DNA from: Methylobacillus sp.
GTDB taxonomy: Bacteria; Pseudomonadota; Gammaproteobacteria; Burkholderiales; Methylophilaceae
Direction of reading: 5' to 3'
DNA: 54,947 bases
Assembly: GCA_018607785.1 (NCBI GenBank)
Contig: JABBAU010000055.1
Location: forward strand, 1-54,947
Made by a program: the position numbers and the translations under genes. Shown in pieces: positions 1 through 54,947 of the stretch; the stretch's first letter is position 1, and every line of letters starts with the position of its first letter. The notes under the pieces are model-generated. The model was not told the DNA's origin. It worked only from the letters and a program-made list of their open reading frames with translations, and did no database searches.

Positions 1-586
1 GTGATGAACCAAGTGGAACATCCAAAGTGAAATCGTGATACATCTCACCATCCATGTCCTCAAAACCCCATGCATCATCAGAAACTACGACATAGTTCGT
101 AAGGCTTGTTGAAAATGCACCATCCATCCAGTCTTTACTAAACCCAAAGTAAACTTCAGTCGCATCTGTTTCAACTTGACCTGCAGTATCGTTACCAGGA
201 TAGAAAAATTGAAGCACACCAATATCAAAACCTAAGTCCCAAAATGGTAGGTCAGTTGCCCAACCTGCATAAACGTCTATTTCGACACTGTTTTTATCCA
301 TGTAGCCACCTGCAGTCGTCCAATCTACATTGGATGCCCAAGTACCAGCATATAAACCACTTGAATGTTCTACGTCAAAACCACCTTGAATCGCAGGCTC
401 ATTCTGTGTCTGTGTGTAGCCACGGAATATATAATCTGTGTAGAGTCCTACGTTTGCACTAAAGCTAAAATCATCAAGCATTGATGAAGGAGCTTTAATT
501 TCTTCTACTTCGTCAGCTGCAAAACTGATTGGGGCAATTGAAAATAATGCGCCAACTACAGCAGCTTTTATTAATTTGTTGTTCAT
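1..586 (-). CDS. TorF-family putative outer-membrane porin (TIGR02001 type), C-terminus outside window
   Basis: Reading leftward from the ATG at 586-584 gives 195 codons without a stop, so the gene runs off the left edge. The start has a strong AAGGAGAT ribosome site. The product opens with a signal peptide (MNNKLIKAAVVGALFSIAP, cleavage near SFA-AD at about residue 23). The segment YTDYIFRGYTQTQNEPAIQG follows, and this Y-x-F-R-G-x-(S/T)-Q pattern is the hallmark of the TIGR02001/Gcw_chp family of predicted beta-barrels. Aromatic, Asp- and Gly-rich alternating strands fit an outer-membrane barrel. In many betaproteobacteria this gene sits next to glnK-amtB. With the sigma-54 promoter upstream, I infer a nitrogen-regulated porin; the transported substrate is unknown. 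Confidence 0.85.
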   Translation of the reverse strand, partial: MNNKLIKAAVVGALFSIAPISFAADEVEEIKAPSSMLDDFSFSANVGLYTDYIFRGYTQTQNEPAIQGGFDVEHSSGLYAGTWASNVDWTTAGGYMDKNSVEIDVYAGWATDLPFWDLGFDIGVLQFFYPGNDTAGQVETDATEVYFGFSKDWMDGAFSTSLTNYVVVSDDAWGFEDMDGEMYHDFTLDVPLGSS

Positions 587-644
587 ACTACTATCTCCTT
601 ATTTAAAATATGCTGACACTTTTGTCTGCGTACACTTATATACG

Positions 645-661
645 AAGCAAGAACCGTGCCA
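645..661 (-). promoter_or_regulatory. sigma-54 (RpoN) promoter of the TorF-like porin
   Basis: On the minus strand the sequence reads TGGCACGGTTCTTGCTT. This matches the -24/-12 consensus TGGCACG-N4-TTGCW at every defined position, with the GG and GC dinucleotides exactly 10 bp apart. Transcription should begin near 634-637, leaving a leader of about 50 nt before the strong ribosome site and ATG at 586. I found no convincing NtrC palindrome between 662 and 782, so the activator is not identified from sequence. Confidence 0.85.
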
Positions 662-782
662 ACTTTCTTATTTTCTAAATTTTTTTTGTTTATTTAATCT
701 AATTTGGGGAATAAACTAAATTAATTTAATAACAAAAAATTTAAAAAAAACTGTTAAAATCAACGTTTTACGGGAAGAATAT

Positions 783-1019
783 ATGGTAGATAAGAAGACA
801 ATTCAAGAAATTTCACAAAAAATTAAAAATATTGTTTCTGATTCCCCAATAAGTGACATAGAGGAGAACATTAATGCACTATTAAAGGGCATGTTCACCA
901 AAATGGACCTTATTACCCGGGAAGAATTCGATGTACAAACAGGTGTGCTTAAGAAGACACGAGAGAAACTTGAAAATATTGAGAAAAAATTATCAAAAAT
1001 AGAAAAAGGCATTAAATAA
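783..1019 (+). CDS. ubiK: UbiK family accessory factor (BMFP/YqiC-like)
   Basis: 78 residues made of an N-terminal amphipathic helix (about 1-25), a short middle with the conserved start of a second helix, and a long charged C-terminal coiled coil (about 48-78, [19 protein letters not shown]). Length and layout match the BMFP/UbiK family, which in Enterobacteria forms a complex with UbiJ and assists ubiquinone biosynthesis. It diverges from the porin gene, as in several betaproteobacteria, and lies 2 bp ahead of metH, so the two are probably co-transcribed. A -10-like TGTTAAAAT lies at 752-760. Family assignment is firm; the ubiquinone role is by homology. Confidence 0.82.
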
Positions 1020-1021
1020 AA

Positions 1022-4000
1022 TTGGAAAATAAATTCTCAGAGGAAAAAGAAGCTCAGCTTAGAGAAATTCTAAAAGATCGGATTATGATAATGGATGGTG
1101 CAACGGGCACGATGATCCAACAACACAAGTTATCAGAAGAGGATTATCGAGGTGGTAAGCAAGGCGAATATATAAAATTCTCAGCACCTAAAGGAGAACG
1201 TGAACTTTTCTTAAAAGGTAACAATGAACTATTAAGCCTGACACAGCCGCAATTGATAAAAAAAATCCACGAAGATTATCTTGAAGCTGGCGCAGATATT
1301 ATTGAAACCAATACATTTGGTGCCAATAGCATTGCTCAAGATGATTATTATATGGCACACCTAATTCATGAAATGAATCTGGAATCAGCTCGACTTGCAA
1401 AAGAAGCGGCTAAAAAATATAGCACGCCAGAAAAGCCCAGGTATGTAGCTGGTGCAATTGGTCCAACGCCCAAAACTGCGTCTATATCCCCAGATGTTAA
1501 TGATCCTGGCGCAAGAAATATCAATTTTGATCAATTGGTAGAATCCTATAAGGCGCAAACAAAATCTCTAATTGATGGTGGCGTTGATATTATCCTAGTT
1601 GAAACTGTTTTTGATACCTTAAATTGTAAGGCTGCTTTATTTGCCGTTAATCAGGTTTTCGAAGAAACCGCTCAAAGATTGCCTCTTATGATTTCTGGAA
1701 CTGTAACCGATGCATCGGGTAGGATTCTATCAGGACAAACGGTGAGTGCATTTTGGAATTCAATCAGGCATGCAAACCCTTTAACTATTGGACTTAATTG
1801 TGCATTAGGGGCAGCACTCATGCGTCCATATGCTGAAGAACTGTCGAAAATAGCAGACACACATATTTGTATTTATCCAAATGCCGGGCTTCCAAACCCA
1901 ATGTCGGACACAGGCTTTGATGAAAAACCACATGATACTTCAACACTTTTAAAAGAGTTTGCTGATAGTGGATTTATTAATATTGCCGGAGGATGTTGTG
2001 GTACGACACCTGAACATATCAAAGCAATCGCCGAAGAGATGCATAATATCGCCCCAAGGATTCTTCCTAAACAAGATGTCTATACAAAACTTGCAGGACT
2101 TGAACCACTTAACATAAAAGAAGACACGCTTTTTATCAACGTTGGAGAACGAACTAACGTAACCGGCTCCAAAGCTTTTGCAAAATTAATTATTGATGAA
2201 AAATTCGAAGAAGCAGTCTCTGTTGCAAGGCAACAAGTTGAAAACGGAGCTCAAGTCATTGATATTAATATGGATGAGGGCATGCTTGATTCTTTAAATG
2301 CCATGAAACATTTTTTAAATTTAATATCATCAGAACCAGACATCGCCCGTATTCCCATAATGATTGATTCATCTAAATGGGAAGTAATAGAGGCAGGATT
2401 AAAATGTGTTCAGGGCAAGGCCATTGTTAATTCCATTTCAATTAAAGAGGGTGAAGAATTATTTTTGCATCATGCGAAAATATGTAGAAATTTCGGCGCT
2501 GCCGTTATTGTGATGGCTTTTGATGAGAAAGGTCAGGCTGATACGTATGAGCGAAAAATTGAGATATGTAAACGAGCTTACGATACGCTTGTTGAGAAGT
2601 TAAATTTTCCTCCAGAAGATATAATTTTTGATCCAAATATTTTTGCTGTTGCTACCGGTATTGAAGAGCACAACAATTATGCCGTGGATTTCATTAACGC
2701 CACTAAATGGATAAAAGATAACCTTCCACACGCTAAAATTTCTGGGGGTGTTTCAAATGTAAGCTTTAGTTTTAGAGGAAATAATGAAGCAAGGGAAGCG
2801 ATACATACTGTTTTTTTACATTATGCAATAAAAGCTGGACTCACGATGGGCATTGTAAATGCTGGCATGATTGGTCTTTATGATGATTTAAGTGATGACC
2901 TAAAAGAAGCTGTTGAGGATGTTATTTTAAATCGTAGACCAGATGCGACAGAAAGAATGATTGATTTTGCAGGAACTCTCAAAGGAAGCAAAAAAGAAAA
3001 TGTAAAACTTAATTGGCGTGGCGATGAAAAAACTCCTGTTTCTGTTGAAAAGAAAATTGAATATGCATTAGTTCATGGCATTACAGATTTCATTGTTGAA
3101 GATACTGAGGAAGCTCGATTAAAAATAATGAGCAGTAAGAATGGTAGGCCCATTAATGTTATCGAGGGTCCACTCATGGATGGGATGAATGTTGTTGGTG
3201 ATTTATTTGGTCAAGGTAAAATGTTTTTACCTCAGGTTGTAAAATCAGCAAGAGTTATGAAGCAAGCCGTAGCTCACCTTGTGCCTTTTATTGAAAAAGA
3301 GAAAGAAGAAGATGAGAAAAGAACGGGCATTAAAGCAAAGCCTAAAGGAAAAATGCTCATCGCCACTGTTAAAGGTGACGTACATGATATTGGGAAAAAT
3401 ATTGTCTCCGTTGTGCTTCAATGTAACAACTTCGAAGTAGTCAATATGGGCGTTATGGTCCCTTGTGCAGAAATTCTTGCAAAAGCAAAAGAAGAAAACG
3501 TAGATATTATTGGGCTTTCTGGACTGATTACACCTTCACTTGAAGAAATGACCAATGTAGCAAGTGAAATGCAACGTGACCCATATTTTAAAGAAAATAA
3601 TATCCCGTTACTTATTGGAGGCGCAACAACATCAAGAGCGCATACAGCTGTAAAAATTTCAGAACATTACGATGGACCTGTGATTCATGTATCCGATGCT
3701 TCTCGATCAGTTTCGGTGATGCAATCTTTGATGGACCCCAAACAAAAAATGGAATATATCGTTAATTTATCAAAAGACTACGAAAGTGTTCGTCAAATGC
3801 ATTTAAAGAAAAAGGGTGCAACATTTATTTCTATTGAGGATGCTAGGAAAAATAAATTAGAGCTTACATTTAAACCAAAAAAACCTAAATATATTGGAAG
3901 AAGAGTATTTAAAAATATCGACTTAAATTTAATCAAAGAATATATTGATTGGTCGCCATTCTTTCAGACATGGGATCTTCATGGAAAGTACCCAGATATT

Positions 4001-4792
4001 CTCAAAGATAGTGTAGTGGGAAAAAGTGCTTCGGATCTATTTAAAGAAGCACAAAAAATGCTGAGTAAACTTATTAATGAAAAAAAACTAAAAGCAAATG
4101 GCGTCGTTGGTTTTTATCCCGCTAATTCAATTAATGAAGATGACATCCAGGTTTTTAAAGACGAATCGATGGAATTAGCCTTTACCTACCACTGCTTAAG
4201 ACAACAAACGCAAAAACCAGTAGTTGGTGGTAAACAGAAACCTAATTTATGTCTTGCCGACTTTATTGCGCCTAAAGAAAAGAATATTGAAGATTACATT
4301 GGTCTATTCGCTGTCACATCAGGAATTAATGCAAAAATTTATGAAGATATGTTTGAAAAAACAGAAGACGACTACAGCGGTATCATGGTCAAAGCTATTA
4401 CAGATAGATTAGCAGAAGCATTTGCAGAGTATATGCATAACCGAGTTAGGCAAGACTTATGGGGATATCAAACAAAAAAACTTAGCAATGAGGAAATGAT
4501 AAAAGAAAAATATCAAGGGATAAGACCTGCTCCAGGTTACCCAGCATGCCCTGAGCACACTATTAAAAAAGATATTTTCTCGCTTCTCCAAGCTAAAGAA
4601 ATCGGTATGGAATTGACTGAAAGTATGTCAATGATGCCTGCATCCTCTGTTAGTGGTTTTTACTTTGCACATCCTGAAGCTAAATATTTCAGTGTTGATA
4701 AGATTGATGAAGATCAAATTGACGATATGGCAAAAAGAAGATCTATTTCTAAAGATCAATTGAAAAAATGGCTTGCATCTAGCTTAAGATAA
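1022..4792 (+). CDS. metH: Cobalamin-dependent methionine synthase
   Basis: 1256 residues, close to the 1227 of E. coli MetH, with all four modules in order. These are the homocysteine domain (about 15-345, zinc ligands C260, C325, C326 in NCALG and GGCCGTT), the methyltetrahydrofolate/pterin-binding domain (about 365-640, [12 protein letters not shown]), the B12 domain with the DVHDIG motif (lower axial ligand H788), and the C-terminal SAM-dependent reactivation domain ([13 protein letters not shown]). It transfers methyl from methyl-THF to homocysteine using methylcobalamin in the cytoplasm. The reading frame offers only a TTG start, 2 bp after the ubiK stop, with a weak distant AAGG; translational coupling to ubiK seems likely. 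No cobalamin, SAM or SAH riboswitch lies in front. Confidence 0.97.
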
Positions 4793-4794
4793 AT

Positions 4795-6153
4795 ATGCAT
4801 ATTCATATATTAGGTATATGTGGAACATTTATGGCAGGATTAGCCTCCCTTGCAAAATCAAAAGGCTTCAAAGTTACTGGGTGTGATCAAAATGTTTACC
4901 CTCCTATGTCCACGCAGCTTGAAGAGGAAGGTATTAAAATAATTGAGGGATTTGATTCATCACAAACAAAATTAAAACCTGATATTTATATTATTGGTAA
5001 TGTTGTCAAAAGAGGTACCCCTCTAATGGAGAGCATATTAAATAATAACTTATCTTTTATGTCAGGTCCCCAGTGGCTTTATGAAAATATACTTCATGAA
5101 AAATGGGTTATCGCTGTTGCAGGCACCCATGGCAAAACTTCAACAACAGCTATGGTTGCATGGATTTTAGAATTTTGTGGATTAAATCCAAGTTATTTGA
5201 TTGGTGGCATTCCAAAAAATCTAAAAACTTCATCAAGATTAATCAATGATAAAAATTCTAACTTTTTTATAATCGAAGCAGATGAATATGACACCGCCTT
5301 CTTTGATAAGCGCTCAAAATTTGTTCATTATTATCCACGCACTCTTATCATGAACAATTTAGAATTTGATCATGCAGATATTTTTGAGAACCTTAACCAT
5401 ATAAAAAAACATTTTCATCATCTGATAAGAATAGTGCCCGAGAAAGGTAAGATTATTTCAAATGCTCAAAGTAACGCTCTTAATGAAGTTATAAAACTAG
5501 GAGTCTGGTCAGATTTAGAATATTTTAATCATATTGATGGATGGTCATATCAATGGCAAGACGAAAGCTCATCGCTAAATATTTTTTATCAAAATAAAAA
5601 AGAAGGTACTCTTACGTGGGAATGTATTGGTGATCATAATGCATCAAATGCGCTTGCAGCAATTGCTGCTGCTCATCATATAGGCATACCTGCCGCTAAA
5701 TCTATAAAAGCGCTTGCAACATTCAAGGGTGTAAAAAGAAGGTTAGAAAAAATAGGAGAATTTAAAGACAATATAAAAATTTATGATGATTTTGCTCATC
5801 ATCCCTCTGCAATAAAAAGTACATTAGATGGAATGAGACAAGTGCTTAAAGAGGGCAGAATAATTGTTGTTTTTGAGCCTAGATCAAATACCATGAAGCT
5901 TGGTGAAATGAAGAAAGAATTACAAGATAGCCTTTCATCTGCAGATATCGTTTATTGTTATGCCAGTAATTTAGATTGGGATCCAAATGAGTTATTCAAA
6001 AATAATCAAAAAATCAAAGTTTCAGACAGTACTCAATGGATTTTAAGTAGTATTATTAAAGAAAAAAAACCAAATGATCAAATTGTTTTTATGAGCAATG
6101 GAAGTTTTTCAGGAATTCAAAATAAATGTTTAGATTTATTTAAAAATGAATAA
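4795..6153 (+). CDS. mpl: UDP-N-acetylmuramate:L-alanyl-gamma-D-glutamyl-meso-diaminopimelate ligase (murein recycling)
   Basis: 452 residues of the Mur ligase fold. It has an N-terminal Rossmann-like domain (HILGICGTFMAGLASLAKS), an ATP-binding P-loop AGTHGKTST (K114), the EADEYDTAFFDKRSKF substrate segment, and the C-terminal FDDFAHHPSAI and VVFEPRSNT motifs. The EADEYDTAFFDKRSKF segment and length distinguish Mpl from MurC. It re-attaches the tripeptide recovered from turned-over murein to UDP-MurNAc in the cytoplasm. The ATG is 2 bp after metH, and the 3' end overlaps the next gene by 8 bp, so it sits inside one rightward operon. Confidence 0.95.
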   Translation: MHIHILGICGTFMAGLASLAKSKGFKVTGCDQNVYPPMSTQLEEEGIKIIEGFDSSQTKLKPDIYIIGNVVKRGTPLMESILNNNLSFMSGPQWLYENILHEKWVIAVAGTHGKTSTTAMVAWILEFCGLNPSYLIGGIPKNLKTSSRLINDKNSNFFIIEADEYDTAFFDKRSKFVHYYPRTLIMNNLEFDHADIFENLNHIKKHFHHLIRIVPEKGKIISNAQSNALNEVIKLGVWSDLEYFNHIDGWSYQWQDESSSLNIFYQNKKEGTLTWECIGDHNASNALAAIAAAHHIGIPAAKSIKALATFKGVKRRLEKIGEFKDNIKIYDDFAHHPSAIKSTLDGMRQVLKEGRIIVVFEPRSNTMKLGEMKKELQDSLSSADIVYCYASNLDWDPNELFKNNQKIKVSDSTQWILSSIIKEKKPNDQIVFMSNGSFSGIQNKCLDLFKNE

Positions 6154-6931
6154 TGATAGTAAAATAAAATTTACTTCCTTTAATATAATCTTAGCCATTT
6201 TTCTTTCTTTAATTCTTCACCTTATTTTTTTTACAAAATTTAATTTGTTTGATTTATTAAACACTGTTGATAGCTATGAAACAAATGAGTTAGAAATTTT
6301 TGTTACCCCAGAAGAAAAAAAGGGAAATAATGAAAAAAAATCAGAAAAATTAATAAAATCTGATGATAATTTAATCAATTTAAATAAAAATCAAACCTCA
6401 AAAAAAGAGAAAGAAATTCCTCCTGAATTAGATAAAACTCCACAAAAAAATGATCAAAAAATAGAAAGTCCATCTGATAAAAAGATTGAAGTGCGAAAAA
6501 AAATATTAGATAAAAATAAAATTTTATCAAATGTGAGTAAACTGAGTTTAAATAATGCTCCTATCCCAAATGAAAAAATAAGGATAAAGAATATATCTGC
6601 TAAATCACCAGAATATGTATATCGTTTATATTTTGAAGCTTGGAAAAAGAAAGTTGAACGAATGGGCGCTATGAATTATCCTGATGCAGCGAAAATCAAA
6701 AATAGATTTAGCAATCTTATAATGAAAGTAATTATAAATTCAAATGGCTCTATTTATGATATCTCAATTATTAAAAGTTCAGGAAAAGCTAAGTTAGATG
6801 AAGCTGCTATAGATATAGTAAGAAATGGATCGCCTTACGCTCCCTTTAGTGATCAAATGAAAAAAGAAGTAGATCAAGTAAGTATTACAAGAATTTGGAA
6901 ATTTACAGAAGATAAGAGTTTTACTAATTAA
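6146..6931 (+). CDS. TonB-like energy transducer with C-terminal TonB domain
   Basis: 261 residues with one N-terminal membrane helix (about 9-30). A long Lys/Glu/Asp/Asn-rich periplasmic linker (about 45-155) follows, where TonB proteins usually have Pro-rich spacers. The TonB C-terminal domain is at about 165-258: YPDAAK at 178-183, then MKVIINSNGSIYDISIIKSSG and the conserved LDEAAIDIVRNGSPYAPF. The fold is that of TonB/TolA-type C-terminal domains that contact outer-membrane receptors. No exbB or exbD is in the window, so whether it energises transport or has an envelope role is open. It overlaps mpl by 8 bp and abuts the ferredoxin-like gene. Confidence 0.8.
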   Translation: MNNDSKIKFTSFNIILAIFLSLILHLIFFTKFNLFDLLNTVDSYETNELEIFVTPEEKKGNNEKKSEKLIKSDDNLINLNKNQTSKKEKEIPPELDKTPQKNDQKIESPSDKKIEVRKKILDKNKILSNVSKLSLNNAPIPNEKIRIKNISAKSPEYVYRLYFEAWKKKVERMGAMNYPDAAKIKNRFSNLIMKVIINSNGSIYDISIIKSSGKAKLDEAAIDIVRNGSPYAPFSDQMKKEVDQVSITRIWKFTEDKSFTN

Positions 6932-7240
6932 ATGGCCTATTACAAATATCATATTTTTTTCTGCTTAAATCAAAGAGATGATAATGAACAATGCTGTAAT
7001 AATTTTGGAGCAGAAGATAAATTTAATTATATGAAGAAAAAACTTAAATCTCTTAATTTGTATGGTGTAAATATGTGCAGAGTCAACAGAGCGGGCTGCT
7101 TTAACCGATGTCAAGAAGGGCCTTTATTGGTAATTTATCCCGAAGAAACATGGTATAGATATATTGATAATGAAGATATTGATGAAATTATTACGCAACA
7201 TATTAACAACGGAAAGAAAGTTAAACGCTTATTGATTTAG
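6932..7240 (+). CDS. Thioredoxin-like [2Fe-2S] ferredoxin domain protein
   Basis: 102 residues. The cysteine pattern C11-x10-C22-x33-C56-x3-C60 matches the thioredoxin-fold [2Fe-2S] ferredoxins, as does the conserved RAGCFNRCQEGP segment; C21 and C49 are additional. The tail (VIYPEETWYRYIDNEDIDEII) is also typical. Stand-alone members are small cytoplasmic electron carriers of unknown partner. The ATG follows the stop of the TonB-like gene directly. The 3' end overlaps the convergent HIT gene by 12 bp, leaving no room for a conventional terminator between them. Confidence 0.88.
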   Translation: MAYYKYHIFFCLNQRDDNEQCCNNFGAEDKFNYMKKKLKSLNLYGVNMCRVNRAGCFNRCQEGPLLVIYPEETWYRYIDNEDIDEIITQHINNGKKVKRLLI

Positions 7241-7642
7241 ATTTTCTAAAATTATTGCATTTAATTTTTTTTTTGTTTGAGTAGATATTTTAGTTTTTTC
7301 AAATTTTTTTTGTTTCGACCAAATTGAACCAGGATAGTGATTATCATTTTTAAATCTTGGAATAATGTGCCAATGAATATGTGGGGTTAAATTACCTAAA
7401 GATGCTAAATTTATCTTATCAGGTTTATAACAAGTTCTAATTGCTGATTCTACAGTGAACACAACCTGCATTAGCTCCATTCTATCTTTTTCTTCTAAAT
7501 CGGTCATTTCCTTCACATGCTGAATATTTTCAACTCGATAATATGCTGAATAGGAAGGATCATCTATCTCAACAAGTCTAAATTTATTATTTTTCCAAAT
7601 TACTGGATAAATTGGATCTGAACATAAATCACATTTGTTCAT
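7229..7642 (-). CDS. HIT family nucleotide-binding protein
   Basis: 137 residues with the histidine triad H88-x-H90-x-H92 (LTPHIHWHIIPRF) near the C-terminus. The N-terminal CDLC pair resembles the zinc-binding start of some HIT proteins. HIT enzymes hydrolyse or transfer nucleotidyl groups from adenylated small molecules; the physiological substrate cannot be read from sequence. It is the last gene of the long leftward run, starting immediately at the nadA stop codon, and overlaps the rightward ferredoxin gene tail to tail. Confidence 0.88.
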   Translation of the reverse strand: MNKCDLCSDPIYPVIWKNNKFRLVEIDDPSYSAYYRVENIQHVKEMTDLEEKDRMELMQVVFTVESAIRTCYKPDKINLASLGNLTPHIHWHIIPRFKNDNHYPGSIWSKQKKFEKTKISTQTKKKLNAIILENLNQ

Positions 7643-8740
7643 TTATGAAACTTCGAGCATCTTATCAAGTGTAAGCTTTGCAAGATCAGCCTCCTTTTGT
7701 GGAACCTTAATTACATTAACTGGCTTACCATCAATAATATTTTCTAAAGCCCATGCAAGATGTTGCGGATCTATTCTTGCCATTGTGGAGCATTCACAAA
7801 TTACATGAGACATGAATTTAACAAGCTTATTCTCTGCTTTCATTTCTTTAGCAAGTCGATTCACTAAATTCAATTCTGTTCCAACTAACCATTCAGATCC
7901 TTTATCTGCTTTTTCTATCGTACGCAGAATAAATTCTGTTGAACCTACTAAATCTGAATTTTTACATACATCAAACGGTGCCTCTGGATGAGAAATAACA
8001 TTCCCTTTTGGATAGTTTTTTTTAAAGGCTTGTATACTTTCAACCCTAAACATTTGATGAACTGCACAATGCCCCTTCCACAATAATATTTTAGATTCAA
8101 TTATTTGTTTTTCAGTTAAGCCTCCCATGGGTAAATCTGGATCCCATACTGGCATCTTTTCTAGGGGGATGCCCATCTTATAACCCGTCCATCTCCCTAA
8201 ATTTTGATCTGGAAAGAAAAGTGCTTTCTCCTTTTGATTAAACGCCCAATCTAAAATTTTAGGTGCATTAGTTGAGGTACATACAATACCTCCATGCTCT
8301 CCACAAAATGCTTTTAGATCTGCAGCTGAATTAATATATGTTACTGGGGTAATATTTTTATCAAAATCTAAAACCTTTGATATTTCTCTATAAGTCCTTT
8401 CGACTTTAGCTAAATTCGCCATATCTGCCATTGAACAACCAGCTGATAAGTCTGGAAGAATAGTGATTTGATTTTCTCTTGATAAGATATCAGCAACTTC
8501 TGCCATAAAATGAACGCCTAAAAAAACAATGTATTTAGCATCCAAATTTTGAACTTGTTGCGCTAACTTTAAAGAATCACCTGCAAAATCAGCATGTCTG
8601 TAAACGGCTTCATTTTGATAATGATGTCCAAGGATCACTAGATCTTTCCCTAGAATATTTTTTGCCTTTATGATTCTTTCTTGGCAATCATCATTTTTTA
8701 ATTTTTCAAATGAATCGAAGGTAATTGTGGAAGTATTCAT
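7643..8740 (-). CDS. nadA: Quinolinate synthase
   Basis: 365 residues. The three homologous subdomains are recognisable, as are the [4Fe-4S] ligand positions: C102 in SAGCSMADM, C225 in WKGHCAVH and the C315/C317 pair in VICECSTM. LVILGHHYQ near residue 35 and ISHPEAPFDVC near 250 are family signatures. It condenses iminoaspartate with dihydroxyacetone phosphate to quinolinate for NAD synthesis. The length and cysteine spacing are closer to the B. subtilis type than to E. coli NadA. Neither nadB nor nadC is in the window. Confidence 0.95.
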   Translation of the reverse strand: MNTSTITFDSFEKLKNDDCQERIIKAKNILGKDLVILGHHYQNEAVYRHADFAGDSLKLAQQVQNLDAKYIVFLGVHFMAEVADILSRENQITILPDLSAGCSMADMANLAKVERTYREISKVLDFDKNITPVTYINSAADLKAFCGEHGGIVCTSTNAPKILDWAFNQKEKALFFPDQNLGRWTGYKMGIPLEKMPVWDPDLPMGGLTEKQIIESKILLWKGHCAVHQMFRVESIQAFKKNYPKGNVISHPEAPFDVCKNSDLVGSTEFILRTIEKADKGSEWLVGTELNLVNRLAKEMKAENKLVKFMSHVICECSTMARIDPQHLAWALENIIDGKPVNVIKVPQKEADLAKLTLDKMLEVS

Positions 8741-8750
8741 TTTATAAATT

Positions 8751-9209
8751 TTAACTTAGTATTGATTTGATTTCGCATAATTTTTCCAACGCTCTGCGAT
8801 TTGTCCAAGAGAAAACTTTATTTTTTGCCTCTTTTATATTCTCCCATTTATATTCTAAATGTTCTCTGGGTGATATATTGATATTTATTTTTTCTGGAAG
8901 CTCTAAACCAAAAACATGCTCCGTGTTTTTAGAAACATTAGGTGGATATCTGTGTCTCCAATGCAAATAAATTTCATACTCGTGATTAAGATTCCAGTCT
9001 TGTATTTTATTATGGTCCGTATTTATTCCCGTTTCTTCAAAAACTTCCCTTTTTGCAGCTTCATATGGAGATTCTTGTGGTTCAAGACTACCAGTAACAG
9101 ATTGCCAGTAGCCTCTTTTATCTGCTCGATGAAGTAACAAAATATCATGCTTTTTTGTATAAATTACAATTAACGATGATACGGGTATTTTATATTTATC
9201 AGTTTTCAA
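8751..9209 (-). CDS. nudB: Dihydroneopterin triphosphate diphosphatase (Nudix)
   Basis: 152 residues with a complete Nudix box: G40-x5-E46-x7-R54-E-V-F-E-E-T-G-I62. KIPVSSLIVIY at the start and the HRADKRGYWQSVTGSLEP run are typical of NudB, which removes pyrophosphate from dihydroneopterin triphosphate in folate synthesis. A terminal ATGA-type 4-bp overlap with ispH indicates translational coupling. Other Nudix substrates cannot be excluded from the box alone, but the flanking residues favour NudB. Confidence 0.85.
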   Translation of the reverse strand: MKTDKYKIPVSSLIVIYTKKHDILLLHRADKRGYWQSVTGSLEPQESPYEAAKREVFEETGINTDHNKIQDWNLNHEYEIYLHWRHRYPPNVSKNTEHVFGLELPEKININISPREHLEYKWENIKEAKNKVFSWTNRRALEKLCEIKSILS

Positions 9210-10138
9210 ATAGTTGGGAGTTTAAAAACAACGTTTTCTTCAATTCCATTCATTTCATCAATAAGTACGTCATAATTCATCTTAATTTTTTTTATAAGAT
9301 CTTTAACTAAAATTTCTGGCGCAGAAGCGCCTGCAGTAATTGCTACTCTTTTCTTATTTTCTAAAATTGATAAATCAAATTTATCTATATTACCGACTAA
9401 AATAGATTCAACTCCAGCTTGGGAAGCAAGGTCAGCTAAACGATTTGAATTTGAGCTATTGGATGAACCAACCACTATGACAAGTTCGTTATTTTTTAGC
9501 AGTGTCTTAATTGCATCCTGACGATTTTGGGTTGCATAACATATATCACTTTTATTTGGACCTGTAATATGCGGATACTTCTCCTTTAACTTTTTAATAA
9601 TCTCTTTAGTTTCATCAATTGAAAGTGTCGTTTGTGTAACGTAACAAATTTTTTCTGTTTGATTAACCTCTAGGCTTTCAACATCACTTTGATTCTGTAC
9701 TAATTTAATTTTATTCTTATCATTAATTTGCCCCATCGTGCCTTCAACTTCAGGATGGCCCTCATGTCCAATCATGATAACAATATATCCCTTAGCATTT
9801 TGCTGAATTACTTGAGTATGAACCTTTGTCACCAACGGACACGTTGCATCTATTGGCATTAGGTTGAAATCATTTGCCTTTTTTCTTACTAATTTTGAAA
9901 CACCATGCGCACTATAAATAACGTGACTTCCCTTTGGAATAGACTCCATATTTTCAACAAATATTGCACCCTTTTCCTTTAAGTCCTTAATTACGAACTC
10001 ATTATGCACAACCTCATGTCTTACATAAATGGGTGTGCCATATTTTTCAATAGCTTTTTCAACAATTGTAATTGCCCTTTCAACGCCTGCACAGAAACCT
10101 CGTGGCTCAGCTAAGGTAATATTTAATTCTTTTTTCAT
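9206..10138 (-). CDS. ispH: 4-hydroxy-3-methylbut-2-enyl diphosphate reductase
   Basis: 310 residues of the IspH/LytB family. The three [4Fe-4S] cysteines are C16 (EPRGFCAGVERAI), C100 (DATCPLVTKVH) and C200 (SDICYATQNRQDA). The catalytic Glu lies in GHEGHPEVEGT (E130), and the substrate-binding SSNSSNSNRL motif is present. It makes IPP and DMAPP in the last step of the MEP pathway. It lies between lysA and nudB in the leftward run, and there is no lspA or fkpB neighbour as in many proteobacteria. Confidence 0.97.
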   Translation of the reverse strand: MKKELNITLAEPRGFCAGVERAITIVEKAIEKYGTPIYVRHEVVHNEFVIKDLKEKGAIFVENMESIPKGSHVIYSAHGVSKLVRKKANDFNLMPIDATCPLVTKVHTQVIQQNAKGYIVIMIGHEGHPEVEGTMGQINDKNKIKLVQNQSDVESLEVNQTEKICYVTQTTLSIDETKEIIKKLKEKYPHITGPNKSDICYATQNRQDAIKTLLKNNELVIVVGSSNSSNSNRLADLASQAGVESILVGNIDKFDLSILENKKRVAITAGASAPEILVKDLIKKIKMNYDVLIDEMNGIEENVVFKLPTI

Positions 10139-10147
10139 ATTATATAA

Positions 10148-11404
10148 TCAGGATTCTGGAAGAATTTTTTCACCTTTTATAAGATCATCAAAAGACTCTT
10201 TTTCTCTAATAATGTAAATTTTATCTTTATCAATCATCAACTCAAATAGCTTTGGCCTAGAATTATAATTTGAACTCATTGACATCGCATATGCCCCTGT
10301 ATCCATGATAACTAAAATATTGTCAGGCTCTATACTCATTAGCCTGTCCTTTCCAATAAAATCCCCCGTTTCACAAATTGGGCCCACAATATCAAACTTA
10401 TTTTTCCCCTCTGTGGTGTTAGATATATTTAAAATTTTATGGAAAGATCCATAGAGCGAAGGACGCATTAAATCGTTCATTGCAGCATCTATTACGGCAA
10501 AATTTTTATCTTTAGTTTTTTTTACGTATTCTACTTTTGTCAATATTACCCCTGCATCAGCCGTAATAACCCTCCCAGGCTCCAACAATATCTTGATTTT
10601 CCTTTCTTTTATTTGGCTTGAAATAATTTTTGCATACTCATTGAAGTCAATAGTTTTTTCATCGTCATATCGTATTCCAATCCCACCACCAATATCAATA
10701 TGCCTAATATTTATTCCCTCTTCCTCCAGCCTGTCCACTAACTTAATTAATTTTTTTATGGAGTCTTCGAACGGTTTTAGGTCAGTGATCTGTGAGCCAA
10801 TATGACAATCAATACCTTCAATTTCAATTGAATCTAATAATTTTGCTTTCTTATATAAATCAAAGGCAGACTCTTCACTAACACCAAATTTATTTTCTTT
10901 AAGGCCAGTTGATATGTAAGGATGAGTTTTAGCATCTACATTTGGGTTTACCCTAATTGAAATAGATGCTTTTTTATTTAATGAGTTAGCTATCTCCTGA
11001 ATCCTACTCAGTTCATCTTCTGATTCAACATTAAAGGCAAGGATATTTTTTTCAATAGCCAATTTAATCTCTTCTGATGTTTTACCTACACCAGAGAAAA
11101 CAATCTTTTCTACATCTCCTTTTGCTGCAACAACTCTTTTTAACTCACCGCCTGAAACAATATCAAAGCCCGCTCCATTTTTAGCGAGTATATTCAATAT
11201 AGCTAGGTTCGAATTAGCTTTTACAGCAAAACATATTAAGTGATCTACCCCTTTAAAAGCAGCCTCTAAATTTTTAAAATTTTCTATTATTTTTTGTTTT
11301 GAATAAACATAGCTTGGTGTCGGAAATTTTTTTATAATCGACTTGACATCAACATCTTCAATAAAAAATTTATCATTATTCTTTGTTAAAATTGAAGAAC
11401 TCAT
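10148..11404 (-). CDS. lysA: Diaminopimelate decarboxylase
   Basis: 418 residues from the ATG at 11404-11402. PLP lysine K62 lies in ICFAVKANSN. Fold-III alanine-racemase-type motifs follow: DCHIGSQI, the glycine-rich IDIGGGIGIRY, EPGRVI, GPICETGDFIGKDR and DTGAYAMSMSSNYN. It decarboxylates meso-diaminopimelate to lysine. A TTG three codons upstream would also be in frame, but it lies inside lptM. The ATG sits 1 bp after the lptM stop, the usual tight lptM-lysA arrangement, so I prefer ATG. Confidence 0.95.
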   Translation of the reverse strand: MSSSILTKNNDKFFIEDVDVKSIIKKFPTPSYVYSKQKIIENFKNLEAAFKGVDHLICFAVKANSNLAILNILAKNGAGFDIVSGGELKRVVAAKGDVEKIVFSGVGKTSEEIKLAIEKNILAFNVESEDELSRIQEIANSLNKKASISIRVNPNVDAKTHPYISTGLKENKFGVSEESAFDLYKKAKLLDSIEIEGIDCHIGSQITDLKPFEDSIKKLIKLVDRLEEEGINIRHIDIGGGIGIRYDDEKTIDFNEYAKIISSQIKERKIKILLEPGRVITADAGVILTKVEYVKKTKDKNFAVIDAAMNDLMRPSLYGSFHKILNISNTTEGKNKFDIVGPICETGDFIGKDRLMSIEPDNILVIMDTGAYAMSMSSNYNSRPKLFELMIDKDKIYIIREKESFDDLIKGEKILPES

Positions 11405-11405
11405 A

Positions 11406-11567
11406 TTAAGCAAGTTGGTAGTTTTTTATAATAATTTTATCCTGATGTTTATCTATGAAGGATTGAGGGTATTTCTCTTCTGGAATATAAAGTTCCCCCT
11501 TTGTGCCACATCCATTAAGTAGCACAATAAATACAAATACAAATAAATATTTTTTTTTCATATTCAT
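11406..11567 (-). CDS. lptM: LPS translocon maturation chaperone LptM-like small lipoprotein
   Basis: A 53-codon ORF from ATG 11567-11565 to TAA 11408-11406; a second in-frame ATG at 11561 would give 51 residues. It has a lysine-rich start, a hydrophobic stretch (YLFVFVFIVLL) and the lipobox L-N-G-C with C20. The sequence CGTKGELYIPEEKYPQ follows and mirrors the C-G-x-K-G-x-L-Y-x-P signature of LptM/YifL lipoproteins. LptM assists oxidative maturation of LptD at the outer membrane. The position between apbE (9 bp gap) and lysA (1 bp gap) matches the conserved lptM-lysA pairing. Confidence 0.88.
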   Translation of the reverse strand: MNMKKKYLFVFVFIVLLNGCGTKGELYIPEEKYPQSFIDKHQDKIIIKNYQLA

Positions 11568-11576
11568 ATTTTATCA

Positions 11577-12629
11577 TCAATGAATAGTAATTTTTCTCTC
11601 ATCTATTTTATCTTGCCACATAATAATTTTATTGAATTCCTTACTAATTAAAATTTCATTATTTTCTAAAACAATTAGATAGTGACTTACCTCCAAATCA
11701 TTAGCGATTTGCATTTTTTTTGAAATATCTTCAATAAATATTGGGTTTGTATAAACATCTGATTTCTCTCCAGAATTATTGCCAGGAGGAATCAAAACTG
11801 TCACTGACTTTGTATTTGATACTGGATAACCTGTATAAGGATTTATAATATGTGAGTATCTTTTTCCGTTTACAGTAAAATATTTTTGATAATCACCAGA
11901 TGTTCCAATAGACCAACCTGGCTTCAATGGTATAGTCGCCATCAAATTTGGATTTCTAGGATCTTGAATTCCTACAATCCATTCTTTGTTACCCTGCATA
12001 CCCAATGCCATAATATTTCCACCAATATTAATAAGTGCATTTTTAATTTTATATTGCTCTAGTATTTTTTTTGCTCGATCTAAAGCGAACCCTTTGGCAT
12101 ATCCTCCCATATCAATTTGTACAATATTGTTTGTACTACTGAGTTCATTATTAATAATCGTAATATTTACCATTGATGGCTTTGCTTCAACTAATTCTAA
12201 AATATCTTTAGTAGCTGGCATTACATTACGAGGAACTTCTGAATGAAACCCCCATAAATTTACCAGTTTTCCAATTGCTGGATTGAAGTAACCCCTGGTT
12301 TTTTTTTCATATTCTTGACCTCTTAGAATCAGAGATATCACTTCCTGATCATCAATTAAAAAAGGGGTTTGATTATAGATAGCCTCATTTATTTCGTACA
12401 TCAAGCCTTTTCGCCAAGGATGAAGTAATTTATGAAGTTGCCTAAAATTTAATAAGATTTCTTTTGAAGCCTCTGAAGCTAATTCTTTAGATTCCCCATA
12501 AATCTTTATATCTACAATTGTGCCAAATATATAATCTTTTTTTTGAAATATTGAATTTCCCTGCAAATTGAAAGTTAATATGATGAGAAGCGCTAAAATT
12601 AATAAAAAAGGCTTTGTATATTTTTGCAT
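11577..12629 (-). CDS. apbE: FAD:protein FMN transferase (ApbE family)
   Basis: 350 residues with an N-terminal hydrophobic signal or anchor (FLLILALLIILTFNL). The ApbE domain starts at FGTIVDIKIYG, with Mg/FAD motifs in VQIDMGGYAKGFALDRA, LINIGGNIMALG and KRYSHIINPYTGYPV. It covalently attaches FMN to Thr of periplasmic or membrane flavoproteins such as Rnf or Nqr subunits. Unlike many ApbE proteins there is no lipobox cysteine in the leader, so it is likely secreted or N-terminally anchored. No obvious flavin acceptor is encoded in the window. Confidence 0.9.
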   Translation of the reverse strand: MQKYTKPFLLILALLIILTFNLQGNSIFQKKDYIFGTIVDIKIYGESKELASEASKEILLNFRQLHKLLHPWRKGLMYEINEAIYNQTPFLIDDQEVISLILRGQEYEKKTRGYFNPAIGKLVNLWGFHSEVPRNVMPATKDILELVEAKPSMVNITIINNELSSTNNIVQIDMGGYAKGFALDRAKKILEQYKIKNALINIGGNIMALGMQGNKEWIVGIQDPRNPNLMATIPLKPGWSIGTSGDYQKYFTVNGKRYSHIINPYTGYPVSNTKSVTVLIPPGNNSGEKSDVYTNPIFIEDISKKMQIANDLEVSHYLIVLENNEILISKEFNKIIMWQDKIDERKITIH

Positions 12630-12638
12630 TCGATATAC

Positions 12639-13556
12639 TTAAATCGTATCAATTATAAATTTAGCGCAATCAAAATTGGTTTGTTTTGCTATTTCAACTA
12701 AACATGTTGGGCTCGTGACGTTAATTTCTGTTAAGTACTTACCAATAACATCAATACCAACAAAATCTAGTTTGTTTTCAATTAAAAAAGGTCTAATAAA
12801 GTCAACAATTTTCATGTCCTGCGATGTTAGTTTTTTTGAAACGCCTCGACCACCTTTAGCCAAGTTTGCTCTAAAATCATCATTGCCAGGTATCCTAATT
12901 AGGCTGTATGGAAGTGGATCGCCTTTAATAATGATAATACGTTTATCCCCTTTAATAATATCTGGGATATATTTTTGAGCCATAATTACTTTTTTATTTT
13001 TAGCCGTCACAGTTTCAAGGATGCTTTTTAAATTTTGATCATTTTTAGCTATAACAAAAATTCCATTCCCACCCATGCTATTGATAGGCTTAAGAACGAT
13101 CTTTTTATGTTCATTGAGAAAATTAATAACGTCATGCGAATTTGAGGTTACGATAGTTGGCGAAATAATCTCTTTAAAATTTAAGATTGAAAGCTTTTCA
13201 TTATGCTTTCTAATTGAAGAAGGATTATTTATTACATCTACTCCCTTTTCAACCGCAATGTCCAAAAAGTAAGTGAGATTTAAATAATCATCGTCAAATG
13301 GTGGATCTTTTCTGATAAAAATTTTTTTAAAAAAATTGCCTTTGTGAGGATGAGAACTCTCATAATTAATCTTTTCCTTAAAATTAATTATTTTATTACT
13401 TTGAACATTTAAAATTCCCTCATTAATTGAAAAATCATTAATTGCACAAAAATGTGTTTCGATGTTTCTTCTTATACATTCTTTCATTAAAAATAAAGAG
13501 GAGTCCTTACTTTGATTAAGTGAATCGATCGGATCTATTATAAAAAGATAAGCCAT
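12639..13556 (-). CDS. gshB: Glutathione synthetase
   Basis: About 305 residues of the prokaryotic glutathione synthetase (ATP-grasp). It has an N-terminal FIIDPIDSLNQSKDSS, a central RKDPPFDDDYL, the ATP-binding loop KPINSMGGNGIF, and C-terminal FVGIDVIGKYLTEINVTSPTC. It adds glycine to gamma-glutamylcysteine. The start is either ATG 13556 or the adjacent GTG 13559, whose first base overlaps the gshA stop; ATG is preferred. Directly downstream of gshA, the two enzymes form a complete glutathione pathway. Confidence 0.93.
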   Translation of the reverse strand: MAYLFIIDPIDSLNQSKDSSLFLMKECIRRNIETHFCAINDFSINEGILNVQSNKIINFKEKINYESSHPHKGNFFKKIFIRKDPPFDDDYLNLTYFLDIAVEKGVDVINNPSSIRKHNEKLSILNFKEIISPTIVTSNSHDVINFLNEHKKIVLKPINSMGGNGIFVIAKNDQNLKSILETVTAKNKKVIMAQKYIPDIIKGDKRIIIIKGDPLPYSLIRIPGNDDFRANLAKGGRGVSKKLTSQDMKIVDFIRPFLIENKLDFVGIDVIGKYLTEINVTSPTCLVEIAKQTNFDCAKFIIDTI

Positions 13557-13558
13557 CA

Positions 13559-14839
13559 CTATTTTTCTGCTAATTCTTTTGCTGCTGCTAGCATTGATAA
13601 CCGAGCAATCACTCCATAGGCATAAAACCTGTTAGCTTTATCATGACAAGGTCTTCCTTGATCTGGCATCAAACAGGAAGTATCAAAAGCTACAGGGGCA
13701 AAATGCATGCCTGGTGAATTTAAATTTTCATCCTTACCTTTTAAAGTATGAACCCGATAAAAACCACCAATTACAAAATGGTCTATCATATAAACTACTG
13801 GTTCAGCTACAGCAGAGTTGATGGTTTCTTCTGTATGAATTCCTTCTTGAACAAGCACCTCAGAAACAGATAACCCCTCTTTTACAACTGACATTTTTTT
13901 TCTCATCTTTCTGTTAAGATTTATAGCCTCTGAGCTTTTTTTAACTGTCATCACACCCATCCCATATGTTCCTGCATCTGCTTTAATGACTACATAAGGA
14001 TCTTGTGAAATATTATATTCATCATATTTATTTTGTATTTGATGTAAAAGATTATCAATTGTTTCTACAAGCTTATCCTCCCCCTCTCGAGTGGAAAAAT
14101 CTAAATTATCAATTTTTTTAAATAATGGATCAATCAACCATGGATCGCACTTGGTGAGTAAGGAAAATTCTTTGGCAACCTGGCTGTAATAACGAAAATG
14201 CGATGACTTTCTCCTGGTAGGCCAGCCAGCATTAATTGGTGGGATGACTTGTTGCCCTATATCTTTAATTTTTTCAGGAACGCCACCGGATAAATCATTA
14301 TTCAAAATAACTGAACAAGGAACAAATTCAGTACCATCTCTATCCTTTATATATAAAATATCGTCTCTTCTTTGAATAGGCTCTAGAGTAATAGATTGGT
14401 GATCATCAATTAAAATATCAGTAGCTTCTAAAATATTGCTGTCAACCGTTCCAATTCTAACTTCAAGTCCAGAGTTTTTTAAAATTTCTTTAAATTGAAA
14501 TAAATTTTTTAAATAAAATAAATTTCTTGTATGTTTTTCAGGAATTATTAAAACTTTTTTGGCTTCTGGGCAAACTTTCTCAATAGCAACTGAAGCTGCC
14601 TGAACTGCAAGAGGTGCAAAATCAGGATTTAGATTATTAAACCCACCTGGAAATAAGTTCATATCTACAGGAGCTAATTTAAAACCCGAGTTTCTAAGAT
14701 CAACTGAACCGTAGAAAGGAGCTTGATTTTCTAACCACTGAATTCTGAACCACTGCTCAATGTCACAGCTACGATGTATTATAAAATTTTCTAATTCTAA
14801 TAATTCATTAGTTAAATTAATTTTTAATGGCTGATTCAT
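13559..14839 (-). CDS. gshA: Glutamate-cysteine ligase, Thiobacillus ferrooxidans type
   Basis: 426 residues with no similarity by eye to E. coli GshA. They fit the proteobacterial TIGR02049 family: [20 protein letters not shown] near the start, [42 protein letters not shown] and [11 protein letters not shown], ending with a [17 protein letters not shown] helix. It ligates glutamate and cysteine. The 4-bp overlap with lipA and the shared stop/start with gshB show a tight operon. This GshA type is common in betaproteobacteria and supports the taxonomic placement. Confidence 0.9.
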
Positions 14840-15768
14840 GCAATATTTTCACCTTTAGCTTGCAAGTCTGCATGGTAACTACTTCTAACCATAGGACCGC
14901 TTGCAACTGAATGGAAACCTAATCTTTCAGCCACAGCTTTAAGAATATCAAATTCATTAGGAGGAACATATCTTTCCACAGGTAAGTGATGTTCAGTGGG
15001 CTGAAGGTATTGGCCTAAAGTAATCATATCGACTTTATGTTTTCGTAAGTCTTTCAAAACCTCAATAATTTCTTCGTTTGATTCTCCTAAACCAAGCATC
15101 AAACCGGATTTAGTTGGGATGTTTGGATATCTTTTTTTAAACTGTAATAATAAATTGAGTGAATGAAGATAATCAGAACCTGGCCTAGCTTGTTTGTAGA
15201 GTCTAGGAATAGTCTCAAGATTATGATTAAAGACATCAGGTGGCGTATCGTACAAAATTTCTATTGCTTTATCTAGGCGTCCTCTAAAATCAGGGACAAG
15301 TATTTCAATCGAAATATTCGGATTATATTTTCTAATTACTTTTATACACTCAGAAAAATGTGAAGCACCGCCGTCTCTTAAGTCGTCTCTATCAACGCTA
15401 GTAATGACAACATATTTTAATTTTAAGCGCAAAATACTTTCTGCTAGATGCTTCGGCTCTTGTTCATCAGGTGGGTTTGGTCTCCCATGTGCTACATCAC
15501 AGAAAGGACATCTTCTTGTACATAAATCACCTAAAATCATAAAAGTTGCTGTGCCATGACTGTAACATTCAGAAATGTTAGGGCAACTTGCTTCTTCACA
15601 TACGCTATGTAATTTTTGTTCATTAAGTAGGTTCTTAACCCTCATGTAAGCAGTTGTTTTTGGCAATTGCATTTTTATCCATGCAGGTTTTTTTAAGGGC
15701 TCTCTGGGTAATATTTTAATGGGGATCCTTGATGTTTTTTCCCTTCCTAATTCTTTATTGTTTCTCAT
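14836..15768 (-). CDS. lipA: Lipoyl synthase
   Basis: 310 residues. The auxiliary cluster motif C57-x4-C62-x5-C68 ([12 protein letters not shown]) is followed by the radical SAM motif C83-x3-C87-x2-C90 (CTRRCPFC), and the R-S-S-Y motif near the C-terminus supplies the serine cluster ligand. It inserts two sulphurs into protein-bound octanoyl chains. It starts one base after the lipB stop, so octanoyl transfer and sulphur insertion are encoded in pathway order. Confidence 0.97.
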
Positions 15769-16368
15769 TTAATGTCCCAGAAAATTTTTAAATTGCTCCA
15801 AAACTTCTTTTTCAACATTTTTATTTTGAATATTTGGTAAATAATCTTTCAATTGTGCCATTTTTAAACCTTTATAACCACAAGGATCTATATCATTGAA
15901 CGGTTTTAAGTTCATATTTACATTTAAACTAATGCCATGGTATGTGAAACCTTTTTTTAATCTCAATCCAATTGATGCAATTTTTTCATTTTTTACATAC
16001 ACGCCCGGAGCATTTTGCTTTATATGACCAATAATTTTTTTCTTTTTTAAAAATATTAAAATAGATTTTTCAATACCCGAAACAAGTTGCCTAATTGAAA
16101 GATTATTTCTATCCAAGTTTATGAGAAAATAAAAAATAATTTGCCCAGGACCATGAAAAGTAATCTTTCCTCCTCTATCTACAAATAAGTGTGGAATTGG
16201 GCTATTAGGCAATTTACTATTTTTTTTATTTAGGCCTGTAGTAAAAATAGGGTTATGCTCTGTAACCCATATTTCGTCAGATTTAGGATTTTTTTCAATA
16301 TGAGCTTTCATTGCAAGCCAGCAGTCTTGGTAATCTGTTAAGCCTAAATATTTAATATTTAAAGCCAT
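15769..16368 (-). CDS. lipB: Octanoyl-[acyl-carrier-protein]:protein N-octanoyltransferase
   Basis: 199 residues with the LipB signatures RGGKITFHGPGQ (about 75-86), KIASIGLRLKKGFTYHGISLNV and the catalytic cysteine in DPCGYKG; the conserved Lys precedes the IASIG run. It moves octanoyl from ACP onto the lipoyl domains of 2-oxoacid dehydrogenases and GcvH. It lies between the DUF493 gene and lipA with no gaps, the usual ybeD-lipB-lipA order of proteobacteria. Confidence 0.95.
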   Translation of the reverse strand: MALNIKYLGLTDYQDCWLAMKAHIEKNPKSDEIWVTEHNPIFTTGLNKKNSKLPNSPIPHLFVDRGGKITFHGPGQIIFYFLINLDRNNLSIRQLVSGIEKSILIFLKKKKIIGHIKQNAPGVYVKNEKIASIGLRLKKGFTYHGISLNVNMNLKPFNDIDPCGYKGLKMAQLKDYLPNIQNKNVEKEVLEQFKNFLGH

Positions 16369-16641
16369 TTATAGAACAAACTTTGTTTCTTTAAGCCCTG
16401 AAAGTTCTATATAAATTTTATCTAGCTGTTTTTGTGATAAAACAAATACCTTACAAGTAAGGCTGATATATTTTCCAGCACTACTGCCTTTCATTTCAAT
16501 ACATGAGTTATCAAACCGTGCGTCATATTTCGTGATTGATTTAAGTACAATTTCTGAAAAATCTTCAACAGCATTCCCGATGACTTTTATTGAGAAATGA
16601 CATGGAAAATTAATTAAAGGTTCTTTTATTGGGTCATCCAT
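16369..16641 (-). CDS. DUF493 (YbeD) family protein
   Basis: 90 residues resembling the YbeD/DUF493 family: an N-terminal INFPCHFSIKVIGNA, a central SSAGKYISLTCKVFVLSQKQLD, and a C-terminal YIELSGLKETKFVL. The fold is ACT-like and the family has been proposed to be regulatory, without a settled function. It stands directly in front of lipB, as in E. coli and many other proteobacteria, which supports a link to lipoate metabolism. Confidence 0.85.
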   Translation of the reverse strand: MDDPIKEPLINFPCHFSIKVIGNAVEDFSEIVLKSITKYDARFDNSCIEMKGSSAGKYISLTCKVFVLSQKQLDKIYIELSGLKETKFVL

Positions 16642-16653
16642 TTGTGTCTTAAT

Positions 16654-17469
16654 TTATTTTTTTACTATAAATCCATTTATAAAAAAATTTTCAGATAACT
16701 CATCTTTCTTGTTGATTGCAGATTGTTTATCATCGAATGGTCCAATCAATACTTGAAATTTGTTTTCAGTTTGAATTTTTTTAATTTTAACTGAGTCTAC
16801 ATTGTTTATTTTTTCTATTAGATTATTTGCATTTTTTTCATCAGAAAATAAACCGGCTTGAATATAAATCTTTTTATTTACATTGCTTATTTTGAATTTA
16901 TTGTCGGGATTTATTAACTCTACTTTCACAAGCTCACTCCCTTTTTCAATAATTTCTAACTTGTGTGCGGCGACGTATGATAAATCAATAATACGGTCCT
17001 TAACAAAAGGCCCCCGATCATTGACACGTACAATCACCGATTTATTATTTTTTAAATTTGTAACTTTGACGTAGCAGGGTAAAGGTAAAGTTTTATGCGC
17101 CGCCGTCATTTCATACATATCGTAAACTTCGCCAATAGAGGTTTTATTGCCATGGTATTTTTTTCCGTACCACGTTGCATAACCATTTGCTGTATAAGGT
17201 TTTATGGTCGTCATTGGGTAATATGTTTTACCAAAAACTTTATAAGGGCGATTTGAAAACTTATTTAATGGTTCTTTTTTAGGAACTGCGTTGGGGATAC
17301 TGGAAAGATTTTCTGGAATATTTTCCTCAGGGCCATCATCAAGGTAATAGGCTCCTTTTGTATCTGCGTCTACTACAGGCGCCTCACTATTTTTGTCAGT
17401 ATTCTTAGTTGTACATCCCGCAAAGCTTAAAACTGATATCAAAAAAATAGTTATGTTTGTTTTATTCAT
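16654..17469 (-). CDS. rlpA: RlpA-like septal ring lytic transglycosylase lipoprotein
   Basis: 271 residues. A lipoprotein leader ends in LSFAGC with C19. The double-psi beta-barrel domain runs from about 90 to 185 (GYATWYGKKYHGNKTSIGE, AAHKTLPLPCYVKVTN, VRVNDRGPFVKDRIIDLS), and a SPOR domain occupies about 195-271. RlpA proteins cleave denuded glycan at septa in some species; SPOR domains bind denuded peptidoglycan. It overlaps the upstream protease gene by 8 bp. The enzymatic activity is inferred from family, the domain assignment is directly visible. Confidence 0.9.
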   Translation of the reverse strand: MNKTNITIFLISVLSFAGCTTKNTDKNSEAPVVDADTKGAYYLDDGPEENIPENLSSIPNAVPKKEPLNKFSNRPYKVFGKTYYPMTTIKPYTANGYATWYGKKYHGNKTSIGEVYDMYEMTAAHKTLPLPCYVKVTNLKNNKSVIVRVNDRGPFVKDRIIDLSYVAAHKLEIIEKGSELVKVELINPDNKFKISNVNKKIYIQAGLFSDEKNANNLIEKINNVDSVKIKKIQTENKFQVLIGPFDDKQSAINKKDELSENFFINGFIVKK

Positions 17470-18451
17470 CCTTCTCCAGGCTCATATTTGAATCAAGTTG
17501 ATTGATAATTTTTTTGTATTTAGTCATCTCATCACTTTTACTATTTAATTTAGCAATTTTATACAAGTATAAATAAGAAAGTGTATGTTTTTTATTTTGG
17601 CTAACAACTTTTGTAAATAACCTATAGGCTCTATCATGATTTTTTAACTGGTAGTTTGCTAAGCCTAAATGAAAGTTTGACTCATCTGCATTTGGTTCAT
17701 CTTTAACCCAGGCTTCTGATATTTTCGAAAGCTTATTCCAATTTTTTTTATTTAATGCACTCACAACTCTCATAAAATATGGCTGATTTTCTTCTGGTCT
17801 ATCCCAAAAAGCTCTCTCAGGAGCAGTAGTCACCGAAATCTCTTCCCCATTCGCTAACATTTCTTCAATAATTTCTACTGGCATACTGTAATAAAAAGCT
17901 GACCTACCTGGTGTTTTAAAAGTCGTTATGCCCAACAATTCACCATCATAATTAAAAAGGCCTCCCCCACTTGCTCCTAAGGAAAATGATGCAGATGACT
18001 GAATTATTTGACGACCATCATAATCAAATTTTGCTTTGACTGTGCCAAATGAAGAACCTGGTCTCGCAGCATTGCCACCATAACTTTTAGTAAAAACATC
18101 AGTTTCATATTCTACATCTGCTGTGCTTGTCATCACCACAGGCTTTAATTCAAGAAACTTAAATTTTAAAATGCACAAATCACTTTTCCAGTCTGCAATT
18201 AGCGCATCAGGAGAATAACTTACGCCATATTTAGTAACATGAATGCCTTGTGAATTAGCAATAACGTGACAATTAGTTACGATGTAATTCTTAGCAACAA
18301 CTACGCCTGAACCCACGCCATGATTTCCCTTATTATTTGCCACATGAACTTTTACAACTGATGGGTTAGTGTTAAACAAAACTTCAACACTCGGCGTCGC
18401 TAGACAAGATAATGGAAACCATAAAGTGAGCAAAAAAGATTTTTTAATCAT
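17462..18451 (-). CDS. Secreted trypsin-like serine protease with C-terminal helical repeats
   Basis: About 329 residues from ATG 18451-18449, which starts a clean signal peptide (MIKKSFLLTLWFPLSCLATP). A chymotrypsin-fold domain follows with catalytic H62 (TNCHVIAN), D91 (KSDLCILKF) and S161 (LGASGGGLF). It ends with a TPR-like helical region at about 235-320 (HLGLANYQLKNHDRAYRLFTK). There is no PDZ domain, so it is not a standard DegP/DegS. A TTG start at 18490 is in frame but lies within a terminator-like hairpin loop and would bury the signal peptide. Substrate unknown. Confidence 0.83.
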   Translation of the reverse strand: MIKKSFLLTLWFPLSCLATPSVEVLFNTNPSVVKVHVANNKGNHGVGSGVVVAKNYIVTNCHVIANSQGIHVTKYGVSYSPDALIADWKSDLCILKFKFLELKPVVMTSTADVEYETDVFTKSYGGNAARPGSSFGTVKAKFDYDGRQIIQSSASFSLGASGGGLFNYDGELLGITTFKTPGRSAFYYSMPVEIIEEMLANGEEISVTTAPERAFWDRPEENQPYFMRVVSALNKKNWNKLSKISEAWVKDEPNADESNFHLGLANYQLKNHDRAYRLFTKVVSQNKKHTLSYLYLYKIAKLNSKSDEMTKYKKIINQLDSNMSLEKDE

Positions 18452-18476
18452 AACTGAGGAACAACAATTAACTGAA

Positions 18477-18503
18477 TAGGCAGTAGACAATAATAGCTGC
18501 CTA
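18477..18503 (-). terminator. Candidate rho-independent terminator after nrdJb
   Basis: On the minus strand a perfect 7-bp stem TAGGCAG/CTGCCTA with a 13-nt loop is followed by a U-leaning run (TTCAGTTAATTGTTGTT). It is GC-rich for this genome and lies 14 bp behind the nrdJb stop. It could end the nrdJab transcript and separate it from the protease-led operon. The tail is interrupted, so efficiency is uncertain. Confidence 0.42.
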
Positions 18504-18516
18504 AGTTCATGTTATT

Positions 18517-19185
18517 TTAGCCGCACTTACTCTCGCCGCAATTAAGACAAGTCAAACATCCATCCATCATAATTGCTGCTTTTGTCTGACATTTATTACA
18601 TAACTGGGCATCCTTTGGAAAACCTGCTTCATCTAATTTTTCAGGATTTTTTTTTAAATACTCTGCCTTTTTTTCATCAATTAATTTCTGTTGATGTTCT
18701 TCTGGCTCTGTTACTTTTAACATGCCAATATTCTTTAGATGCTCCTCTAAAACTTGTCCCAATTCAGCAACCAGACTGGGAACATATTTACCCCCTTTTT
18801 TATAATAGCCTCCGTTGGGATCAAAAACACTTTCTAACTCTTCTATCAAAAATGTTAAGTCTCCTCCTTTTCTAAATACGGCTGACATCACTCTCGTAAG
18901 ACCGACTATCCATTGAAAGTGCTCCATATTTTTAGAATTCACAAAAATCTCAAAAGGTCTTCTATGCTCTTGCTCTGTCCCCTCGTTCATAATGACATCA
19001 TTAATAGTTATATATAATGCATGTTCAGTCACAGGCGTTTTTACTTTATATGTCGATCCCGTAATTTTATCTGGTCTTGCTAAGGGCTCACCAATTTGAA
19101 CTACTTCAGCGGGGGCTTCTTGCGTTTCTTCTTTTTTATCAACAACAGAATAACTTACGATTTTCTTTTCAATCTTGATTGACAT
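18517..19185 (-). CDS. nrdJb: Small component of the split class II (B12-dependent) ribonucleotide reductase, NrdJb
   Basis: 222 residues. The middle carries the TSCPD-type region (YITINDVIMNEGTEQEHRRPFEIFVNS, MEHFQWIVGLTRVMSAVFRKGGD). The C-terminus is a cysteine-rich zinc-ribbon-like tail (CNKCQ...GCLTCLNCGESKCG) that supplies reducing cysteines. Together with the 718-residue partner it reproduces the split NrdJa/NrdJb of Pseudomonas. An AGGAG ribosome site overlaps the nrdJa stop 7 bp before the ATG. Because split genes are known in this family, I read this as a normal subunit, not a frameshift. Confidence 0.9.
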   Translation of the reverse strand: MSIKIEKKIVSYSVVDKKEETQEAPAEVVQIGEPLARPDKITGSTYKVKTPVTEHALYITINDVIMNEGTEQEHRRPFEIFVNSKNMEHFQWIVGLTRVMSAVFRKGGDLTFLIEELESVFDPNGGYYKKGGKYVPSLVAELGQVLEEHLKNIGMLKVTEPEEHQQKLIDEKKAEYLKKNPEKLDEAGFPKDAQLCNKCQTKAAIMMDGCLTCLNCGESKCG

Positions 19186-19195
19186 CTACTAACTC

Positions 19196-21352
19196 CTAAA
19201 ATTTTCCGTAATAGCCTTCTTTCAAAGCATCATACAAATTGGCTGCTGAATGTGTTTCCCCATCATACTCAATTTCTTCATTACCCTTAACCTCAACTTC
19301 TTGTCCATCATCAAGTACGAATTTATAGCTTGTATTTTCTAAATCTTTCTCCGTTACTAATACCCCTTGAAATGCCTCAGGATTAAACCTAAAGGTTGTA
19401 CAGCCTTTTAAACCTTTCTCATATGCATACAAGTAAATTTCTTTAAAGTCTTCATAATCGTAATCAGTAGGTACATTAATTGTCTTTGAAATTGAGCTAT
19501 CAATCCATTTCTGAGCTGCGGCTTGAATATCGACATGTGCTTTTGCTTTAATTGTTGATGAATCAATAAAATATTCTGGTAATTTTTCATCTTCATTTTC
19601 AGAAAAAGGCATCGCTTTCGGGTTTACAAGTGCCCTATATGCAAGAAGCTCATAAGAAAAAACATCGACTTTTTCCTTTGATTTTTTTCCTTCCCTAATT
19701 ACGTTTCGACTGTAGTGATGGGCAAATGAAGGTTCAATTCCATTACTTGCATTATTAGCTAGGGACAATGAGATTGTGCCAGTTGGAGCAATAGAGCTGT
19801 GATGCGTAAAACGAGAACCAAATTTAACAATTTGGTCTTGGATAGAATCAGGAAACTGTTGCATATATTTGCTATATTTTCCTAACAAAACTTTTCCTTT
19901 TACTTTATCGCCAACCTTAATTCCATCTTTCTTCATTTCGGGTCTCATCAAAAGCATCGAAGCAGTAACCTCAAAGTCTTCATTCATGATTGGTGCTGGT
20001 CCTTTCTCTTTAGCGAGTTCAATACCAACCTCCCAGCCAATTTCAGCTAGAATTCGACTAACCTCATCTGTAAATTTTAAGGACTCTTCATCTCCATAAA
20101 CTATTCCCATCATTGATAAAGCTGATCCAAGACCCAAATATCCCATTCCATGTCGCCTTTTTTTTGCGATCTCGTCTCTTTGCTTTCCAAGTGGCAAGCC
20201 GTTTATCTCTACAACATTGTCGAGCATTCTTGTAAATATACCCACAACTTCTTTGTACTTGTCCCAGTCAAAATAAGCTTCTTCAGTAAAAGGTTTTTTT
20301 ACAAATTTAGTTAAATTAACCGAACCTAAAAGACATGCTCCATAAGGTGGAAGCGGTTGTTCGCCACATGGGTTTGTTGCTCTAATATTCTCACAAAACC
20401 AATTGTTATTCATCTCATTAACGCGATCAATCAAAATAAAACCAGGTTCAGCGTAATCATAAGTAGATGACATTATGATATCCCAAAGTCTTTTAGCTTG
20501 AATCACTTTATAAACCTTACATGCAACTTTCCCGGCATCTTTTCCTTCACTTTTTGATAAATATTTTCCTGGGGTAGGCCAATTGCGCCACACTACTTGA
20601 TCTTCATTATTTAAATCTAAATTTTCATCTTTTGCTTCTTTAGATGTTATGGGAAAAGCTACCTTCCACTTTTGATCTTTTTTAACAGCCTCCATAAAAT
20701 CTTTTGTGATAAGACAAGATAAGTTGAACTGCCGAAGTCTGCCATCTTCTCTTTTTGCTTTTATAAAATCCGTTACATCAGGGTGAGCAATATCGAAAGT
20801 GGCCATTTGAGCCCCTCGTCTTCCACCTGCACTTGAGACTGTAAAACACATACGGTCATAAATATCCATAAATGAAAGTGGGCCACTCGTATATGCCCCA
20901 GCACCTGCAACAAAGGCACCTTTTGGTCTAAGAGTAGAGTACTCGTATCCAATTCCACAGCCTGCTTTTAAAGTCAGTCCCGCCTCATGCACTTTGTCTA
21001 AAATATCAGTCATACTGTCTTCGATGATTCCTGATACCGTACAATTTATTGTGCTTGTAGCAGGCTTATGCTCTAAAGCCCCTGCATTAGAAGTAATTCG
21101 ACCTGCAGGTATAGCTCCATTTTGTAAAGCCCATAAAAATTTAGCACTCCATTCTTCTTGAACCTCTTTTTTCTCTACTTCAGAAAGTGCTCTAGCAACT
21201 CTTAAGTAAGTGTCATCAACGCCTTTATCAACAAATTCCCCTTTCTTTGACTTAAGTCGATATTTTTTATCCCATATATCAAGTGAGACTGGCTGGACTG
21301 GAATCGAAACCTCTTCAGGTTGATCATCATTACTTGGTAATGCTTTGAGCAT
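19196..21352 (-). CDS. nrdJa: Adenosylcobalamin-dependent ribonucleoside-diphosphate reductase, large component NrdJa
   Basis: 718 residues of the class II ribonucleotide reductase barrel. By alignment in mind with Thermotoga NrdJ, the redox cysteines are C104 (TINCTVSG) and C340, and the thiyl radical cysteine is C329 in NPCGE (E331). Also visible are GCGIGYEYSTLRPKGA, SAGGRRGAQMA, and APTGTISLSLANNASNGIEP. It makes deoxynucleotides independently of oxygen using adenosylcobalamin. The finger and final cysteine pair are moved to nrdJb. The promoter upstream is overlaid by two NrdR-like boxes. Confidence 0.96.
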   Translation of the reverse strand: MLKALPSNDDQPEEVSIPVQPVSLDIWDKKYRLKSKKGEFVDKGVDDTYLRVARALSEVEKKEVQEEWSAKFLWALQNGAIPAGRITSNAGALEHKPATSTINCTVSGIIEDSMTDILDKVHEAGLTLKAGCGIGYEYSTLRPKGAFVAGAGAYTSGPLSFMDIYDRMCFTVSSAGGRRGAQMATFDIAHPDVTDFIKAKREDGRLRQFNLSCLITKDFMEAVKKDQKWKVAFPITSKEAKDENLDLNNEDQVVWRNWPTPGKYLSKSEGKDAGKVACKVYKVIQAKRLWDIIMSSTYDYAEPGFILIDRVNEMNNNWFCENIRATNPCGEQPLPPYGACLLGSVNLTKFVKKPFTEEAYFDWDKYKEVVGIFTRMLDNVVEINGLPLGKQRDEIAKKRRHGMGYLGLGSALSMMGIVYGDEESLKFTDEVSRILAEIGWEVGIELAKEKGPAPIMNEDFEVTASMLLMRPEMKKDGIKVGDKVKGKVLLGKYSKYMQQFPDSIQDQIVKFGSRFTHHSSIAPTGTISLSLANNASNGIEPSFAHHYSRNVIREGKKSKEKVDVFSYELLAYRALVNPKAMPFSENEDEKLPEYFIDSSTIKAKAHVDIQAAAQKWIDSSISKTINVPTDYDYEDFKEIYLYAYEKGLKGCTTFRFNPEAFQGVLVTEKDLENTSYKFVLDDGQEVEVKGNEEIEYDGETHSAANLYDALKEGYYGKF

Positions 21353-21417
21353 TGCAAACCCCCTAGTTTTAGTACTAAATTACTTAATTTAACGAATAAT
21401 ATTGATTTTTTTTAAAA

Positions 21418-21433
21418 CCACTACATATTGTGG
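21418..21433. promoter_or_regulatory. NrdR box 1 (predicted)
   Basis: CCACTACATATTGTGG is a near-palindrome matching the NrdR consensus acaCwAtATaTwGtgt at most positions, including the core C-w-A-x-A-T-A-T-w-G. It lies just downstream of the predicted nrdJ -10 element, where a repressor would block transcription. Its start is exactly 31 bp from a second weaker box, and tandem boxes about three helical turns apart are the known NrdR arrangement. Confidence 0.68.
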
Positions 21434-21444
21434 CATATGTGAAA

Positions 21445-21472
21445 ATAATATCACCTGATTGTGTCTGGTCAA
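21445..21472 (-). promoter_or_regulatory. Predicted sigma-70 promoter of nrdJab
   Basis: On the minus strand TTGACC (21472-21467), a 16-bp spacer and TATTAT (21450-21445) form a good sigma-70-type promoter. Transcription would start near 21438, giving a leader of about 85 nt before the nrdJa ATG at 21352. It is overlapped by the two NrdR-like boxes. Confidence 0.6.
21449..21464. promoter_or_regulatory. NrdR box 2 (predicted, weaker)
   Basis: TATCACCTGATTGTGT keeps one good half-site (TTGTGT) and the conserved C-A of the other, about 9 of 16 consensus positions. On its own it would not convince. The exact 31-bp phasing with box 1 and the overlap with the -10 and spacer of the nrdJ promoter give it weight. 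Confidence 0.5.
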
Positions 21473-21581
21473 GTAATTTTTATTAAAAAATAATAAAAAC
21501 TTCACTATTAAAAAAAAACTTATTTAAAACCAAAACTTTACATTTAAAATAAATTTTTTAAGGCATTATTTTTATGAGAAA

Positions 21582-22853
21582 ATGAAAAAAATGCAGCTAT
21601 TTTTATATAATTTTATTGTTTACCTTATTTTACCCCTCACCATAGTTAAACTCCTTTACCGTGGAATAAAAAATAGAGACTATTTAAAAAATTGGGCCGA
21701 ACGTTTTGCAATCTATCCAAATCATCAACGAGATATATGGAAGAAAAGAAAAACTGTATGGATACATTGTGTTTCTGTTGGTGAAACAAAAGCGATTTAT
21801 ACGCTTTTAGAAAAATTTCAAAAAAAATTTCCTAGTTTCCATTTCTTAATAACAAATGGCACTCCAACAGGAAGAAAGGTAGAGTTACCCTCAAGCAAAA
21901 AAATTCATAGAAGTTATTTGCCTTATGATGCAAACTTTTTAGTTTCAAGATTTCTGCAAATTTACCAACCAAAAATTGGAATTTTAATTGAGAAAGAAAT
22001 TTGGCCAAATTTAATAAATCAGTGCGATCAAAAAAAAATACCTCTACTTTTAATAAACGGAAGGCTTTCCAACGAATCCTTTAAAAAATATTATGAATTT
22101 AAAAAATTTTATACGCCTTTATTTAATAAACTTTCTAAAATTTGCGTACAAAATTCATCAGATAAAAAAAACTTTGCAAAATTAACTTCTAATGAAATAC
22201 GAGTAATGGGAAACTTAAAATTTGATCAAGCACCTCCCACAAATACATCAGAAAAATCAAAGTTGCTAAAAAAAGAATTAAAAATCAACAAGCAAATTGT
22301 CATCGTCGCAGGAAGCACTAGAGATGGAGAAGAAGAAATCATCCTTGATCAAATTGTTTCTATGAAAAGGCAAAATATTACTCTAATCCTTGTACCAAGA
22401 CACCCAGAGAGATTTAGTAAGGTTGAAAGTTTACTCAAATCAAAAAAAATAAAATTTGTAAAAAGAAGTCAATCCTCTTGGGTGAATTCAACACCCAATG
22501 TTGTATTGGGTGACACAATGAATGAAATTTATATTTACTATCAATTAGCTGACATTGTAATAATTGGGGGAAGTTTTCTTAACTATGGAAGTCAAAACCC
22601 TATTGAAGCTCTAAAAATGAGAAAGCCTACAATCATTGGTCCTTCTATTTATAATTTTAAAGATGTAGTAACCGATGCAATTAAATCAAATGCATTAGTA
22701 AAAATTAATCGTATTGGAGAGTTACCTTTAGTGATTAAAAAATATGGGAATAAGAAAAATCAACAGTTGCTAATTAACAATTCAAAAAAATTTATTTCAA
22801 AATCAGAAGGCAGTTCAAACAAAGCATTTAAAATCATCAGTCAATATTTTTAA
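21582..22853 (+). CDS. waaA: 3-deoxy-D-manno-octulosonic acid (Kdo) transferase
   Basis: 423 residues with an N-terminal membrane anchor (about 3-25) and a GT-B fold glycosyltransferase. Family motifs are VWIHCVSVGETKA, FLITNGTPTGR, the YLPYD segment, EKEIWPNLI, LLINGRLS, and the C-terminal VPRHPERF and VIIGGSFLNYGSQNPIEA. It adds Kdo to lipid A at the cytoplasmic face of the inner membrane. It diverges from nrdJa. The 3' end overlaps the convergent isochorismatase-like gene by 17 bp. Confidence 0.95.
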   Translation: MKKMQLFLYNFIVYLILPLTIVKLLYRGIKNRDYLKNWAERFAIYPNHQRDIWKKRKTVWIHCVSVGETKAIYTLLEKFQKKFPSFHFLITNGTPTGRKVELPSSKKIHRSYLPYDANFLVSRFLQIYQPKIGILIEKEIWPNLINQCDQKKIPLLLINGRLSNESFKKYYEFKKFYTPLFNKLSKICVQNSSDKKNFAKLTSNEIRVMGNLKFDQAPPTNTSEKSKLLKKELKINKQIVIVAGSTRDGEEEIILDQIVSMKRQNITLILVPRHPERFSKVESLLKSKKIKFVKRSQSSWVNSTPNVVLGDTMNEIYIYYQLADIVIIGGSFLNYGSQNPIEALKMRKPTIIGPSIYNFKDVVTDAIKSNALVKINRIGELPLVIKKYGNKKNQQLLINNSKKFISKSEGSSNKAFKIISQYF

Positions 22854-23391
22854 TAAGCGGGGCTATCTCCTTAAATATGGGATTTTCTGAAGAACCTAAC
22901 CATTCAAAGACGACTGACTCAACGTTTGTGATAATACAACCCGCACTTTTTAATCTACCCAAAGCATTTTGTTTGTTTAAAATATTTCTCGATACGACAG
23001 CATCCTCAATTACATAAACCTCCTTCCCTGCTTTGAGAAGACCAAGGGCAGTTTGAAGAATACAAATATGTGTTTCCATTCCAGTTAGAAAAACTTGTGG
23101 TTTTGTACGAATTAAATATCTGTTAAAAATTGCGTCATCTGTACAAGCAAAAACTTTTTTTTCTATATAACTTGCCTCGCTTACAAAAGCTTTAATACTC
23201 GGCAAAGTTTGTCCTAATCCCTGTGGGTATTGTTCGGTAATGATTGTAGGAATTTCTAATTTTTGGGCGACAGTGAATAAAAGCTCACATCTTTTAGTAA
23301 TTTTATTAATAACTTCTTTTGGCATTACAGATGCCAACTTTTCTTGCATATCAACTAAAACTAATTGGCTTTTATTTTTTAAAGCAATCAT
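22837..23391 (-). CDS. Isochorismatase-like (cysteine hydrolase) family protein
   Basis: 184 residues with the catalytic triad of the family: D14 (VLVDMQEKL), a Lys at 78/79 (YIEKKVFACTDD) and C110 in TGMETHICILQTALGLL. ITEQYPQGLG is typical of the YcaC-like branch. These cytoplasmic enzymes hydrolyse isochorismate or amides; the true substrate is unknown. It lies 4 bp after tolC in the same direction. Confidence 0.88.
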   Translation of the reverse strand: MIALKNKSQLVLVDMQEKLASVMPKEVINKITKRCELLFTVAQKLEIPTIITEQYPQGLGQTLPSIKAFVSEASYIEKKVFACTDDAIFNRYLIRTKPQVFLTGMETHICILQTALGLLKAGKEVYVIEDAVVSRNILNKQNALGRLKSAGCIITNVESVVFEWLGSSENPIFKEIAPLIKNID

Positions 23392-23395
23392 GAAG

Positions 23396-24769
23396 TTATT
23401 CCATTATTAAATATTTATTAATTTCAACTATGTCCTGCTTCGTTAACATACCGACAGAAAATTTTAAATTAACCAAGTTCATTAAATAATCATACTTATT
23501 GTCTAGTATATCTTTTTCAGCATCAAAATAAACTTGTTGGGCTCTCAAGACATCTATGCTGTCCCTTAAACCCGCTTTAAACCCCAAATTGGTTGAATCG
23601 AGTGTTAATTTAGCACTTTTTAATGCAACGTCATAAGCAGCTATTTCGGCAAAATTTGTTTGGAGATGCAAAAAATTTTCTCTTACCTCCAACTTAACTT
23701 GTCTTTCTAAATATTCCTCATCTTCTTGTAATTTGAGCTTAAGTAACTTTCCTTCACGTACCCTTGAGCTTTTGAATCCACCTTGATAAATGGGAATATT
23801 GATTTCAACACCAATCGCATCAGAAAAATCACTCCCCCCTTGGTTTTTGGTTGCACCGTAGGGGTATCCACCACTATTCCAATTTCTTGAGCGAGAAGCA
23901 AATGCATCTATGGTTGGGTACCTATCCCCAGCGCGAATATCTATCTCTCTATCAGCAATTTTGACTTCATCTCTTCTTATTTGAAGATCTAAATTATTCT
24001 CAATAGCGATATCAATCCATTCTTCGGCTTTATTTTCAACTTCTGTAAATGTAATTACTGGATTTAATTTTTTTAACTTGCCCGGTAATGATCCAGTAAT
24101 TGTTTCAAATTCTCTTTTTTTTATTTTAAAAAGTTGGACGGCATTTAATTGCTCAACTTCAATTAGTGCAGCTTTCGTTTTTGTTTCATTCACATCTGTT
24201 ATGGAAACGAGTCCAGCTTTGAACATGGCTTCAGCTTCAGCAAGCTGTGCAAGAATTTCTTTACGTTGTGCTTGAAGTAAATCAATCTCATCTGAAGCTT
24301 GGAGTGTTTCAAAATATAACTTTACAACTCGATAAATCAAGTCTTGGTGTGACCAAAGCAGCTGTTTGTCACTTAAGCTGGTTTGAAGTAAATTTTGTTT
24401 ATATCGATTATAAGAAGCGTAGTTAAAAACAGGTTGTCTTACCACGACGCCATATTCATAATTTTGATAGTCTGCTTTTGTACCAGCTAAAAGAACGTTG
24501 CTTATTGGCGTATTAAATTTTCTTTCATTATTAAGATCTGAATAACTTCCTGAAGCAGATATATTCGGTAATAATAATGATAAGCCTTGATCAATTAATT
24601 CTTGTGTTGCTTGATTTTGAATTGTCGCAGCAGATAAAATTGCATCATGCCTTAATGCTTCATTGTAAAGAGTCAACAAATCACTTGATTTTTCAGCATA
24701 GATAACTGAAGAAAATCCCATTAAAAAAAAGATAGAGCATAATCTTAATTTTAAAAAATTTATCGGCAT
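23396..24769 (-). CDS. tolC: TolC family outer-membrane efflux channel
   Basis: 457 residues with a signal peptide (to about AEKSS at residue 26). Two homologous halves of long coiled-coil helices and barrel strands follow: LTLYNEALRHDAILSAA at the start, LFKAGLVSITDV-like repeats (MFKAGLVSITDVNETK and LGFKAGLRDSIDVLRAQQ), and VGVEINIPIYQGG-type motifs. It forms the trimeric tunnel for tripartite export systems; no adaptor or inner-membrane pump is in the window. It follows the pcm-like gene by 25 bp, a pairing common in betaproteobacteria. Confidence 0.92.
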   Translation of the reverse strand: MPINFLKLRLCSIFFLMGFSSVIYAEKSSDLLTLYNEALRHDAILSAATIQNQATQELIDQGLSLLLPNISASGSYSDLNNERKFNTPISNVLLAGTKADYQNYEYGVVVRQPVFNYASYNRYKQNLLQTSLSDKQLLWSHQDLIYRVVKLYFETLQASDEIDLLQAQRKEILAQLAEAEAMFKAGLVSITDVNETKTKAALIEVEQLNAVQLFKIKKREFETITGSLPGKLKKLNPVITFTEVENKAEEWIDIAIENNLDLQIRRDEVKIADREIDIRAGDRYPTIDAFASRSRNWNSGGYPYGATKNQGGSDFSDAIGVEINIPIYQGGFKSSRVREGKLLKLKLQEDEEYLERQVKLEVRENFLHLQTNFAEIAAYDVALKSAKLTLDSTNLGFKAGLRDSIDVLRAQQVYFDAEKDILDNKYDYLMNLVNLKFSVGMLTKQDIVEINKYLIME

Positions 24770-24794
24770 AGATTAAGAATATCGTTTAGTTAAC

Positions 24795-25454
24795 TTAAAA
24801 AACAAACTTTGAAGATTTACTTTTTGAAACCAACAAAGGTACAACATCTTCAAAAATTGATTTAACCTCATATTCATTCGAACCAACTTTTTCAATTAGG
24901 TTCGCTTTCATTAGCGTTTTGTTTCCTTCAAATAAAAACAATTTGCCGCCTATATTTAATTGCTCTCTTAAACCAACAGGTTCTTGTTGTAAGCCGCCTG
25001 TAAAAACTATCACATCATAAGGAGCAGATTCTAAATGGCCAAAAATACCATCATCATTAATATAGGTTAAATTATATAGGTTGTCTTGTTGATGAATTAA
25101 TTTTGCCTCAATTAAAAACTCATCAAATACATCCATTGTCACAACATGCTTTGAAAGTGAAGCTAGCATGGCCGCAAAAAAACCTGATCCCGTTCCAACG
25201 TGTAAAACTAGATCAGAAGACTTTAACTTCAAAGACTGTAAAACCTTTGCCTCTTGTTTTGGGGCAAGCATATATTGCTCATTCATTAGCGGAATCTGCA
25301 CATCAGTGAACGCTAATTTTTTATAAGCACTTGGAACATAATTTTCCCTCTTTATTTTGTCATACAAATTTAAAATTGTTACGTCAAATATGTCCCAAGT
25401 TCTTATTTGCTGCTCGATCATATTAAAACGTTTTATATCTGTAAGGGTTTTCAT
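24795..25454 (-). CDS. pcm: Protein-L-isoaspartate O-methyltransferase family protein
   Basis: About 219 residues from ATG 25454-25452 (MKTLTDIKRFNMIEQQIRTW). RFNMIEQQIR is the usual beginning of the betaproteobacterial Pcm-like group; the frame can be extended 26 codons upstream to 25532 but without family similarity. The SAM-binding motif VLHVGTGSGFFAAMLA and QIPLMNEQYMLAPK, FEGNKT are visible. Canonical Pcm repairs isoaspartyl residues. This branch has weaker active-site conservation (the usual SQPY region reads NEQYML), so the activity is uncertain. Probably the first gene of pcm-tolC-isochorismatase. Confidence 0.8.
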   Translation of the reverse strand: MKTLTDIKRFNMIEQQIRTWDIFDVTILNLYDKIKRENYVPSAYKKLAFTDVQIPLMNEQYMLAPKQEAKVLQSLKLKSSDLVLHVGTGSGFFAAMLASLSKHVVTMDVFDEFLIEAKLIHQQDNLYNLTYINDDGIFGHLESAPYDVIVFTGGLQQEPVGLREQLNIGGKLFLFEGNKTLMKANLIEKVGSNEYEVKSIFEDVVPLLVSKSKSSKFVF

Positions 25455-25594
25455 AAGTTTGATAAATAATGGAAAATAATTAGGTCTATCTTTTACCCAA
25501 TTATAGCTGAGAAGGCATCTTTTTCTTTGCATATTTTCATTAAAAAGTGAATGGTCACCTTGCTATAAAGATGATAATCAAGTAATTTATAAGT

Positions 25595-25676
25595 ATTGCT
25601 AGGGGTCCGCTTTCAAGCGGTGAGAAAAACTCTTTGAACCTGATGTGAATTAAATGTCGCCGTAGGGAATGCATCT
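25595..25676 (+). promoter_or_regulatory. TPP riboswitch (THI element) upstream of thiC
   Basis: The aptamer shows the conserved core: AGGGGTCCGC, then TGAGAA with a downstream CTTTGAACCTGAT, and CGCCGTAGGGAATGC. These are the helices and joining regions that bind the pyrimidine and diphosphate of thiamine pyrophosphate. It ends 47 bp before the preferred thiC start. A candidate promoter (TTGCTA-N17-TAATTT, 25560-25588) would start transcription right at the aptamer, but it is weak. Confidence 0.95.
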
Positions 25677-25685
25677 TAATAACTG

Positions 25686-27619
<1,934 letters not shown>

Positions 27620-27641
27620 CTGTGCTTTTTAAGGATTAAAA

Positions 27642-28439
27642 TTGGATTTATATCTTTTATGGGTGGCTTTTCTTCTCGGTATCGTTGAAGGTGTCACTGA
27701 GTTTATCCCTGTCAGCTCAACCGGTCATTTAATTTTAGCAGCCGAACTTTTAAATTTTAATGATGAGTCAAGCAAAGTCTTCGAAATTTTTATTCAACTA
27801 GGTGCCATATTAGCTGTGATGGTTGAATATAAAAAAAAATTAATTCAAACATTTAAAGGGGCGCTGTATGAAAAGGTATCACAGAACTTTATAGTGCACC
27901 TCTTTATTGCCTTTCTCCCGGCAGCCATTATGGGGCTCTTATTCCATAAAATGATTAAGTTTTATTTATTTAACCCCATCATTGTAGGCATTAGTCTAGT
28001 TATTGGTGGTTTTATCATGATTTTAATTGAAAAAAAATTGACCATTAAAACAAAAATGAATGTTGATCAAATAACGAAGAAACAGGCTTTAATTGTTGGT
28101 ATAGCTCAATGTTTTGCTTTAATCCCGGGTGTTTCAAGATCAGCATCGACGATAATGGGAGGATTAATATCAGGTCTAGATCGAAAAACTGCGACCGAAT
28201 TTTCATTTTTTTTAGCTATACCTATTATATTTGCTGCCTCAATATTTGATCTAACAACAAATTTTTCAATACTCAATATACAACATGTTCCTATTTTTTT
28301 AATAGGCTTCATTACTGCGTTTATAAGTGCTTATTTAATAATTAAAATTTTTATTAGATATGTTGCAAATCACGATTTTGTTATGTTTGGTTGGTATAGG
28401 ATCTTTATTGGGATTATTGCAATTTATTATTTTATTTAA
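27642..28439 (+). CDS. uppP: Undecaprenyl-diphosphate phosphatase
   Basis: 265 residues, highly hydrophobic, with the two BacA/UppP signatures GIVEGVTEFIPVSSTGHLI (about 14-32) and PGVSRSAST (about 163-171), and 7-8 predicted membrane helices. It recycles the lipid carrier for peptidoglycan and other polymers. TTG is the only start that preserves the conserved N-terminus (MDLYLLWVAFLLGIVEG), with AAGGA 6 bp before it. It lies 22 bp behind thiC. Confidence 0.95.
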   Translation: MDLYLLWVAFLLGIVEGVTEFIPVSSTGHLILAAELLNFNDESSKVFEIFIQLGAILAVMVEYKKKLIQTFKGALYEKVSQNFIVHLFIAFLPAAIMGLLFHKMIKFYLFNPIIVGISLVIGGFIMILIEKKLTIKTKMNVDQITKKQALIVGIAQCFALIPGVSRSASTIMGGLISGLDRKTATEFSFFLAIPIIFAASIFDLTTNFSILNIQHVPIFLIGFITAFISAYLIIKIFIRYVANHDFVMFGWYRIFIGIIAIYYFI

Positions 28440-28453
28440 ATTGAAAAATTATT

Positions 28454-29488
28454 ATGGGGTTCATTTCAGACCAATTAATAAAATGGCATAAAATATCAGG
28501 ACGTCATAACCTCCCTTGGCAAAACACAAAAGATCCTTATTTTGTTTGGCTTTCTGAAGTAATGCTGCAACAAACTCAAGTCAATACCGTTTTGCCTTAT
28601 TTCAAAAAATTTACTAAAAAATTTTCAAGTATTGATCTCCTCGCTAGTGCTACTGAGGAAGAAGTTTTAGAGCTATGGAGTGGACTTGGATATTACGCTC
28701 GTGCAAGAAATTTACATAAAACAGCCATCATAATCACAGAAAATTTTAATGGAATATTTCCCTCGTCTTGTGAAGAACTTTTAGCTTTACCAGGAATTGG
28801 AAGATCAACTGCAGGGGCCATTTCAGCAATTGCCTTCAAAAAAAGAAAACCTATCCTTGATGGAAACGTTAAAAGAGTTTTCACGAGATACTTTGGCATT
28901 AGAGAATGGGCAGGAAAAATTTCAGTTGAAAAAAATCTATGGAACCTAGCGACTAAAAATTTACCAGAGACAACTACGCACATTCATACCTATACTCAAG
29001 CACTGATGGATTTAGGAGCAACCATTTGCAAAAGAAGTCAGCCATTATGCAACCATTGTCCTTTGCAAGAGCATTGTATTAGTTTTAATAAAAATTGGAC
29101 AAAAGAAATTCCTATCTCTAGACCAAAAAAGTTTCTGCCTACAAACGAAATCTTCATATTAGCAATTGATTCAAATGATCATTTTTTGCTTAACAAAAGA
29201 CTGACAGAAGGCGTTTGGCCTGGGCTATGGTCAATGCCTGAGGTAAGAAATTTCAAAAGTTCTTCAAGTTGGTTAAAAAAAAATTTAACAACAGAAAATT
29301 TTCGAGTAATTAAAGAGGGTATTTATAAAACTTCTTTTACTCACTATAAACTTAATATCCAATATCAACATATAATTGTTCATTCATCCAAGCTAAATAA
29401 AGTCAAAAATTATAAATGGATTAATAAGAACAATATTAAAAATACAGCCTTACCAAGCCCCATTAGAAAAATTTTTTCCACTCTTTAA
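28454..29488 (+). CDS. mutY: Adenine DNA glycosylase
   Basis: 344 residues. The HhH-GPD domain carries E35 (EVMLQQTQV), the helix-hairpin-helix LPGIGRSTAGAI and catalytic D136 (PILDGNVKR). The [4Fe-4S] ligands are C192, C199, C202 and C208. The C-terminal Nudix-like domain (about 225-344) recognises 8-oxoguanine. It removes A opposite 8-oxoG. It starts 14 bp after uppP in the same operon. Confidence 0.95.
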   Translation: MGFISDQLIKWHKISGRHNLPWQNTKDPYFVWLSEVMLQQTQVNTVLPYFKKFTKKFSSIDLLASATEEEVLELWSGLGYYARARNLHKTAIIITENFNGIFPSSCEELLALPGIGRSTAGAISAIAFKKRKPILDGNVKRVFTRYFGIREWAGKISVEKNLWNLATKNLPETTTHIHTYTQALMDLGATICKRSQPLCNHCPLQEHCISFNKNWTKEIPISRPKKFLPTNEIFILAIDSNDHFLLNKRLTEGVWPGLWSMPEVRNFKSSSSWLKKNLTTENFRVIKEGIYKTSFTHYKLNIQYQHIIVHSSKLNKVKNYKWINKNNIKNTALPSPIRKIFSTL

Positions 29489-29569
29489 AGCCGGTAAAGC
29501 TTGCACAGTTTTATATAAAAAGGCATTATTCAAATTAATATTTAAATTATTATTTAAGGAACATTTATT

Positions 29570-29974
29570 GTGGGTAAATTTTTAGGCTTATCAGCTCGTG
29601 TGTTAATGGCACTCATCTTTTTTGTATCCGTTATTTTTATCATAAACAATATTTACAATACTCCAAACGGGTATAGCTTATATCAAGATTTATTAGGTGC
29701 ACGGGGTATACCTGGAATTTTTGCCCCAATCAGTATTCTGGTCCAATTGATTGCAGGCTTTACGCTTATTATCGGTTATAAAATAAAGATTACTGCTTAT
29801 GTGCTCTCGATCTACTCATTCATATGGGCATTAATTTACTTTATGAATGCTTTAGGAGGCCAACCACTCTTATTAATGTCACTTCAATACCTTGCTATTT
29901 CTGGGGGTTTGCTTTATTTGGCAATAAATCCTGATACCGGTTATAGCATTGATAGCTGCAAAAAAAATAAGTAA
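29570..29974 (+). CDS. DoxX family membrane protein
   Basis: 134 residues with four predicted membrane helices and the DoxX layout: ARVLMALIFFVSVIFIINN at the start, ISILVQLIAGFTLIIGY in the middle, and a final LLYLAINP. The start is GTG with AAGGA 9 bp upstream. DoxX-like proteins are linked to redox-related membrane functions, but this branch has no assigned activity. The 80-bp gap after mutY contains nothing obvious; a separate promoter is possible. Confidence 0.85.
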   Translation: MGKFLGLSARVLMALIFFVSVIFIINNIYNTPNGYSLYQDLLGARGIPGIFAPISILVQLIAGFTLIIGYKIKITAYVLSIYSFIWALIYFMNALGGQPLLLMSLQYLAISGGLLYLAINPDTGYSIDSCKKNK

Positions 29975-29983
29975 GTAAACATC

Positions 29984-30009
29984 CAGATATAAGCAATTAC
30001 TTGTATCTG
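29984..30009. terminator. Candidate bidirectional terminator hairpin between convergent doxX and metallohydrolase genes
   Basis: A 10-bp stem CAGATATAAG/CTTGTATCTG (one G-U pair) with a 6-nt loop lies in the 38-bp gap between convergent genes. A run of eight A residues about 14 bp to the left would be a U-run on the minus transcript. AT-rich and not adjacent to the U-run, so moderate evidence only. Confidence 0.4.
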
Positions 30010-30012
30010 AAA

Positions 30013-30936
30013 TTATTCCCACTCCATCATGGGAAAAATCTTGTTTATATTTCTTGCATTCTGAATTTCAAATAATTCCCATTTTTTTGATTCTGTTTGA
30101 CCTGCAGTTTCAATAGTTAATTGAAGGTCTTGGTCATCATCAATCGCCTTCCTTACCTCATCTCTCAAAAGCTTAAAGTAATCTTGCTCTTTTTTAAAAG
30201 CTTCTCTCCACTCTTTCGTTGGTGAGCCATGTCCTGGAATAACTTGTATTACATCTAATTTTAAAATTTCATTAATAACTGCTATAAATCCATGAACATC
30301 GCCATCTATTACTGGCGTTCTCTCAATAAATAACAAATCTCCAGCCCAAAGTGTTTTCGTTTTTAAATCTTCCACCGTGATGTCAGTGTTTGTATGTGAA
30401 ATAGGGTAGCCTGTTATCTTAATTATTCTGTTACCTAGATCAAAATTTTTACTTTGATTAGGCTTAATCAAAATAGTAGGGGGGATTTGAATTGATTCTT
30501 CGGGTGGTATTTCTAGATACTGTAAGTTTGTCTTCTCATAGAAGTCCTTTCTAGCAATCATGGCTCTTGGCAATTCTATATGTCCTATAAAATCTGTACC
30601 CTTTTTTTTAAATATTGCATTTCCATAAATGTGATCTAAGTGAACATGAGTATTAATGACATACTTTATAGGTAAATTAGATATTTTTTTTATCGCAAGT
30701 TCAAGCTCACGCCCTATTTCAAGTGACCCACCTGTATCAACAACTGCAATAGCTTCTTCACCGACTATAAAACCAATATTAGCAATATCACCGTGATATG
30801 TTTCATCAACATCTAAATGCTCACCTTGATGTACAAAAATACCAGGAGCCACTTCCTCGAAATGTATACTATGGTCAGAAGCATAAAGAAAAGAACTAAA
30901 GTAAAAAGAAAAAACTAACCATAAGAAATTTTTCAT
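30013..30936 (-). CDS. Quinoprotein relay system zinc metallohydrolase (MBL fold)
   Basis: About 307 residues from ATG 30936, which starts a signal peptide (MKNFLWLVFSFYFSSFLYA); the frame extends 9 codons further to 30963. The metallo-beta-lactamase zinc motif is THVHLDHIYGN, with later ligands in ISHTNTDI, WAGDLLF and PGHGSP. GDIANIGFIVGEEAIAVVDTGG and the terminal MMEWE match the SoxH-related family called quinoprotein relay system zinc metallohydrolase 2, which co-occurs with PQQ enzymes. Periplasmic; its reaction is not known. It diverges from cytochrome b561, and a PQQ dehydrogenase lies 1.6 kb away. Confidence 0.82.
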   Translation of the reverse strand: MKNFLWLVFSFYFSSFLYASDHSIHFEEVAPGIFVHQGEHLDVDETYHGDIANIGFIVGEEAIAVVDTGGSLEIGRELELAIKKISNLPIKYVINTHVHLDHIYGNAIFKKKGTDFIGHIELPRAMIARKDFYEKTNLQYLEIPPEESIQIPPTILIKPNQSKNFDLGNRIIKITGYPISHTNTDITVEDLKTKTLWAGDLLFIERTPVIDGDVHGFIAVINEILKLDVIQVIPGHGSPTKEWREAFKKEQDYFKLLRDEVRKAIDDDQDLQLTIETAGQTESKKWELFEIQNARNINKIFPMMEWE

Positions 30937-31013
30937 ATAAAAGTTTTCAATGTATCTAATCATATGGATTTATTATAAACTTTTAAAAAAGAAAATTTTA
31001 AGAAAGTCATAAA

Positions 31014-31613
31014 ATGATTAACAACTCAAAATATACAAATGTGGCAATTGCTTTACATTGGCTTATTGGTATAGCTATTTTATTTATGTTCATTCTCGGT
31101 TGGTTCATGACAGAACTCCCTAGAGAAACCCCAAAAACAACAAGTTTTGATATATTTCACCTGGGTCTATTTACATGGGAAGTAGCTGAAGAGCAGTCAC
31201 AAAGAACTTTTTACTTCAACTTACACAAATCCATTGGCCTTACTATTCTGATGCTCGTAGTACTTAGAATGTACTGGAGGTTTACACATCGACCGCCTGC
31301 TTTTCTAAGCTCAATGAAACTATGGGAAAAACGTTTAGCAAAAGCAACTCATCACTCACTTTATCTCCTTATGTTTGTTATTCCACTGTCTGGCATCATA
31401 ATGTCTGCCGCAAGTAAATATGGCATTAAATGGTTTGGCATTAAAGTCATTCCTGGTTTTGATGATAAAGCTGTTAGAGAACTTTTTTATGAGTTCCATG
31501 AAATTTTTGGAATACTTCTTCTGCTTTTACTTTTATTTCACACACTTGGTGCAATTAAGCATTCCATCATTGATAAAGATGGCACATTGAGAAGGATGTG
31601 GTTCAGAAAATAA
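31014..31613 (+). CDS. Cytochrome b561 family di-haem membrane protein
   Basis: 199 residues with four membrane helices. Histidines in the helices at H15 (ALHWLIG), H71 (NLHKSIG), H162 (FHEIFG) and H176 (LFHTLGAI) fit the two bis-His haems of bacterial b561 proteins, which pass electrons between ubiquinone and periplasmic partners. The insert between helices 1 and 2 (about 36-65) is longer than in short b561 proteins. With the metallohydrolase and PQQ enzyme nearby it may take electrons from the quinoprotein; that link is inference. Confidence 0.87.
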   Translation: MINNSKYTNVAIALHWLIGIAILFMFILGWFMTELPRETPKTTSFDIFHLGLFTWEVAEEQSQRTFYFNLHKSIGLTILMLVVLRMYWRFTHRPPAFLSSMKLWEKRLAKATHHSLYLLMFVIPLSGIIMSAASKYGIKWFGIKVIPGFDDKAVRELFYEFHEIFGILLLLLLLFHTLGAIKHSIIDKDGTLRRMWFRK

Positions 31614-31676
31614 AAATTAAAAAACTATTTGCCAAGTGGGTTGTAGTTTTATGAATTTCTCAACTAAAACATTCAA

Positions 31677-32516
31677 ATGAAAAAAGAAATACTTACTATT
31701 TTCAATCATGATCGTAATATTTATAAAAGTAAATATATATACCCTGTTGTTTCAAGGCGCTCAAAAGGTCTATCCCTAGGCATCAATCTAAATACAAATA
31801 ATGCCTGCAATTGGCAATGTATTTATTGTCAGGTATCAAATTTAAAACTAGGAAAACCCGAAGCAATTGATTTAAAACTTCTTGAAAGTGAACTTGATGA
31901 ATGGATTAATAAAATTGTATATGGTAATTTTCTTAAAGAATGTGCTTCTGAAAAAGTTGATTTTAAAGATATTGCCTTCTCAGGAAACGGCGAACCCACT
32001 GCTGCACCTGAATTTGAATCTGTTATAAAGATTGTCTTAAAAAAAATTGAACAATTCAAATTATCAAAAACTATTAAGTTAAGATTAATTACTAATGGCA
32101 GTTATTTGAATAAAAACTCTGTTCAAAGTGGCCTTAAACTTATGAAACTTTTCGACCATGAGATATGGTTTAAGATTGACCAAGTTATTCCTAAAGAGGC
32201 CTTAAAAATAAATCGTATTAATCTATCAATTTCTAATCTGAAGAAAAATTTAGAAAGTGCACTTTCTTTATCGCCAACTTTAATTCAGACTTGCTTACTA
32301 AAGATAGACCATCAATTACCATCCGATGATTCCATAATAAAATTTATAGAATTTTTAAAGCCTTATGCGCCTAATTTAAAAGCTATAAATTTATATAGTT
32401 TAGCGCGCCCATCTCAACAAAAAACGAATTTGTATATTGAAGCACTAAATAAAAATGAGTTAGAAATAATTGCTGATAAAATAAAAATTTTAAAAACTAA
32501 GGTAGAGTGTTATTAA
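31677..32516 (+). CDS. Radical SAM protein, wyosine-synthase-like (COG0731-type)
   Basis: 279 residues with the radical SAM cluster motif C44-x3-C48-x2-C51 (ACNWQCIYCQ). The glycine-rich SAM-binding motif FSGNGEPTAAPEFE, RLITNGSYL and KIDQVIPKEALKINR follow. The N-terminal YPVVSRRSKGLSLGINLN is typical of a proteobacterial family without known substrate. Bacteria lack wyosine, so the TYW1-like label marks only fold similarity. It begins 63 bp after b561 and 10 bp before the PQQ dehydrogenase; whether it modifies that protein or a cofactor is open. Confidence 0.78.
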   Translation: MKKEILTIFNHDRNIYKSKYIYPVVSRRSKGLSLGINLNTNNACNWQCIYCQVSNLKLGKPEAIDLKLLESELDEWINKIVYGNFLKECASEKVDFKDIAFSGNGEPTAAPEFESVIKIVLKKIEQFKLSKTIKLRLITNGSYLNKNSVQSGLKLMKLFDHEIWFKIDQVIPKEALKINRINLSISNLKKNLESALSLSPTLIQTCLLKIDHQLPSDDSIIKFIEFLKPYAPNLKAINLYSLARPSQQKTNLYIEALNKNELEIIADKIKILKTKVECY

Positions 32517-32526
32517 GCATCATACA

Positions 32527-34284
32527 ATGTTAAAAATTCTTTTTTTCTCCTCTTTATTGTTTTTCATCACAAGCTGTGGTCAGCCTGATCAAGGTTGGGA
32601 TTCATATGGACAAGACCTTACTAATCAACGTTTTTCAAGAATAACTCAAATCAACAAAAAAAATGTTGGTGAGCTTGAAACGGCTTGGCAAGTACAAACA
32701 GGGGTTAAAGCCACTTTCCAAGCTACGCCCATTGTGCATAAAGGTATCATGTACGTTTCACTTCCTTTAAACAATGTGGTTGCTTTAAATGCTAAAACCG
32801 GAGATGAGATATGGCGTTATGAGCACGAACTAAATCCTAATTGGAATTTATGTTGTGGGCCTTCTAATAGGGGAGTTGCCATCAAAGGTAAGCAATTATT
32901 TTTTGGTACGGTAGATGCTCGATTAATTTCCTTAAATATTAAGACTGGGGAAAAAATATGGGACGTAAATGTCGTAAAAAATACTGTCCAAACTGAATCT
33001 ATTAATGATCTTGATCAATCTGATTCAAATAGTGAAAAAAAGATTAGCGGAGGAACAGGTGTTGGTATATCAATGGCGCCTATAGTTTATAAGGGTAAAG
33101 TTATTATCGGTATTACAGGTGTTGGTTATGGGCTGCATGTAGGGGAGGAAGATGACGACACCCCCCTGGGGGCTGTAGTCGGTGTTTCAGGCAACTATGG
33201 TCGATCAGGTTTTTTAGCTGCTTACGATATACATTCCGGACAAAAAATATGGCAATTTAATACAATTGCTGAAACTGGTTGGGAAGGAAATTTTTCCAAC
33301 TTTATTGAAGATGGGCTTACTTTAAACCGTGATATCTATAAAGAAAAAGCCAATTTAGAAAAATATCCAAATTCATCAAAATTTGGTGGAGGGTCAGCAT
33401 GGACTACCCCTGCTGTAGATGAAGAAACAGATACTCTTTTTTTTGGCACCGGAAATCCGTCCCCTCAAATGAGTGCAGAAACTCGACCTGGTGATAATTT
33501 ATATACCGTATCCATTGTTGCTCTCAATGCTGAAACAGGAAAATTAAAATGGTATTATCAACAAGTCCCACATGATATATGGGGTTATGACGTTGCGAGC
33601 CCGCCCGTTCTATTTTATGCATATCATAATAATCAAGTCATTCCAGCGGTTGCCCAAGCAAGTAAAACGGGGTGGCTTTATATAATAAATAGAGATACAG
33701 GTGCTCTAATTTTAAAATCTGAAGCTTTTGTACCTCAAAGTAATCTTTTTGCAGGGGCTTCAAAAGAAGGAACTATTATTTACCCTGGTATCTTAGGGGG
33801 GTCTAATTGGTCACCAATAAGTATTAATTCTGATTTAAATCTTGCGTATGTTTCAGGAATTCATGCGCCCATAAAATATACCCTTCATGAAAAAAATACA
33901 GATAATGGAACTACTGAATATACAAGTTCAGAGCCCACCAATGATCCACAATGGGGATTACTTTCAGCGATAAATTTATCAACAGGTAAAATTCAATGGC
34001 AATATAAAACTCCGCAACCACTGATTGGAGGGACACTATCTACAAAAGGTGGATTGGTATTTATTGGCGAAGGAAATGGAAATTTTAATGCTATTGATGC
34101 ATCTACTGGCAATTTACTTTGGCAAACAACAGTAGATGCCGGAGTAAATGCTCCACCAATTTCTTATATGATTGAGGGTGAGCAATATATTGCTGTTGTT
34201 GCTGGTGGAAACAAAATTATGGGCTTTCCCCAAGGCGACTATATAAATGTTTATAAACTTCCAAAATCTGATAATAAAAAATAA
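32527..34284 (+). CDS. PQQ-dependent dehydrogenase (alcohol dehydrogenase-like beta-propeller), predicted lipoprotein
   Basis: 585 residues of an eight-bladed quinoprotein propeller. WDSYGQDLTNQRFSRITQI begins the domain, the adjacent cysteines C109-C110 (LCCGPSNRG) would form the PQQ-covering vicinal disulphide, and Trp-docking motifs recur (GEIWRYE-type, GKIQWQY, GNLLWQT). RPGDNLYTVSI and a PHDIWGYD segment follow. The leader MLKILFFSSLLFFITSC has a lipobox with C17, unusual since most such enzymes are soluble and periplasmic. At the position of the catalytic Asp (W-D-Y in MxaF/XoxF) it has G353, while D355 occupies the lanthanide-ligand position. Substrate unknown. Confidence 0.85.
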   Translation: MLKILFFSSLLFFITSCGQPDQGWDSYGQDLTNQRFSRITQINKKNVGELETAWQVQTGVKATFQATPIVHKGIMYVSLPLNNVVALNAKTGDEIWRYEHELNPNWNLCCGPSNRGVAIKGKQLFFGTVDARLISLNIKTGEKIWDVNVVKNTVQTESINDLDQSDSNSEKKISGGTGVGISMAPIVYKGKVIIGITGVGYGLHVGEEDDDTPLGAVVGVSGNYGRSGFLAAYDIHSGQKIWQFNTIAETGWEGNFSNFIEDGLTLNRDIYKEKANLEKYPNSSKFGGGSAWTTPAVDEETDTLFFGTGNPSPQMSAETRPGDNLYTVSIVALNAETGKLKWYYQQVPHDIWGYDVASPPVLFYAYHNNQVIPAVAQASKTGWLYIINRDTGALILKSEAFVPQSNLFAGASKEGTIIYPGILGGSNWSPISINSDLNLAYVSGIHAPIKYTLHEKNTDNGTTEYTSSEPTNDPQWGLLSAINLSTGKIQWQYKTPQPLIGGTLSTKGGLVFIGEGNGNFNAIDASTGNLLWQTTVDAGVNAPPISYMIEGEQYIAVVAGGNKIMGFPQGDYINVYKLPKSDNKK

Positions 34285-34302
34285 CAAGTTAAAAACTTAA
34301 AA

Positions 34303-35016
34303 ATGATTAAAATTATTTTTATTTTCTATCACCTTATTATTGGTTTTTTTCTAGCTCTCTATATTTTATATATAAATGACAAAGCAAAAAAAAATATTAT
34401 AAAAAAATGGTCAAAAAAACTTCTGCACATATTTCAAATTGATGTAGAAACAAATGAAAACCTTCATAAAATTTTATCAAAAAAAAATTACTTAATCGTA
34501 AGTAACCATATCTCATGGTTAGATATTTTTCTGATTAATTCTATTTATCCAGTGACGTTTTTATCAAAGGCTGACGTTACTGAGTGGCCGCTAGTAGGAA
34601 AATTAATTAAAAGTGCTGATACAATTTATATTAATAGAGATAAAAAAAAATCACTTTCAATCGCATCTGTTCAAATTGAAGATGAATTAAAACAATTGAA
34701 GAGTGTGTATTTTTTTCCTGAAAGCATTGCGACTGATGGCTCAAAATTACTCCCTTTTAAAAGTAATTTTTTTCAAACAGCTATTAACACTCAAGTTGAT
34801 ATACTGCCTATTGCCATTAAATATACCTATCAAGATCGCTTTAGCGCATCTCCATCCTATGCAGGTGATATTACGCTTTTACAATCCATATTAACTTTAG
34901 TAAAAAATAAGAATTTGAAAGCAAGCATATTTATTCTCCCAAAAATATCTAGTAAAAATAATAGGAAAATTATTGCAAATAAAGCACGTGAAATGATATA
35001 TAAAGCGTTAAACTAA
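34303..35016 (+). CDS. Lysophospholipid acyltransferase (PlsC/LPLAT family)
   Basis: 237 residues with an N-terminal membrane helix and the acyltransferase motif H69-x4-D74 (SNHISWLDIF). The second block is KADVTEWPLVGKLI, and the third FFPESIATDGSKLLPFKSNFF is a variant of the usual PEGT(R/T)S. The C-terminus ILPKISSKNNRK is typical. It likely acylates lysophosphatidate or another lysolipid at the inner membrane. It lies 18 bp after the PQQ gene; the usual Gly of PEG is replaced by Ser. Confidence 0.85.
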   Translation: MIKIIFIFYHLIIGFFLALYILYINDKAKKNIIKKWSKKLLHIFQIDVETNENLHKILSKKNYLIVSNHISWLDIFLINSIYPVTFLSKADVTEWPLVGKLIKSADTIYINRDKKKSLSIASVQIEDELKQLKSVYFFPESIATDGSKLLPFKSNFFQTAINTQVDILPIAIKYTYQDRFSASPSYAGDITLLQSILTLVKNKNLKASIFILPKISSKNNRKIIANKAREMIYKALN

Positions 35017-35091
35017 TTTATATGAACAGTTATTTTTATTTTGAATATATAAGTTCATCTCTTGAAATGCATTTTTCAAATTTAAATTAAA

Positions 35092-35379
35092 ATGGTAAAT
35101 AAAAATTATAATAAAAAGTTAAAAGCTTTAATTGCTTTGAGATTGAAGATAGTTCGACCGCTTCTATGTATAACTATCCTGCCTTATTTTTGTTTTATTG
35201 GTGTGATTGCTTTTAAACCTGAAAAATTTAGTCCGCTCATTTTTAATACCCATATCTCTTTAGGAATTTTTTTAGGCTTGCTTCTTATCCTGCTAATATT
35301 TTTTATTACAATTAGGTATGTTTATTTAGCTAATAAATATATCGAGCCTCAAATAAATGCTATAAAAAATGATATCTAA
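35092..35379 (+). CDS. DUF485 family membrane protein
   Basis: 95 residues with two membrane helices (about 22-45 and 55-82) and a conserved positively charged start. DUF485 (YjcH-like) genes nearly always precede actP-type sodium:solute symporters, as here with an 11-bp overlap. The function is unknown; a partner or assembly factor of the transporter is the usual suggestion. No clear ribosome site before the ATG. Confidence 0.85.
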
Positions 35380-37003
35380 ATTATTCTTATTTATCTTATT
35401 TTTTTGTAACTTTTCATCTGCGAGTAATGGCAATAATGAAAATAATTACATAGCTATCATCATGTTCATTTTATTTGTAACAGTGACCCTTTTTATTACC
35501 TACTTAGCTTCAAAAAAATCTTCAACCGCAGATGGATTTTATACAGCAGGGGGGAACATTACTGGCTTGCAAAATGGCTTAGCGATATCTGGAGATTTTA
35601 TGTCAGCTGCATCTTTTTTAGGTATATCTGGACTTGTATATTTAACTGGTTTTGATGGTTTAATATACTCAATTGGTTTCCTTATTGGGTGGCCCATTAT
35701 ACTTTTATTGATTGCTGAACCATTAAGGAATTTGGGTAAATATAGTTTTGCTGATGTTGTTTCTTTTCGTCTAAGTCAAAGACCTATCAGGATATTAGCT
35801 GCCTGTGGTTCTCTTTCCACAGTCATTTTATATTTAATTGCCCAAATGGTTGGTGCTGGAAAATTAATAGAGATTCTTTTTGGATTACCTTATTACTCTG
35901 CTGTCATGATTGTGGGTGGATTAATGATTCTTTATGTGACATTTGGAGGTATGTTAGCGACGACTTGGGTTCAAATTATTAAAGCAATATTATTATTGTT
36001 TGGTGCTACAACAATTGCGATTCTAGTTTTATTTCAATTTAATTTTGATATAAATCTATTCTTTAATGAGGCTACAAATATTCATAAAAAGGGTGTTTCA
36101 ATTTTATCTCCAGGTGGGTTAATCTCTGATCCTATTTCAGCGGTCTCATTAGGTCTCGCCTTGATGTTCGGAACGGCTGGCCTTCCCCATATACTAATGC
36201 GATTTTTTACTGTTTCTGATGCAAACCAAGCAAGAAAATCTGTTGCTTATGCAACTGGATTTATTGGCTACTTTTATCTGTTAACCTTTATTATTGGTTT
36301 TGGCGCCATAATTCTTATTTCAAATAACCCATCATATCTTGATGGTTCCAATACGTTAATTGGGGGAAACAATATGGCAGCTATTCATCTAGCGCATGCT
36401 GTAGGTGGTGACATATTGCTAGGCTTTATTTCTGCAGTAGCTTTCGCAACTATTCTGGCTGTTGTATCAGGGCTAACATTGGCTGGGGCTTCTGCAATTT
36501 CTCATGATCTATATGCAAATGCTTTTTTTAAAGGTAAACAAACTGAAAAAAGTGAAATGTTTGTTTCAAAAATTGCAACCATTTTTCTTGGAGTATTATC
36601 TATATATCTGGGCATTATTTTCCAAGATCAAAATGTCGCTTTTATGGTTGGACTAGCATTCGCAATTGCTGCGAGCGCAAATTTTCCTTTATTATTACTA
36701 TCTATATATTGGAAAAAACTTACCACCAAAGGAGCAGTGGTTGGTGGATCGCTTGGTTTATTATCTGCCATTACATTTGTTATTTTGGGCCCTGTTGTTT
36801 GGGTAGACATTTTAGGCAATACCACTCCAATTTTTCCATATAAATACCCAGCGTTATTTTCAATGTCGATAACATTCCTGATTATTTGGATTATTTCATC
36901 ACTTGATAAATCTAAACAAGGAGTTAGTGAAATTAAAAGTTTTGATGCCCAATATTTCAGATCTCAAACGGGAATTGGAATTGATACAAAAATTTCACAC
37001 TAA
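35369..37003 (+). CDS. actP: Cation:acetate-type symporter (sodium:solute symporter family)
   Basis: 544 residues with an N-terminal leader ([19 protein letters not shown]) and about 13 membrane helices. SSS-family motifs include [33 protein letters not shown] near the start, [15 protein letters not shown] in the middle and [17 protein letters not shown]. These match ActP, which takes up acetate and related short acids with a cation. It overlaps the DUF485 gene. Exact substrate in this organism is not determined by sequence; pyruvate or other carboxylates are possible. Confidence 0.9.
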
Positions 37004-37012
37004 TTTAATACA

Positions 37013-37453
37013 ATGATAACTTGGAAAAAAATTAAAAATTTTATTGCATATGGTTCACCAACACCTAAGAATAAAATAATAAAAACTGAAACTGAATGGA
37101 AAAATTTATTAAGCGACGAAGTGTTTAATATAACTCGGCGGTCAGGCACTGAGCATGCTTTCAGTTCTGAAATGTGCTCTAAATTCGAACCTGGACTTTA
37201 TGCTTGTGCTTGCTGTGATAGTTTACTCTTTGATGCTTCAGAAAAATATGATTCACAATCAGGATGGCCTTCATTTTCTCAACCCCTAGAAGAAAATTCT
37301 ATTGGCTATAAAACTGATTCATCAAATTTAATGGTTAGGGTTGAAGTCACCTGTAATTCTTGTGATGCCCACCTTGGTCATGTATTTCCGGATGGACCTG
37401 AACCATCAGGCTTAAGATATTGTATAAACTCTTTGTCCTTAAAAAGAAAATAA
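37013..37453 (+). CDS. msrB: Peptide-methionine (R)-S-oxide reductase
   Basis: 146 residues with zinc-binding pairs C65/C68 (CACC) and C114/C117 (CNSC), the QSGWPSF motif, HLGHVFPDGP and the catalytic cysteine C137 in RYCINSLSL. It reduces the R-isomer of methionine sulphoxide in proteins. No signal peptide, so cytoplasmic. It ends 3 bp before the convergent hemE. Confidence 0.95.
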   Translation: MITWKKIKNFIAYGSPTPKNKIIKTETEWKNLLSDEVFNITRRSGTEHAFSSEMCSKFEPGLYACACCDSLLFDASEKYDSQSGWPSFSQPLEENSIGYKTDSSNLMVRVEVTCNSCDAHLGHVFPDGPEPSGLRYCINSLSLKRK

Positions 37454-37456
37454 TAT

Positions 37457-38518
37457 TTAGTGAAATTTTTTACTGTAATTTCTAACTGTTTCAAGCATGA
37501 CTAAAACGTTTTCTAACGGAGTAAACTGTGTAATACCATGCCCCAAATTAAATATGTGTCCTTCACCAACACCATAATCATCTAATACTTTTTTTACAGC
37601 TGATTCAATTACTTTTGGATCAGATAATAATATAGAAGGATCAAGGTTCCCCTGAAGGGTAACTTGGTCTTTAACTTGTTTTCTTGCACTACTCAAACTT
37701 GTTTGCCAATCTAATCCAATTCCATCTGCACCAATCTTTGCCTGTTTTGAAATCCATTGGCCACCGCCCTTAGTAAAAATAATTTTTGGAATGTCTTCAA
37801 ACCCTAAAATGTTTAAATTTGAAATAATTACCTTCATATAATTTAATGAATATTGCTCATATTCATGATGAGAAAGAATCCCTCCCCATGTATCAAATAA
37901 CATAACAACGTCAGCACCAGCCTTGATCTGACAAGCTAAATATCTTGATACAGTCTCCGCATTTATTTTTAATATGTGACTCATTAAGTCAGGACGAGAG
38001 TACATCATTTTTTTTACTTTCATAAAATCAGTACCGCCTTGACCTTCAATCATATATGTTGCCAAAGTCCATGGGCTACCTGAAAAGCCAATGAGCGGGA
38101 CTCTATTACTAAGTGCTTTTTTTATAGAAGAGACTGCATCAAAAACATAACTTAAGCTTTCTTCAACATCAGGGATATCTAATTTAAAAATTGCTTCTTC
38201 GCCGTGTAAGGGATTATTAAATTTAGGACCTTCACCGTCTTCGAAATAGAGCCCTAATCCCATAGCATCAGGTATCGTTAAAATATCTGAAAATAAAATC
38301 GCTGCATCTAAAAATGGATACCTATCAAGTGGCTGAAGAGCTACTTCGGTTGCAAAATTTTTATTCTTACAAAGCTCTAAAAAATTTCCTGCTTTTTTTC
38401 TTGATTCTCTATATTCCGGCAGATAACGGCCTGCTTGCCGCATCATCCAAACAGGTGTGTAAGGTGTCGATTCTCTTCTCAAGGTTTTTAGAAAAGAATC
38501 GTTTTGAATAATTGACAT
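37457..38518 (-). CDS. hemE: Uroporphyrinogen decarboxylase
   Basis: 353 residues with the family signatures PVWMMRQAGRYLPEYR (about 22-37), GFSGSPWTLATYMIEG (about 145-160), the GADGIGLDW segment and FNLGHGI near the C-terminus. It converts uroporphyrinogen III to coproporphyrinogen III. It follows gltD by 21 bp in the leftward gltB-gltD-hemE series seen in other betaproteobacteria. Confidence 0.97.
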   Translation of the reverse strand: MSIIQNDSFLKTLRRESTPYTPVWMMRQAGRYLPEYRESRKKAGNFLELCKNKNFATEVALQPLDRYPFLDAAILFSDILTIPDAMGLGLYFEDGEGPKFNNPLHGEEAIFKLDIPDVEESLSYVFDAVSSIKKALSNRVPLIGFSGSPWTLATYMIEGQGGTDFMKVKKMMYSRPDLMSHILKINAETVSRYLACQIKAGADVVMLFDTWGGILSHHEYEQYSLNYMKVIISNLNILGFEDIPKIIFTKGGGQWISKQAKIGADGIGLDWQTSLSSARKQVKDQVTLQGNLDPSILLSDPKVIESAVKKVLDDYGVGEGHIFNLGHGITQFTPLENVLVMLETVRNYSKKFH

Positions 38519-38539
38519 TGATTTTATAAAAAGAAATTT

Positions 38540-39970
38540 TTATCGAGGTAGGGTAGTTGCGCCCATTAAAAACTCATCCACAGATCTAGCACATTGACGA
38601 CCTTCTCTAATTGCCCATACAACTAATGATTGTCCTCTTCTCATATCACCTGCCGCAAAAACTTTATCTTTGGAAGTAGCATATGAGTTTTCGCCTTCCG
38701 TCTCGGCTTTTGCGTTGCCTCGTTGATCTTTTTCAACATCGAACAATTCTAAAATTTTTTGCTGAGGGCTAACAAACCCCATCGCTAACAAAACAAGATC
38801 AGCTTTCAATTTAAATTCTGAGCCAGGAATTTCATTCATCTTGCCATTTTCCCACTTCACCTTACTTGCAATAAGCTCTTTAACTTTTCCATTACCATCA
38901 TCTTCAAATGACTTTGTAGCAATAGACCAATCTCTATCACAACCCTCTTCATGAGAACTTGATGTTCTCATTTTAAGAGGCCAATATGGCCAAGCGAGCA
39001 ATTTATTTTCACTTTCAGGGGGTTGGGGCATTAATTCAAACTGTGTAATTGAAGCAGCGCCATGGCGATTTGAAGTACCTACACAATCTGAGCCAGTATC
39101 ACCACCCCCAATTACTACTACGTGTTTATTCGTTGCCATAATCTGATTATCAAACTTATCACCAGCAACCACCTTGTTTTGAAGAGGCAAAAAGTCCATT
39201 GCAAAATGAACTCCATCTAAGTCTCTGCCAGGAATTGGGAGATCTCTCGGCCATTCAGCACCACCAGCAAGGATCACAGCATCATACTCATCTACAAGTT
39301 CATCGGGATTAACGTTCTCACCCACATTTTGATTTGTTTGGAATACCACGCCCTCTTTTTCCATTTGTTTTACTCTTCTGTCGATATGAATTTTTTCCAT
39401 TTTAAAATCTGGTATTCCATACCTAAGAAGTCCACCAATTCTGTCATTTTTTTCAAGAACAACCACATGATGTCCTACTCGCGCTAACTGTTGAGCGGCT
39501 GCCATACCTGCTGGACCTGAACCAACAATCGCAATTTTTTTTCCTGTTTTATTTTTAGAAATTTGTGGCAAGACCCAATTATTTTCCCAGGCCTTATCAA
39601 TAATGGCATGTTCTATTGATTTAATTCCTACTGGATCTGAATTAATATTTAATGTACAAGCTGCCTCACAAGGTGCGGGACATATTCTACTCGTAAACTC
39701 TGGAAAATTATTTGTCGAGTGAAGAACTTCAAGGGCTCCCAACCAATCTTGTTTATAAACCAAGTCATTCCAATCAGGAATAATATTATTCACCGGACAG
39801 CCATTATTACAAAATGGAATACCGCAATCCATACAGCGTGCGCCTTGAGTTTTTGCTTCATCATCAGACAGAGTTAATACAAATTCTTTGTAATTTTTTA
39901 CTCTCTCTGCAGGAGCAACATAGTCCTCAGAAAGTCTAGGAAAATCTAAGAATCCTGTTACCTTTCCCAT
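38540..39970 (-). CDS. gltD: Glutamate synthase small (beta) subunit
   Basis: 476 residues. The N-terminal cluster motif is C46-x2-C49-x4-C54-x3-C58 ([15 protein letters not shown]). The FAD Rossmann motif [20 protein letters not shown] lies near 148, the NADPH-binding [11 protein letters not shown] near 286, and the final [20 protein letters not shown]. It feeds electrons from NADPH to GltB. It starts right at the gltB stop codon. Confidence 0.96.
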
Positions 39971-42900
39971 CTACGCTGCCTCCTTTTTTGAAGCGTTATA
40001 CATTTCATTCAAAGCCCTTTTGTATTCATTTGGCATTACTTTAGTAAAATTGACTAACTCTTGTTCCCAGTGTTCAATAATTTTCTTTGCAATTTTACTG
40101 TCTGTATATTTCAAATGTTTTTCAACAAGCGATTTTAGGATTGTTTCATCTGCTTCATCTAAGTGTCTTGGCCCTGAAGATTGCTCATTTTCTCTTTGAA
40201 TCCTTTCAAGTGCCACCATAGTTTGATTACATTTAAGGTTAAACTGACCCATTGGATCATAGATATAAGCTACCCCCCCTGACATACCCGCGGCAAAGTT
40301 TTGGCCCGTTTGCCCTAAAACAACCACCGTTCCTCCTGTCATATATTCACATCCATGATTACCAACCCCCTCAACAACAGCTGATGCTCCTGAATTTCTT
40401 ACACAGAAACGTTCACCAGCAATACCTCTAAAATAGGTTTCACCTGATGTAGCTCCATACATCACAGTATTACCAACGATAATATTTTTATCGTCGATTC
40501 CTTTAAAATTATGTGGAGGCCGAATTATTATTTTACCGCCACATATCCCTTTGGCCACATAATCATTCCCTTCTCCATGCAAGTTGAGGGTAATGCCTTT
40601 TGCTAAGAAAGCACCAAAACTTTGGCCAGCTGTTCCCTCAAGATTTATTTTTATTGAGTCATCGGGGAGGCCATCGTTGCCATATTGTTTTGCAATTTCA
40701 TGCGATAAGAGCGTGCCCACCGTTCTATTGGTGTTGCTAATAGGTATAGAAAATTCACAGGGTTCTTTTGATTTAATTGTATTTGTTGATCGCCTAATTA
40801 ATTCAATATCAAGGGCTTTATCTAATGCATGATACTGTGTTTCAGTGTTATATCTTGAGACCTCTTTACCCATATCAGGTTGATAAAATATTTTTGAAAA
40901 ATCTAATCCTTGAATTTTCCAATGATCAATCCCTTTTTTAGTATCAAGTAAATCACTTCTGCCTACTAGGTCGTTAAATTTTTTAATTCCCAATGATGCC
41001 ATTATTTCCCTAATTTCTTCTGCTACAAAAAAGAAGAAATTAACAACATGTTCTGGTTGTCCCGCAAATCTTTTCCTTAATATTGGGTCTTGAGTCGCAA
41101 TTCCTACCGGGCATGTATTTAAATGACATTTTCTCATCATAATACAGCCTTCAACAACAAGAGGAGCAGTAGCAAACCCAAACTCATCTGCCCCAAGCAT
41201 CGCACCAATGACAACATCACGGCCTGTTTTCATTTGACCATCCACCTGAAGAACTACTCGTCCCCTTAATTGATTTAGTACAAGCGTTTGTTGTGTTTCA
41301 GCTAATCCTATTTCCCATGGAGTACCTGCGTGTTTTATTGAAGAAATTGGTGAAGCGCCCGTTCCACCATCATGACCTGCAATAACAATATGATCAGATT
41401 TTGCTTTTGCGACACCTGCAGCTACAGTTCCAACTCCAGTTTCAGAAACAAGTTTTACTGATATGCTTGCATTAGGGTTGGCATTTTTTAAGTCGTGAAT
41501 CAGTTGCGCTAAATCTTCAATTGAATATATATCATGATGAGGTGGAGGTGATATCAATCCCACACCTGGAACTGAAAATCTCAGTTTAGCAATATATGTA
41601 CTTACTTTATGCCCTGGCAATTGTCCACCTTCTCCAGGCTTTGCCCCTTGAGCCATTTTAATTTGAATTTGGTCAGCTGAAGATAAATATTCAGCAGTCA
41701 CTCCGAACCGACCCGATGCAACCTGTTTTATTCTTGATCGCATTGAATCACCCGCTTTAAGTTTAAAATCAGATTCGATAATATCGGTACCTAGATGTTC
41801 TGAGATTAATGAGTCTTTTGTTATTGGGAAAACTCTTTTTTTATCTTCGCCCCCTTCACCCGTATTTGATTTTCCACCAATACGGTTCATTGCAATGGCA
41901 AGTGTTGAATGCGCTTCAGTTGAAATCGACCCTAAAGACATCGCACCGGTGGCAAATCTTTTAACGATTTCTTTAGCCGATTCGACTTCGCTAAGTTTAA
42001 TAGCTGTATTTTTTTTAAAACTGAAGAGCCCTCTTAATGTTTTATGTTTTTTTGTTTGATCATTAATTAACTTGGCATATTCTTTATAAGTTTCAAATTC
42101 ATTTGATCTAGTTGCATGCTGCAACTTTGCAATAGATTCAGGGTTCCACATGTGTTCTTCACCTCTGATTCTAAATGCGTACTCACCACCTGCGTCAAGT
42201 GCATTTATTAATACCGGGTCATCTCCAAACGCCTTTTGATGAATTCTGCTAATTTCTTCAGCAATTTCTTTTATTCCGATACCCTCAATATTTGTTGATG
42301 TTCCATAGAAATATTGATCGATGAAATTTTGATTTAAACCCACTGCTTCAAAAATTTGAGCACCACAGTATGACTGGTAAGTTGAGATTCCCATTTTTGA
42401 CATAACCTTAAATAATCCTTTACCCACCGCCTTAATATAATTATTTTGAGCCGTGCTCAAATCATCTGAAATACCTTCAATAGTTTTAAAAGCTAACCAA
42501 GGGCATATAGCTTCAGCACCATAACCTGCTAATAATGCAAAGTGATGAATCTCTTTTGCTGAACCCGTATCTACAACTAGTCCTGTATGAGTTCTTAAGC
42601 CTTCTTTAATCAAATGTTGATGTGTAGCTGAACACGCTAATAATGCTGGGACTGCCATCCGATTTTTTGATACATTTCTATCGGAGAGAATAATTATATT
42701 GTAGTTATCTGTTGATTTTTTTGCTAGCTTACAAATTCTATCTAATTCATTCTCTAATAATTTTTCAAGTGACACCTCTTTTTTTAATTCAAAGGTAATA
42801 TCTATAGTGCAAGCTTTAAATTTATTATCACTTAAGCTGTCAATTGACCTTAATTTATCTAATTCATTTATTGTTAATATTGGTTGGCTGGCTTCAAGCC

Positions 42901-44590
42901 TAGGCGCGGGATAATCATCCGTTTGATTAAATAAATTTGGCTTAGGTCCTATAAAAGTCATTAAAGACATGACTATATTTTCTCGAATAGGGTCGATTGG
43001 TGGGTTAGTTACTTGTGCAAAAAGTTGTTTAAAGTAATTAAAAAGTAATTTTGGTCTATTTGATAAAACTGGCAATGCGGCATCATTTCCCATTGAACCT
43101 GATGGCTCCATTCCTGCTTCAATCATGGGTTTAATAATAAAATTAATATCTTCCTGTGAATAACCAAAGGCTTGCTGTGTATCCAAAACAGACTCTTTTA
43201 ACGAAAAATTTTCAGATTTTAAAGTTAAATCCGATAGACTAAACCTAGAATCATTAATTTTTTTCTTATATGGTTTTGCTGTTGATAGGAGCGTTTTTAC
43301 CTCATCATCGTCTATAACTCTACCTTCTTGTAAGTCAATTAAAAGCATCTTTCCAGGTTCTAAACGCCATTTTTTTACAATCTTTTCTTCAGGAAATTTT
43401 AAAACACCCATCTCAGAAGCCATCATGACAACCCCATCATCCGTCATCAAATATCTCGCCGGCCTAAGTCCATTTCTATCTAATGTTGCGCCTATCATTT
43501 GTCCGTCAGTAAAAGCAACAGCTGCCGGGCCATCCCATGGTTCCATGGTAGTCGCGTGATATTCATAAAATGCTTTTCTATCATCATTCATTAATGGGTT
43601 ATCAGACCACGCTTCAGGAACAAGCATCATCATGGCATGAGGTAGGCTATAACCGCCTGCTACAAGTAATTCTAGGCAATTGTCGAAACTTGCAGAATCT
43701 GATTGAGTTTCATCAATGAGTGGCCATAATTTTTTTAAGTCATCCCCAAGAAGCATTGATTCCATTTTGCCCGCTCTTGCTTTAATCCAATTAATATTTC
43801 CTCTTACAGTATTAATTTCTCCGTTATGGGCAATCATTCTATAAGGGTGAGCTAGCTCCCAAGCAGGAAAGGTGTTAGTAGAGAACCTTTGGTGAACTAA
43901 AGCAATGGCTGAAGTTGATGTCTCATCAACGAGATCTGGGAAAAAATCTCCAACCTCATGCGCCAAAAGCATTCCTTTGTACACAATTGTTCTGGATGAC
44001 ATTGAAGATATATAAAAATTTGCAGGATCTTCTATAGTTAATTTACTTATTTCAATTTCAATTCTTTTTCTGATGACAAACAATTTTCTTTCGAAAGCTG
44101 CTTGATTAGTTAAGCTCTCGTTTCTACCGATAAATACTTGCTTAATTATTGGTTGGACATCTTTTGCCGCTTTTGCAATATCTTTATTATTAAAGGGAAC
44201 ATCACGCCAATTAAGAAAGCTTTGTTTTTCATCTTCGATGATTTCTCTAATTTTATTTTCGCATAACGCTTGATTTTTTTTACCTTGAGGAAAAAAACAC
44301 ATGCCCACAGCATATTTTCCTATTGGAGGGAGGTTTTGTCCTTTGCTTTCAAGTTCATTTCTAAAAAATATGTCAGGAATTTGAATTAAAATACCAGCAC
44401 CATCTCCTAACTTGGGGTCATAGCCTGTCGCTCCTCTATGCGTTAAGTTAGTTAATAGCTCAAGGCCTTGAGAAACTATTTTATGACTTTTCTTTCCATG
44501 TATATTGGCTACGAACCCGACTCCACAAGAGTCGTGCTCATTCATGGGATTATATAAGCCTTGTTTTTTTTGTTTGTGATGAAACTTCAT
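39971..44590 (-). CDS. gltB: Glutamate synthase large (alpha) subunit
   Basis: 1539 residues from ATG 44590. The TTG 11 codons upstream lies in the predicted promoter, so ATG is preferred. The N-terminal amidotransferase has nucleophile C22 ([10 protein letters not shown]), implying a 21-residue propeptide that is removed. The FMN synthase domain (about 850-1230) carries the [3Fe-4S] motif C-x5-C-x4-C in [15 protein letters not shown]. The C-terminal GXGXG beta-helix ([22 protein letters not shown]) ends it. It makes two glutamates from glutamine and 2-oxoglutarate. Confidence 0.96.
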
Positions 44591-44622
44591 GCTTACTAAA
44601 TTTTTTTTAAAATTGGATGACA

Positions 44623-44651
44623 ATATTATCGCTTTTTCCTTGCTAATTCAA
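44623..44651 (-). promoter_or_regulatory. Predicted sigma-70 promoter of gltBD-hemE
   Basis: On the minus strand TTGAAT (44651-44646), a 17-bp spacer and TAATAT (44628-44623) sit about 35 bp before the gltB ATG. Transcription would start near 44616, downstream of the alternative TTG start, which argues for the ATG. No sigma-54 element is seen here. Confidence 0.5.
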
Positions 44652-44675
44652 TGTTCTAGACGAAGATTTCTATAT

Positions 44676-45956
44676 TTATTTTAGCTTTTTGAAACTAGTC
44701 ATAGCAGCTTGAATAGTTTGATTTATATCATCATCAGTATGGGCAGAAGAAACAAACCCTGCTTCAAAAGCTGATGGACCAAAATATATTCCTTGTTCAA
44801 GCATTAAATGAAAAAATTTATTAAATTTTTCCCTATCTGAAAGCATGACATCGTCAAAGGATTCAGGAGGCTGTGAGCTAAAATAAAATCCAAACATACC
44901 CCCAACACTTTGAGCAGAAAATTCTATATTACTTGCCTTTGCCGCATCAATCAGACCATCAACCAATGATTTTGTAGTTCTAGATAAATTTTCAAAAAAA
45001 TTGGGCTGCTGAATTAACTCTAAAGTTTTCATACCTGCAGAAACTGCAACCGGGTTTCCTGATAATGTGCCTGCTTGATAAACTGGACCTAGTGGCGCTA
45101 GCTGTTGCATTATTTCTTTTCTACCTCCAAATGCACCAACAGGTAACCCACCACCAATTACTTTACCAAGTGTTGTCATATCTGGAATTACATCATATAA
45201 AGATTGTGCCCCACCTAATGCTACCCTAAATCCTGTCATGACCTCATCAAAAATTAAAACTACGTCATATTCAGTGCATAGCTCCCTTAATCTTTTTAAG
45301 AATTCTTTTTTTGGGACAATTAAGTTCATGTTTCCAACAACCGGCTCGATAATTACACAAGCTAATGCTTGACCCATATTTTCAAAGCATTCTTCAAGCG
45401 CCTGAACATTATTATATTCCAAAGTATGTGTATGTTTAGCGGTATCAGCAGGAACGCCTGCTGAACTTGGTTGGCCAAAAGTTAAAGCACCAGACCCAGC
45501 TTTCACTAATAAAGAATCTGCGTGGCCATGATAACAACCCTCAAATTTTAAAATTTCATCCCTCTTGGTAAAGCCTCTCGCAACACGAATTGCACTCATT
45601 GTTGCCTCCGTCCCACTGCTTACCAATCTAACTTGTTCTATGCTGGGAACTAATTTAACAATTAGCTCAGCCATTGAAAGTTCTCTAGATGTTGGTGCAC
45701 CAAATGAGAGCGAGTAATCTGCTGTACTTTTTACTGATTGAATAATTTCTGGATGTGCATGCCCTAAAATCATAGGCCCCCATGAATTTATGTAATCAAT
45801 ATACTCTTTATCATTTTCATCAATAAGCCGACTACCTTTACCCCTCTTAAAAAATATAGGAGTGCCGCCAACCGATCCAAAGGCCCTTACAGGAGAGTTA
45901 ACCCCGCCAGGAATAAAGTCTTCTGATTTTTCAAAAAGTATTTTATTTTTGTTCAT
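44676..45956 (-). CDS. hemL: Glutamate-1-semialdehyde 2,1-aminomutase
   Basis: About 426 residues from ATG 45956; a TTG two codons upstream (45962) is the alternative. This is the class III aminotransferase fold with [39 protein letters not shown] and PLP lysine K265 in [18 protein letters not shown]. It makes 5-aminolevulinate in the C5 pathway. It follows thiE by about 10 bp; thiD-thiE-hemL is a common betaproteobacterial order. Confidence 0.97.
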
Positions 45957-45966
45957 TTTCAAATAT

Positions 45967-46611
45967 TTATCTAATTTTTAATTTAAATTGTTTAACTGTG
46001 GAGGTTATGTCAACAGAAGAAAAAATACTATTTATTAAAGCAAAACAATACATGCCATTATCTTTTAATAAATTTATGTTATCCATAGTTATACCCCCAA
46101 TTGCTAACATAGGAACATCATATTTTTTAACCGCCATCTTAAGTATCTGCATTGAAACGATTGGAGCATTAGGTTTCGTTTTAGTTGCAAAGCAAGCACC
46201 CAATGCAACATAATCTACATCATTTTTAATTGCCATTTCGACTCTCTGTAAATCATTATAACAGGACAATCCAATACACTTATCGGGTCCAAGTGTACTA
46301 CGTGCATTTTGTATACTTTCGTCATCTTTTCCTAAATGTACTCCAAAAGCGTCTAAATGTTCGCAAATATCAATATCATCATTTATAATTAATGGTATTT
46401 TATGATCATCTGTAATTTGTTTTATCTCTTTTGCTTGTTCAAACCTTTTTTTCCAGGAGAGAGTCTTTGAGCGATACTGTAAAACATTGACCCCCCCTTC
46501 ACAGCAAGCTTTAACCTGTTTTAGGAGTAATTCAGAATTTATCTGGTCTGGCGTAATTGCATAGATACCCTTAATGACGGGTTGGATTATCGCTGTTTTC
46601 ATCTTCTTCAT
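45967..46611 (-). CDS. thiE: Thiamine-phosphate synthase
   Basis: 214 residues of the TIM-barrel ThiE family: GIYAITPD at the start, [41 protein letters not shown], and [12 protein letters not shown]. It joins HMP-PP with the thiazole phosphate. The first ATG (46611) lies 41 bp inside the end of thiD in another frame; a second ATG at 46602 is nearly as good. Both imply overlap and translational coupling. Confidence 0.94.
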
Positions 46612-47431
46612 ATGAACTATTATTGAATATCCAGTGGAATCTATCTGGAATTAATTGACCTTCTCCAATATTAAAAGCATTTTTTAGCGCAAGGGAAGTA
46701 AACGATACAGCTTCGAACACAGCCTCTCTTAATGAATAGCCTTGAGCATAAAATCCTGCAACTGCGGATGCCAACGTACAACCTGATCCATGATACTCGT
46801 CAAAAAACCGTTCTGTTTTAAATGGCACAATCTCACCATTTTTCAAATAGAGAGTATTAATAATATCTTTTGACTGTTCATGCCCGCCCGTAATCAGTAT
46901 ATTTTTGCAGCCCAAGTTAAATAATCTACCAACCGTATCCTTCATTGAAAAATCATCAATACTTTCATTTTCTTGACATACAAACTTTCTCGCTTCAATA
47001 CTATTTGGTGTAATTAAAAATGCTTTGGGAAATAACAATCGAATCATCTCTTCCTTCATTTCATCATTCATCAAAATATCCCCTCGGCCCGATGAAATTA
47101 TGGGATCAATTACAACTGGAGTATTCGGATAACTATTAAGAATATCTGCCACCGCTCTAATGTTTTCAAGGCTGCCTAATAATCCTAACTTAAAAACCGA
47201 AACACTTACATCATTTAGAACTGTTATGGCTTGTTCTTTAATTTGTTTAGAATCTAGGGGCATAAGTGACTCAACACCCTTTGTGTCTTGAACACTGATC
47301 GCTGTAGCTATAGATATAGGGTGGCAATACATACTTGCTAATGTAAGAACATCTGCCTGTAGTCCTGCCCCACCGGTTGGATCAGTTGCTGAAAACGTCA
47401 TTACTTTTGGTGGCGATAACAAATTTCTCAT
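46571..47431 (-). CDS. thiD: Hydroxymethylpyrimidine/phosphomethylpyrimidine kinase
   Basis: 286 residues of the ribokinase-like ThiD family: FSATDPTGGAGLQADVLT at the start, VIDPIISSGRGDIL in the middle, and the GSGCTLASAVAG anion-hole motif near residue 215. It phosphorylates HMP and HMP-P for thiamine. The last 41 bp encode the thiE N-terminus in another frame. The C-terminal acidic extension ([14 protein letters not shown]) has no counterpart I recognise and may simply reflect the overlap. Confidence 0.94.
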   Translation of the reverse strand: MRNLLSPPKVMTFSATDPTGGAGLQADVLTLASMYCHPISIATAISVQDTKGVESLMPLDSKQIKEQAITVLNDVSVSVFKLGLLGSLENIRAVADILNSYPNTPVVIDPIISSGRGDILMNDEMKEEMIRLLFPKAFLITPNSIEARKFVCQENESIDDFSMKDTVGRLFNLGCKNILITGGHEQSKDIINTLYLKNGEIVPFKTERFFDEYHGSGCTLASAVAGFYAQGYSLREAVFEAVSFTSLALKNAFNIGEGQLIPDRFHWIFNNSSYEEDENSDNPTRH

Positions 47432-47434
47432 TAT

Positions 47435-49645
47435 TTAAAATTCCATTGGGTCAACATCTAATGCCCATTTTACTCGATTCACATGAGGATGTTGTCTGAT
47501 TTGTGAAACCCAAGGTTTTAAAGCTGCGTGTAATTCATTTCGAGAAAGTGCTTTAATAAATAAATGGTACCGCTCGAAGCCTTTGAGCTTTTCTATGGAA
47601 GGCCTTGCTGGACCCAGAACTTCTACTTTACCTAATGAAGATTCTTTAATCCAAGCTGAAATATCAAATATAAATTTTTTAGCAGTCTCTAGATTCTTTG
47701 ATTGCACAAGCATCACAGCATTAAAACTAAAAGGGGTAAGCCCCATACTTTTTCTCTCTTTAATTAATTGATTGCTAAATAAATCAAAATCATGCGCTTT
47801 TAAAGATTCAAATAAATCATGATTTGGAAAAACAGTTTGTATTAAGACCTCGCCCTTAATTTTTCCTCTTCCTGCTCTCCCTGAAACTTGCAGAAGTTGA
47901 GAAAATAACCTTTCACTTGCTCTAAAATCAGGACTGTAAAGAGCATTGTCAGCATCTAGTACGACAACTAAAGATACATAGGGAAAATCATGTCCTTTTG
48001 ATAACATTTGTGTACCAACGACAATATCAATTTCCCTGTTATTCATGCTTGTATACAAATTTTCTATTGCTTTTTTTGAATGCGTTGTGTCACGATCAAC
48101 TCTAACAATTTTAGCGGTAGGAAAATGATAATTCAAAATATCTTCTACTTTTTGTGTTCCTGTCCCTAAAGGGAATAAATCGGTGTTACCACAATCAAAA
48201 CATGAATTATTTACTTTTTCTTCATGCCCACAATGGTGACATTTAAGTCGTTTTTTTTGAAGATGAACGACCAATCTTGTGGAGCATCTTTTGCATTCAG
48301 CAACCCAACCACAAGAAGAACAAATCAGAACAGGTGAATAACCTCTGCGATTTACAAAAATAATTGTTTGTTCTTTTTTATGTATTCTTTTTTCGATTTC
48401 ATCTATTACTTGTTTAGAAATTTGAAGTTTTGTTTTCTCGTTCACTTGAATAGTTTTGATAATTGGCAGTCTTGAATCATCAACGGCTCTTTTATTTAAC
48501 TTAAAATATTGAAAATTTTGCTGAGCATTAATTGCCTTGTACCAAATTTCTAAGGAAGGGGTTGCAGACCCCATCACAATTGGTATATTTGAATTTTTTG
48601 CTCTAATCATTGCCACATCTCTTGCATGATATTTCAAGCCTTCGCTTTGTTTGAAGGAAGCATCATGTTCTTCATCAATGATAATCATTTTTAAATTAGG
48701 CATTGGGGTAAACACAGCAAGCCGAGTACCTATTACAATATCCGCTTTCCCAGCCTTCGCCTCTCTCCAGTTGTCGAGTCTATCGAGATTTGATAAATAA
48801 CTATGAAGGATTACAATTTTTTTATCATAAAACCGGTCTTGGAATCTTGCCTCTAATTGCGGTGTTAAGTTAATTTCTGGGATGAGCATTAAAACCTGGC
48901 TAGGCTTATCTAATAACAGCTTTGTTATTAGATTTATATAAATTTCTGTTTTTCCACTTGCTGTTACTCCATGAATTAACCAAGGCTTAAATGTTTTGCA
49001 TTGATTAATACAATCAATTACATTTTTTTGATCTTCATTTAATGTTGGTTTGATACTTTTAGCATTTATGGTTTTTGGAATATAAACTTCGGAGGATATC
49101 AGACCTAACTGCTCAAGTTTTTTTATACATTCACCTGAATTTGACGCAAGTTTTTTTAAATCCCTCTGCCTTAAATTTTCCTCCAAAATTGCATTAGCGA
49201 TATTTTTTAAGCGAAGCTGTCTTTTGGGAAAATTTTCAATTATCTCTTTTGTCAGTTTTTTATTTGCCTTAAATAATAATTCTTTCTTTCGTGATGAAGG
49301 TGAATTCTTCTTTATTCTGCTGGGAACAACAGACATTATGGTTTGACCGATGGGATGGTGGTAGTAGTCAGAAACAAAATTCAAAAGCTTAAGCATGAGT
49401 GTATCAAAAATAACTTCAGAATCTATATGGATAATAGTTTTTAATTTATTGGACTCAATCTGGGTTTTATTTGAAATTTCACAACAAATGCCTATTAGGC
49501 TTCTATTGCCAAAAGGCACTTTGACATATTGACCAATCTTTATTTTTGAATCATTAGATATGTAATCAAATAATTTATTAACTGGAACATCTAACGCAAC
49601 CTTTAATATTTTTTGATCTTTATTCAATTCAACAAATTTCCTCAA
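47435..49645 (-). CDS. priA: Primosomal protein N' (PriA helicase)
   Basis: 736 residues. An N-terminal DNA-binding domain is followed by the helicase core with Walker A GVTASGKTE (K232), DEEH box (IIDEEHDASFKQ) and QVSGRAGRG motif VI. Two zinc-binding sites lie in the insert CSSCGWVAECKRC and CHHCGHEE...CFDCG. It restarts stalled replication forks. The frame starts at TTG 49645; another TTG at 49627 has GAGGA upstream and keeps the conserved KVALDVPVNK, so the true start may be six codons later. Confidence 0.94.
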   Translation of the reverse strand: MRKFVELNKDQKILKVALDVPVNKLFDYISNDSKIKIGQYVKVPFGNRSLIGICCEISNKTQIESNKLKTIIHIDSEVIFDTLMLKLLNFVSDYYHHPIGQTIMSVVPSRIKKNSPSSRKKELLFKANKKLTKEIIENFPKRQLRLKNIANAILEENLRQRDLKKLASNSGECIKKLEQLGLISSEVYIPKTINAKSIKPTLNEDQKNVIDCINQCKTFKPWLIHGVTASGKTEIYINLITKLLLDKPSQVLMLIPEINLTPQLEARFQDRFYDKKIVILHSYLSNLDRLDNWREAKAGKADIVIGTRLAVFTPMPNLKMIIIDEEHDASFKQSEGLKYHARDVAMIRAKNSNIPIVMGSATPSLEIWYKAINAQQNFQYFKLNKRAVDDSRLPIIKTIQVNEKTKLQISKQVIDEIEKRIHKKEQTIIFVNRRGYSPVLICSSCGWVAECKRCSTRLVVHLQKKRLKCHHCGHEEKVNNSCFDCGNTDLFPLGTGTQKVEDILNYHFPTAKIVRVDRDTTHSKKAIENLYTSMNNREIDIVVGTQMLSKGHDFPYVSLVVVLDADNALYSPDFRASERLFSQLLQVSGRAGRGKIKGEVLIQTVFPNHDLFESLKAHDFDLFSNQLIKERKSMGLTPFSFNAVMLVQSKNLETAKKFIFDISAWIKESSLGKVEVLGPARPSIEKLKGFERYHLFIKALSRNELHAALKPWVSQIRQHPHVNRVKWALDVDPMEF

Positions 49646-49701
49646 TCAGACAACCTTAGATAGGGTAAAATATTTATATATATATAACCTATTGTAACCT
49701 C

Positions 49702-51360
49702 GTGAAAGATTATCTAACCAATTTACTTGATAACGCCATCAACGAACTAGTTGATAATTTTGATAAAAAAATAATTCAAATTAGCAGGCCAAAACAAATA
49801 CAACATGGAGATTTTTCCTCAAATGCCAGCCTTCCTTTGGCAAAAATACTCAAAAAATCGCCACTCGATATAGCTGACCAAATTGTTAAATTAATGCCAA
49901 CATCTTCATTAATCGACAAAATTGAAGTTGCAGGTGCTGGATATATAAACTTTTTTTTAAGTTCAGAAGCACGAATGCAAATCATTAATGCAATTTTAAA
50001 AGAAAAGCAAAACTTTGGTAAAAGTACTTTTGGTCAAAATCAAAAAATTCAAGTTGAGTTTGTATCTGCTAATCCAACAGGACCACTTCATGTAGGTCAC
50101 GGTAGAGGTGCAGCAATTGGTGATTCTATCGCCCGACTTTTAAGCGCTACAGGTTGGAATGTCACAAAAGAATTTTATTATAATGATGCAGGATCACAAA
50201 TTAACTCTCTTGCTTTATCTGTTCAAGCTAGAGCTAAAAAAATTTCACCTACCAATAAAAGTTTTCCTAAAGATGGTTATCAAGGAGAATATATCAACGA
50301 TATAGCTGATGCTTTTTTAAGCAAAAAAGAATTCAACTTTAAAGAAATGCAAATTAAGCCGTCAGGAAATATTGAAGATTTTAGCGATATAACAGAGTTT
50401 AGTATTGCTTATCTCAGAAATGAACAAGATCTTGATCTTGAGTCTTTCAATGTTACTTTTGATGTTTTCAGTCTTGAATCATCTTTTTATCAAAGTGGAA
50501 AAGTTGAAGAAATTATTAAATTGTTAAATAAAAATGGCCACACTTATGAGAAGGATAACGCCTTATGGCTTAAAACAACTTTATATGGTGATGATAAAGA
50601 TAGAGTGATGAGAAAAACTGACGGTGAGTATACTTATTTTGTTCCCGATATTGCTTATCATCTTGATAAATGGGAAAGAGGATTTAAACGCGTTATTAAT
50701 GAACAAGGTGCCGATCACCACAGCACTATAAATCGAGTAAGGGGTGGTCTTCAAGCTTTAGAAAAAAATATCCCGCCTGAATGGCCAGAATATGTTCTTC
50801 ATCAAATGATAACTGTTATGAAAAATAAAAAAGAAGTTAAAATTTCAAAAAGGGCTGGGAGCTATGTAACCTTAAGAGATCTTATTGATGAGGTAGGTTG
50901 TGATGCAACACGATATTTTTTAACTGCGCGAAGAGCAGATTCTCAGCTTATCTTTGATATTGATCTAGCAAAAGCTAAAAATAATGAAAATCCTGTTTAT
51001 TATATACAGTATGCTCATGCAAGAATTTCAAGAGTACTTGAACAATGGGGCGGTAAAAAAGAAAACCTTAAAGCAAAAAATGGTGATGACATTAAAAATT
51101 TAAATGAATTAAGGTTAATAAAAAATATTAGTGAGTTTCCCGAAGTCGTTAATCAAGCTGCTAAAGAATTAGCCCCCCATCAAATTGCTAGCTACCTAAA
51201 AGATTGTGCTGCTGAATTTCATAGCTATTATAATGATACGAAATTTCTTATTGACGACAAAAATATTATGGAGAATAGGCTTGCTCTTATCCAAGCAACT
51301 CAATATGTATTGTCAAATGGTTTAAACTTACTTGGGGTAAGTGCCCCTCACAAAATGTAA
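49702..51360 (+). CDS. argS: Arginyl-tRNA synthetase
   Basis: 552 residues from a GTG start. The N-terminal additional domain (Add-1) covers about 1-110. The HIGH motif reads H130-V-G-H133-GRG (PTGPLHVGHGRGA), the KMSK-like loop reads KISKRAG, and a DALR anticodon domain closes the protein (YYIQYAHARISRV onward). It charges tRNA-Arg. It diverges from priA across a 56-bp gap with a short TATA-rich stretch. Confidence 0.95.
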   Translation: MKDYLTNLLDNAINELVDNFDKKIIQISRPKQIQHGDFSSNASLPLAKILKKSPLDIADQIVKLMPTSSLIDKIEVAGAGYINFFLSSEARMQIINAILKEKQNFGKSTFGQNQKIQVEFVSANPTGPLHVGHGRGAAIGDSIARLLSATGWNVTKEFYYNDAGSQINSLALSVQARAKKISPTNKSFPKDGYQGEYINDIADAFLSKKEFNFKEMQIKPSGNIEDFSDITEFSIAYLRNEQDLDLESFNVTFDVFSLESSFYQSGKVEEIIKLLNKNGHTYEKDNALWLKTTLYGDDKDRVMRKTDGEYTYFVPDIAYHLDKWERGFKRVINEQGADHHSTINRVRGGLQALEKNIPPEWPEYVLHQMITVMKNKKEVKISKRAGSYVTLRDLIDEVGCDATRYFLTARRADSQLIFDIDLAKAKNNENPVYYIQYAHARISRVLEQWGGKKENLKAKNGDDIKNLNELRLIKNISEFPEVVNQAAKELAPHQIASYLKDCAAEFHSYYNDTKFLIDDKNIMENRLALIQATQYVLSNGLNLLGVSAPHKM

Positions 51361-51370
51361 AGGATTGATT

Positions 51371-51907
51371 ATGTATGACAACAATGAATCTCCATCACGA
51401 AAAAAAATCAAAGGCACTCCCTTTGCAAATGGGTTATTTTTTGGTCTCTTCCTCGGAATTGTTGTTGCTATCATTATTACACTTCTTGTCACAAGCGGTA
51501 AAAGCCCTTTCATTTCAAAAAAAACAGACGGGTCATGTATTGAAGTTAATTCCGCTTTAGGTGATGAAGATGAGATTAACATCGATGAAGATACAAATAT
51601 TGCGGCTTATTCAGACATTTCTGAGGAAGAACAAAAGCTCATCCCAGACAACAATAGAAACGTACTTTACTACATCCAAGTAGGTGCCTTTTCAGAAAAA
51701 AAAGCAGCCATTAATCTTAAGGCACGTCTAGCACTTATGGGTTACGAATCTGTTGTAATGACTGCTGAGATTGGGCTAAATACTTTTCATAGAGTAAGTG
51801 TGGGTCCATACAAAAATTATGATGAAGCAAAAAATAGTAGAGAGAAACTTTTTCTAGAAGGATTTAAAGCGAACTTAATTAAATTAACTACACCTAAAGA
51901 AGACTAG
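51371..51907 (+). CDS. SPOR domain inner-membrane protein, FtsN-like
   Basis: 178 residues from ATG 51371, which has AAGGA 6 bp upstream; the longer frame from 51341 overlaps argS. It has a short cytoplasmic N-terminus, one membrane helix (about 21-43, LFFGLFLGIVVAIIITLLV), an acidic periplasmic linker, and a SPOR domain at about 98-175 (YYIQVGAFSEKKAAINLKARL, FHRVSVGPYKNYDEA). SPOR domains bind septal peptidoglycan. The argS-SPOR-dsbA order is typical of betaproteobacteria. Confidence 0.87.
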   Translation: MYDNNESPSRKKIKGTPFANGLFFGLFLGIVVAIIITLLVTSGKSPFISKKTDGSCIEVNSALGDEDEINIDEDTNIAAYSDISEEEQKLIPDNNRNVLYYIQVGAFSEKKAAINLKARLALMGYESVVMTAEIGLNTFHRVSVGPYKNYDEAKNSREKLFLEGFKANLIKLTTPKED

Positions 51908-51926
51908 ACATGGAGAAACATAAGCA

Positions 51927-52562
51927 ATGAGAAAATTTATTTTATTACTAACGTTATTTTTTTCAACTGTTGTTTTTGCCGTAGAGCCAAAATTTAACGT
52001 TAATTTTAAACAAACAAAAAAAGAGATTGAGTCGTCATCTCCTGGAAAAATAGAAGTTCTCGAACTTTTTTGGTACGGATGTATTCATTGTTATTCAATG
52101 GATCCTTACCTAGAAAAATGGGCTGACAAACTGCCTGAATATGTAGTATTTAAAAGGATTCCTGCTATTCCAAGGAAGAGTTGGGTGCCAGGTGCAAAAG
52201 CATATTTCGCATTAGAGACACTTGATTTAGAAGGAAAACTTCACGAGAAGTTATTTGATGCAATTCACAAAGATAAAGAGCTCGATCCTAATGATGAAAA
52301 AGCACTAATTAATTGGATTACACTAAACGGTAAGCTTGATAAAAAAGAAGTTAAATCTGCCTTTAATAGTTTTTCAATTGATACAAAATTAAAAAAATCT
52401 TACAAAATTTTTAAAGATGCTGGCGCTACTGGAGTACCTACAATTATCATAGATGGTAATTACATGACCTCAAGTACAATGGCTGGTGGTGAGCAAAATG
52501 CTATTGATATTACAAATTACATTATAGAAAACATTAGAAACGATCAAAAAAAACCACAATAA
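51927..52562 (+). CDS. dsbA: Thiol:disulfide interchange protein DsbA
   Basis: 211 residues with a signal peptide (MRKFILLLTLFFSTVVFA), the active site C52-I-H-C55 (ELFWYGCIHCYSMDP) and cis-Pro loop GATGVPTIIIDG. C-I-H-C differs from the usual C-P-H-C by Ile for Pro, a detail that should alter redox potential slightly. It oxidises secreted proteins, a likely route for forming disulphides in the envelope proteins encoded nearby. It lies 19 bp after the SPOR gene. Confidence 0.94.
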   Translation: MRKFILLLTLFFSTVVFAVEPKFNVNFKQTKKEIESSSPGKIEVLELFWYGCIHCYSMDPYLEKWADKLPEYVVFKRIPAIPRKSWVPGAKAYFALETLDLEGKLHEKLFDAIHKDKELDPNDEKALINWITLNGKLDKKEVKSAFNSFSIDTKLKKSYKIFKDAGATGVPTIIIDGNYMTSSTMAGGEQNAIDITNYIIENIRNDQKKPQ

Positions 52563-52638
52563 TTTGAAATTTATAGATTATTTACTCGCTCACTTGGCAG
52601 ATTTAAATTAAAATACCCTCTTTAGTTAGGCTACTAAG

Positions 52639-53691
52639 ATGATACAACACCGAACTCCTGCAAATATGAGTGATCATGTTGCTCTGATTATCACCAAAAT
52701 TCTTCGTTTTTTTGCAGATACCTTTTTTGCTAAACGTTATGGTCATCGGGCTGTTGTGTTAGAAACCGTCGCCGCTGTTCCTGGAATGGTCGGGGGAATG
52801 TGGATTCATCTCACTTGTTTAAGAAAAATGGAAAGTGATCGAGGTTGGATAAAAATTCTTTTAGATGAAGCAGAAAATGAAAGAATGCATTTAATGACTT
52901 TTATTGAAATCGCTCAACCCAAATGGTATGAACGTCTTGTTATTTTGGCTGCACAAGCAATTTTTTGGAATTTCTATTTTTTATTGTATGTTTTTTTTCC
53001 CAAAACCGCGCATAGATTGGTTGGTTACTTCGAAGATGAAGCGGTGATAAGTTACACTGCCTATTATGATCAAGTATCAACAAATCCATCTCTTAACGTT
53101 GATGCGCCACAAATTGCAAAAGATTATTGGAATTTAGCTGAGGATGCTAAATTACTTGATGTTATCAGGGTAGTGAGAGATGATGAACAAAATCACTCTG
53201 AAGTGAATCACGGTCGTGCTGATTCTCTGGGTAATAGTGGTGACAAAAAATCTCCAAAACAAGAACCTAATATTAGCCAAATAAATGCTTCGGATTTAGA
53301 GTCATATAAAAATGCTAATTATCATATTTATGATAAACCTCCATTTATTTTAAAAATAGGGACTGAAGAGAAAATTTTTGATAAGTTATTTGAAAAAAAT
53401 GATGTGAAAGAGGCAGCCATTTTAACGGCATATAATCCAAAAAGTGTTGAAACAGACATCTCTATCAATAAAGAGCAAAATCTTGAATTAGAAAAAAAGT
53501 TAGTATCTGAAAACTTTTCTTTTATACCTGCTGAAGGTGTTTGTCCAAATAATAAATGGCCAGGAGAAAAAAGTTTTTTAGTGTTTGGAATGTCGCTGGC
53601 TTCTGCTAAAGATTATGGCCATCAGTTTAATCAAAACGCCATCGTTTGGGTTGATGGAACAAAGATTCCTCAATTGATTTTGTTAAGGTAA
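52639..53691 (+). CDS. Alternative oxidase fused to a C-terminal DUF3293 domain
   Basis: 350 residues in one uninterrupted frame. Residues 1-195 are a di-iron alternative oxidase with ligands E42 (LETVAAVPGMVGG), E81 and H84 (NERMH), a Glu in FEDEA (131-135), E183 and H186 (RDDEQNH), and membrane-associating helices around 95-125. A polar linker (196-222) leads to about 125 residues matching DUF3293: YKNANYHIYD, ILTAYNPKS, EN-like EQN, KWPGEKSFLVFGMS and FNQNAIVW. AOX oxidises ubiquinol and reduces oxygen to water without pumping protons. DUF3293 has no known function and is usually a separate protein, so the fusion is the odd point. Confidence 0.88.
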   Translation: MIQHRTPANMSDHVALIITKILRFFADTFFAKRYGHRAVVLETVAAVPGMVGGMWIHLTCLRKMESDRGWIKILLDEAENERMHLMTFIEIAQPKWYERLVILAAQAIFWNFYFLLYVFFPKTAHRLVGYFEDEAVISYTAYYDQVSTNPSLNVDAPQIAKDYWNLAEDAKLLDVIRVVRDDEQNHSEVNHGRADSLGNSGDKKSPKQEPNISQINASDLESYKNANYHIYDKPPFILKIGTEEKIFDKLFEKNDVKEAAILTAYNPKSVETDISINKEQNLELEKKLVSENFSFIPAEGVCPNNKWPGEKSFLVFGMSLASAKDYGHQFNQNAIVWVDGTKIPQLILLR

Positions 53692-53694
53692 ATT

Positions 53695-53919
53695 ATGGAT
53701 TTTCGTAAAATATTTTTAAATTTTTTCACAGTTCTCAATACCGTTTATTTAGGGCTTGTTATTTACATAGAATTTTTTATGGAAAATTTAAACAAAGAAC
53801 CTTATGAAATTTATTACGATTTATGGATGTATGTTTTTGTAGGGTATTGTGCGATATTAATCTTCAATTACGCTATGTTTGGCAAAGTAACTTTGTGGAA
53901 CTTTAATTCAAAAAAATAA
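53695..53919 (+). CDS. Small two-helix membrane protein behind the AOX gene
   Basis: 74 residues with two predicted membrane helices (about 6-28 and 44-64) joined by an acidic, Tyr-rich loop (NLNKEPYEIYYDLWMY). The ATG comes 3 bp after the AOX-DUF3293 stop, so it is almost certainly co-transcribed. I recognise no family. Its position suggests a partner or membrane anchor of the oxidase, which is inference only. Confidence 0.7.
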   Translation: MDFRKIFLNFFTVLNTVYLGLVIYIEFFMENLNKEPYEIYYDLWMYVFVGYCAILIFNYAMFGKVTLWNFNSKK

Positions 53920-54001
53920 GTCATTACATTCATTATACAAATGAAAATAATAATGATTCGCAATAACAAGCTAAATTTAAAATACTCATATAATAAATGC
54001 T

Positions 54002-54091
54002 ATGAACATTCTAATAGCATATTTAGTTCACATATCAATAGCATTAAGTTTACTACTTTCATACTGCTTAATTCTTATATTAGCAATCTGA
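54002..54091 (+). CDS. Possible 29-residue hydrophobic small protein
   Basis: ATG 54002 to TGA 54091 encodes MNILIAYLVHISIALSLLLS plus nine more residues (YCLILILAI), a single long hydrophobic helix. A TATAAT hexamer at 53989-53994 lies just upstream, which would make the transcript almost leaderless; no ribosome site is visible. Small single-helix subunits of oxidases are a known class, but nothing here proves translation. The surrounding gap (53920-54110) holds nothing else clear. Confidence 0.3.
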   Translation: MNILIAYLVHISIALSLLLSYCLILILAI

Positions 54092-54110
54092 AAATTAAAC
54101 TGTTTTAGCT

Positions 54111-54380
54111 ATGGCAAAAATATCCTTAAAATTTACTGAGGAAGATATATCCCGCATTATAGAAATGGCTTGGGAAGACAGGACCCCGTTTGAGGCAATT
54201 TTAAAAACTTATGGTTTAGATGAGCCTAAATTAATGAGGCTTATGCAAACTAATTTAAAGAAATCATCATATAAATTATGGAGAAAACGGGTAAAAGAAA
54301 AATCCATAAAGCATTTGAAACTTCGATCAGAAGATGTCACTAGAGCCTACTGCCCAACACAATACAAAATAAGTCGGTAG
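54111..54380 (+). CDS. DUF2805 / TIGR03643 family protein
   Basis: 89 residues with the family layout: ISRIIEMAWEDRTPFEAILKTYGLDE, then VKLMRxxLKxSSYKLWRKRV (here PKLMRLMQTNLKKSSYKLWR) and the end HLKLR. The compact helical pattern resembles a helix-turn-helix-like DNA or RNA binding fold, but the function is not established. In other genomes it often lies near photolyase or cryptochrome genes; none is visible here. A structured non-coding island begins immediately after its stop. Confidence 0.85.
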   Translation: MAKISLKFTEEDISRIIEMAWEDRTPFEAILKTYGLDEPKLMRLMQTNLKKSSYKLWRKRVKEKSIKHLKLRSEDVTRAYCPTQYKISR

Positions 54381-54475
54381 CAATTAGAGGTCTCATAGAC
54401 TAAGGGAGGAGTAAGCCTACGAGACCAGGTAAGCATCAAAAGCAGCCTACTTAATTGATAGAGGGAGCTGTGTTA
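54381..54475 (+). other. Candidate structured RNA element in the 3' region of the DUF2805 gene
   Basis: Right after the stop codon the base composition becomes clearly less AT-rich and folds by eye into a three-way shape. The outer stem is CAATTA (54381-54386) with TAATTG (54452-54457). Hairpin 1 is GGTCTCATAG (54389-54398) with CTACGAGACC (54417-54426), one mismatch. Hairpin 2 is AGG..GC (54427-54434) with GC..CCT (54442-54448). The loop of hairpin 1 holds GGGAGGAG, and a second GGGAG lies at 54463-54467. No codon-like pattern or family match is recognised. Strand is assumed. Confidence 0.35.
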
Positions 54476-54496
54476 ATAAAATTCAATTTATTTATC

Positions 54497-54742
54497 TTAT
54501 TTTTTTAAATCTAAATCGATGCCTTTAACTCTTTTTAAAAATTCTTTGCTGTATTTAATTTTGGGTTCTTTGCTTTGTTTTTTGGTTAATTTTATTTTTT
54601 TTGCAACAACTTGATGTTTATCATGTGACGTCATGATTACGTGAAAAATAGACATCACCACAACGATAATAGATATTATTAATATCGCAAGAATAAACTC
54701 TGATAAATAGAGTTCCGTTAAATTTTCAAAAGCTTCATACAT
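54497..54742 (-). CDS. Small single-helix membrane protein of unknown function
   Basis: 81 residues: a short acidic N-terminus (MYEAFENLTELYLSE), one strong membrane helix (about 16-40, FILAILIISIIVVVMSIFHVIM) and a very basic, Lys-rich C-terminal tail (about 47-81). This suggests an inner-membrane anchor with a cytoplasmic tail that could bind nucleic acid or lipid head groups. No recognised family. It is convergent with the DUF2805 gene and diverges from the partial gene at the right edge. Confidence 0.6.
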   Translation of the reverse strand: MYEAFENLTELYLSEFILAILIISIIVVVMSIFHVIMTSHDKHQVVAKKIKLTKKQSKEPKIKYSKEFLKRVKGIDLDLKK

Positions 54743-54832
54743 AATTGTAATTTAAAAAATTAATCTACTTTTTTACTGTGTGCTAATATATTAAATCAAA
54801 TTTACAGAGAAATTTATATAAAGGACTTATAA

Positions 54833-54947
54833 ATGCTAAAAAAAATTATCTTATTAATTATTATCGGCGCCATCGGTTGGTATGTTTATAATAACTACAT
54901 GAAATCAGAAGTAGATAAAGCAATTGATGCAACCGAAGAAGTAGTTG
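54833..54947 (+). CDS. Small membrane or secreted protein, partial (right edge)
   Basis: ATG 54833 with AAGGA 7 bp upstream opens a frame that stays open for 38 codons to the window edge. It begins MLKKIILLIIIGAIGWYVYN, a membrane helix, and continues with charged residues (KSEVDKAIDATEEVV) likely to form a helix. The rest is outside the window and no family can be assigned. Confidence 0.6.
   Translation, partial: MLKKIILLIIIGAIGWYVYNNYMKSEVDKAIDATEEVV

Follow-up and report, generated by a model that had tools for sequence, protein, structure and literature searches.

The window analysed here, a stretch of 54,947 nucleotides from Methylobacillus sp., contains a gene in which an alternative oxidase (AOX) is followed in the same frame by a DUF3293 domain. 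This raises the question of whether the two are parts of one protein, how they came to be joined and whether DUF3293 acts on the oxidase. We take the genus to which the window belongs (OM43/BACL14-type) to be relatives of the marine OM43 methylotrophs. The features of the locus are as follows.

51927 to 52562, + strand: DsbA-like thioredoxin-fold protein, directly upstream of the fusion (Pfam, gene order)
52639 to 53691, + strand: AOX-DUF3293 fusion gene, 350 aa, stop codon included (Pfam, relatives)
52642 to 53220, + strand: alternative oxidase domain, residues 2-194 (Pfam PF01786; E42, E81, H84, E132, E183, H186)
53221 to 53292, + strand: polar linker, residues 195-218, partly like the linker between AOX and Old Yellow Enzyme (OYE) in other genomes of the genus
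53293 to 53688, + strand: DUF3293 domain, residues 219-350, Pfam core 262-335 (PF11697, 22-sequence alignment)
53695 to 53919, + strand: 74-aa protein with two hydrophobic stretches (hydropathy), starting 3 bases past the fusion stop

The fused gene and its two domains

The open reading frame at 52639-53691 runs from an ATG start to a TAA stop over 350 codons and has no internal stop. The initial annotation described one uninterrupted frame leading from AOX through a polar linker into DUF3293, and the frame together with the Pfam matches of both domains bears this out. In the HMM search that it proposed, each domain scores above its cut-off: PF01786 matches residues 2-194 (profile positions 11-215 of 216, E 1.5e-76, 257.3 bits against a cut-off of 22.7) and PF11697 matches residues 262-335 (profile 1-73 of 73, E 8.2e-19, 68.4 bits against a cut-off of 25). 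Even with the E limit raised to 1, Pfam gives no PF00724 (OYE) match for the fusion protein, and neither the fusion nor the 74-aa protein has a match in NCBIfam or PHROGs.

The AOX half is a complete di-iron oxidase, as had been claimed. The PF01786 match spans the domain, and E42, E81, H84, E132, E183 and H186, presumably the iron-binding residues as in the trypanosome oxidase, are all kept and are invariant across 13 aligned AOX rows. The solved structures that this half matches are those of mitochondrial AOX (9kun, 9m2a and 3vv9), and it aligns with 3vv9 across residues 2-196. AOX is very likely still active as a non-pumping quinol oxidase, and we would expect a cytoplasm-facing, non-proton-pumping ubiquinol:oxygen oxidase, both the activity and the membrane side being predictions. 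A COX1-type haem-copper oxidase is present in 28 of the 31 genomes of the genus, including that of the window, which suggests that AOX is an auxiliary oxidase, most likely an electron valve beside the haem-copper enzyme.

The initial annotation placed DUF3293 at about 223-350. Comparison with standalone DUF3293 proteins puts the whole domain at about 219-350, with the PF11697 core at 262-335. DUF3293 proteins are mostly free-standing and about 140 aa in length, whereas here the domain is the C-terminal part of an oxidase. The fusion shares with them the full Pfam core and five residues (N266, P267, N277, E310 and Q332) that are invariant in 22 aligned DUF3293 sequences. AlphaFold2, run with five sequences, predicts an alpha/beta fold for the DUF3293 half, in a model of modest quality (mean pLDDT 63.7, pTM 0.63). 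There is no convincing relative of DUF3293 in the PDB (best E 0.18 with a single sequence and 0.12 with a profile), and neither the DUF3293 half nor the 74-aa protein matches PADLOC.

Could the join be an assembly or frame artefact that merges two genes? The genome of the window (1.18 Mb) is in 73 contigs, which leaves some room for such an error. Against this, the same architecture, sought in related genomes, is present in five further genomes of the genus, one copy being cut by a contig end. The four other full-length copies are 73-78% identical and one of them lies in the single-contig genome G019. We therefore reject an artefact as almost certainly wrong; AOX-DUF3293 is a real gene, in which a known family takes on a new domain architecture.

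The architecture is also unusual, as first supposed. AOX was found in 14 of the 399 genomes of an order sample and in 19 of the 398 genomes of a phylum sample. The AOX frames in these samples are of 205-270 aa with two exceptions, the window's own and a 343-aa frame in which the extra length lies upstream, so the window's AOX frame alone is long enough for a trailing DUF3293. In the other genera examined AOX ends about 10-45 residues past the NH motif, whereas that of the window runs on into DUF3293.

Distribution and origin of the fusion

Among the 31 genomes of the genus, which are about 0.7-1.4 Mb in size, AOX-DUF3293 occurs in six (full-length in G000, G022, G019, G014 and G023; cut by a contig end in G017), AOX joined to OYE in seven (G005, G025, G027, G029 and G015, and the contig-end-cut G024 and G009) and AOX alone in four (G004, G010, G018 and G028). 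DUF3293 is present without AOX in G013, and there is no match to either in 12 of the 31, although several of these genomes are incomplete and the absences are not firm. G029, G013 and G027 have a separate DUF3293 gene, as does G025, where a contig end truncates it. G002 has an AOX remnant of 50-58 residues; the AOX locus is undergoing loss in this genome. At L137 the remnant corresponds to about residues 146-197 and is flanked by an SDR gene and a YqaJ-type gene. G020, G026 and G030 are without AOX though the DsbA tree places them within the group that bears AOX.

Comparison of 15 genome pairs gives dN/dS values of 0.10-0.31 for the DUF3293 half and of 0.02-0.09 for the AOX half, where one pair is saturated; many of the synonymous distances are >1 or saturated. 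These ratios indicate purifying selection on both halves. In 11 of the 15 pairs dN is higher in the linker than in either half. Between residues 195 and 255 there is no in-frame ATG from which the whole of DUF3293 could be made alone in any of the six fusions; TTG or GTG codons are found near the junction in four of the six. The presence in six genomes, the dN/dS values, the invariant residues that are kept and the lack of an in-frame ATG for a lone DUF3293 together support the view that the fusion is a protein kept by selection.

The second fusion to come out of this work combines AOX with PF00724 (NADH:flavin oxidoreductase / Old Yellow Enzyme) in frames of 584-589 aa where complete and undisturbed. 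Three of the seven were identified by Pfam scan and the remainder by PF00724 search. At four loci in other genomes of the genus a peroxiredoxin gene comes next:

L008, 1501 to 3255: AOX-OYE
L009, 451 to 2205: AOX-OYE
L010, 1501 to 3255: AOX-OYE
L017, 364 to 2133: AOX-OYE

Within the genus PF00724 is confined to the seven AOX-OYE genomes (G009 has in addition a sub-threshold fragment on a different contig), and a genome search found it in none of the six AOX-DUF3293 genomes. Among the best 60 of 141 matches, the solved structures closest to the OYE half are those of ene-reductases, glycerol trinitrate reductases among them. AOX-OYE is possibly a one-chain NAD(P)H-quinone-oxygen oxidase. It shares with AOX-DUF3293 the locus, the AOX clade and a similar linker motif, but carries a flavoprotein where the fusion of the window has DUF3293. 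Within the reach of our samples both fusions look like inventions of this genus, and among the literature matches listed there is no prior report of AOX-OYE.

One genome, G029, has the gene order SPOR, DsbA, AOX-OYE, DUF3293 and a 78-aa membrane protein that is a homologue of the 74-aa protein. Its DUF3293 starts directly past the stop codon of OYE, with which it is in frame. G029 joins the six fusions at 100/97 in an AOX tree of 17 genus rows and 8 others, and the fusion rows at 100/99 in a tree with 16 genus rows from which G009 was omitted. In a DUF3293 tree of 45 rows, G029 and the fusions group at 98/87, inside a genus group at 80/89. The agreement of the AOX and DUF3293 trees was counted in favour of an origin by deletion of OYE. 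The DsbA tree leaves the placement of G029 open. The six fusions themselves form one clade at 99/97 with DsbA and 99/90 with DUF3293, with moderate support in the two AOX trees (82/74 and 85/70).

Additionally, the linkers of the two fusions are alike: 3 of 2000 position shuffles were as good beyond the AOX end and 7 of 2000 over the whole linker, with six linkers per side from related rows, so that these are counts and not probabilities. Most of the signal comes from a short K-E-P motif, and the linker of the window aligns poorly by itself. Clear relatives of the 74-aa protein, which has no match in Pfam, were found among 61 genomes in the six fusion genomes and G029 alone. The relative in G022 is 20 residues at a contig end, that in G017 is on another contig, and three further weak matches (G015, G022 and G009) contain stops. 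The DsbA-like gene is the constant left neighbour of the AOX site across the genus. In the other readable AOX-OYE genomes an SDR gene lies between DsbA and AOX, and it is missing from G029 and the fusion genomes; in G024, DsbA and SDR are on another contig.

Taken together, the G029 array, the trees, the linker likeness, the relatives of the 74-aa protein and the missing SDR gene suggest that one in-frame deletion explains the fusion. The starting array would have been like that of G029, with AOX-OYE, DUF3293 and the small membrane protein in a row. Deletion of OYE and its stop codon in frame would then have joined AOX to DUF3293, most likely in the ancestor of the six genomes. We consider this origin, with the oxidase half left intact, to be probable on comparative grounds. 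It would be a stepwise gene fusion of which the apparent before- and after-state are both preserved within one streamlined genus.

The origin is well supported but has one weak witness, since G029 is the sole array with DUF3293 on the same strand. The genome is of poor quality, with a completeness of 47%, an early stop codon in the AOX frame, K at the position of E183 and two stops in the DsbA match. In G025 and G027, DUF3293 is at the same locus on the opposite strand, behind a peroxiredoxin gene, which counts against the proposed origin. The initial annotation had named separate genes with stops in close relatives as evidence against a fusion. Such genes are found in G029, G025 and G027 only, with OYE and stops intervening, and we read them as the earlier state; the fusion in the window stands.

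The role of DUF3293

The initial annotation suggested that DUF3293 regulates, anchors or senses for the oxidase. In such a case the domain would bind a cytosolic metabolite and switch AOX on or off, or would anchor AOX through the 74-aa membrane protein. Consistent with this, the fusion has been kept in six genomes under apparent purifying selection and with no in-frame ATG for a lone domain, the N, P, N, E and Q that are invariant in the 22 aligned sequences are kept in it, and the 74-aa protein follows this unit only. However, in 11 further genomes of the genus AOX is present without a DUF3293 fused to it, and the 35 DUF3293 and 19 AOX genomes among the 398 of the phylum sample (taken as one sample and judged by genome handles) coincide in the window's own genome only, where about 1.7 would be expected. 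Neighbours of DUF3293 elsewhere do not share a theme either: none was common to 86 neighbours at 44 loci, these being the longest frame on each side, named by eye only.

DUF3293 as a general partner or regulator of AOX is not supported by this overlap of 1 in 398. Additionally, G032, a genome of the same family outside the phylum sample, has both genes, unlinked. Because the fusion most likely arose from neighbours through loss of OYE and because the overlap is so small, regulation is one possibility only. Direct regulation of AOX by DUF3293 is possible, but we think the regulatory or sensory reading rather unlikely overall.

We give about an even chance to a near-neutral join, a by-product of genome streamlining in which the deletion merged two neighbours and the halves work as before without interacting. 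The locus has lost parts repeatedly (the four genomes with AOX alone, the remnant in G002, and G020, G026 and G030 without AOX), the genomes of the genus are small, and DUF3293 is a standalone protein elsewhere. On the other hand, each of the five complete fusions retains an unbroken frame and two whole domains, and none has been split again, although this is compatible with neutrality too.

In our preferred reading the fusion is a lineage-specific two-domain respiratory protein in which the AOX C-terminus bears a folded cytosolic DUF3293. Most likely the tethered DUF3293, together with the co-encoded 74-aa membrane protein, retains a function of its own, now held beside AOX at the membrane.

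In a bolder reading, which we regard as distinctly speculative, the C-terminus of AOX would serve this genus as a socket into which cytosolic redox partners can be swapped. It would have carried OYE first, as a one-chain NAD(P)H-to-quinone-to-oxygen oxidase, and DUF3293 later, and DUF3293 with the 74-aa protein would be a quinone-linked redox or metabolite-sensing module. If true, it would give the first functional handle on the DUF3293 family. DUF3293 is tied here to a defined respiratory enzyme, within one protein that is open to expression and assay. If it controls or feeds the oxidase, a testable function would follow for the carriers of DUF3293, roughly 9% of the genomes sampled.

AOX and DUF3293 elsewhere, and neighbouring genes

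DUF3293 is present in 34 of the 369 genomes of a class sample and in 35 of the 398 of the phylum sample. Other candidate fusions were sought among the longest frames alone. By eye, frames in G426 (636 aa), G800 (541 aa) and G750 (850 aa) seem to owe their length to read-through from upstream in GC-rich DNA, and those of G561 (237 and 258 aa) resemble a longer DUF3293 protein; these were rejected. A 438-aa DUF3293 frame in G270 has no match with a custom profile. In two genomes (L107:1405-1818 and L108:1402-1821) the DUF3293 gene overlaps the 3' end of an upstream thioredoxin-like gene (by eye) on the same strand. We found no mention of DUF3293 in the texts searched.

In the order sample AOX is also present in four genomes of a different genus of the family, whose genomes are 1.3 Mb in size. 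In the three examined it is an unfused gene with different neighbours, and it branches apart from the AOX sequences of the window's genus, which form a single clade (100/99). Our literature search found no text with both 'alternative oxidase' and 'OM43'.

Across the genus, 13 genomes have two rhodopsin genes, 12 of them with AOX and one (G002) with the remnant; AOX is present in 2 of the 13 genomes with one rhodopsin and in 3 of the 5 in which none was found. Shared ancestry may explain this co-occurrence; a non-pumping oxidase alongside light-driven proton pumps would make sense as a pairing. As far as the available text of PMC6794327 goes, marine OM43 have one rhodopsin only; the term 'alternative oxidase' is absent from its main text.

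A DUF2805 protein (Pfam) at window positions 54111-54380 adjoins the fusion unit, and relatives of it occupy the corresponding position in G019, G014 and G023, which also carry the fusion. Finally, the genes of a proton-translocating NAD(P) transhydrogenase (PntB, the 4TM part and PntA; L063:8185-10986, which is 55184-57985 of the same contig, past the window end) sit close downstream on the opposite strand.
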